Below are positions 1-35,827 of a DNA stretch of 35,827 bases, piece by piece; within the stretch, counting starts at the first letter, position 1; each line of letters starts with the position of its first letter. The stretch is taken from NCBI GenBank assembly GCA_001784475.1, contig MFRE01000021.1:1-35827 (forward strand), read 5' to 3'. The notes under the pieces were generated by a model. The model made no database searches and was not told the origin of the DNA. It saw nothing but the letters and a program-made list of their open reading frames with translations. A program made the position numbers and the translations under genes. Source of the DNA: Candidatus Magasanikbacteria bacterium RIFOXYD2_FULL_41_14 (GTDB lineage: Bacteria; Patescibacteriota; Patescibacteriia; Magasanikbacterales; GWA2-37-8).

Positions 1-75
1 AATGGGGTGGTGAGGAAAATAAATGAGTAAATTAAAATAGTTTTTATACATATACTTTTCTTTTGGGTATGCGCG

Positions 76-84
76 TGCTATAAT
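76..84 (+). promoter_or_regulatory. extended -10 promoter of first gene
   Basis: TGC immediately followed by TATAAT (79-84) gives an extended -10 element. The expected transcription start near 91 is only about 4 nt before the ATG at 95, so the mRNA would be almost leaderless. No convincing -35 is seen. Confidence 0.5.
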
Positions 85-94
85 AAGTGGCGTT

Positions 95-508
95 ATGCAG
101 TATTACAAAACCCACGCGCACAAATTAACAGGCACGCACTGGCCACGTTTGATTAAAAAAGCTTTTGGCCAATATAAGGAAATCATCGGAAAATCAAAAC
201 GCCGACCATATGTGCGGTCAGCGTATTTTGGCAAACAAAAAATATTTTTAGGTTTATTTTGGCAACATTTACATGAAAAAAATTCACGCGATAAAACCAG
301 ACGAGTGGCGCTATTTCCATGCGCCATAGAGCTAATTCAAAAAACCAAACAAGAACCGATTTCCAAAGAAAATCCAAATAAAAATGGAGAAATATTACAT
401 CGGTTTGCCGGCTCTACACCAAATAACGAAATTTTCTTCGTGCAAATTAAAGAAGACAGACAAACAGCTCAAAAATATTTAATTTCAGTATTTCCGCTGG
501 ATAAATAA
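95..508 (+). CDS. hypothetical protein, 137 aa
   Basis: A basic, soluble protein of 137 residues that I do not recognise. It has no signal peptide or membrane segment. The first half is rich in Lys/Arg (for example KSKRRPYVRSAYFGKQK) and the C-terminal half contains an IFFVQIKEDRQTAQKYLISVF stretch that looks like a beta-strand/helix pair. A small nuclease or toxin-like fold is conceivable from size and charge, but no catalytic motif is visible and I do not assign one. The ATG follows an extended -10 promoter by only about ten bases, which supports both the start and expression. It is followed by a hairpin region that may terminate transcription. Confidence 0.6.
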   Translation: MQYYKTHAHKLTGTHWPRLIKKAFGQYKEIIGKSKRRPYVRSAYFGKQKIFLGLFWQHLHEKNSRDKTRRVALFPCAIELIQKTKQEPISKENPNKNGEILHRFAGSTPNNEIFFVQIKEDRQTAQKYLISVFPLDK

Positions 509-521
509 CTGGTATAAAATC

Positions 522-610
522 AAAAAAGGACTTTCGACGTTGTGGTTTATAAACCCCTGCCAAAAGCCTTTTTCTATTAATAGAATACCACCGCTTTGGT
601 TATCTGTCAA
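522..610 (-). ncRNA. possible tiny transcript or bidirectional terminator
   Basis: On the minus strand there is a TTGACA -35 (605-610), a 17-bp spacer and a TATTCT -10 (582-587). About 7 bases after the -10, transcription would run into a hairpin whose outer arms are AAAAAGG-CTTT and AAAG-T-CCTTTTTT, with an inner GGTTTATAAACC palindrome. The hairpin ends in a T-run near 524. The result would be a transcript of only about 50 nt. Read from the plus strand, the same hairpin can terminate the gene ending at 508. The promoter match is good; the existence of a functional RNA is inference. Confidence 0.3.
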
Positions 611-677
611 GGTGGCCCTGTGGATAAAAATAAAAGGTCAAAATTTTGTATGTTAGTGATGTTATGGGTAATCAAAT

Positions 678-1553
678 ATGAATCGCACAAAAATCATTAA
701 AATTAAACAAGACGGGTTAAGCGAAGATTATAATCACGACATTTTTTTAGTTGCCGATCATTATTCTGGTTATTTTCCAGATCATAAAGAGATAGCCAAC
801 AAAATAAAAGATAATGACCCTCATACAATTACCATTATCATAAATAATCTCAGTGATAAATTTTGGAATAATAAGAAGTATGTAAAAAAGACGCGGGAAT
901 TTATTCCATCAATATATAGTAAATTGCTTTACGAGAATTTTTTTAATGAATTTGGCGATATCGAAGGTAATAAATTGTATGCGCGTTGGCTTGAAAAATA
1001 TCGGCCAGCATTTCAAACAGATCATGGAGAAAAAGAACTAGATGATTATATTATAAAAAATGAATTGGAACCTCGGTATCGAGACAAGATATTGAGTAAA
1101 TTTAAAAATCACGAAAAATTATTTAAACCAAGAGTAAAAATAAATAAAGACAGGTATTATAACTTACTACAACCTTTTAATCGGGTTGATTGGCGTAATC
1201 CGTATGATAATATTTTTGTGTGGGAATCGGACGGTAAAAAATATTACCGGCGTGGCGGGAGTGGTTCGTCTGGAGCGCGCGAGACAAATTCTAAATTTAT
1301 TTTCGGATTGAGTTTAATAAATCAGTTGAAACCGATTAAATCTTATTTATTTTTATATTCTGATGACAATCGGCTGTATTTTATTAAAAAATTTTCGTCA
1401 TTAACCGTGCCAAATTATGACATCGGGTCAAATTATTTTTTAGAAGAAGGTGAGAGAGACAAAACGCTTGCGGGAGTCAGCTTGTTGGAGTGGAGCGATT
1501 TTAATAAGTTAAAGGAGCTGCGGGTGTTAATAGGGAAAGAATTGAAAAAATAG
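678..1553 (+). CDS. hypothetical protein, 291 aa
   Basis: A 291-residue protein that I do not recognise. It is charged and AT-rich in codon use, with many Lys, Asn, Tyr and Asp residues, and has no signal peptide or membrane helix. A central block with WRNPYDNIFVWESDGKKYYR is followed by a glycine-serine stretch (RRGGSGSSGARE) and a second half that alternates hydrophobic strands. It lies 41 bp upstream of the PEP-utiliser-type gene on the same strand, so the two may be co-transcribed. The AT-rich composition resembles recently acquired or fast-evolving genes, but neighbours are also AT-rich. No function is proposed. Confidence 0.65.
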   Translation: MNRTKIIKIKQDGLSEDYNHDIFLVADHYSGYFPDHKEIANKIKDNDPHTITIIINNLSDKFWNNKKYVKKTREFIPSIYSKLLYENFFNEFGDIEGNKLYARWLEKYRPAFQTDHGEKELDDYIIKNELEPRYRDKILSKFKNHEKLFKPRVKINKDRYYNLLQPFNRVDWRNPYDNIFVWESDGKKYYRRGGSGSSGARETNSKFIFGLSLINQLKPIKSYLFLYSDDNRLYFIKKFSSLTVPNYDIGSNYFLEEGERDKTLAGVSLLEWSDFNKLKELRVLIGKELKK

Positions 1554-1594
1554 GGGATTGCTGGTAAAATAATATCAATAATAAAATTGTCTAT

Positions 1595-3082
1595 ATGCCT
1601 TACGAAAATTATTATAAAGTCAAAATGAAAAAAATGGGGAAGTGGAGCGTTTATCCTCTTGACACTGAGGTTTGGCATGGGTCGGAATCAGCGCGGTATT
1701 TCAAGAAGACCTTTGGTTTTGGGAAAGGTACCCTTATTATTGACACTGTTGAAAATAATAGTGTTTATCAGCACGCCTACTTTCCCGAGTGGTTTTTTGA
1801 TAAGTTGAATAAATATATCCAAAATGGCATTAAAAATGATTATAAGTTTATTGAAAAGAAATTATTGAAATTCTATAATTTACGCGTGCAACTGTTGAAA
1901 AGCTTGCCAAAAGTTGGTGTAGCGCAGGTGGCTAAATTATCTACACTGGAATTGATTAAAATGTATCAAACTAATCGGGATTGGGTTCATCGCGCTACCG
2001 TATTTGATCAAATTGGTTGGATTGCGGAAGATTATTGGAATTTGCCAATGCGTGAGATTTTAGTTAGCAAAGGTTTGGTGGACAATTCGCCGGAATATTT
2101 TCAGGCGTTATTTATTTTAACAAAACCAGATGAAATCTCAACTACTTTAAAAGAGAAACGCGCGGTTTTGGGTGAGGTGATTAAAATTAAATCAGGTTAT
2201 GAATTAAAAATTTCAGCAATGTGGTTGGCCAAGAATTTTGGTTGGATGCCGGTGGCGGCGTATGGCGAGCCGTGGGGCGCCAAACATTACGAAGAAGAAT
2301 TACGTGAATTACAAAAACAAGATGTTGGTGAATTAAGTTGTCAATTCAATGAGTTAAAAAAATATACGCGCGTACGTCGGAGCGATATTGCCGTTATTGT
2401 AAAAAAATATAATTTATCTGTGCGTGAGTTGCAGGTATTTGTAGATTTTAGTTTGGTATTGGATGCGCGCAATGAAGCGGAATATTTAATGAGTTATTGT
2501 AGTTATCATGTGTTACCATTGTATAAAGAAATGTGTAAACGACTATTTTTATCAACTAAACAATTGCGTACTTTATACGAAGACGAGGTGGTGGCGGTTT
2601 TGCGTGGTCAATTAAATCCCACAAAAATTTTGCATGAACGGCGAGAAATTAGTGGGTATGGATATGATAAAGCGATGTTAAAAAGATATTTGTTTGCTAC
2701 GCCAGAAGCAAAAAAATTATTTGCTTATTTAGAAAAAACTACCGGGTACATTGGGGAAAATAATAGTGGCAAAGGTATTTGTGCCAGCGTTGGGCGAACA
2801 GTTGGTCAAGCGAAAATAGTTGCCGGTCCGCAAGATAATTATAAAGTAAAAAAGGGCGATATTATGATTAGTGTCGTTACGATGGTGGATTATTTACCGG
2901 CCATGAAAAATGCCGGTGCGATTGTTACTGAAGTCGGCAGTTTAACTTGTCACGCGGCGGTGGTGTCACGCGAGTTTGGCGTGCCGTGCGTGGTAAGTTT
3001 TAAAAACGCCACTAAAATTTTTAAGGACGGTGATATGGTGGAAGTGGATGCTGATAAGGGGGTGGTGCGGAAAATTAAATAA
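1595..3082 (+). CDS. PEP-utilising enzyme mobile (swivelling) domain protein
   Basis: The C-terminal ~90 residues form a phosphohistidine swivelling domain of the kind found in PEP synthase and pyruvate phosphate dikinase: GDIMISVVTMVDYLPAMK, then TEVGSLTCHAAVVSREFGVP, whose His is the usual phospho-acceptor, and a closing GDMVEVDADKGVVR. The preceding ~400 residues are largely helical and do not show the ATP-grasp motifs of a PEP synthase N-domain, nor a PEP/pyruvate TIM-barrel domain. The protein is therefore not PEP synthase; at 495 residues it resembles incomplete stand-alone members of the family. A role in phosphoryl transfer is inferred from the His domain, and substrate is unknown. 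It sits downstream of an unrecognised gene and upstream of rnpB. Confidence 0.75.
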   Translation: MPYENYYKVKMKKMGKWSVYPLDTEVWHGSESARYFKKTFGFGKGTLIIDTVENNSVYQHAYFPEWFFDKLNKYIQNGIKNDYKFIEKKLLKFYNLRVQLLKSLPKVGVAQVAKLSTLELIKMYQTNRDWVHRATVFDQIGWIAEDYWNLPMREILVSKGLVDNSPEYFQALFILTKPDEISTTLKEKRAVLGEVIKIKSGYELKISAMWLAKNFGWMPVAAYGEPWGAKHYEEELRELQKQDVGELSCQFNELKKYTRVRRSDIAVIVKKYNLSVRELQVFVDFSLVLDARNEAEYLMSYCSYHVLPLYKEMCKRLFLSTKQLRTLYEDEVVAVLRGQLNPTKILHERREISGYGYDKAMLKRYLFATPEAKKLFAYLEKTTGYIGENNSGKGICASVGRTVGQAKIVAGPQDNYKVKKGDIMISVVTMVDYLPAMKNAGAIVTEVGSLTCHAAVVSREFGVPCVVSFKNATKIFKDGDMVEVDADKGVVRKIK

Positions 3083-3181
3083 AAGGGCAGACAGCGCATG
3101 CGGCGGAGATAGAAGGGGAGAGAATTAAGGCGGAAATTAATAATTTTGGCTTAAATTAGCCATTGTCAAGGGTGGGGGGTC

Positions 3182-3210
3182 TTGACAAAACACCCAAAAT
3201 GTGCTACTAT
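3182..3210 (+). promoter_or_regulatory. rnpB promoter
   Basis: TTGACA (3182-3187), 17-bp spacer, TACTAT (3205-3210). The predicted start, seven bases on at 3217, coincides with the 5' strand of helix P1 of the RNase P RNA, which supports both calls. A reverse-oriented TGTCAA at 3164-3169 lies just upstream, giving the same back-to-back layout as seen at 26975-26997. Confidence 0.7.
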
Positions 3211-3234
3211 ATAATGGTCTATAATGGATAACCA

Positions 3235-3312
3235 CCCTGCTTCGCTGCGCTACGCAGGGTAAACCCCACTGTAATTAACATCAAGGTTTTACCGGGCGAA
3301 GCGCAGCGAAGC
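3235..3312 (+). repeat. palindromic repeat family A, copy 1 (in rnpB P3)
   Basis: Outer arms GCTTCGCTGCGC and GCGCAGCGAAGC pair over 12 bp. Inner arms GGGTAAAC and GTTTTACC surround a variable loop. The first 30 bases are identical to copy 2. It replaces hairpin P3 between P2 and CR-I. Confidence 0.85.
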
Positions 3313-3602
3313 TCCGGAGGAAAGTCCGAACACGCTTCCTAGCAATAGGAAAAAAGATAGTGTCCCGATTCCGTTTACGGAATCGAGGATCCGCGATTTT
3401 CATTTATTTATAAGTGGAGATCGGGAGGTAACGCCCACTCGGAGTAATCCGCAAGGTGCGAGCAGAGACGTTTCGGCGAGAAATTGCCGGAAGAGCCAAA
3501 CCCTAAAATTTTGATTTATCAAAATTATGGCTTAATCCCGATTACAGGGGGAAATAAGATCGGGGGTGAAACGGCTAAATCCTTATCCGCGCGCAAGAAC
3601 AG

Positions 3603-3678
3603 CCCTGCTTCGCTGCGCTACGCAGGGTAAACTCAACGATATTAATATCGCGGTTTACCGGGCGAAGCGCAGCGAAGC
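3603..3678 (+). repeat. palindromic repeat family A, copy 2 (in rnpB P16/P17)
   Basis: Same 30-base left arm as copy 1 and same right arm (TTTACCGGGCGAAGCGCAGC and following bases), but with a different central loop containing GATATTAATATC. It lies between the CGCAAGAACAG (P15 side) and the CGCTTGAGTCG block that precedes P18. Confidence 0.85.
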
Positions 3679-3795
3679 CCGGAAAAGTTCGTTCGCTTGA
3701 GTCGTCCAGCAATGGCCGGCCTAGATAAATGGTTATCTCCTTTGGCGTAAGTCAAAGCAGACAAAATTCGGCTTATAGTTATAGACAAAATCACT

Positions 3796-3829
3796 ACCAC
3801 TTCCGTAACTCGGGAGTGGTTTTGTTTTT
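3796..3829 (+). terminator. intrinsic terminator of rnpB
   Basis: Ten-bp stem ACCACTTCCG/CGGGAGTGGT with a TAACT loop, followed by TTTGTTTTT. It abuts the stop codon of the convergent dehydrogenase gene at 3828. Confidence 0.85.
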
Positions 3830-4856
3830 AGTTTTTCTTTGGCTTTAGTGTCGTCACATCATTTTTTATTTCACCTTTGGCAAAGGCACGGATATTTTCA
3901 ATGGTCGTGTCCACGATTCTTTGTATAGCTTCGATGCTGTTGAAAGCATTGTGGGGAGTAACAATGGTGTCCGGATGGTCAATGATAATATTATTCATTA
4001 GATTTGTTTTGAGTTGACACTCTTTGCATCCGCCTGACATCAACAACTCTTCGTTTTGAATTAAATTTTCGTCTTCCAAAACATCCAGACCCGCGCCGGC
4101 CAAGTGTTTACTTTGGAGCGCCATGACAAGCGCTTCGGGGTCAATCAGTCCGCCACGCGCGGTGTTGATTAAAATCGCGCCCGGCTTCATTTTTTTAATA
4201 TTCTTTTTATTGATTAAATGATAAGTATTTTTAAAAAGCGGGACATGCAAACTGACAATGTCCGAGGTGGCCAGTAATTTATCCAAAGTCGTGTATTTGA
4301 ATCCCAAAGTTTTGGCCAGTTCTTTGTTGGGGTAGGGATCGTATCCCAAAATATTCATTTCAAAACCTTTGGCCATTTTTATTAAATGCGCGCCAATATG
4401 GCCGGTGCCCACCACGCCCAAGGTCTTGCCTTTCAAATCCATGCCGCGCAGGCCGTGAAAATCATAGACACCTTCTTTAACGCGCTTGACCGATTGAAAT
4501 AGTTTGCGCGTCAGACCCAAAATTAAAGCGAACGCGTGTTCGGCCACGGTGTTTTCGCCGTAAAATGGGACGTTGCACACTGGAATTTTTTTGGCTTTGG
4601 CCGCTTTTAAATCAATATGGTCAAAGCCAGTCGACATTGTCGCGATCATTTTTAGTTTAGGCAGAGCGTTAATCATTTTTTTGGTTACTGGCGATTCCAC
4701 AAATATCGCTAAAATGTCGGCGTTTTTATTTAAATTTTCCGTGTTAATTGATTCCGGATGAATGGTACAGTGAAATTCGCTCATTTTAGAACGGATGTAG
4801 TCTTTCATTTCCGGCCAAATGCCGTAAAAGGCGACGGTATGTTTTTTGATAGTCAT
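3828..4856 (-). CDS. D-isomer specific 2-hydroxyacid dehydrogenase (D-lactate dehydrogenase-like)
   Basis: NAD-dependent reduction of a 2-keto acid, most plausibly pyruvate to D-lactate, to regenerate NAD+ in a fermentative cell. At 342 residues it has the usual family length. It shows the Rossmann motif GVVGTGHIG (about 147-155) with the NAD-ribose-binding acidic residue in GYDPYP (Asp173), the catalytic Arg in NTARGGLID (Arg234) and the catalytic His in VTPHNAF (His302). A CKEC insert near 277-280 is not typical. It is the second gene after a 126-residue Cys-containing protein (10-bp gap) and probably shares its promoter. Substrate specificity (lactate, glycerate or phosphoglycerate) cannot be settled from sequence alone; D-lactate dehydrogenase fits the length best. 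Confidence 0.9.
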   Translation of the reverse strand: MTIKKHTVAFYGIWPEMKDYIRSKMSEFHCTIHPESINTENLNKNADILAIFVESPVTKKMINALPKLKMIATMSTGFDHIDLKAAKAKKIPVCNVPFYGENTVAEHAFALILGLTRKLFQSVKRVKEGVYDFHGLRGMDLKGKTLGVVGTGHIGAHLIKMAKGFEMNILGYDPYPNKELAKTLGFKYTTLDKLLATSDIVSLHVPLFKNTYHLINKKNIKKMKPGAILINTARGGLIDPEALVMALQSKHLAGAGLDVLEDENLIQNEELLMSGGCKECQLKTNLMNNIIIDHPDTIVTPHNAFNSIEAIQRIVDTTIENIRAFAKGEIKNDVTTLKPKKN

Positions 4857-4866
4857 ATTTTTTTAG

Positions 4867-5247
4867 TTAAACTGTTTCTGATGGCTGGTTGTAAATATTA
4901 TGCTTCGCTTGGGCGTTGCCAAATTTTTCTTGGAATAGCATTGTTAAGGCGGCGGTGAATGGTGTGGTGATGTGGATACTTTTAGAGTCCCAGTTCATTA
5001 AGTCGCGCGCAACTGTTTCCAAAGGGTTGCCCAACATGTGTTTATAAAGTGTATCGGCGTTAATCGCATTTTTTTTGGGTTTTGCCAATCTAAGATATTT
5101 TTGTAGTTCCTGTAATTTTTCCAACAATTTTTTTTGACTAAATCCGTGTTTTTCCATTAAACAGATTTCACATGGACAGTTAGCCCGTTCGCGGCGTTGT
5201 TTGGCAGTTGTGATGTCGAAAATTTTTGATCCTGGTTTTTCAATCAT
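4867..5247 (-). CDS. hypothetical protein with Cys-x-Cys-x2-Cys motif
   Basis: A 126-residue soluble protein that I do not recognise. Near the N-terminus it carries NCPCEICLMEKH, a Cys/His cluster that could bind a metal. This is followed by a predicted helical segment LLEKLQELQKYLRLAKPKK and a C-terminal domain with LGNPLETVARDLMNWDSK. There is no signal peptide. It is the first gene of a likely two-gene unit with the D-2-hydroxyacid dehydrogenase and has its own near-consensus promoter (5270-5298), so it could be a redox-linked accessory. That role is speculation from context. Confidence 0.65.
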   Translation of the reverse strand: MIEKPGSKIFDITTAKQRRERANCPCEICLMEKHGFSQKKLLEKLQELQKYLRLAKPKKNAINADTLYKHMLGNPLETVARDLMNWDSKSIHITTPFTAALTMLFQEKFGNAQAKHNIYNQPSETV

Positions 5248-5269
5248 ATTTTATAGTTTTTATTATTAT

Positions 5270-5298
5270 ATTATACCAACAAAAACCGCCTTAGGCAA
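5270..5298 (-). promoter_or_regulatory. promoter overlapping the RNase J terminator
   Basis: On the minus strand: TTGCCT (5293-5298), 17-bp spacer, TATAAT (5270-5275), about 22 bp before the ATG at 5247. The -35 forms the loop of the upstream gene's terminator hairpin. Confidence 0.6.
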
Positions 5299-5307
5299 GG
5301 CGGTTTA
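5281..5307 (-). terminator. terminator after RNase J gene
   Basis: Minus strand AAACCGCC / loop TTGCCTAA / GGCGGTTT followed by further T residues. It lies about 90 bp after the RNase J stop; the intervening 5311-5396 shows nothing else recognisable. Confidence 0.75.
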
Positions 5308-5396
5308 ATTGGTTTATATTTCAATAAACACTGGCGGTATGACTCCGGTAGTAAATTTTCATTAAATTCGCATCACTACGGGGCAAGTATGTTTTT

Positions 5397-7163
5397 TTAA
5401 ACTTCAATAACAACTGGCAATATCATTGGACGTTTTTCTGTTTTCGTAAACAAAAACTGCCCCACATAATCGCGAATCTTGTTGCGGATGTTATTAGTAT
5501 CAGCCCAAGATAGGGGATCAGAGTCGGTGACTAATTTTTTAACACGGTGACGTAGATCTTCAATTAATTCTTTGTGCTCTTTTAAAAACACAAAGCCACG
5601 CGAAATAATATCTGGGTTTTGGACCAATTGACCAGTTTTGCTGTCCACAGTAGCGATAACTACCACCATACCGTCTTCAGCCAATACTTGGCGGTCGCGC
5701 AACACTACATTGGTTTCGTCGGATACGCCCAAGCCATCCACAAATACATAATCAGCTGGAATTTTGCTTTTGGTAAGTACACCCACGCCTTTGCTAAATT
5801 CCATTACTTGGCCGTTGTCAGCGATGAAGACATTTTCTTTGGGCATACCCATGGCCACGCCAATCCGGCCGTTTAAGCGCAACATAAAATGATTGCCGTG
5901 GTTCGGAATAAAGTATTTTGGTTTCATGAGAGACAACATCAGTTTGACATCATTGGATTTGGCATGTCCGCCGGCGTGAACGTCCATCATTTCGTAATGA
6001 ATTACTTCTGCGCCTTTGCGGAACAGGGTATCTTTCAATCGTTGGACTGTGCGTTCGTTACCCGGAATTACTGAAGATGAAAATACGACGGTATCGCCTG
6101 GTGTTAAAGTTACATCTCGATGTTCGCCGGTGGCAATGCGCATTAAAGTGGCATTTTTTTCACCCTGCGCGCCGGTGCAAACAATCACCACTTTTTCCGG
6201 TGGGTATTTATTCACTTGACGAATGTCAATTAACATTTTGGGGCTGAACTTCATGTAGCCCAGGGCTTTGGCAATTTCCACATTGGAACGCATGCTAAAT
6301 CCACCAAGGGCTACTACTTTGCCTAATTTTTCCGAGATTTCAATTAATTGTTTGACACGTGATAAAAGTGAAGAAAAAACGCCGATAATAACGCGCCCTT
6401 TAGCTTTTTCCAATAATGTTTCTAAATTAATGCCGATTTCACTTTCAGAAATTTGATGGCCTGGGTGCATGGCGTTGGTGGAATCGCAAATTAAGGCCAT
6501 GACGCCTTTGGTGCCAATTTCCGCAATGCGTTGCAAATTAGCCGGGGCTTCACCGACCGGTTGGTAGTCAAATTTCCAATCTCCAGTGTGGACAATAGTG
6601 CCGTCTGGTGTGTTTACCACAATTCCCATAGAGTCGGGTATATTGTGGTTAACATGAAAAAATTCCACATCAAAAATGCCCAGTTTTAGTTTGTCCTCCA
6701 ATTTAACATTGTTGATTTTAAGTTGTTGTAATCCCGGATAATCCTCCTGGCGTTTTTTAATGACGGCGTTAGTTAATGGTAATCCGTAAATTGGCGGATA
6801 GCCAAGAGCAGGGATAATATGGGGGATACCGCCAATATGGTCGTAGTGAGCATGGGTGATAATTACCCCGCGAATATTTTTCTCCTTACCTTTGAGATAA
6901 GAAATATTAGGGATAATATAATCAATGCCCGGCATATCTTCTTCGGGGAATTGTAGGCCAAGGTCAATAATAACAATATCATCGCCATATTCCAAAATAG
7001 TGCAGTTGCGACCGATTTCTTCCATACCGCCGACAATCATTACTTTTAATTTAGTCGGACCGGTAACAACATCGCGAAAACGCTGAAACGAAGGCCGGGT
7101 AAAACGCCGATTGTTTTGCGGCCGGCGTGACCGCGTCTGAGGTTTGTTAGTTGCTGAAATCAT
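5397..7163 (-). CDS. rnj: ribonuclease J
   Basis: Metallo-beta-lactamase/beta-CASP RNase with 5'-3' exo- and endonuclease activity, acting in mRNA turnover and rRNA maturation. The metal-binding motif HAHYDH is at about 104-109, with further conserved blocks NHNIPDSMG, HTGDWKFD and the beta-CASP CTGAQGEKNA and HAGGHAKSND-type motifs; NHGNHFML carries the late conserved His. The length of 588 fits the family, plus a basic Arg/Asn-rich N-terminal tail of about 35 residues. It lies 27 bp downstream of a HAD phosphatase gene and is likely co-transcribed with it. A hairpin terminator follows. Whether it is J1- or J2-type cannot be said. Confidence 0.96.
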   Translation of the reverse strand: MISATNKPQTRSRRPQNNRRFTRPSFQRFRDVVTGPTKLKVMIVGGMEEIGRNCTILEYGDDIVIIDLGLQFPEEDMPGIDYIIPNISYLKGKEKNIRGVIITHAHYDHIGGIPHIIPALGYPPIYGLPLTNAVIKKRQEDYPGLQQLKINNVKLEDKLKLGIFDVEFFHVNHNIPDSMGIVVNTPDGTIVHTGDWKFDYQPVGEAPANLQRIAEIGTKGVMALICDSTNAMHPGHQISESEIGINLETLLEKAKGRVIIGVFSSLLSRVKQLIEISEKLGKVVALGGFSMRSNVEIAKALGYMKFSPKMLIDIRQVNKYPPEKVVIVCTGAQGEKNATLMRIATGEHRDVTLTPGDTVVFSSSVIPGNERTVQRLKDTLFRKGAEVIHYEMMDVHAGGHAKSNDVKLMLSLMKPKYFIPNHGNHFMLRLNGRIGVAMGMPKENVFIADNGQVMEFSKGVGVLTKSKIPADYVFVDGLGVSDETNVVLRDRQVLAEDGMVVVIATVDSKTGQLVQNPDIISRGFVFLKEHKELIEDLRHRVKKLVTDSDPLSWADTNNIRNKIRDYVGQFLFTKTEKRPMILPVVIEV

Positions 7164-7190
7164 AAAATATATGATGAATAAATTCGGGGA

Positions 7191-7853
7191 TTAAATCGCC
7201 CGTTTAAAGTTAATTTGAGTTAAGTTCTTGATTAGTTTTGGTAGCTGTTTGAATGAGTTAACGTAGGCATCGGCATCAGGAATTATTATTTTAGAGAATT
7301 TAGAAAATTGGACCACTTTCATCCCGGCGGAGTGGGCGGCAGTTATATCAGACGGCATATCACCGACATAAATACATTCTGATACTTTTAGTTTCATTTT
7401 CTTAGCGGCGAGCAGAAGCGGGGCTGGGTCTGGTTTGTGTTTTTTTGTGTCTTCAACGGAAATAGCGACTTGAAAATATTTTTTTAATTTAGCCAGTTCG
7501 TGCGACATAAAAACGCTCTGTCGGACACGGCTCGTGACTAACGCCAATTTATAGTTTTTGCTTAGTTGTTTAACAATTTTAGCGCTGTTGGAAGTTAATT
7601 TTTGCGTTTCGCCCGGGTAGGGAATAGATTGGGTGGCAAAAATGTTCCAAGTTTTATTTACTGCTTTTATGTTTTTGGATCCAATCATCGCTCTAAGAGC
7701 ATCCAGAGCTGTGAGGTGAAAATAGTTATCATATTCTGCGAGCGTGATTGATCGGTGATCCACTGCTTTCAATATTTTTTGGAAATATTTGGCGCTATCT
7801 TTTTTTGAGTCCAAAAATACTCCGTCAATATCAAAAATAACTGCCTTAATCAT
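7191..7853 (-). CDS. HAD-superfamily hydrolase (phosphoglycolate phosphatase-like)
   Basis: A 220-residue HAD phosphatase with all four signature motifs: DIDGVFLDS near residues 8-16 (nucleophile Asp8 and acid/base Asp10), VTSR for motif II, KPDP for the motif III lysine, and GDMPSDITAA for motif IV. A helical cap between about residues 20 and 90 places it in the beta-phosphoglucomutase/phosphoglycolate phosphatase group. The start is set at the ATG at 7851-7853 because a longer in-frame extension would run antisense through tRNA-Leu and has no HAD homology. Real substrate unknown. The RNase J gene follows after 27 bp. Confidence 0.88.
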   Translation of the reverse strand: MIKAVIFDIDGVFLDSKKDSAKYFQKILKAVDHRSITLAEYDNYFHLTALDALRAMIGSKNIKAVNKTWNIFATQSIPYPGETQKLTSNSAKIVKQLSKNYKLALVTSRVRQSVFMSHELAKLKKYFQVAISVEDTKKHKPDPAPLLLAAKKMKLKVSECIYVGDMPSDITAAHSAGMKVVQFSKFSKIIIPDADAYVNSFKQLPKLIKNLTQINFKRAI

Positions 7854-7892
7854 AGGGATTATTAGGGGAATTTTTAGATGATGATTAAAACC

Positions 7893-8031
7893 GTGGGCAT
7901 GGAGAGATTTGGTCTCGCCTCTCACTCGCTGTGGCTCATTCGGGCTGACCACCCCCTCACATCCGCGCGAACGGATATTGTTTCGGCGTTCAAATCTCTC
8001 GGTCACGACCCAAACTTTTGGGTTGTGCTTA
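7893..8031 (-). repeat. segment flanked by 19-bp duplications of tRNA-Leu 3' end
   Basis: GTGGGCATGGAGAGATTTG occurs at 7893-7911 and again at 8032-8050, where it is the 3' end of tRNA-Leu in antisense. A third partial, inverted match (CAAATCTCTC) lies at 7991-8000. The intervening ~120 bp contains the palindrome ACCCAAACTTTTGGGT and no gene. It could be a tRNA-targeted insertion scar or the remains of a second tRNA. Confidence 0.6.
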
Positions 8032-8032
8032 G

Positions 8033-8114
8033 TGGGCATGGAGAGATTTGAACTCTCATGGGTTACCCCATACGCTTCTGAGACGTACGCGTATACCAGT
8101 TCCGCCACATGCCC
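8033..8114 (-). tRNA. tRNA-Leu(CAG)
   Basis: An 82-nt class II tRNA read on the minus strand. Acceptor GGGCATG pairs with CATGCCC. The D-arm is GCG...CGC with GGAACTGGTA. The anticodon stem TACGT/GCGTA encloses CTCAGAA, anticodon CAG. The long variable arm is TGGGGTAACCCA and the T-arm is GAGAG/TTCAAAT/CTCTC. Discriminator is A. CCA is not encoded; the next bases are CTA. Confidence 0.93.
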
Positions 8115-8115
8115 C

Positions 8116-8213
8116 TTTTAGTTTAAGATTTTAGATTTATGGTTGATGCGTTGTTTAATTTTTTGCTCTTTAATCACTATATCTACAATCTAAAATCCTA
8201 AATTTAAAATCAT
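8116..8213. repeat. AT-rich imperfect inverted repeat
   Basis: TAAGATTTTAGATTTA near 8122 is roughly inverse-complementary to TCTAAAATCCTAAATTTA near 8190. It fills the space between tRNA-Leu and the end of the binding-protein gene. No clear terminator is seen. Confidence 0.4.
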
Positions 8214-10166
8214 TCATTTTTTCCACTGCCACTTGGTTTTTATGTACCAATCGTTAAGTTCACGATACCGATCAGAAGAATTAACTAAAGTATTTAAATT
8301 TACTCCTTTGATGTTTTTGGCAATTGCCATATAGTGGTATGGTGTAAATAGGAATATCGCTGGGTCATCATCTTCCAGTATGGTCTGGAATTGTTCATAG
8401 AGTTTTAAGCGTTTGCTGTCGTCTAATGTTAATCGGGCGTCTTCTAATAATTTATCGGCATTGCGATTGATATAGCGAGCTAAATTTAACCCAGGGTAAT
8501 CAACTTGTGATGAGTGCCAGAATGGAAACAAATCGAGGTCGGCGCCGGTTATCTCACCATAGAGTAAAGCTTGGTATGAACGAGTTTTTATCACTTCGCG
8601 GTTAACTTGGTAGGCACTGACTGTATGGATCGTAGTTGGAAGCCCAATCTTTCTCCAGAAGCTGGCAATGGTATCGCCGGCCTTTATATATTCCGCGTTA
8701 TCAACCAAAGTTAGTTCAATTTCCAGAATATTATTGCCATCCGCCCGATAAAAAAGTTGGTCTGAATTCATCTCGGCGCGAATTTTTTGATTTACCTCCG
8801 AATTGATTTGTTTAATTGTTGACGACGCCACCTCGGGGGTGGAGCTGTTTGCGGCGATGGTGGCATCAATCTCGCTCTGACGGTTTTTTAATTCCTCAGC
8901 CTGGCGTAATTTAAAGTAATTTTCTGGTTCAATGTGTTTCCATTTTTTATCCAGTAAGTCGTTGGCGGCCTTTTCATCGTAGAGATTTTTTTTCGCGGCT
9001 TGATAGCCGGCTTCAAAAGATGGTAAGGGAGAATCGGAGCTCACGGCGTCTGTCCCATAAACGTCGCTTATTAATTGATCGCGATTTATCGCCATAGTCA
9101 GCGCGCGGCGTAAATCCAATTCCTTTAGCTCGCTTTTTTGGTCGCTATTTAAAAATATGGCCGTGGTTTGAGGTAGTAAAAATTTATATAAGTTGAAATT
9201 TTTAGACCCAATTTTTTCTTTCAGATTACTGGGCAAGAAGCTAACAGCATCGGCTGTTTGGCTTTTAAGTAGGCCAACCGCCTCGTTGTAGCTGTCTAAA
9301 AATTTGAATTCCACTGATCCTAAATATGGTTTTTTTCCGTAATAATTGTAATTGGGTGAGAGAGTATAGGACTGAACCGCCCCGGCTTCGTTTTTTAACA
9401 TTTTTTCAAATTTCCACGGGCCAGAACCGATTGTTTGTAAATTGTATTTAGCTAATTTAAAATTAGTGGGATTAATTTCAGACCAAATATGTTCGGGAAT
9501 AATACCTACCGTTAAAGTATTTAAAAAGTTGGCGAATGGTTCTGTTAAAGTAAATTTTATTGTTGCTTCGTCTACCTTGGTTGTTTTTACTCCCGCAAAG
9601 GCTGGTAAAAGCGGACTGCCCACTTCAGGATTTTGAATTGTTTCTATTGTAAATATAACATCATTAGCGGTAAGTGATTTACTATCAGACCAACGCATTG
9701 CTGGGCGCAAGGTAATTGTAAATGTTTTTAAATCAGGGCTAACGGTAAATGATTCGGCAATATCAGGTACTAAATTTTGATTGGTATCATATCGGAATAA
9801 GCCAGAGTAGAGCAGAGTAACCAAGTCAGCGTCAACATCATTAATGGAGGAAAAAATTGGATTAATAAATTTTGGCTGGCCAACCAATGCTTCGCGATAC
9901 GCCCCCCCATTTTTAGGGGCGATACCGGTGTGGCGGCCGACAAACACCGAGCCCCAAGCCATAAAAGAGATTAATAAAAGCGCAGACAACGACAGTAGCG
10001 TTTTCTTTTCCCAGGGTTGAAGGAAGTGTTTTAAATATTTAAAATGCGTCCAAGATGGCAAAAAATGCCGGCGGACATTCCGCAGTAGTTTTTTATCCAA
10101 TTCAATACCGTGTGAAGTTCCCGCCAAAATGGACTTTATCCGATGGAAAAGTTTAGACGAGCTCAT
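8214..10166 (-). CDS. membrane-anchored peptide-binding protein (SBP family 5, DppA/OppA-like)
   Basis: Extracytoplasmic solute-binding protein for an oligopeptide-type ABC transporter. There is a basic N-terminal tail of about 55 residues, one membrane segment (about 56-76, LLSLSALLLISFMAWGSVFV), then the family-5 domain opening with GGAYREALVGQPKFINPI and continuing with LYSGLFRYD, LVPDIAESFTVSPD, FTITLRPAMRWSDSKSLTANDV and LRRALTMAINRDQLI. There is no lipobox cysteine, so it is anchored by the helix rather than by lipid. A ~70-residue Glu/Ser-rich insert lies around LKNRQSEIDATIAANSSTPE. Its length of 650 exceeds the usual ~540. No permease or ATPase gene is next to it. It follows secG by 26 bp. 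Confidence 0.9.
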   Translation of the reverse strand: MSSSKLFHRIKSILAGTSHGIELDKKLLRNVRRHFLPSWTHFKYLKHFLQPWEKKTLLSLSALLLISFMAWGSVFVGRHTGIAPKNGGAYREALVGQPKFINPIFSSINDVDADLVTLLYSGLFRYDTNQNLVPDIAESFTVSPDLKTFTITLRPAMRWSDSKSLTANDVIFTIETIQNPEVGSPLLPAFAGVKTTKVDEATIKFTLTEPFANFLNTLTVGIIPEHIWSEINPTNFKLAKYNLQTIGSGPWKFEKMLKNEAGAVQSYTLSPNYNYYGKKPYLGSVEFKFLDSYNEAVGLLKSQTADAVSFLPSNLKEKIGSKNFNLYKFLLPQTTAIFLNSDQKSELKELDLRRALTMAINRDQLISDVYGTDAVSSDSPLPSFEAGYQAAKKNLYDEKAANDLLDKKWKHIEPENYFKLRQAEELKNRQSEIDATIAANSSTPEVASSTIKQINSEVNQKIRAEMNSDQLFYRADGNNILEIELTLVDNAEYIKAGDTIASFWRKIGLPTTIHTVSAYQVNREVIKTRSYQALLYGEITGADLDLFPFWHSSQVDYPGLNLARYINRNADKLLEDARLTLDDSKRLKLYEQFQTILEDDDPAIFLFTPYHYMAIAKNIKGVNLNTLVNSSDRYRELNDWYIKTKWQWKK

Positions 10167-10192
10167 GGTTAATATAGAAGATGTATCTTAAT

Positions 10193-10411
10193 TTAGATGA
10201 CTAATCGAGCCAAAGAGAGTCCGAAGAAAATAATTGCGATAGCAATTGTAGTATAATGAAGGGTTTTTTCTACTCCGCGTTTGGTGCTGTAGATATTGGA
10301 AGATCCCCCGAAGATTCCGCCCACACCTCCGCCTTTTTGTTGGAGGAGAATGATAATGGTCAATAAAATCGCCAAAATGAGCTGAATGACATTAAGAACA
10401 CTGATAAGCAT
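10193..10411 (-). CDS. secG: preprotein translocase subunit SecG
   Basis: A 72-residue protein with two membrane helices (about 3-23 and 52-71) separated by the glycine-rich SecG signature LLQQKGGGVGGIFGGSSN. SecG associates with SecYE and stimulates SecA-driven export. The start follows a consensus promoter, and the next gene is the anchored binding protein, itself a Sec substrate, in probable operon. Confidence 0.92.
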   Translation of the reverse strand: MLISVLNVIQLILAILLTIIILLQQKGGGVGGIFGGSSNIYSTKRGVEKTLHYTTIAIAIIFFGLSLARLVI

Positions 10412-10443
10412 ATATATAAAGGAAGAGATTTTAAGTAGATATT

Positions 10444-10472
10444 ATTATAACATTAATGCCCTTTTTTGTCAA
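10444..10472 (-). promoter_or_regulatory. consensus promoter of secG
   Basis: Minus strand TTGACA (10467-10472), exactly 17 bp, TATAAT (10444-10449): a perfect sigma-70-type promoter about 33 bp before the secG ATG. Confidence 0.85.
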
Positions 10473-10512
10473 ACTATGTACCGGCTGTCCCGGGCGGTTC
10501 AATGTGGGGGTA

Positions 10513-10539
10513 TTGATTATTTGGCGGATATGGTATAAT
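10513..10539 (+). promoter_or_regulatory. promoter of DsbA-like gene
   Basis: Extended -10 TGG-TATAAT (TATAAT at 10534-10539). TTGATT at 10513-10518 has a short 15-bp spacer. The ATG at 10561 is about 15 nt beyond the predicted start. Confidence 0.55.
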
Positions 10540-10560
10540 ATATTTTGAATTAATTGTCCT

Positions 10561-11316
10561 ATGATTTTTGAACAAATGCTACCAATTAAAGCTCAGCGCT
10601 GGTATCAAACTGTTTGGGGGATACTTTTGCTGGGTGTTGGAATTGTGATTGTTGTGGTGGTCGTGGCTTTTTTAATTTTATTAGGCAAGTATTGGAACGA
10701 AATCAAAACCGGTAAAGTGGTTCAGCTACCAAGCGCGGTTTATGGAGGGTTTTCAACTGCCACGGTAAGTGATCCCAGTGGTGGTGCTGCCACACGCGCT
10801 GATATTGAAACCAGTGATGATCCTTTTTTGGGTAATCCCGACGCTGATGTAGTGATAGTAGAGTTTGTGGATTTTAAATGTCCTAACTGTAAGGCGGAAT
10901 TACCGATTATGAAGCAGGTTTTGCAAAAATATGGTCATAGAATAAAATGGATTGTGCGAGATTTTCCCGTGGAATCAACCCACCCCGGCGCGAGTCAAGC
11001 GGCGGAAATTATTAACTGCGCCAGCGAACAGGGATTGTATTGGGTGGCACATGATTGGTTTTATAATAATCAAGATAATCTGGTACAAGCTCTGGCTGGC
11101 GATGAAATCAACATCGTGGCCGATTTGATTGGTTTGGATTACAAAAAACTTGTTACTTGTCTTGGTAATTCAACCATACGCGCGGAAGTTAATCGTGATT
11201 TTGCCGATGGCTACAAAGCCGGTGTGGCTGGCACGCCCACTTTTTTTATAAATGGCTATAAAGTAGAAGGGGTGGTGCCGTTTGAGGCCTGGGATAAATT
11301 TTTATCAGTCCAATAA
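10561..11316 (+). CDS. DsbA family thiol-disulfide protein, membrane-anchored
   Basis: Extracytoplasmic thioredoxin-fold protein of 251 residues. One N-terminal membrane helix (about 19-41) is followed by a linker and a DsbA-type domain. The active site CPNC is at about 106-109 within FVDFKCPNCKAELPIM, and the cis-proline loop GVAGTPTFFINGYKVEG lies near the C-terminus. The family catalyses disulfide formation or isomerisation in exported proteins. The next gene encodes a Cys-rich exported pilin-like protein that could be a client. A short leader after an extended -10 promoter supports the start. Confidence 0.92.
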   Translation: MIFEQMLPIKAQRWYQTVWGILLLGVGIVIVVVVVAFLILLGKYWNEIKTGKVVQLPSAVYGGFSTATVSDPSGGAATRADIETSDDPFLGNPDADVVIVEFVDFKCPNCKAELPIMKQVLQKYGHRIKWIVRDFPVESTHPGASQAAEIINCASEQGLYWVAHDWFYNNQDNLVQALAGDEINIVADLIGLDYKKLVTCLGNSTIRAEVNRDFADGYKAGVAGTPTFFINGYKVEGVVPFEAWDKFLSVQ

Positions 11317-11359
11317 AATATCAGTTGCCAATTTTTAAATTTTTATTATTTTTAAAAAT

Positions 11360-12817
11360 ATGAAAACAGCCACCGGAATTATTTTGTCGGCTTTATTAAT
11401 TAGTATTTTTTTATCTGGCACGGCTTGGGCGGTTCCCACTGTAACCGCGCCGGAATTTAATCCGCTTTGCTGGCACAAAGATGAGTGTGAGAACGCTCGT
11501 ACCGGCTATAGCAATGGCGCGTCTGGTTGGATGGCAGGCGAACCGCCCTGTGACCAGCCGGGTTGGGGCAAATGTTTGCCGGTGGGAGAGACGGTCACAA
11601 CCATTGCTTTTGGCGGGCAGCGTCATTTTGAAGATATTGGTGCTTTTGTTACTACTTTATACAATTACGCGGTTAGGATCGCCGGCATTGTGGCGGTTAT
11701 TGTAATTATTGTGGCCGGCATGCAATGGGTGGCTTCGGGTGGAAACAGCGAAATGATTGGCGCCGCGAAAAAGAGAATTGGGGGGGCAGTTATTGGACTC
11801 ATGATTTTGTTTTCTTCTTTTGTGATTTTAAATACAATCAATCCTAATTTGGTTAAATTTCGGTTACCGCGAATTTGGTTAATTCGTAACAGTAAAATGA
11901 TGCCGGAGTTTTGTCGTCAAAGTCCCAGCTCCACTGATTTTGCTTTGCTGGGAGTAAATGGGCAAACGGTTAATTTAGATAAATTTAATAGCATAGCGCT
12001 TGCACCTACTAATTTTGATGCTATGCAGTGTGGCGACCAGTATGCTATTAAAGGTGGTGGCACCAGTATTTGTCATGGTGATGTTTGTAACGTCGGTAGT
12101 AGCCACCAGGTTTGCGCGCCTTATATTTATGCCAACATGACTTATGGCAAGGGCTATTCTTGTGTAGATGGGCAGATACTAATTCGGTTTGATATGGCCG
12201 CGCTTATGGATGCAATTAACCAAAGTCGCGTTGGGGCTGATAAGACCGAAGGCGATGAATGGCTGGACTATACAGACGTTGAAGTGTATGGTGTCTGTAA
12301 AAATCCTACGACTAAAGGATTGGCAATTGGTAAAAAATCACACACTTGGGGGAAAGGCGAGGCCAATGTCAACGCGCAGTTAATTGACAAATCATCTAGC
12401 CCGTGGAGTTATGCCATTGTGTATGGTGGTTTTACCGGCCCAGGAGCGCCCTACCCCAATTCTTCTAATTGGGAATGTCCGAGCGGATTTGATCTAGATG
12501 GGTTTATTTTGCGAACCGAGATAAATAGAAATTTAACGACCGATGAACCATTTTTGTATATTGGTCAGAGCGAAAGCGGCGGACCAGTATATGGCAGTTG
12601 GCCAACAGTGGGAGTAAAAAACTATATTAGAAAGAGTAATTTGGGCAAGTCGGCATTAATTATGAATATTGCGCTTGGTGATGGCAATATTAAGGACATA
12701 TTTGATAATGAAGATAAGGTGCCATTTGGCGAACATACCATAACTAACCCATTTGGTTATGATAGTGGAAGTGGAAGTCTTATGGATGAAGTCATTGAAA
12801 CTGTCAGTGGAGATTAA
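11360..12817 (+). CDS. T4SS-pilin-like multi-pass membrane protein with Cys-rich ectodomain
   Basis: A signal peptide (1-24, ending SGTAWA) is followed by a short Cys-containing segment. A pair of membrane helices comes next, around IAGIVAVIVIIVAGMQWVAS and GGAVIGLMILFSSFVILNTI, joined by GGNSEMIGAAKKRIGG. This two-helix hairpin is the pattern of the T4SS pilin-like (VirB2/TrbC-related) family common in CPR genomes. A ~310-residue extracytoplasmic domain with several cysteines (FCRQ, MQCGDQY, SICHGDVCN, SCVDG) follows, which I do not recognise. It lies 43 bp after the DsbA-like gene. No VirB4 or other secretion genes are in the window, so a role in conjugation or DNA uptake is only a possibility. 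Confidence 0.7.
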   Translation: MKTATGIILSALLISIFLSGTAWAVPTVTAPEFNPLCWHKDECENARTGYSNGASGWMAGEPPCDQPGWGKCLPVGETVTTIAFGGQRHFEDIGAFVTTLYNYAVRIAGIVAVIVIIVAGMQWVASGGNSEMIGAAKKRIGGAVIGLMILFSSFVILNTINPNLVKFRLPRIWLIRNSKMMPEFCRQSPSSTDFALLGVNGQTVNLDKFNSIALAPTNFDAMQCGDQYAIKGGGTSICHGDVCNVGSSHQVCAPYIYANMTYGKGYSCVDGQILIRFDMAALMDAINQSRVGADKTEGDEWLDYTDVEVYGVCKNPTTKGLAIGKKSHTWGKGEANVNAQLIDKSSSPWSYAIVYGGFTGPGAPYPNSSNWECPSGFDLDGFILRTEINRNLTTDEPFLYIGQSESGGPVYGSWPTVGVKNYIRKSNLGKSALIMNIALGDGNIKDIFDNEDKVPFGEHTITNPFGYDSGSGSLMDEVIETVSGD

Positions 12818-12868
12818 TTTGTGATGATTATAAATACAATTATTAATTTTTTTCGCAAGTAATTTGTT

Positions 12869-15649
12869 ATGCCAGATTTTATTGTTATCAAAGGCGCTCG
12901 TGTTCACAACTTAAAAAATGTCAGTATTAAAATTCCCAAGAATAAATTAGTGGTGGTAACCGGATTATCTGGCTCGGGAAAATCTTCGCTGGCTTTTGAT
13001 ACTGTTTACGCGGAAGGACAGAGGCGTTATGCCGAGTCCTTGTCTTCTTACGCGCGTCAGTTTATGGGTGTGCGCGATAAGCCGGATGTGAATAAAATTG
13101 ATGGGCTTTCGCCAACAATTGCCATTGATCAAAAAGTATTCGCCCAGAATCCGCGCTCCACAGTCGGAACGGCCACGGAAATTTATGATTATTTGCGTTT
13201 GCTATTTTCATCGGTTGGTCAGCAATATTGTCCGGATTGTAATCTCCCGACTAAGGCCTATACCCCTGGTGAAATTGCCGCGGCCGTGCGTCGTCTGGCG
13301 CGCAATGGCCGGGTGGTAATACTTGCGCCTTTGGTGGATAGCGAGGAAGTTGATAAAAAAATTCTTTTGGAACGAGTTGAGCGGAGTGGGTTTGAAGAGG
13401 TAGAGGTAAATGGAGTGGTGATGAAATGTCGTGATTTTGCCGATTATAATTTTAGTGTCGGCCGTCGCTACTGCGTCGCTATTGTAGTAGGTAGAATTGA
13501 AGACATCAAAAAACAAAACCCCACTGTGGCAGTTGAGTCCGCTCTTGATTTAGGCAACGGTGTGATTGAAGTTGTTGGTGGTAAAGAAAAGTTGATTTTT
13601 TCAACATCGGGACTATGCCCACGCTGTGGCAATGTTTATCCGTTATTGCAGGTACGCAATTTTAGTTTTAACAGTCCTTATGGCGCTTGTCCGCGTTGTA
13701 CTGGCCTCGGAGTTACTATGGAAGTAGATCTGGCACTGGTGGTCCCTAATACGCGTTTAACCTTATCGCAAGGAGCTATTCAGCCCTGGACGCGCATTAC
13801 TGGCAATCAGGCCTGGTACCAAAAATTATTAGCGGTTGTAGCCGAGGTCAATAATTTTTCGTTGGATGTTTCCTTTGTGGATTTACCAGAAAAAGTACGT
13901 CAGTTGGTGATGGAAGGCACTGGCACGCGTCTTTATGATGTGGATGGTAAAAAAACGACTTTCTCCGGTGTGCGTCGCGATTTGTTGTCGCGTCATTTGG
14001 AAACAACTTCTGATTATGTGCGTCGAGAAATTGAACAATACATGCGCGAGCTTACTTGCCCCGAGTGTGCCGGCCAGCGTCTCAGGCGTGAATCATTGGC
14101 AGTTAAAATTGGTGGGTATAGTATAGCCGAATTATCGTCTTTGAGCATTGAACAAGCTATTGTTGAAATTAGCAAATTAAAAATTGAACACTTAGCGGTT
14201 TTTAGTACTTTGCGACAAGAATTGCTTGCCCGTCTTAATAATTTGCAAAAAGTTGGATTGGGTTATTTGAGTTTAGACCGATCGCTTACCACACTTTCTG
14301 GTGGGGAAGTAACTCGCGTCCGTTTGGGTAGCCAATTATCGTCCGGCTTAACTGGTGTTATTTATATTTTGGACGAGCCGTCGGTAGGTTTACATCCGCG
14401 CGACAATCAGCAATTAATTTCCACTTTGCGTTATTTGCGCGATTTGGGCAATAGCGTGATTGTGGTTGAACATGATACCGCGATGATGAAGGCCGCGGAC
14501 TATTTAATTGATGTTGGCCCCGGAGCTGGGGTTTATGGCGGTGAGATTGTGGCGCAGGGTACTTATAGTCAGGTCGTTAAATCCGCCGCTTCTTTGACCG
14601 GCCAGTATCTAATTGGTAAAGAAAAAGTGATAAACAAACCAGCACCACGCCCGTGTGCTAAAAATTGCCCGAAGCTGACTGTCGCCGGGGCAAAAGCGTT
14701 TAATTTAAAAAATGTTACTGTTGATTTTCCCTTACAACGCTTGGTATGTGTTACCGGCGTGTCGGGGTCTGGCAAATCATCATTAGTGTTAAATATATTA
14801 TCACGCGCGCTTTTAAAGAAATTTTATCGCGCCAAAGACGAACCGGGGGAGCACAAAGAAATTAAAGGAGTTCAACACATTGATAAAGTGATCGCTATTG
14901 ATCAATCACCAATTGGTCGTACACCGCGGTCTAACCCGGCTACTTACACTGGTATTTTTGTGTTAATTCGCGATCTGTTTGCTTCTTTGCCAGAGTCGCG
15001 TTTACGCGGTTATGATGCCGGTAAATTTAGTTTCAATGTTAAAGGTGGCGGTCGCTGTGAGGCCTGCTCGGGTGATGGTTATATTAGAATTCCAATGCAA
15101 TTTTTAGCGGATGTATTTATGGAATGTGCGGAATGTAGCGGGGCACGCTACAATCAAGAGGCAATGGAGATTCATTACAAAGAAAAAAATATTGCCGATG
15201 TTTTAAATATGACCGCGGAAGAGGCCTTTAAATTTTTCGTGGACTTACCGTCTTTGGCTGATAAATTGGACTTGTTGCGGGCCGTGGGCTTAGGTTATGT
15301 TAAACTTGGGCAATCAGCGACCACTCTTTCTGGCGGTGAAGCCCAAAGAATTAAATTAGCCACTGAATTATCGCGTGCTTCCACCGGTCGGACTTTATAT
15401 ATATTGGATGAACCAACCACTGGTTTACATTTTGAAGATGTTAAGCACTTGCTTGTAGTTTTGGAAAAATTAGTGGACAAAGGTAATTCGGTTTTGGTAA
15501 TTGAGCACAATACAGATGTTATCAAAGCTGCAGATTGGGTGGTTGAACTCGGTCCTGAGGGCGGGGAGAAGGGGGGGTATGTTTTGGCGTCTGGTACGCC
15601 GGCGGATATTAAGAAAAATAAGAAAAGCTGGACAGGGAAGTATTTGTGA
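12869..15649 (+). CDS. uvrA: excinuclease ABC subunit A
   Basis: Damage-recognition ATPase of nucleotide excision repair. It has 926 residues and two ABC modules: Walker A GLSGSGKSSLAF (about 32-43) and GVSGSGKSSLV in the second half, with ABC signatures LSGGEVTRVRLGSQL and LSGGEAQRIKLATEL and Walker B ILDEPSVGLH and ILDEPTTGLH. Zinc-binding clusters are visible as YCPDC, CPRCGN/CPRCTG, CPECAGQRL and CEACSGDGY...CAECSGARY. Length matches the family and nothing is missing. Its partner uvrB lies at 32.5 kb; uvrC is not in the window. It ends before a strong bidirectional terminator. Confidence 0.98.
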   Translation: MPDFIVIKGARVHNLKNVSIKIPKNKLVVVTGLSGSGKSSLAFDTVYAEGQRRYAESLSSYARQFMGVRDKPDVNKIDGLSPTIAIDQKVFAQNPRSTVGTATEIYDYLRLLFSSVGQQYCPDCNLPTKAYTPGEIAAAVRRLARNGRVVILAPLVDSEEVDKKILLERVERSGFEEVEVNGVVMKCRDFADYNFSVGRRYCVAIVVGRIEDIKKQNPTVAVESALDLGNGVIEVVGGKEKLIFSTSGLCPRCGNVYPLLQVRNFSFNSPYGACPRCTGLGVTMEVDLALVVPNTRLTLSQGAIQPWTRITGNQAWYQKLLAVVAEVNNFSLDVSFVDLPEKVRQLVMEGTGTRLYDVDGKKTTFSGVRRDLLSRHLETTSDYVRREIEQYMRELTCPECAGQRLRRESLAVKIGGYSIAELSSLSIEQAIVEISKLKIEHLAVFSTLRQELLARLNNLQKVGLGYLSLDRSLTTLSGGEVTRVRLGSQLSSGLTGVIYILDEPSVGLHPRDNQQLISTLRYLRDLGNSVIVVEHDTAMMKAADYLIDVGPGAGVYGGEIVAQGTYSQVVKSAASLTGQYLIGKEKVINKPAPRPCAKNCPKLTVAGAKAFNLKNVTVDFPLQRLVCVTGVSGSGKSSLVLNILSRALLKKFYRAKDEPGEHKEIKGVQHIDKVIAIDQSPIGRTPRSNPATYTGIFVLIRDLFASLPESRLRGYDAGKFSFNVKGGGRCEACSGDGYIRIPMQFLADVFMECAECSGARYNQEAMEIHYKEKNIADVLNMTAEEAFKFFVDLPSLADKLDLLRAVGLGYVKLGQSATTLSGGEAQRIKLATELSRASTGRTLYILDEPTTGLHFEDVKHLLVVLEKLVDKGNSVLVIEHNTDVIKAADWVVELGPEGGEKGGYVLASGTPADIKKNKKSWTGKYL

Positions 15650-15654
15650 AAATT

Positions 15655-15780
15655 TGAAATTTCCAATGTCAAATGTCAAACAAAATTCAAATAACAAATT
15701 TCAAATATCAAAAAATTTGGCATTTAGATTTTGATATTTGTAATTGATTTGATATTGGTAATTTGGATTTTGGTATTTAA
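15655..15780. repeat. AT-rich dispersed repeat of the TCAAAT/ATCAAA type
   Basis: Non-coding 126-bp stretch made of degenerate units such as CAAATTTCAAATATCAAA, followed by inverted-looking GATATTTG and GATATTGG units. Similar text occurs at 17485-17600, inside queA (24797-24838) and at the uvrB start (32483-32523). Confidence 0.5.
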
Positions 15781-15781
15781 A

Positions 15782-15808
15782 AAATCTCCCTTGCGGGAGA
15801 TTTTTTTT
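15782..15808. terminator. bidirectional terminator between uvrA and rplS
   Basis: AAATCTCCC / TTGC / GGGAGATTT followed by T8 on the plus strand and preceded by A-run, so it serves both convergent genes. Confidence 0.85.
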
Positions 15809-16139
15809 ACTTTTTAACTTCTTTCATCTTGCGTTTGAATTTTGGATCGCGCAAATAGTGAAGTTTGGCGCGACGGACTACCAGCTGTCTGGATACTTCA
15901 ATTTTAGCGATTACCGGGGAATGGATGGGGTAGATTTTTTCAACTCCCACACCTTCCGACATCTTGCGCACCGTAATGGTGGCGCCGGCTTCGTTGCCAT
16001 GGCGGGCAGCGATAATTGTGCCCTCAAAAATCTGAATACGTTCTTTTTCTTCGCCCTTGGCGTTCAATTCTTTGATTTTTTGATGGACTTTTACCACCAT
16101 GCCTGGCTTATAAACGATTTTTTCAGTTGTTTCGGTCAT
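15807..16139 (-). CDS. rplS: 50S ribosomal protein L19
   Basis: A 110-residue bL19, which sits at the 30S-50S interface. Recognisable blocks are PGMVVKVHQKIKE, ERIQIFEGTIIAARHGNEAG, TVRKMSEGVGVEKIYPIHSP and RRAKLHYLRDPKFKRKMKE. Length is normal for the family. It has its own near-consensus promoter inside the end of the upstream GNAT-like gene and a ~100-nt leader with two palindromes. trmD, often upstream in other bacteria, is absent here. Confidence 0.97.
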   Translation of the reverse strand: MTETTEKIVYKPGMVVKVHQKIKELNAKGEEKERIQIFEGTIIAARHGNEAGATITVRKMSEGVGVEKIYPIHSPVIAKIEVSRQLVVRRAKLHYLRDPKFKRKMKEVKK

Positions 16140-16149
16140 ATTCGATTAG

Positions 16150-16225
16150 GAGTGAGGGAAATAATTAAATGTATTTAATTATTTCTGAGCGAATGAAGAA
16201 TATATGGGTAAAGCCCATATAATTT
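16150..16225 (-). promoter_or_regulatory. structured leader of rplS
   Basis: Two near-perfect palindromes lie between promoter and start: TATATGGG-CTTTA-CCCATATA (about 16201-16221) and a 12-bp AAATAATTAAAT/ATTTAATTATTT hairpin (about 16159-16184). Autoregulation by L19 or mRNA stabilisation is possible; neither is shown. Confidence 0.45.
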
Positions 16226-16245
16226 AGTATTTAAATGTGTCCGTA

Positions 16246-16274
16246 ATTCTACCTTAAATCTAATTTTTTGTCAA
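16246..16274 (-). promoter_or_regulatory. promoter of rplS
   Basis: Minus strand TTGACA (16269-16274), 17-bp spacer, TAGAAT (16246-16251). The -35 overlaps the TGA stop of the upstream gene (16271-16273). Confidence 0.8.
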
Positions 16275-16867
16275 CTCCCCGCCATCTTTTGCTCATTTGG
16301 ATCATATTTTTTCCGCCAGCGTTTTGGCTCGGAACCTTTGTCATATCCAGGGGTATTTATTTTTGTGTACCCGTGTTTTTTTAATATTGGTAAAAAAATT
16401 TCGTCCCATTTTTCACCAGTCAAGTCAATTCTAGGATGTTTCAAAACAGTATGGATTATAGCAACCCCGCGTTCGTCAGCTATTTGCTGAATTTGACGCA
16501 GGCCAACTTCCCATAGTGATCTTCCCAAACCCTTAAATTTCATTGTTGAATCAAAGTTTTTTTCTATTTTAGTAGAGCATAGGTAATCAGATATTGCTGT
16601 TTGTTTAGTTAATTTAATTCCCAGAGTTGCAATTTTTTTGTCTTGCGCAATTACTTCGATGACTATATATTCGTCAATTTCTTGTTCAGCGCATTGAAAG
16701 TTGGCATTTTGCGTGATTGATAAATCAACTATATTGCCATTAAAAATTACCCAGGTATTTTTTTTGCTGCGTGTCCGCGGATTTTCTTTTGTTGCTATTT
16801 TTAGTCGATTAAATTTTACATTTTCTAGCTCTGGAATGGGTTGATTTTCTGTTTCACCGCTCATCAT
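16271..16867 (-). CDS. GNAT-like acetyltransferase, probable
   Basis: A 198-residue soluble protein. The segment MKFKGLGRSLWEVGLRQIQQ (about 108-127) resembles acetyl-CoA-binding motif A of GNAT N-acyltransferases (Q/R-x-x-G-x-G/A followed by a helix). It is preceded by a beta-strand DKKIATLGIKLTKQ and followed by a strand GVAIIHTVLK. The C-terminus ILKKHGYTKI...KRWRKKYDP fits the end of such a fold. The first 60 residues are not recognised. It overlaps the gmk stop by 4 bp (ATGA), so the two are translationally coupled. Substrate unknown; the assignment rests on motif shape only. Confidence 0.5.
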   Translation of the reverse strand: MMSGETENQPIPELENVKFNRLKIATKENPRTRSKKNTWVIFNGNIVDLSITQNANFQCAEQEIDEYIVIEVIAQDKKIATLGIKLTKQTAISDYLCSTKIEKNFDSTMKFKGLGRSLWEVGLRQIQQIADERGVAIIHTVLKHPRIDLTGEKWDEIFLPILKKHGYTKINTPGYDKGSEPKRWRKKYDPNEQKMAGS

Positions 16868-17442
16868 ATGATTTTTTTAATTATTTCTGTTACTTTTGCC
16901 ACGGTTTCGTCTAGTTTTCCTTGAATATTTTTTACTTGAAAATCATATTCATTGGCGCGGGCGATTTCGCGTTTGGCAGTCTCCAAGCGTTCGTTAATTT
17001 GCGTTTCATCCAGTCCGCCTCGTCCGGCAATGCGGGTTCGTAAATTTTTTAAATCGTCCGGTAACAGGAAAATTGATAAATTTTTTACGCCGGCATCTGC
17101 GGCGCTTTTTCGGCCATTGACATCAATGTTTGTAAATACTAAATCATGCTCGGCGAGTGCGGTGTTTAAACGCTGATTGTTAACGCCATAATAATAACCA
17201 TTGTAAAAATTATGTTCCAAATATTCCTTATTACTTAATCCGGTTTTAAATTGTTCGTTGCTTATAAAGTCATAAGTAACACCGGGCGTGTCTTTAGGGC
17301 GGGGGACTCGGGTGGTGGTGTTAATAAGGCGGGTGGAATTTGGGAAAATTTTAAGTAGGCGGTCAATTACCGTATCCTTACCACCGCCTGATGGGGAGGA
17401 GATTATTACCAGTAGTCCGCGTTTGATCTGCATATAGATCAT
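16864..17442 (-). CDS. gmk: guanylate kinase
   Basis: Phosphorylates GMP to GDP with ATP, an essential purine nucleotide step. The P-loop SSPSGGGKDT is at about 15-24. The GMP-binding region TTTRVPRPKDTPGVTYDFIS follows, then EYLEHNFYNGYYYG and the lid segment TRIAGRGGLDETQINERLE, in which the second basic/Arg residues expected for the lid are present. Length of 192 is close to the usual ~200. The ATG at 17442 or an internal one three codons on (MQIKRG) are both possible. A GNAT-like gene follows with a 4-bp overlap. Confidence 0.94.
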   Translation of the reverse strand: MIYMQIKRGLLVIISSPSGGGKDTVIDRLLKIFPNSTRLINTTTRVPRPKDTPGVTYDFISNEQFKTGLSNKEYLEHNFYNGYYYGVNNQRLNTALAEHDLVFTNIDVNGRKSAADAGVKNLSIFLLPDDLKNLRTRIAGRGGLDETQINERLETAKREIARANEYDFQVKNIQGKLDETVAKVTEIIKKII

Positions 17443-17602
17443 TATTTAATTAGGAGTCTGCTTATCTGTTTATTTTTTAAATCCAAATTACTAATTTCCA
17501 ATTTTTAAATAAAATATCAAAAATCGAATGGCCAGTATAATTTTAAAGTTTGGGCTTTATAATTTAAATTTTGTTTAATACTTTAAATTTTGATTTTGAA
17601 AT
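17443..17602. repeat. AT-rich intergenic stretch with TCAAAA-type repeat text
   Basis: 160 bp between gmk and the rluD-like gene. It contains AAATCCAAATTACTAATTTC, AAATATCAAAAATCGAA and TTTAAATTTTGATTTTGAA units, related to 15655-15780. No gene or terminator is seen. Confidence 0.4.
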
Positions 17603-18571
17603 TTATTTTAGCGTCCTTGGCGGTTTTAATCCGGCCATAAAATCAACTAGTGTTTTTGGCAAAGCGGATGCAAATTCTTTATATTCCCCATTTAAATCAA
17701 CGAAACCCAATATGGCGCAATGCAGAAATAAGCGTCCGAGTTTTTTGTCGGTTTTATTAGGACGTTTGCGTTGGAAATATAAAGGGTCACCGCAAAGGGG
17801 GTGGTTGTAAGCTAAAAAGTGAGCCCGGATTTGGTGCATACGGCCGGTTTTGATTTTAACGCGCACCAAAGTAAAATTTATAAATCTTTTTTCAACTTCA
17901 AAATCCGTGTCGGCATCTTTGCCGGTGTCGGAAAACAACCCCTTTTCAGTTTCAGGCATAGCCGCCATCCGGTCGGATGTTTCTGAACGGCCGATTCTAA
18001 ACGACAATTTGCCTTCATCGCGACTAATTTGTCCGTGTGCTAAAGCCAGATATTCTTTGTGGATGGTGCGACTTTGGAATTGATTCTTTAGGTTTGCAAA
18101 CATTGATTGGGTACGGGCGACTATAAGAAGTCCAGAAGCCTCTTTATCCAAACGATGGACAATGCCGGGCCGAAGTTTGGTGTTGTCGCCGACTTTATTT
18201 AGTTCCGGATATTTCTTTGCTAGTAAATAAGCGAGCGAGTCTGGTTCATCGCGGGTGGTTGAGTGGGTGAGCATGCCGGTTGGTTTTTCTACAATTATGT
18301 AGTCCGGAGTCTCAGCCGCAATTTTTATATCTTTTATGGTAAACTCTGGTTTGGCGTCTTTGGCAATTTCAGGGTCTTTGGTAATCGTAATTTTATCACT
18401 TGTTTTTAGTGTCAATCCCATTTTTTGTGGCTGAATTCCATTAACCGTCATTTGACCAGCAGTAATCATTTTTTGAATTTGTGAACGACTAATTTTTAAT
18501 TTTTCAGTCAAAAAAACATCAAGGCGAGCGCCTTTGTCTTCTGGTTTAACAGTTATGTGTTTGGTTGTCAT
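17603..18571 (-). CDS. RluA/RluD-family pseudouridine synthase
   Basis: Isomerises specific uridines in 23S rRNA (RluD-type). An N-terminal S4 RNA-binding domain (ARLDVFLTEKLKISRSQIQK, about 15-34, then GQMTVNGIQPQK) precedes the catalytic domain. The catalytic motif HRLDKEASGLLIVAR carries Asp142; IIVEKPTGMLTHS, TGRMHQIRAH and HPLCGDPLY are also typical. At 322 residues it is full length. Which of RluA, C or D it replaces cannot be told. The ATG lies only 4 nt after the CCA end of tRNA-Ile, so tRNA 3' processing would leave an almost leaderless mRNA. Confidence 0.94.
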   Translation of the reverse strand: MTTKHITVKPEDKGARLDVFLTEKLKISRSQIQKMITAGQMTVNGIQPQKMGLTLKTSDKITITKDPEIAKDAKPEFTIKDIKIAAETPDYIIVEKPTGMLTHSTTRDEPDSLAYLLAKKYPELNKVGDNTKLRPGIVHRLDKEASGLLIVARTQSMFANLKNQFQSRTIHKEYLALAHGQISRDEGKLSFRIGRSETSDRMAAMPETEKGLFSDTGKDADTDFEVEKRFINFTLVRVKIKTGRMHQIRAHFLAYNHPLCGDPLYFQRKRPNKTDKKLGRLFLHCAILGFVDLNGEYKEFASALPKTLVDFMAGLKPPRTLK

Positions 18572-18575
18572 ATGA

Positions 18576-18652
18576 TGGTGCGCCTGGATGGACTCGAACC
18601 ATCTACCTACGGCTTATAAGACCATTGCTCTAACCAAATGAGCTACAGGCGC
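18576..18652 (-). tRNA. tRNA-Ile(UAU)
   Basis: A 77-nt class I tRNA with CCA encoded. Acceptor GCGCCTG/CAGGCGC, D-stem GCTC/GAGC, anticodon stem ATGGT/GCCGT around loop CTTATAA (anticodon UAU), variable AGGTA, T-arm GATGG/TTCGAGT/CCATC, discriminator A. It reads AUA directly, which is uncommon in bacteria, where tRNA-Ile(CAU) with lysidine is usual. Confidence 0.93.
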
Positions 18653-18666
18653 ATTTGTAGGGAGGT

Positions 18667-18694
18667 ATTATAGCATTTTTCAAGCAAAAATCAA
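18667..18694 (-). promoter_or_regulatory. promoter of tRNA-Ile (and rluD-like gene)
   Basis: Minus strand: extended -10 TGC-TATAAT (18667-18672) with TTGATT 16 bp upstream (18689-18694), overlapping the TGA stop of the 873-residue gene. Predicted start is about 8 nt before the tRNA 5' end. Confidence 0.65.
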
Positions 18695-21312
18695 GAGTAG
18701 CGGACAAGAAAAGAATTAATCATATATTCGATACGCTTTTTGATATCTTCATCAGTTTCTATTTCTAATAATTTTTCTCCAGTTTCTTTTCGTTTTTCTG
18801 TGATTTCATCTATCAATTTTGAAACAATGTATGCTCGCATTGATTGGCTCTCGCGCGCGTAGATTTTTAGCAAAATATCAATTTTATCCGGCTCAGCGAC
18901 TTTTATGATTGTATAAATAATGGGTAAGGATTGATCAATTGTTAATTGTTTTGAAAAATATATATTTTCCAAAATTTTTGCCACGCGTGGTTTGCCGTTT
19001 AGTGTAATTGTTTCAATGACGAAACGGCGTAGGTGATCTTTTTTCGTTTCCGTGTATATTTCGCCAAGCATCTCAAATTTATCCGGCATGTTTGATTCGC
19101 CGATAATAATAATTAATTTAATTTGTTCACTATCACCTGTTACATCTGAATGTTTGTGTCTCACAAAAGAATAAGCTTGCTCATATTCGTGGCGCGCGAT
19201 TGTTGTGATAACTTTATCGCGAATTTCGGCGTTGCTTAAATCCGCATATTTAGACATGGCAAAGTTAATGGAATCGATTACTGTGCTGTTAGTTAACAAC
19301 CAGATCGCTTCATCCCTGACCGCCGTGTTTGATATTCTGGGGTAAAATTCCATTATTAATTTTTCATTTTCAAAATTTTTAATGTCATTGATGATTAACA
19401 AAATGATTTTGTCTGTCAACTTGGGATTATCTATATTGTCGAGTAGAATTTTTCTTAATTTTTCTTTACCTAATTTAGCTGTTAGATCCACGACAAATTC
19501 TTTCATCGTCATTAATGGTAAATATTCCAACACGGCTTCGATGTTTTCCGACAGCCCGTATTCTTCTAAGATAGATAGGTAAGTGGCACCGCTTAAAAAG
19601 CATTTTTGTCGTTGGAATACTGTCATAGCCGATAATCTTTGGATGGGGTTGTCGGCAGTCGCTAAATAAGTGAGTGTAAGTATTTTTTTGATTTTTTCTA
19701 AATCCGGGTATCCGGTAGTTTCCAGGTGTTTTTTTAATTTAGCAGTGTTTTCGTCGGTAACTTTACCCAATTGCGCGCAAAAAATTAATATTCGTTGCAG
19801 TTGGATTACGTTTACAGCGCACATTTGCCCCACTGTCCCAGTTTGCATTAGTGGTATACCCAAAGAGCGTATTTCGTGTGTTTGCTGTGTTGTGTGTGTT
19901 CGTGTGTCTGAAAAGGTTTGCTCAATATGTTCACCGCTTATTGTGTCAGAATCTACGTGAATATGCAAAGTAGAAGGTACGCCGGGTGCGGTATTTAGTA
20001 TTCTTTTTAAGTGATTCGCCAGATGTTCCATGTTTTTGAGATTCGGTATGAATCCGTTATTTCCGCTTCTAACCTCAATACAGTCTTGATCAACCCCACA
20101 ACTACTTAAAGGGGAGTCGGCTCCAATTTTTTTCTTTAAACGATCTATATCTGCTACTCCGCTTTGTGGATTTTTATCAAATGGCGCTATTTCAATTTCA
20201 ATCCCAACGTGATCGGGGTGGTTAAATTTTAATAAATTTACTTGCATGCATCGGCGTGTTAGTCGGTTCCATTGCGGGCGAGTATAGGCGGCCAGATTAT
20301 CCACGGGGACCGATAGTTCGGTTAAAACTTCTTTTTCAAATCGGTCAGCCTGCTCGCGTAAACGGTCTCCTATTTTGGTGCGATCGTGAAAGATTAGCGC
20401 GGTGGCCAGTTCATTGCCATATTCATTGTTTTTGGTTATTGCTTCCGCAGTCGTTTCTTTGGCGGTTTGGGGTAATTGTTCAAATGGCAATGAAGTCATT
20501 ATCGCATAGGCCATTTCTCGGATTGTACGGCTTGGGGTTTCTCGCGTGATTTGGCTTAGACGGATTAGCAAGCCGGGGGCGTTGATATCCGCGATATTTT
20601 TGGTATATCTAAATAAAAATAATATTCCGGACAAAAGTAATTTCTGTTGGTGTGCGTCCATTGATAACCAGATTTCCGGTAGTAATAAAATATTCAAATT
20701 ATCATATGTGCCTTCGCCTTGGTAATCTTTTTTAATTACCTCGGCACCCTTGATGTCTCGTTTAGTAATTTTTGCTTGGGGGTGTTCAAATGGCATCGCA
20801 CCCATCCAAAAGGTAGCTTCTTTTTCGCTTTCTTCTGATTTTTCCCCAAGTTCCTTGTCTCGTTGGTATGATAGCGATTTAATAATAAGAGTCATCTCCC
20901 GGATCAGCTTTCCGGGTTTTTTCAAGCCGGATTCTATCAGTATCGTTTCTAGGTAATTGACGAATTGGTCGTCGTGGCCGGAAGCGAGCAATGTCCCCTT
21001 GCTTTCGTGGGCGGCCAACACTTTTGTGAGGGTATTTTTTGAGAATTCAAAATATTCTTCAGTACTGATAGGGCGTGGCTGTATAATATCTTTGGGCGCG
21101 CTGGCAAGATCCGTAATTACCCCCAAATCACCAATTGGCTTGTCTTTAATAAAAATATCGCCCTGTCTTACGAATCCAGATGGGTTCAAAACGCTGGCCA
21201 GGGGGTTATCATCTTGACTTATTCCAGGCAAGCCGGTTGGCCGGCGGATGCTATTACCGCGTTTTCCGATTAAAAAAGCGTCGGGTGGAATAATTAACGG
21301 CTGTTCAGCCAT
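18691..21312 (-). CDS. large protein with amidoligase-like core and HEAT-like C-terminus
   Basis: An 873-residue soluble protein with no signal peptide or membrane helix. The central region has the motif order of the glutamine synthetase/GCS-fold amidoligases: VGIEIEIAPFD (about 369-379, E-x-E), then VDQDCIEVRSGNNGF (about 407-421, acidic strand) and STLHIHVDSD (about 447-456, H-x-H). A helical N-terminal region (about 80-340) and a long C-terminal series of paired helices (about 560-873, e.g. VRDEAIWLLTN, LRRFVIETITLNG, MRAYIVSKLIDEI) suggest HEAT-like repeats. If correct, the core would form amide or peptide bonds using ATP while the repeats bind a partner. This is motif-based inference; overall the protein is unrecognised. 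It is monocistronic and divergent from PAP2. Confidence 0.7.
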   Translation of the reverse strand: MAEQPLIIPPDAFLIGKRGNSIRRPTGLPGISQDDNPLASVLNPSGFVRQGDIFIKDKPIGDLGVITDLASAPKDIIQPRPISTEEYFEFSKNTLTKVLAAHESKGTLLASGHDDQFVNYLETILIESGLKKPGKLIREMTLIIKSLSYQRDKELGEKSEESEKEATFWMGAMPFEHPQAKITKRDIKGAEVIKKDYQGEGTYDNLNILLLPEIWLSMDAHQQKLLLSGILFLFRYTKNIADINAPGLLIRLSQITRETPSRTIREMAYAIMTSLPFEQLPQTAKETTAEAITKNNEYGNELATALIFHDRTKIGDRLREQADRFEKEVLTELSVPVDNLAAYTRPQWNRLTRRCMQVNLLKFNHPDHVGIEIEIAPFDKNPQSGVADIDRLKKKIGADSPLSSCGVDQDCIEVRSGNNGFIPNLKNMEHLANHLKRILNTAPGVPSTLHIHVDSDTISGEHIEQTFSDTRTHTTQQTHEIRSLGIPLMQTGTVGQMCAVNVIQLQRILIFCAQLGKVTDENTAKLKKHLETTGYPDLEKIKKILTLTYLATADNPIQRLSAMTVFQRQKCFLSGATYLSILEEYGLSENIEAVLEYLPLMTMKEFVVDLTAKLGKEKLRKILLDNIDNPKLTDKIILLIINDIKNFENEKLIMEFYPRISNTAVRDEAIWLLTNSTVIDSINFAMSKYADLSNAEIRDKVITTIARHEYEQAYSFVRHKHSDVTGDSEQIKLIIIIGESNMPDKFEMLGEIYTETKKDHLRRFVIETITLNGKPRVAKILENIYFSKQLTIDQSLPIIYTIIKVAEPDKIDILLKIYARESQSMRAYIVSKLIDEITEKRKETGEKLLEIETDEDIKKRIEYMINSFLVRYS

Positions 21313-21345
21313 AGTTTGATTTCTTATATTTTAACTGGCTATTTA

Positions 21346-21373
21346 TTTATACCATTTCTGTGGAAAAATTCAA
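21346..21373 (-). promoter_or_regulatory. promoter of 873-aa gene
   Basis: Minus strand TTGAAT (21368-21373), 16-bp spacer, TATAAA (21346-21351), giving a leader of about 27 nt. Confidence 0.5.
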
Positions 21374-21405
21374 GTGGTATCGCGCAGTATTGGCTTATTT
21401 TGGGG

Positions 21406-21434
21406 TTGCGTAAAAATGGATTAACTGGTAAAAT
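21406..21434 (+). promoter_or_regulatory. possible promoter of PAP2 gene
   Basis: TTGCGT (21406-21411), 17-bp spacer, TAAAAT (21429-21434), start expected about 8 nt before the ATG. The -35 is weak. Confidence 0.35.
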
Positions 21435-21448
21435 TAAGAAACAAAAAT

Positions 21449-21985
21449 ATGAATTGGAACGCACGACTTTATTTGTACATCAACAAACTGTCCGGCCGTT
21501 ATCACTGGCTTGATTTATTTTCCCGCGCCGGCGCGGAGTGGGCTATTTTTGGCTTGGCCGCCTGGTTCGGGTTGGATTTATATTTTGTGTTTTCGCCTAA
21601 TCGTAAGACGATTTTTTTTGGTGCAATTTTGTTTGGAGCAATGTGGGGTCTGGGGATGTTAATTAGTGTTTTAATCGGTCTGGTTGTTAAAGAGCCGCGC
21701 CCTTATCTTAAGCACCCCGAAGCACGCTTAATGTTTCATCCGCTTTCTACTTGGAAATCGTTTCCGTCTGATCATGCTTTTGCCGCATTTTTATTTTATT
21801 TTATTGGTTTAGTTTTCGGTTTGCCTAATATGTGGGCGTTTTTAGTGTTGGCATTATGGGTGGGTTGGGGAAGAGTTTATGCAGGTGTGCATTATCCTTT
21901 TGATATTGTTGGGGGCGCCTCTTTGGCCGGTCTTATGGCGGTATTGGCTTATTATTTATTAGTTGTAGTGGGGTTGAGTTTTTAA
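21449..21985 (+). CDS. PAP2-family phosphatase (undecaprenyl-diphosphatase-like)
   Basis: Integral membrane phosphatase of 178 residues with about five helices. The three acid phosphatase signatures are present: KEPRPY (Lys81 to Pro85), FPSDHAF (His109, PSDH for the usual PSGH) and GRVYAGVHYPFDIVGG (Arg142, catalytic His148, Asp152). The family dephosphorylates lipid diphosphates on the outer face; recycling of undecaprenyl diphosphate for wall synthesis is the likely role, given mltG, a nucleotidyltransferase and rodA-like genes nearby. A lipid phosphate phosphatase role remains possible. A frame starting at 21316 runs through it out of register and is not coding. Confidence 0.88.
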   Translation: MNWNARLYLYINKLSGRYHWLDLFSRAGAEWAIFGLAAWFGLDLYFVFSPNRKTIFFGAILFGAMWGLGMLISVLIGLVVKEPRPYLKHPEARLMFHPLSTWKSFPSDHAFAAFLFYFIGLVFGLPNMWAFLVLALWVGWGRVYAGVHYPFDIVGGASLAGLMAVLAYYLLVVVGLSF

Positions 21986-21993
21986 TTTTTTTC

Positions 21994-22063
21994 TGTCATT
22001 GCGAGCAAAGCGTGGCAATCTAACGTTGGGATTGCCATGTCGCTACGGCTCCTCGCAATGACA
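21994..22063. repeat. palindromic repeat family B, intergenic copy
   Basis: Outer arms TGTCATTGCGAG and CTCGCAATGACA are perfectly inverse. The core GCAATCTAACGTTGGGATTG is shared with the copy inside uvrB (33802-33887). It sits between PAP2 and the nucleotidyltransferase. Confidence 0.85.
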
Positions 22064-22075
22064 ATTGATATAATT

Positions 22076-22777
22076 ATGAAAGCGATAATTTTGGCAGGGG
22101 GACTGGGAACGCGCTTGCGCCCTCTAACCTATGAAACACCCAAACCGCTTTTGCCCGTTCACGGCAAACCGATAGTGGAGCATGCCATAATAAATTTTAA
22201 AAAGCATGGGGTTGAAGAAATAATTTTATCAATTGGATATTTGGCCGATAAAATTAAAGAATATTTTGGCGATGGGAATAAATGGGGGATTAAAATTAGT
22301 TATTGTGTTGAAAGTGAGCCACTTGGAACTGGTGGAGCTTTGAAAAAAGCGGCCGAAGGAATTACCGAACCCTTTTTTGCGATTAATGGTGATAATTTAG
22401 CTGATTTTGACTGGACTTCGGCGCTTGAAATTCACAAAAAAAATAATGCGAAATTAACTTTGTCATTGTTCCCGGTTGACGATGTTACTCAATATGGAAT
22501 TGCGCGCTTGGAAGGCGACAAGATTTTGGAATTTGTAGAAAAACCTACACCAGACAAAGCTCCGTCAAATTTAAATAATGCGGGCGGGTATATTATGGAG
22601 CCAGATGTTTTGGATATTTTGCCAGAAGGGGTTTCGTCAATTGAACGTGATTGTTTTGAAAAAGTTGCGAAGCTTGGGAGAATGTTCGCGCATCGGCACA
22701 ATGGGCAGTGGTTTCCGACGGATACGATGGAGAAATATAAACGGGCAGAGAGTGAATTTGTAGTGAAAATCAACTAA
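22076..22777 (+). CDS. sugar-1-phosphate nucleotidyltransferase
   Basis: A 233-residue NDP-sugar synthase of the NTP_transferase (RfbA/GlmU N-domain) family. The nucleotide-binding signature AIILAGGLGTRLRPLTYETP opens the protein, followed by KPLLPVHGKPIVEHAI, GTGGALKKA, the metal-binding FFAINGDNL and VEKP. It makes an activated sugar (glucose- or mannose-type) for cell-surface glycans; the exact sugar is not determined. There is no acyltransferase domain, so it is not full GlmU. The start at 22076 is chosen because the in-frame upstream codons belong to the palindromic repeat. No Shine-Dalgarno is visible. Confidence 0.9.
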   Translation: MKAIILAGGLGTRLRPLTYETPKPLLPVHGKPIVEHAIINFKKHGVEEIILSIGYLADKIKEYFGDGNKWGIKISYCVESEPLGTGGALKKAAEGITEPFFAINGDNLADFDWTSALEIHKKNNAKLTLSLFPVDDVTQYGIARLEGDKILEFVEKPTPDKAPSNLNNAGGYIMEPDVLDILPEGVSSIERDCFEKVAKLGRMFAHRHNGQWFPTDTMEKYKRAESEFVVKIN

Positions 22778-22779
22778 GG

Positions 22780-22880
22780 GCTAATTCGCTAATTCACTAA
22801 TAAAATACTCAAGTAAAAAATATTTTAAGTATTGGGCATTATATTAGCGAATTAATTAATTCGTGAATTAGAAATTATCG
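22780..22880. repeat. AT-rich inverted repeat between nucleotidyltransferase and mltG
   Basis: CTAATTCGCTAATTCACTAA near 22781 is roughly inverse to TTAGCGAATTAATTAATTCG and TGAATTAG near 22852-22872, with TACTCAAGTA...TACTT-type text in the loop. It could fold into a long hairpin. Confidence 0.55.
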
Positions 22881-22883
22881 TCT

Positions 22884-23735
22884 ATGTCTATTCGTAATAT
22901 AACAGTTATCTCAATTATAACCGTCCTTGTCTTGCCAACAAGTTTTATTTTTTATTGGAAATATACGCACCGATACATTCCATCACCACCGCGACCGGTC
23001 GTAGATGTTATTGTTAAACCGGGTTGGAATTTGCGCCAAATTGCGGAAGATTGGAAGGCGAAAGGGTTGATAAAATCTGAGCAGGAATTTTTTTATTATT
23101 TGGGTACGCCACCGTCTACCAGTGCGCCCGGCATCGCCCCTGTTGTGGATTGGCAGTTTTTGGTTACCAGCACTCTAAAAGAATTATTGGTTGGTAAGCC
23201 TGGTGGAGTTTCGTATGAGGGGTATTTATTGCCAGAGACACACACAGTTTATGTTGATGGTGGGTTGGAAGCAATTGCATATAAATTTTTTCATCAATTA
23301 GATAAAAGTATTACGCCGGAAATGCGCGCGGAAATTATTCGGCAGGGGAAAAGTTTTTTTGAAATTTTGACAATGGCGTCAATTGTAGAAAAAGAAGCGT
23401 CGGGCGCGGATATGGCGATGGTGGCGGATATATTTTGGCGCCGATATGAACGCAATTGGGCGTTGCAATCTTGCGCGACTGTAAATTATATTACTGGGAA
23501 AAGTACACCAGCCGTATCAGCGGTTGATCGAGCGATTGATTCGCCGTATAATACCTATAAATATCCAGGATTACCGCCGGGGCCAATTTCTAATCCAAGC
23601 TTGAAAGCAATAATCGCGACAATATATCCGACTAAAAATGACAATTGGTATTTTATGAGTGACACGGACGGTAAAACGCATTTTGCGAAAACTTTGGATG
23701 AACATAATGTTAATGTGGCGAAGTATTTAAGATAA
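22884..23735 (+). CDS. mltG: endolytic murein transglycosylase MltG
   Basis: Membrane-anchored lytic transglycosylase that cleaves nascent peptidoglycan strands. One N-terminal helix (about 7-25), a LysM-like segment VIVKPGWNLRQIAEDWKAKG, then the YceG domain: YEGYLLPETHTV, the catalytic glutamate region MASIVEKEAS (about 164-173), DSPYNTYKYPGLPPGPISNP and the closing TDGKTHFAKTLDEHN. At 283 residues it is slightly short of the usual ~340 but all motifs are present. Position with PAP2 and a nucleotidyltransferase suggests a cell-wall cluster. Confidence 0.95.
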   Translation: MSIRNITVISIITVLVLPTSFIFYWKYTHRYIPSPPRPVVDVIVKPGWNLRQIAEDWKAKGLIKSEQEFFYYLGTPPSTSAPGIAPVVDWQFLVTSTLKELLVGKPGGVSYEGYLLPETHTVYVDGGLEAIAYKFFHQLDKSITPEMRAEIIRQGKSFFEILTMASIVEKEASGADMAMVADIFWRRYERNWALQSCATVNYITGKSTPAVSAVDRAIDSPYNTYKYPGLPPGPISNPSLKAIIATIYPTKNDNWYFMSDTDGKTHFAKTLDEHNVNVAKYLR

Positions 23736-23778
23736 AGCAAAATAGAGATAATTAAATGTAACGGCAACAATTGTCTCT

Positions 23779-23813
23779 CCCCTCCTTTTCAAGGAGGGGA
23801 TTAAGGGGTGGTT
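23779..23813. repeat. family D inverted repeat, left end of DUF559 element
   Basis: CCCCTCCTTTTCAAGGAGGG(G) hairpin plus GGGGTGGTT. Its reverse complement matches the right-hand copy (24193-24227) at 30 of 35 positions, all differences lying in a five-base block. It ends 2 nt before the DUF559 ATG. Confidence 0.9.
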
Positions 23814-23815
23814 AT

Positions 23816-24193
23816 ATGGCAAAAGTATTTAACAAAAAAGAACAGATACCGATCCGAAAGAGATTGAGAAATAATATTACAAAAAGTGAAATGATATTAT
23901 GGAAATATTTGAAAGGTAGTCAAATGAACGGTTGGAAGTTTAGGAGACAGCAGGGTATTGGAAATTATATAGTAGATTTTTATTGTCCAGACTTAAAAAT
24001 TGTGGTTGAAGTGGATGGTTTAACACATTCAGAGGAAGTAGTATTTGAGAAAGATGAGGTGAGACAAGAATATTTAGAAAATTTAGGATTGAAAGTTGTG
24101 CGGTATAACAGTCAAGATATATTTTATAAAATAAATGATGTTTTAGAAGGATTGTATAATATTTGTTTGGAGTTGTCTAAAGCGAACGTTTGA
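23816..24193 (+). CDS. DUF559 endonuclease-domain protein (Vsr/PDDEXK-like)
   Basis: A 125-residue protein of the DUF559 family. Typical opening IPIRKRLRNNITKSEMILWKYLK is followed by GWKFRRQQGIGNYIVDFYC, with catalytic-type residues in NYIVDFYCPDLKIVVEVDG (D-x(n)-E-x-D) and a helix plus strand ending LGLKVVRYNSQDI. The family is related to very-short-patch repair and other PD-(D/E)XK nucleases; activity and target are unknown. The ATG at 23816 is chosen because upstream codons lie inside the repeat. The stop TGA shares its last base with the right-hand repeat. The gene therefore fills the space between two inverted repeats, suggesting a self-contained mobile unit. Confidence 0.88.
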   Translation: MAKVFNKKEQIPIRKRLRNNITKSEMILWKYLKGSQMNGWKFRRQQGIGNYIVDFYCPDLKIVVEVDGLTHSEEVVFEKDEVRQEYLENLGLKVVRYNSQDIFYKINDVLEGLYNICLELSKANV

Positions 24194-24227
24194 ACCACCC
24201 CCTCGCCCCCTCCTTGAAAAGGAGGGG
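24193..24227. repeat. family D inverted repeat, right end of DUF559 element
   Basis: Begins AACCACCCCCTCGCCCCC and ends with the hairpin CCCCTCCTTGAAAAGGAGGG(G). It overlaps the last base of the DUF559 stop codon and lies 16 bp before the queA ATG. Confidence 0.9.
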
Positions 24228-24243
24228 CAAAGCCAGTGATAAT

Positions 24244-25479
24244 ATGTTAACTTCAGATTTTGATTACAATTTACCCAAAGAATTAATTGCCCAGTATCCG
24301 GCCGATCTGCGCGATTCTTCGCGTTTAATGGTAGTGGATAGAGTGAATACCAAAATTGTTCATGAGAGGAGTTTTAGCGAGATTGTAAAATATCTACGGG
24401 CGGGGGATTTAGTGGTGTGGAATAATACTAAAGTTTTTAAAGCGCGGTTGCGCGGAACGGTGATGTTGGATGAGGAAGTGGCGGGTGTGCCGAACCACCC
24501 CCTCGCCCCCTCCTTGAAAAGGAGGGGAAAATTTGAGTGTACCGATGTAATTTTTAACGCGCCCAAAGTGGAAATTTTTTTAACGCGACCAATGGAAAAT
24601 CCGGGCGTATGGCGCGCGCTCGCTAAGCCCGGGCGCAAGTTGCGTTTGGGAATGAAAGTCGTTTTTGCCGAAGATTTTTCAGCGGAAGTGATGTTTAAAA
24701 ATGATGATGGCACGGTGGATTTACAATTTAATGATTCGGACGCGATTGTGCGCGCCAAGGCGAATAAGTATGGTGAGGTGCCGACGCCGCCGTATATAAA
24801 AAATCAAAATGTAAATATCAAAAATCAAAATTTAGTGAGTGATTACCAGACAGTGTATGCTCAACATGAGGGTTCCGTTGCGGCGCCGACAGCTGGATTT
24901 CACTTTACTGAAGAATTGATTGAGCGATTGAAAAAACAGGGTGTGGAGTTTGCGGAAGTTACTTTGCATGTTGGGTTAGGGACATTTTTACCAGTTAAAA
25001 CCGAAAAAGTTGAAGACCACAAAATGCACGCCGAGTGGGTAGAAATTACTGATAAAAATGCTGGGTTAATTAACGCGGCCAAGGCCAGTGGCCGACGCGT
25101 GGTAGCGGTTGGCACAACAACGGTGCGGACGTTGGAAGGGGTTAGTCGTCTTTGTCATTCTGATCCGCCATTTGGCGGAGAAGAATCCCTTAAATTAAAC
25201 AATAGCACCGATGCAAGCGTTAAGGGATCCTTCGCTTCACTCAGGATGACAGACGTTGTGAAGCCGTATGATGGCGATATTAATATTTTTATTACCCCCG
25301 GTTTTAAATTTAAGGTTGTAGACGCGCTTATCACTAATTTTCATTTGCCCGAGTCCACGCTTTTGATGTTGGTTTCTGCCTTTGTGGGCGATAGGGAATT
25401 TGTTCTGGACTGTTACGAAGAAGCGATTAAAGCCAAGTATCGTTTTTATAGTTTTGGTGATGCCATGCTGATTGTTTAG
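24244..25479 (+). CDS. queA: tRNA preQ1(34) S-adenosylmethionine ribosyltransferase-isomerase, with repeat insertions
   Basis: Makes epoxyqueuosine in the wobble base of GUN tRNAs. Family blocks: FDYNLPKELIAQYPADLRDSSR at the start, VVWNNTKVFKARLRG, TPPYIK, YQTVYAQHEGSVAAPTAGFH, TLHVGLGTFLPV, HAEWVEI, AVGTTTVRTLEG, ITPGFKFKVVDALITNFHLP and LLMLVSAFVG. At 411 residues it is about 60 longer than the usual ~345. The excess is explained by an in-frame 35-bp family D repeat (residues ~84-95) and a 99-bp palindrome (residues ~304-336); a TCAAAA-type stretch (~185-198) replaces a variable loop. All conserved motifs remain in frame. Start at 24244; earlier codons translate the repeat. Confidence 0.94.
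   Translation: MLTSDFDYNLPKELIAQYPADLRDSSRLMVVDRVNTKIVHERSFSEIVKYLRAGDLVVWNNTKVFKARLRGTVMLDEEVAGVPNHPLAPSLKRRGKFECTDVIFNAPKVEIFLTRPMENPGVWRALAKPGRKLRLGMKVVFAEDFSAEVMFKNDDGTVDLQFNDSDAIVRAKANKYGEVPTPPYIKNQNVNIKNQNLVSDYQTVYAQHEGSVAAPTAGFHFTEELIERLKKQGVEFAEVTLHVGLGTFLPVKTEKVEDHKMHAEWVEITDKNAGLINAAKASGRRVVAVGTTTVRTLEGVSRLCHSDPPFGGEESLKLNNSTDASVKGSFASLRMTDVVKPYDGDINIFITPGFKFKVVDALITNFHLPESTLLMLVSAFVGDREFVLDCYEEAIKAKYRFYSFGDAMLIV
24493..24527. repeat. family D repeat inside queA
   Basis: Identical over 35 bp to 24193-24227, same orientation. Translated as NHPLAPSLKRRG within a variable region of QueA between ARLRG and KVEIFLTRP. Confidence 0.9.
24797..24838. repeat. TCAAAA-type repeat text inside queA
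   Basis: AAAATCAAAATGTAAATATC followed by AAAAATCAAAATTT encodes KNQNVNIKNQNL, just after the conserved PPYI. It resembles the intergenic repeat at 15655-15780. Confidence 0.5.
25153..25251. repeat. palindromic repeat family C inside queA (99 bp)
   Basis: Ends TGTCATTCTGA and TCAGGATGACA are inverse-complementary with one mismatch; inner arms GAAGAATCCCTTAA and TTAAGGGATCCTTC likewise. Ninety-nine bases, exactly 33 codons, inserted after TTVRTLEG and before the conserved VVKPYDGDINIFI segment. Confidence 0.85.
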
Positions 25480-25530
25480 TTCAGAGTGCAGAGTAAGGAG
25501 CTGTTAGAAGTTATTGATAATTAGTATTTA

Positions 25531-25558
25531 AAAACTATCCCGTTAGGGATAGTTTTTT
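25531..25558. terminator. bidirectional terminator between queA and rplK
   Basis: AAAACTATCCC / GTTA / GGGATAGTTTT followed by further T on the plus strand, A-run on the other side. It ends both queA and the secE-nusG-rplK unit. Confidence 0.85.
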
Positions 25559-25582
25559 GTATCTATCTATGGCTGTGAGGTA

Positions 25583-26005
25583 TTATTCCACTGTCACACC
25601 CATCTGGCGGGCGGTTCCTTCTATCATCTTCATCGCGCCTTCAATATCATTAGCATTTAAGTCCGGCATTTTCTTTTCCGCGATTTCACGAACTTGTGCC
25701 TTAGTGATTTTACCAACCTTGTCTTGTAAGGGTTTAGCAGAACCTTTGGCGATTTTAGCTGCTTTTTTAATGAGTTCGGCTACTGGCGGAGTTTTCATGA
25801 TAAAGTCAAAAGTGCGGTCAGCATAAACATTGATTACCACTGGCACTACTTCGCCTTTTTTATCAGCAGTTTTGTCGTTGAACTCTTTGCAGAATCCTTG
25901 AATGTTTAAACCATGCTGGCCCAAAGCCGGACCAACCGGAGGCGCGGGGTTAGCCGCTCCGCCGACAATTTGCAGTTTAATTTGGGTGAGTAATTTTTTA
26001 GCCAT
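25583..26005 (-). CDS. rplK: 50S ribosomal protein L11
   Basis: uL11 of the GTPase-associated centre. The N-terminal signature [20 protein letters not shown] is followed by [17 protein letters not shown] and the RNA-binding C-domain with [35 protein letters not shown] and [14 protein letters not shown]. At 140 residues it is full length. It follows nusG after an 87-bp gap containing a large hairpin. Normally rplA comes next; here a terminator follows instead. Confidence 0.97.
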
Positions 26006-26051
26006 AAAATTATTTGATTAGATCCCGATTTTCATCGAGATGACATTAATT

Positions 26052-26091
26052 TTAAACGGTTGAGAAGCGCCTCGCGGCCAACCGTTTAATT
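26052..26091 (-). promoter_or_regulatory. hairpin in nusG-rplK spacer
   Basis: AAACGGTTG and CAACCGTTT form a 9-bp stem around a GC-rich loop GCCGCGAGGCGCTTCT-like segment. On the minus strand it is followed by only a weak T-run. It may be an attenuator, an RNA-processing site or the rplK leader structure. Confidence 0.45.
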
Positions 26092-26092
26092 T

Positions 26093-26638
26093 TTATAATT
26101 TTTTAGTTTGTAGGGCATCTAATTCTACCGGGGTTTCGCGACCGAACATCGTAACCATTACTTTGATCTTACCGCGCTCCTCATCCACATTTGAAACCTT
26201 GCCTTCAAAGTTTTTAAACGGCCCGTCCACAATCCGTACCAAATCGCCAACCGACATATCAATTTTGTGTTGGGGTTCAGCCGAATTAACACGTTTTAAC
26301 AATTTATCAATTTCTTTTTGGTCAATTGGCGTCGGGGTAGTGCCGGAACCAATAAAGCCAGTTACATTGGGGGTATTGCGTACCATATACCAAGAATCAT
26401 CTGTTACAACCATTTCAATTAAAACATAACCAGGGAAGATTTTTTCTTCGACAGTGGCGCGTTTGCCATTTTTAATTTTAATTTTCTTTTCTTTGGGTAC
26501 AATAACGCCAAAAACTTTGTCGTGCATGTCAAAAGATTCAATGCGAGTTTCTAAATTTTGTTTAACGTTTTCTTCGTAGCCCGAATAGGTATGAAGTACA
26601 TACCAGCGTCGTCCCAAATTGAGGGTTTGTTTGGCCAT
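26093..26638 (-). CDS. nusG: transcription termination/antitermination protein NusG
   Basis: A 181-residue NusG that binds RNA polymerase and couples it to the ribosome or Rho. NGN domain: RRWYVLHTYSGYEENVKQNL, PGYVLIEMVVTDDSWYMVRN and TPNVTGFIGSG. C-terminal KOW domain: VGDLVRIVDGPFKNFEGKV. Full length. It is the middle gene of secE-nusG-rplK. Confidence 0.97.
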   Translation of the reverse strand: MAKQTLNLGRRWYVLHTYSGYEENVKQNLETRIESFDMHDKVFGVIVPKEKKIKIKNGKRATVEEKIFPGYVLIEMVVTDDSWYMVRNTPNVTGFIGSGTTPTPIDQKEIDKLLKRVNSAEPQHKIDMSVGDLVRIVDGPFKNFEGKVSNVDEERGKIKVMVTMFGRETPVELDALQTKKL

Positions 26639-26695
26639 AGTTATTAAATTCTAATTGGTCGCTTGCCAGAGGCGAAGCAGATTAATAGTAGATAA

Positions 26696-26890
26696 TTAAC
26701 GATTAATAAGTTGTTCTATGCCTAAGTTTAAAATATAGTCGGCAATTGCGAAAAAGATCGCCACGCCAACACTCAAAGCGACCACGAGAATGCTATAAGT
26801 GGTAAGCTGTTTTTTGGTCGGCCAGGAAACTTTTTTCATTTCCGCGTATGAGCCGATAAAATAATTCTTGATTGAGTTTACGATATTCAT
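26696..26890 (-). CDS. secE: preprotein translocase subunit SecE
   Basis: A 64-residue single-helix SecE. Amphipathic segment YFIGSYAEMKKVSWPTKKQL is the family signature, followed by one membrane helix (about 32-52). It clamps SecY in the translocon. Small size is typical of most bacteria outside the enterics. Transcribed from a TTGACA/TATTAT promoter, with nusG 57 bp downstream. Confidence 0.95.
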   Translation of the reverse strand: MNIVNSIKNYFIGSYAEMKKVSWPTKKQLTTYSILVVALSVGVAIFFAIADYILNLGIEQLINR

Positions 26891-26950
26891 ATAAAAACTA
26901 AATTATTTGGTTTTAAAAACAGCCCTGTGGGCCGCTTATAATATGTTTAG

Positions 26951-26980
26951 ATAATACCATATTATGCATCTGTCTGTCAA
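26951..26980 (-). promoter_or_regulatory. promoter of secE-nusG-rplK
   Basis: Minus strand TTGACA (26975-26980), 18-bp spacer, TATTAT (26951-26956). Back to back with a plus-strand TTGACA at 26992-26997; the segment between (AAGGGTGGG) also occurs upstream of rnpB. Confidence 0.75.
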
Positions 26981-26991
26981 GGGTGGGTATC

Positions 26992-27168
26992 TTGACAAAA
27001 GTGGATAAATGTGCATTACTAAATGTAAATATTGGTGGTTAATCCATATTGAGCCAAATTGGTAACCTTATTGGTCGCCAGCCCCCTGTTCCGGTTTTAT
27101 CAAATTTTGGTAATAAAACAGGAAGAAATAATAAAACCCCTTCTTTACCGGAAGGGGTTTTTGTTTGT
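26992..27168 (+). ncRNA. candidate small RNA with promoter and terminator
   Basis: TTGACA (26992-26997) and TACTAA (27017-27022), 19-bp spacer, precede a ~135-nt stretch with no open frame. It holds the hairpin GTTTTATCAAA/TTGGTAATAAAAC (about 27094-27120) and ends in a strong terminator, AAAACCCCTT/CTTTACCGG.. AAGGGGTTTTT (27136-27163). The promoter resembles that of rnpB (shared TTGACAAAA...AAATGTGC). I do not recognise the RNA; it lacks the SRP and 6S signatures. The terminator may equally serve the minus-strand gene ending at 27186. Confidence 0.4.
27134..27165. terminator. bidirectional terminator
   Basis: AAAACCCCTT...AAGGGGTTTTT around a CTTTACCGG loop, with T/A runs on both sides. 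It serves the minus-strand kinase-like gene and possibly the plus-strand small RNA. Confidence 0.8.
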
Positions 27169-27185
27169 GAGTTATTCTTGGTTTT

Positions 27186-27871
27186 TTAGACCGGCTTTAA
27201 ATCCTCGTCCTTTTTCACTGCTTCTTTAAAAAGACGATTAACGTGGTCAAGATATTTTAGAGCTTTTTGCTTGTCTTTTTCACTTAAATTTGAATCTGAA
27301 ATTGCTTTTCGCAATCCATCTTCTTTGTATTGTTTTTCAAGTGGGTAATTTTTATTTGTTCTGCTCCAAGGTCGTATGGAATCGACGTAGTTAGCCGCGC
27401 CATTATTATCGTTTATAACGAAATTATTTGATTTTGAATTAATGCTGGTTTGGGCGCTTCTTACTTGGTGAGTTAGGAGTGGCTCTATTTTTTATTTAGT
27501 CGTGTTCTATTTCCCGGTCGGCCCATTTTGTCTGGTATAAATTCTTGTACCTCTTGTCTCTCACCCTTATTATTACAGCCAGCAAAGTGTAGATTTGGAA
27601 TATGCCTTGGGTAAAGCATGCGCATTATTTTTGTTAACCAAAATTCAGCTTTTAGATATTCTGGCCCAATTATATTGAGCTCCGCGTCAAAACTAATTAT
27701 ATTGAGACCTTTGAAAAATTTAGTGACAGTAGCCGGTTTATCGCTTGTGTCACCATCTTCTTTAGTTTTTATTTTGTCTAAATATACTATTTTTTCTCCT
27801 CCTATACCAATAACCTCACCATTCTTTTTGTTATATAAAGGAGGATAATAATTTCGCGGTAATTCCGGCAT
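27186..27871 (-). pseudogene. frameshifted kinase-like gene
   Basis: The 5' part (27485-27871) encodes 128 residues ending ...RTRLNKK and a TAG. Directly after an A6 run, the -1 frame continues open to a TAA at 27186-27188 and reads IEPLLTHQVRSAQTS ... NNGAANYVDSIRPWSRTN ... LSEKDKQKALKYLDHVNRLF, clearly coding-like. One more A would restore a ~227-residue protein. The N-part has GIGGEKIVYLDK (glycine-loop-like), an ATVTKFFKG strand (possible Lys) and helix AEFWLTKIMRML, and the C-part has NYVDSIRPW, together suggestive of a small protein-kinase-like fold, though this is weak. It lies 8 bp after gyrB on the same strand. True frameshift, programmed slip and homopolymer sequencing error are all possible. 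Confidence 0.65.
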
Positions 27872-27879
27872 AAGTAAAA

Positions 27880-30207
<2,328 letters not shown>

Positions 30208-30268
30208 CTAACACCAGAACGCGAATAATTAAATAAAAATATCAAAATGTTATTGATTTTGTACATGT

Positions 30269-30297
30269 ATTATAACATATTTTGGATAATGGGGCAA
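30269..30297 (-). promoter_or_regulatory. promoter of gyrB
   Basis: Minus strand TTGCCC (30292-30297), 17-bp spacer, TATAAT (30269-30274), about 82 nt upstream of the assigned ATG. The upstream position supports the long GyrB start being transcribed. Confidence 0.65.
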
Positions 30298-30342
30298 GAT
30301 GTTGGCGCGAAGCCATAAGGCCCAATAAGTTGTAGTAAATGT

Positions 30343-30371
30343 TTTACTGTTGGTCTTTTTTAATGTATAAT
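30343..30371 (+). promoter_or_regulatory. promoter of membrane-protein/rodA unit
   Basis: TATAAT at 30366-30371 with a weak TTACTG 17 bp upstream (30343-30348), about 33 nt before the ATG at 30411. The rest of 30181-30410 shows only these divergent promoters. Confidence 0.5.
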
Positions 30372-30410
30372 ATATACTATATATATAGATAGTTAAATCC
30401 CCTTATTTTT

Positions 30411-31379
30411 ATGCCCAATATTTTTGAAACTAAAAACCCCAATAAATCAGTGAACGACCCTAGTGTCGCCGATCCCGCTGATAAATTGATTAAGAAGCCG
30501 ATAAACTTCTCTGACTATGAAGACCCAAGCGGGGAAATGGGCGGCCGGGAGTTTCGGTTGGCGTTGTGGTATGCGCGTAATAAAGTTTTATTACACCGTT
30601 GGGCGGTGGTTGCACTTGTGGTGGTAAATATTATTTTTTGGTCCGTTAGCGCGATTGGTTGGTTATCATATTTTGTGGTTGGTATAGACCGCGATCGCCT
30701 CATGGCCACGGAGCTTGCTTCGTTTTACGATTATAATTTAATAAATTCGCATTTTGCGCCAGCTAGTCTAGAAGTAGCTAACCCTAGTGCTTTAGCTGGT
30801 GGGGTAAAGTTGTATGATGTGTTTGCTGATGTGGCTAATCCCAATCGGGATTTTTATGTTAATTTTGATTATTATTTTATTGTTAATGGCGTGCCGACAC
30901 CGCGTCAGAGTTCTATTTTGTTGGCAAATGATTCCCGACCAGTTGTGTATTTTGGTTGGTCGGGTCAGTCTTTCCCGGCGGTAGGGAGCATAGTTATTGA
31001 AAATGTTAGATGGCACCGGATTGACAGCCATGTAATAGTTGATAGCGCCAGTTGGCAAGCCGAGCGTTTGAATTTCAGTGTTGATCAATTTAAGTTCACC
31101 AGCGCCTACTATAATGATTTATCCAGTTCGGGTGTGATTAATTTTGATATTACGAATGGTTCGGCTTATAGTTATGCCAGTTTGACGTTTTATGTCGGCT
31201 TGTTTCAAGGCAATACGCTGGTAGGTTTAAAGCCATTAACTTTATCAGCACTGCGTTCGCAAGAAACGCAGTCAGTTGACCTGCGTACTTTTGTGGATAA
31301 TTTGAATCTGACTGGAGTTAAACTTTTTCCGATCATAAATATTTTTAATCCTACTTCTTTTTTGTCGCCGACTGACTAA
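30411..31379 (+). CDS. hypothetical single-pass membrane protein
   Basis: A 322-residue protein that I do not recognise by name. A cytoplasmic N-terminal tail of about 60 residues is followed by one membrane helix (around VVALVVVNIIFWSVSAIGWL). An extracytoplasmic domain of ~230 residues rich in Phe, Tyr, Ser and Asn follows, with alternating strands (FYVNFDYYFIVNG, VYFGWSGQSFP, INFDITNGSAYSYASLTFYVG), probably all-beta. The stop is 3 bp before the SEDS gene, so they are co-transcribed and the protein could be an envelope partner of RodA/FtsW. That partnership is inferred from position only. Confidence 0.7.
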   Translation: MPNIFETKNPNKSVNDPSVADPADKLIKKPINFSDYEDPSGEMGGREFRLALWYARNKVLLHRWAVVALVVVNIIFWSVSAIGWLSYFVVGIDRDRLMATELASFYDYNLINSHFAPASLEVANPSALAGGVKLYDVFADVANPNRDFYVNFDYYFIVNGVPTPRQSSILLANDSRPVVYFGWSGQSFPAVGSIVIENVRWHRIDSHVIVDSASWQAERLNFSVDQFKFTSAYYNDLSSSGVINFDITNGSAYSYASLTFYVGLFQGNTLVGLKPLTLSALRSQETQSVDLRTFVDNLNLTGVKLFPIINIFNPTSFLSPTD

Positions 31380-31382
31380 ATT

Positions 31383-32477
31383 ATGCGCGTATTGTCTAAA
31401 TTCAATTGGAGAAGTTTTGACTGGCCGCTGGCAGCGGCAGTTTTTTTGTTAATTGCTATTGGATTGACAGCGATTTATAGCGTTGATTTGTCGCGCGGGG
31501 CTGAACTGTCATTTTTAAAAAAACAGTTAGTGGCTTTGACGATTGGTTTTATCTTGTTTGTTACCGCCAGTTTAACTCAACCGAATTTTTTTCGCGCTTA
31601 TGCTAAGTGGTTTTATCTGGTTTGCTTGGTGCTGTTAGCGGGGGTATTAATTTTTGGTCGAGCGATTCGCGGTACTACTGGTTGGTTTGTGTTGGGGGGA
31701 TTTAATTTTCAGCCAGTAGAATTGGCTAAATTGGGAGTGATTTTAATTTTGGCATATATTATTACTGGTTTTGGCAGAAGGTTTGAAAGACCTTTATTTT
31801 TTTTCGGCACTGGTTTAGTGGCTTTGTCTGCGGCCGCCTTGGTTTTACTCCAGCCTGATTTAGGGTCGGCTGTTATTTTGGGGTTAATTTGGTTTGGACT
31901 TATGATTATGGTGGGGGTCCGGCGTACTTATATTTTAGGTTTTGTCTTGGTGGCTTTGATAGCGGCGGTGGCAGTTTGGTTTTTTTTGTTGCAACCTTAT
32001 CAAAAGGACAGAATTTTAATTTTTGTGGATCCAAATCGTGATCCGCTGGGGGCGGGTTATAATATTTCGCAAGCGATTATCGCCATTGGTTCTGGGCAGT
32101 GGTTTGGGCGGGGGTTAGGTTTTGGCTCCCAAAGTCAGTTAAAATTTTTACCGGAAGCACAAACTGACTTTATTTTTTCGGCAATTGGTGAAGAGCTGGG
32201 TTTTGCTGGTACTGCGGCGATGATCGGGATTTTTAGTTTTATGCTCTGGCGTTTGGTGGATATTGCGCGGCGCTCGGATAATGATTTTGGTTCTACGTTT
32301 GCCTCTGGCGTGGCGATTGCGCTTTTTGCGCAGTTTGTGGTAAATGTCGGGGCAAACTTAGGTCTTTTGCCGATTACCGGTGTTACTTTACCGTTTGTAA
32401 GTTATGGCGGTTCATCGCTGGTGGTAAATTTGCTGATGATTGGAATTGTGGAGAGTATGGTGGTGAGGAGATATTAG
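31383..32477 (+). CDS. RodA/FtsW-family SEDS peptidoglycan polymerase
   Basis: A 364-residue membrane protein with about ten helices. SEDS signatures: TTGWFVLGGFNFQPVELAKL, LLQPDLGSA, DPLGAGYNISQAIIAIGSGQ, the catalytic-region GRGLGFGSQSQLKFLPEAQT followed by DFIFSAIGEELGF, and TGVTLPFVSYGGSSL. SEDS proteins polymerise glycan strands from lipid II. The FLPEAQTDFIF form fits RodA rather than FtsW slightly better, but no cognate class b PBP is present here to settle it. It directly follows an unknown membrane protein (3-bp gap). Confidence 0.93.
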   Translation: MRVLSKFNWRSFDWPLAAAVFLLIAIGLTAIYSVDLSRGAELSFLKKQLVALTIGFILFVTASLTQPNFFRAYAKWFYLVCLVLLAGVLIFGRAIRGTTGWFVLGGFNFQPVELAKLGVILILAYIITGFGRRFERPLFFFGTGLVALSAAALVLLQPDLGSAVILGLIWFGLMIMVGVRRTYILGFVLVALIAAVAVWFFLLQPYQKDRILIFVDPNRDPLGAGYNISQAIIAIGSGQWFGRGLGFGSQSQLKFLPEAQTDFIFSAIGEELGFAGTAAMIGIFSFMLWRLVDIARRSDNDFGSTFASGVAIALFAQFVVNVGANLGLLPITGVTLPFVSYGGSSLVVNLLMIGIVESMVVRRY

Positions 32478-32482
32478 TGATA

Positions 32483-32523
32483 ATGTCAAATTCAAATATC
32501 AAATGAAATTCAAATTAAAATCA
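32483..32523. repeat. TCAAAT-type repeat text at uvrB start
   Basis: GTCAAATTCAAATATCAAAT runs into the first uvrB codons (GAAATTCAAATTAAAATCAA). The protein N-terminus MKFKLKSKMKPAGDQPQ still looks natural for UvrB, so this may be coincidence of AT-rich text. Confidence 0.35.
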
Positions 32524-34617
32524 AAAATGAAGCCGGCGGGCGACCAACCGCAAGCGATTAAGAAATTAACCGCTGGTTTGGAAAAAAATTTTAATCGCCA
32601 GACATTGCTTGGAGTTACTGGTTCGGGTAAAACTTTTACGATTGCCAATGTGATTGACGAAGTGCAGTTACCAACTTTGGTAATTGCGCATAACAAAACT
32701 CTGGCGGCGCAGTTGTGTAATGAGTTTCGCGAATTTTTTCCAAATAATGCCGTGGAATATTTTGTTTCGTACTATGACTATTATCAGCCGGAAGCATATA
32801 TTCCGGGGTCTGACACTTATATTGAAAAAGAATCACAGATAAATGAAGAAATTGATCGTCTGCGCCACGCTTGCACGCAGGCACTTTTGTCTCGTCGCGA
32901 TGTAATTGTGGTGGCATCGGTGTCGGCAATTTACAGTTTAGGTTCGCCCGAACAATATTTAAATGAGGCCGTGATCTTTAAAATTGGAGAAAAGATTGAT
33001 CGCACCAGCGTTACGCGCAAATTAGTGGAACTGCAGTTTGAACGCACGAGTGGCGATTTAACCCGTGGGACTTTTCGTTTGCGTGGTGGGGTTTTGGAGA
33101 TTGTGCCAGTACATGAAGAAAGAATTTATCGTTTAGAAATTGATAGCCACATTAAAATCATTGAAATTCTGGATGTAGTTACGCGTAAGGTTATTAAAGA
33201 GGTATCAGAAGTTTGGCTTTATCCGGCGAAGCATTATTTGGCTTCGGTCGAAGACACTGAAAATGCTTTTGCTCAAATTAGAAGTGATTTGGACGCGCAA
33301 CTAAAATATTTTGAAAAGGCCGGAAAAGTGTTGGAATATGAACGCCTTAAACGCCGGACTCGTTATGATTTAGAAATGATAAAAAATATCGGTTACTGTA
33401 GTGGTATTGAAAATTATTCTCGTTATTTTGACGGACGCGCCGAAGGGTCGGCACCCTTTACGCTTTTGGACTATTTTGCCGCTTGTGATAAAGATTTTTT
33501 AACAGTTGTGGATGAATCGCATGTAACAATTCCCCAAATCGGCGGAATGTATAACGGCGACCGGGCGCGCAAAAATACTTTAATTGAGCATGGGTTTAGG
33601 TTGCCGAGCGCGCGCGACAATCGTCCGCTTACTTATCCGGAGTTTGAAAAACGCGTTAATAAAATGATTTTTGTGTCGGCCACACCGAGCGCGTTTGAAA
33701 TTAAAGAGAGTCAACAGGTGGTTGAACAAATCGTGCGCCCGACGGGGTTAATTGACCCGGAGGTGATTATTAGACCGGTGACAGGCGGTCGTCCGTTAGC
33801 GGTCATTGCGACCCGACAGTTGGCGGGGAAGCAATCTAACGTTGGGATTGCCGCGTCGTCCGCCAATGGGCGGACTCCTCGCAATGATAAAAATAATCTA
33901 TCGCAAATTGAAGATTTAATTATTCGTATTGATGAGCGTGTAAAAATTAATGAACGGGTTTTGGTTACTACGCTCACCAAGAAAATGGCGGAAGATTTGA
34001 ATGATTATTTGTTAAAAAAAGGAGTTAAGGTAAAATATTTACATAGCGAAATTGACACTTTGGAGCGCATTGAAATTATTACTGATTTACGGCGTGGTAA
34101 AATTGACGTGATTGTGGGTGTAAATTTATTGCGCGAGGGGTTGGACTTGCCCGAGGTATCGTTTGTGGCGATTCTAGACGCAGATAAGGAAGGGTTTTTG
34201 CGTAGTGAAACCAGTTTAATTCAAACAATCGGCCGAGCGGCGCGTAATATTAATGGTCGGGTGGTTTTATATGCCGACAACATAACTGGTTCCATCAAAC
34301 GCGCGCTTAGTGAAACCGACCGTCGTCGCACTGTACAGTTGGCCTATAATAAAAAACACAACATTACGCCAAAAACAATTGAAAAAAACATTCGGGATAT
34401 TTTGAGTGAGTTTGGTTTGACGCGTGTGGCCGGCAAGGGGCGTGGACATAGTCGTGCCAAGAAAATTTTGGAGTTGGACTTAAAAGGGGACAGCAGGCCG
34501 TTGCCGGAAATTATTAAAGAAAAAGAAATGGAAATGCGCAAGGCGGCCAAAGAATTGGAATTTGAACTCGCGGCCATACTGCGCGACGAAATAGGGGTGT
34601 TGAAGAAGCGTCAATAA
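32503..34617 (+). CDS. uvrB: excinuclease ABC subunit B, with in-frame palindromic insertion
   Basis: DNA helicase-like subunit that receives damage from UvrA and recruits UvrC. Motifs: PAGDQPQAIKKL, Walker A GVTGSGKT (about 37-44), the beta-hairpin YYDYYQPEAYIPGSDTYIEK, DESHVTIPQI, VSATPSAFE, VLVTTLTKKMAEDLNDYL, VNLLREGLDLPEVSFVAILD and QTIGRAARN. The C-terminal UVR helix EMRKAAKELEFELAAILRDE closes it. At 704 residues it is about 40 longer than the usual ~660. The excess lies at about residues 428-466, where RPTGLIDPEV is separated from QIEDLIIRIDERVK by a translated family B palindrome. All helicase motifs stay in frame. Confidence 0.97.
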   Translation: MKFKLKSKMKPAGDQPQAIKKLTAGLEKNFNRQTLLGVTGSGKTFTIANVIDEVQLPTLVIAHNKTLAAQLCNEFREFFPNNAVEYFVSYYDYYQPEAYIPGSDTYIEKESQINEEIDRLRHACTQALLSRRDVIVVASVSAIYSLGSPEQYLNEAVIFKIGEKIDRTSVTRKLVELQFERTSGDLTRGTFRLRGGVLEIVPVHEERIYRLEIDSHIKIIEILDVVTRKVIKEVSEVWLYPAKHYLASVEDTENAFAQIRSDLDAQLKYFEKAGKVLEYERLKRRTRYDLEMIKNIGYCSGIENYSRYFDGRAEGSAPFTLLDYFAACDKDFLTVVDESHVTIPQIGGMYNGDRARKNTLIEHGFRLPSARDNRPLTYPEFEKRVNKMIFVSATPSAFEIKESQQVVEQIVRPTGLIDPEVIIRPVTGGRPLAVIATRQLAGKQSNVGIAASSANGRTPRNDKNNLSQIEDLIIRIDERVKINERVLVTTLTKKMAEDLNDYLLKKGVKVKYLHSEIDTLERIEIITDLRRGKIDVIVGVNLLREGLDLPEVSFVAILDADKEGFLRSETSLIQTIGRAARNINGRVVLYADNITGSIKRALSETDRRRTVQLAYNKKHNITPKTIEKNIRDILSEFGLTRVAGKGRGHSRAKKILELDLKGDSRPLPEIIKEKEMEMRKAAKELEFELAAILRDEIGVLKKRQ
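33802..33887. repeat. palindromic repeat family B inside uvrB
   Basis: Ends GTCATTGCGA and TCGCAATGAT; core GCAATCTAACGTTGGGATTG is identical to the intergenic copy at 21994-22063. A second nested arm pair, GTTGGCGGG-type and CCGCCAATGGGCGG, is present only here. Confidence 0.85.
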
Positions 34618-34634
34618 TTTGTTATACTACTTTG

Positions 34635-34738
34635 TGTCATCCTCGTGAAAACGGGGATCCAGTCGCGTAATAAAATTTTTGGATTCCCGCTTTTACCCCA
34701 AGGGCACTTGTCGCTTTGCTCGGGCGCGCGGGAATGAT
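34635..34738. repeat. palindromic repeat (GTCAT..GGATTCCCGC type) between uvrB and phosphatidyltransferase
   Basis: TGTCATCCTCGTGAAAACGG and GGATCCAG on the left are inverse to TGGATTCCCGC and CGCGGGAATGATAA on the right. It carries in-frame start codons (34716, 34734) that should not be taken as gene starts. Confidence 0.75.
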
Positions 34739-34751
34739 AATTAGATTATAT

Positions 34752-35375
34752 ATGGAATGGATCAATAAGTATAAAGAAAAGCATGGTGATTTGTTTGTTT
34801 ATCAAAAAGCGACCGAAAAAAACGGTCACGATATTTTTTTGTATCGATATTTTCTTCATGGTTTACCTGAGAGTGTAACACCTAATCGGCTAACTTTGCT
34901 CAGGATTATGATGACTCCGCCGGTTTTTCTGTTGGCCTTATATGGCCATTACGCTTGGGGTGCTTTTTTCTTTATGATCGCCGCTTTTACAGATGCAATG
35001 GATGGCACGATTGCTCGGATGCGTGATCAAATAACTGATTTTGGTAAATTATTTGACCCGTTGGCAGACAAACTTTTAATTGGCTCAATGGTATTGCTTT
35101 TAGTATTTCGTTATTATCCTGATTGGTTGGGCATGGCAATTTTAGCGGTTGAAATTATGTTCATCATTGTCGCTTATATCTCTCATCATTATTTCCACAT
35201 TACCCGGATGGCCAACGTTTGGGGGAAGATAAAAATGTGGTTGCAGGTGATCGCGACCTTTTTGGTACTATTGGCTTTGCTATTAGATTTTCCTCTTTTG
35301 TTTGCGGTGGCGTTTTGGCTGTTTGGATTTGCGCTCGGATTTGCGCTGGTCAGTTTGTTTACGTACGGAGTATAA
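34752..35375 (+). CDS. CDP-alcohol phosphatidyltransferase (PgsA-like)
   Basis: Membrane enzyme that transfers a phosphatidyl group from CDP-diacylglycerol to an alcohol such as glycerol-3-phosphate. The invariant motif D-x2-DG-x2-AR-x8-G-x3-D-x3-D is complete in DAMDGTIARMRDQITDFGKL plus FDPLAD. It has about five membrane helices over 207 residues. The start at 34752 (MEWINKYKEK) is chosen because two earlier in-frame ATGs lie inside the palindromic repeat. The N-terminal ~40 residues before VTPNRLTLLRI are longer than in most PgsA. The alcohol substrate cannot be read from sequence; phosphatidylglycerophosphate synthase is the default guess. Confidence 0.9.
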   Translation: MEWINKYKEKHGDLFVYQKATEKNGHDIFLYRYFLHGLPESVTPNRLTLLRIMMTPPVFLLALYGHYAWGAFFFMIAAFTDAMDGTIARMRDQITDFGKLFDPLADKLLIGSMVLLLVFRYYPDWLGMAILAVEIMFIIVAYISHHYFHITRMANVWGKIKMWLQVIATFLVLLALLLDFPLLFAVAFWLFGFALGFALVSLFTYGV

Positions 35376-35382
35376 AATAAAA

Positions 35383-35694
35383 TTATTTTTTTATTATTTT
35401 GATTCCCCTTAACCCCAAGGCCAACGACATCAAGACGACTATTTTTAAAAAATAATGACTATTAGTATTTAGAAAATTGGTCGTCATGGGGGTAATTTTT
35501 CCGACTAATAGGTGAACAAGAATTCCAATCGGCAAAGTCAGAAAAATCCAGTTCAATTTTGGAATTTTAATATTGATTTTTAAGAATAGTTTGGTTAAGA
35601 GGGGAGAGAGTAAATACATCCCCAAAAAAGAAACTGCCAAGTCAAAAATGGCGTAACCGGTAAAACGAAACTGACGGAGGAATTCTATTGTCAT
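35383..35694 (-). CDS. small membrane protein, three helices
   Basis: A 103-residue hydrophobic protein that I do not recognise. Three membrane segments are likely: about 15-38 (YAIFDLAVSFLGMYLLSPLL), 47-66 (LNWIFLTLPIGILVHLLVG) and 80-97. Loops are short and Lys-rich, and the C-terminus ends GIKIIKK. It starts 5 bp after the stop of the gene that enters from the right edge, so the two are probably one operon. It is convergent with the phosphatidyltransferase (7-bp gap). Confidence 0.65.
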   Translation of the reverse strand: MTIEFLRQFRFTGYAIFDLAVSFLGMYLLSPLLTKLFLKINIKIPKLNWIFLTLPIGILVHLLVGKITPMTTNFLNTNSHYFLKIVVLMSLALGLRGIKIIKK

Positions 35695-35699
35695 GTGAT

Positions 35700-35827
35700 T
35701 TACATTATTTCAATTTTTTCTCCTAAAAATTTTGGTTGTTTGTTTAATAATAGATCAATAAATACTTTTACACGCGCCAGTTTTTCTCTTAATTTTGTTC
35801 GTAGTCCTCGGTAAGTATTTATATCTT
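35700..35827 (-). CDS. 3' end of a gene, cut by the window edge
   Basis: The minus strand reads open from the edge to a TAA at 35700-35702. The last ~41 residues include DINTYRGLRTKLREKLARVK, then VFIDLLLNKQPKFLGEKIEI and a final Met, a charged helical tail. Too little remains to identify the protein. Confidence 0.55.
   Translation of the reverse strand, partial: DINTYRGLRTKLREKLARVKVFIDLLLNKQPKFLGEKIEIM

Follow-up and report, generated by a model that had tools for sequence, protein, structure and literature searches.

What is a 125-codon nuclease gene, closely framed by two inverted hairpin repeats, doing between mltG and queA of Candidatus Magasanikbacteria bacterium RIFOXYD2_FULL_41_14? 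The initial annotation of the stretch of DNA analysed here (35,827 nucleotides, hereafter the window) had proposed a minimal mobile element whose DUF559 nuclease recognises or spreads the repeats, like a RAYT/REP pair or a homing endonuclease. The comparative analysis described below suggests that the locus is probably one copy of a minimal mobile element that resembles REPtrons and REPINs, with a Vsr-like nuclease in the place of the HUH transposase.

Structure of the window locus

The nuclease gene lies between mltG and queA (Table 1). Its ATG, at 23816, begins 2 nt past the left palindromic unit, and the last base of its TGA codon (24191–24193) is the first base of the right unit. The framing of the gene by 35-bp inverted hairpin units, with the 2-nt gap and the shared stop base, is thus as first annotated, and the third copy in queA likewise matches the right end at every position. 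The left and right units are indeed inverse copies, but they differ at 4 of 35 positions, so that their identity is 31/35 instead of the 30/35 originally given. Each unit comprises a perfect 9-bp CT/GA hairpin with a 3-nt loop (about −16 kcal/mol) and a G-rich tail. Judging from its sequence, the AGGAGG/GGGG stretch of the left unit could act as a ribosome-binding site. No run of T follows the right hairpin. As an inverted repeat, the pair of units scored 21, as compared to 12–16 for the best pair per window in 20 simulated windows of 35.8 kb.

Table 1. Features of the mltG–queA region, in positions of the window
Feature	Position	Strand	Description and evidence
mltG/YceG, left neighbour	22884..23735	+	PF02618, E=1.4e-54
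mltG–queA intergenic segment, 511 nt	23736..24246	.	Element plus ~43 nt of left and ~19 nt of right flank; alignment with G001 (locus L070) and family comparison
Left palindromic unit	23779..23813	+	Hairpin 23779–23799, then spacer and G-rich tail toward the gene
DUF559 (Vsr-like PD-(D/E)XK) nuclease gene, 125 aa, ATG/TGA	23816..24193	+	PF04480, E=2.4e-30; AlphaFold2 model
Right palindromic unit, inverted copy of the left	24193..24227	-	Hairpin 24207–24227, tail toward the gene
queA, right neighbour, host of the solo unit	24247..25479	+	PF02547, E=3.1e-121
Solo (gene-less) unit in queA, in frame	24493..24527	-	35/35 identical to the right unit; also in the congener G001

The window also contains repeats of other kinds. 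A second, unlike, repeat-like in-frame insertion lies within queA, at window positions 25147–25254, and encodes LCHSDPPFGGEESLK...SFASLRMTD; the congener queA (L070, about 1405–1500) is without it at that place and has another such insertion elsewhere in the same gene. Another dispersed repeat (GCAATCTAACGTTGGGATTGCC...) has two copies (93%), at 22015–22042 and 33831–33858, one upstream of a nucleotidyltransferase gene and one apparently in frame within uvrB. Between 3230 and 3678, two 40-nt direct repeats (AACCACCCTGCTTCGCTGCGC...), about 370 nt apart, non-coding and with inverted GC-rich partners, represent another repeat family.

The nuclease belongs to the Vsr-like fold

The window nuclease scored 105 bits against DUF559 (PF04480), far above the curated Pfam cut-off of 20.6, and is therefore a member of this family; the Pfam scan returned only DUF559 and MTES_1575. 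Among solved structures, the best matches to its AlphaFold2 model (pLDDT 92) are the Neisseria gonorrhoeae protein NGO0050 (3hrl) and I-Bth0305I, a homing endonuclease represented by its catalytic domain (3r3p), the latter with a TM-score of 0.64 on the query and 0.80 on the target. A profile match to I-Bth0305I (E ~1e-5) agrees with the model, in which the Vsr-like/EDxHD catalytic fold of that enzyme is present. Weaker matches were obtained to 5hmC-specific restriction enzymes and E. coli Vsr. The residues invariant among 36 relatives include E25, D54, E65, D67, H71 and D80, which are plausibly among those forming a putative PD-(D/E)XK/Vsr active site.

Three other assignments of the protein were considered and set aside. 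Membership of a defence system was dropped, as the nuclease domain gives only weak partial matches to large defence proteins and restriction enzymes. Rfam matched no group I intron in six loci, one of which (L007) covers the window locus. An intein was also rejected, the nuclease fusion with tsaC described below comprising only the YrdC and nuclease domains in Pfam.

The insertion between mltG and queA is derived

G001, the sole congener compared with the window genome (Patescibacteria-type), has no DUF559 gene, and its gap between mltG and queA is 3 nt, as against 511 nt in the window. In the other family members with a placeable mltG, mltG and queA are close neighbours and DUF559 is absent. 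Given that all of these genomes share the close arrangement without the nuclease, the insertion in the window genome is the derived state, and the mobile element bounded by repeats that had been proposed thereby gains its empty site in a close relative. The occupied form of the mltG–queA locus was encountered once only among the genomes compared.

The solo unit in queA has a different history. The window genome and G001 share it, whereas the other family members compared lack it; it is therefore older than the insertion of the gene, or at least than the split from G001, and is not recent. Neither the empty G001 site nor the clean tsaC sites described below carry a unit, indicating that no unit is required at the target. 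In the comparisons with G001 at pheT and mltG–queA, which provide few clean pairs, no target-site duplication was evident.

DUF559 genes are flanked by palindromic units in many phyla

The flanks of 70 DUF559 loci from the class were read in gene orientation, and 106 other ORFs from the same loci served as controls; a flank was counted when it carried a CT/GA-rich hairpin of at least 7 bp within 150 nt of the gene. Of the 69 loci scored, 81% had such a hairpin upstream, 80% had one downstream and 65% had one on both sides, whereas the control ORFs gave 4%, 8.5% and 0, respectively. A one-genome-per-species scan yielded a second set, the best 80 loci, drawn from Bacteroidota, Nitrospirota, Nitrospinota, Chloroflexota, Cyanobacteria, Calditrichota, Ignavibacteria, Desulfobacterota, Patescibacteria and others. 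In the 77 of these that were scored, the hairpin lay upstream in 73%, downstream in 70%, on both sides in 55% and on either side in 88%. Similar hairpins are present at the Neisseria, Azospirillum and Synechocystis matches in the plasmid collection, and the isolate genomes of Spirosoma and Pontibacter display a like architecture. The architecture of the window locus is thus general, in that most DUF559 genes examined in many phyla are flanked by units on both sides.

The units share a common build. The consensus of 222 units consists of a CT arm, a loop, a GA arm, approximately T-T-A, 7–8 mostly-G positions and T-T. The arms are diverse in sequence (47 distinct 7-nt ends) while their palindromy is kept, and the tail points toward the gene on 153 sides and away from it on 28. 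The two flanks of a gene are also related to each other: as inverted repeats they attained a mean score of 15.8, as compared to 8.65 for flanks of different genes, and they share the inner arm at 38 of 86 loci, as against 8.5% in random pairings. The similarity of the nucleases correlates weakly with that of their units (Mantel r=0.15, 8 of 999 permutations as high), a correlation to which shared ancestry may contribute.

The units are dispersed and co-occur with DUF559

In the window genome (1.1 Mb), the hairpin pattern has 11 occurrences when up to 1 mismatch is allowed and 18 when up to 2 are, and the control pattern has none. PF04480 is present in 43 of 95 related genomes; it was found in 15 of the 18 genomes in which the hairpin occurs twice or more and in 28 of the 77 others (p=0.0004, uncorrected for kinship). 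Across the phylum, 19 of 380 genomes contain the full unit, and 16 of these carry DUF559 (one by a weak match), whereas DUF559 overall is present in 101 of 380 (27%; p=1e-7, uncorrected for kinship); a control pattern of the full unit read backwards gave no matches. The anticipated co-occurrence of repeats and DUF559 thus holds, and the repeats are rarer in genomes lacking the nuclease, not equally frequent there, the contrary case that the initial annotation had named. Twelve DUF559 genomes beyond the relatives of the window genome contained 1–85 hairpins of this one arm type, with 85 in the Pontibacter genome G461 and 35 in Leptolyngbya; controls in three genomes gave 1, 4 and 1.

That CT/GA hairpins are simply common and lie near the gene by accident of composition is an explanation we consider barely credible. 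Although the repeats are short and the data derive from MAGs, all of the controls (the genome pattern, the paired flanks, the phylum scan, the 106 ORFs and the simulated windows) contradict it, as do the isolate genomes with the shared architecture.

The nuclease could instead be a passenger that merely persists between REP-like repeats moved by a Y1/HUH transposase or by host recombination. Some genomes do keep units without the nuclease (G001, with 10 copies, and G057, G081, G180, G233 and G396), and Y1 transposases occur in 36 of the 95 relatives; the one in the window genome is divergent. However, the association of Y1 genes with units is not significant (p=0.08–0.22, as compared to p=0.0002–0.006 for DUF559), and Y1 genes are missing from G010 and G019, where copies are most numerous within the family. 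Moreover, at nine Y1 loci a CT/GA hairpin was located upstream in none and downstream in one, and the pairing of DUF559 with units spans many phyla. The passenger role is thus quite improbable, and a Y1/RAYT transposase as the driver of the units is unsupported. In G057, fragments of Y1 transposases gave 27 matches, many of them at the ends of contigs, which suggests a recent IS200-like expansion that broke the assembly.

Units within genes and the tsaC site

Single units are common in the window genome, and doublets were seen in L001, L002 and the G023 tsaC. In-frame units or doublets occur in the window genome in genes for a putative leucyl-tRNA synthetase, a RarA-like ATPase, QueA, MiaA, MnmA, PheT and a ComEC-like protein, names that were read from translations and, for QueA only, tested with Pfam. 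Most of the reading frames of the units are open, and some are not. The pheT-like gene contains a single unit as a clean 45-nt in-frame insertion and the ComEC-like gene contains a doublet, both absent from G001.

The complete element also enters genes. In the window genome, a second DUF559 gene lies in frame within tsaC (YrdC), as does one gene in each of G006, G010 and G019; the units are translated there as linkers. A family-wide search found the corresponding TsaC loop in 24 genomes: 18 loops are clean, with 5–14 residues, four contain a complete nuclease, one (G005) holds an internal-deletion remnant between units and one (G023) only a gene-less unit doublet. The congener G001 is among those with a clean tsaC. 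Mapped onto the host-protein tree, these states need six changes, and well-supported branches force at least three gains or losses; in the nuclease tree, the four tsaC nucleases group together, with a low support of 58. The scattered states on the host tree, combined with the grouping of the nucleases, therefore indicate homing-like behaviour, and the repeated patchy occupation of one site that characterises homing endonucleases is found at the tsaC loop. In G010 and G019, the tsaC nuclease gene lies between two direct copies of the doublet, so that recombination between them would leave a doublet such as that of G023. About 1.3 kb from the G023 tsaC with its gene-less loop there is also a DUF559 gene of a different lineage (L042; G023:C11:248920-251169).

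These features raise the alternative that DUF559 is only a free-standing Vsr-type homing nuclease for conserved gene sites, with the units as its terminal sequences or landing aids, which scatter by deletion of the gene and are not mobilised by the nuclease when solo. The match of fold and profile to I-Bth0305I, the presence of related nucleases at one tsaC site in a patchy set of genomes and the resemblance of the G005 and G023 states to gene loss all speak in its favour. Solo units, however, greatly exceed the genes, as the Pontibacter and Leptolyngbya counts demonstrate, and many of the sites that they occupy show no trace of a gene; furthermore, single units, and not just pairs, are polymorphic between congeners, as in pheT. 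We therefore regard a homing gene alone as unlikely.

Stable branches of the family

DUF559 genes that keep the same chromosomal neighbours without repeats, which were expected to speak against mobility, turned up only as side branches, and otherwise not. One is E. coli ycjD, present in 3,366 of 5,426 genomes (~62%) and located between sapF and fabI in the genomes inspected, with decayed repeats. It looks like a stable branch, perhaps a domesticated one, and VsrA of Caulobacter may be similar. As an intraspecies test of an empty site, ycjD was rejected because the site is not clean: in the three strains without ycjD that were examined, sapF is followed by a different gene block, with an MFS transporter and an outer-membrane efflux gene. 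This position varies within E. coli (L303–L306), and the stretch around ycjD seems to contain a dispersed repeat (a median of 4 places per genome; one 41-bp match).

VsrA, which carries the same DUF559 domain as the window nuclease, causes an SOS response in a methyltransferase mutant and is a candidate mismatch-repair enzyme, repeats and mobility not being considered in the accessible part of that source (PMC12907096). By extension, DUF559 might perform Vsr-like mismatch repair for the host in general, with the hairpins as terminators or expression signals, and the stable placement of ycjD accords with this. On the other hand, the units are dispersed away from the gene and in frame within other genes, the DUF559 genes are patchy and unstable in position, the right hairpin in the window lacks the T run, and an unsystematic reading of the loci revealed no conserved linked methyltransferase. 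A general host-repair function is accordingly very improbable.

Proposed mechanism and relation to known systems

The preferred reading, a REPtron-like or REPIN-like element with a Vsr-like nuclease, thus builds on observations of several kinds: the build of the unit, its frequent pairing with DUF559 in different phyla, sites that are empty in relatives, forms that lack the gene or carry an internal deletion, in-frame insertions and the patchy occupation of tsaC. Cleavage of the repeats by the nuclease, in turn, is a prediction. The nuclease would recognise the unit, perhaps as an extruded hairpin with its tail, or a site like the loop in tsaC, and would nick or cut at or near the recognised unit or homing site. 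Host recombination and repair might then copy the element, or a unit, into the break through homology of unit length, while recombination between flanking units would delete the gene and leave a solo unit or a doublet. If the single units and back-to-back doublets are, as we propose, dispersed gene-less relatives of the element, then it would work like a REPtron or REPIN with a different enzyme. The analogy with RAYT/REP pairs and homing endonucleases originally drawn therefore stands as a statement of how the element works; as to the enzyme itself it does not, since the nuclease is not a RAYT.

REPtrons are REP, BIME or REPIN repeats with RAYT transposases (PMC2817692, PMC3116915, PMC3733652). 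In common with them and with REPINs, the present system has short palindromic units bearing a sequence tag at one end, an enzyme gene flanked by units, an excess of gene-less copies, inverted doublets and some units within genes. The REPtron enzyme, however, is an HUH/Y1 transposase and not a Vsr-like PD-(D/E)XK nuclease; no Y1 gene lies between the present repeats, nor are Y1 genes significantly associated with DUF559-type units. The tag differs as well, being GTAG at the foot of the palindrome in REPtrons and a G-rich run about 3 nt past the hairpin here.

Vsr-like homing endonucleases such as I-Bth0305I (3r3p) have the same fold and likewise occupy one site of an essential gene in a patchy manner, but in the present case no intron or intein was found and the gene is framed by palindromic units. 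Rickettsia palindromic elements are likewise in-frame palindromic insertions in conserved genes; they are about 150 bp and bound to Rickettsia, and the available part of the source names no enzyme for them (PMC10969869), whereas the DUF559 units are ~35–45 nt, occur in multiple phyla and have a candidate enzyme. ShiLan-type homing insertions with a hidden HNH gene also bear a nuclease and are read through in frame without splicing domains (PMC11855218), but the element described here has another nuclease, lying in the host reading frame, and hairpin ends.

Each of the kinds involved was known before: the DUF559 domain, REPtrons, REPINs, Vsr-type homing endonucleases and palindromic elements inserted in frame. 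No description of the pairing of DUF559 with palindromic units was found in the open-licence literature, and its novelty is provisional because the search covered open-licence papers only.

Biological significance

A broader reading, to which we give somewhat less than an even chance, is that DUF559 nucleases constitute a new multi-phylum class of selfish elements, which would spread hairpin repeats and themselves by nuclease-triggered repair, with no transposase chemistry. In such a class, insertion into essential genes would be tolerated because the units are open in most frames and are read as Pro/Gly-rich linkers.

Cultured bacteria with many copies (Pontibacter, Spirosoma and Hymenobacter) make these proposals directly testable. 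If they are true, a large group of unexplained bacterial CT/GA palindromic repeats would be accounted for. A common family of unknown function and a common kind of unexplained repeat would each receive a function and a partner, and a second type of enzyme would be added to the REP-like mobile repeats. It would also mean that a mobile element can live in frame within essential genes such as tsaC.
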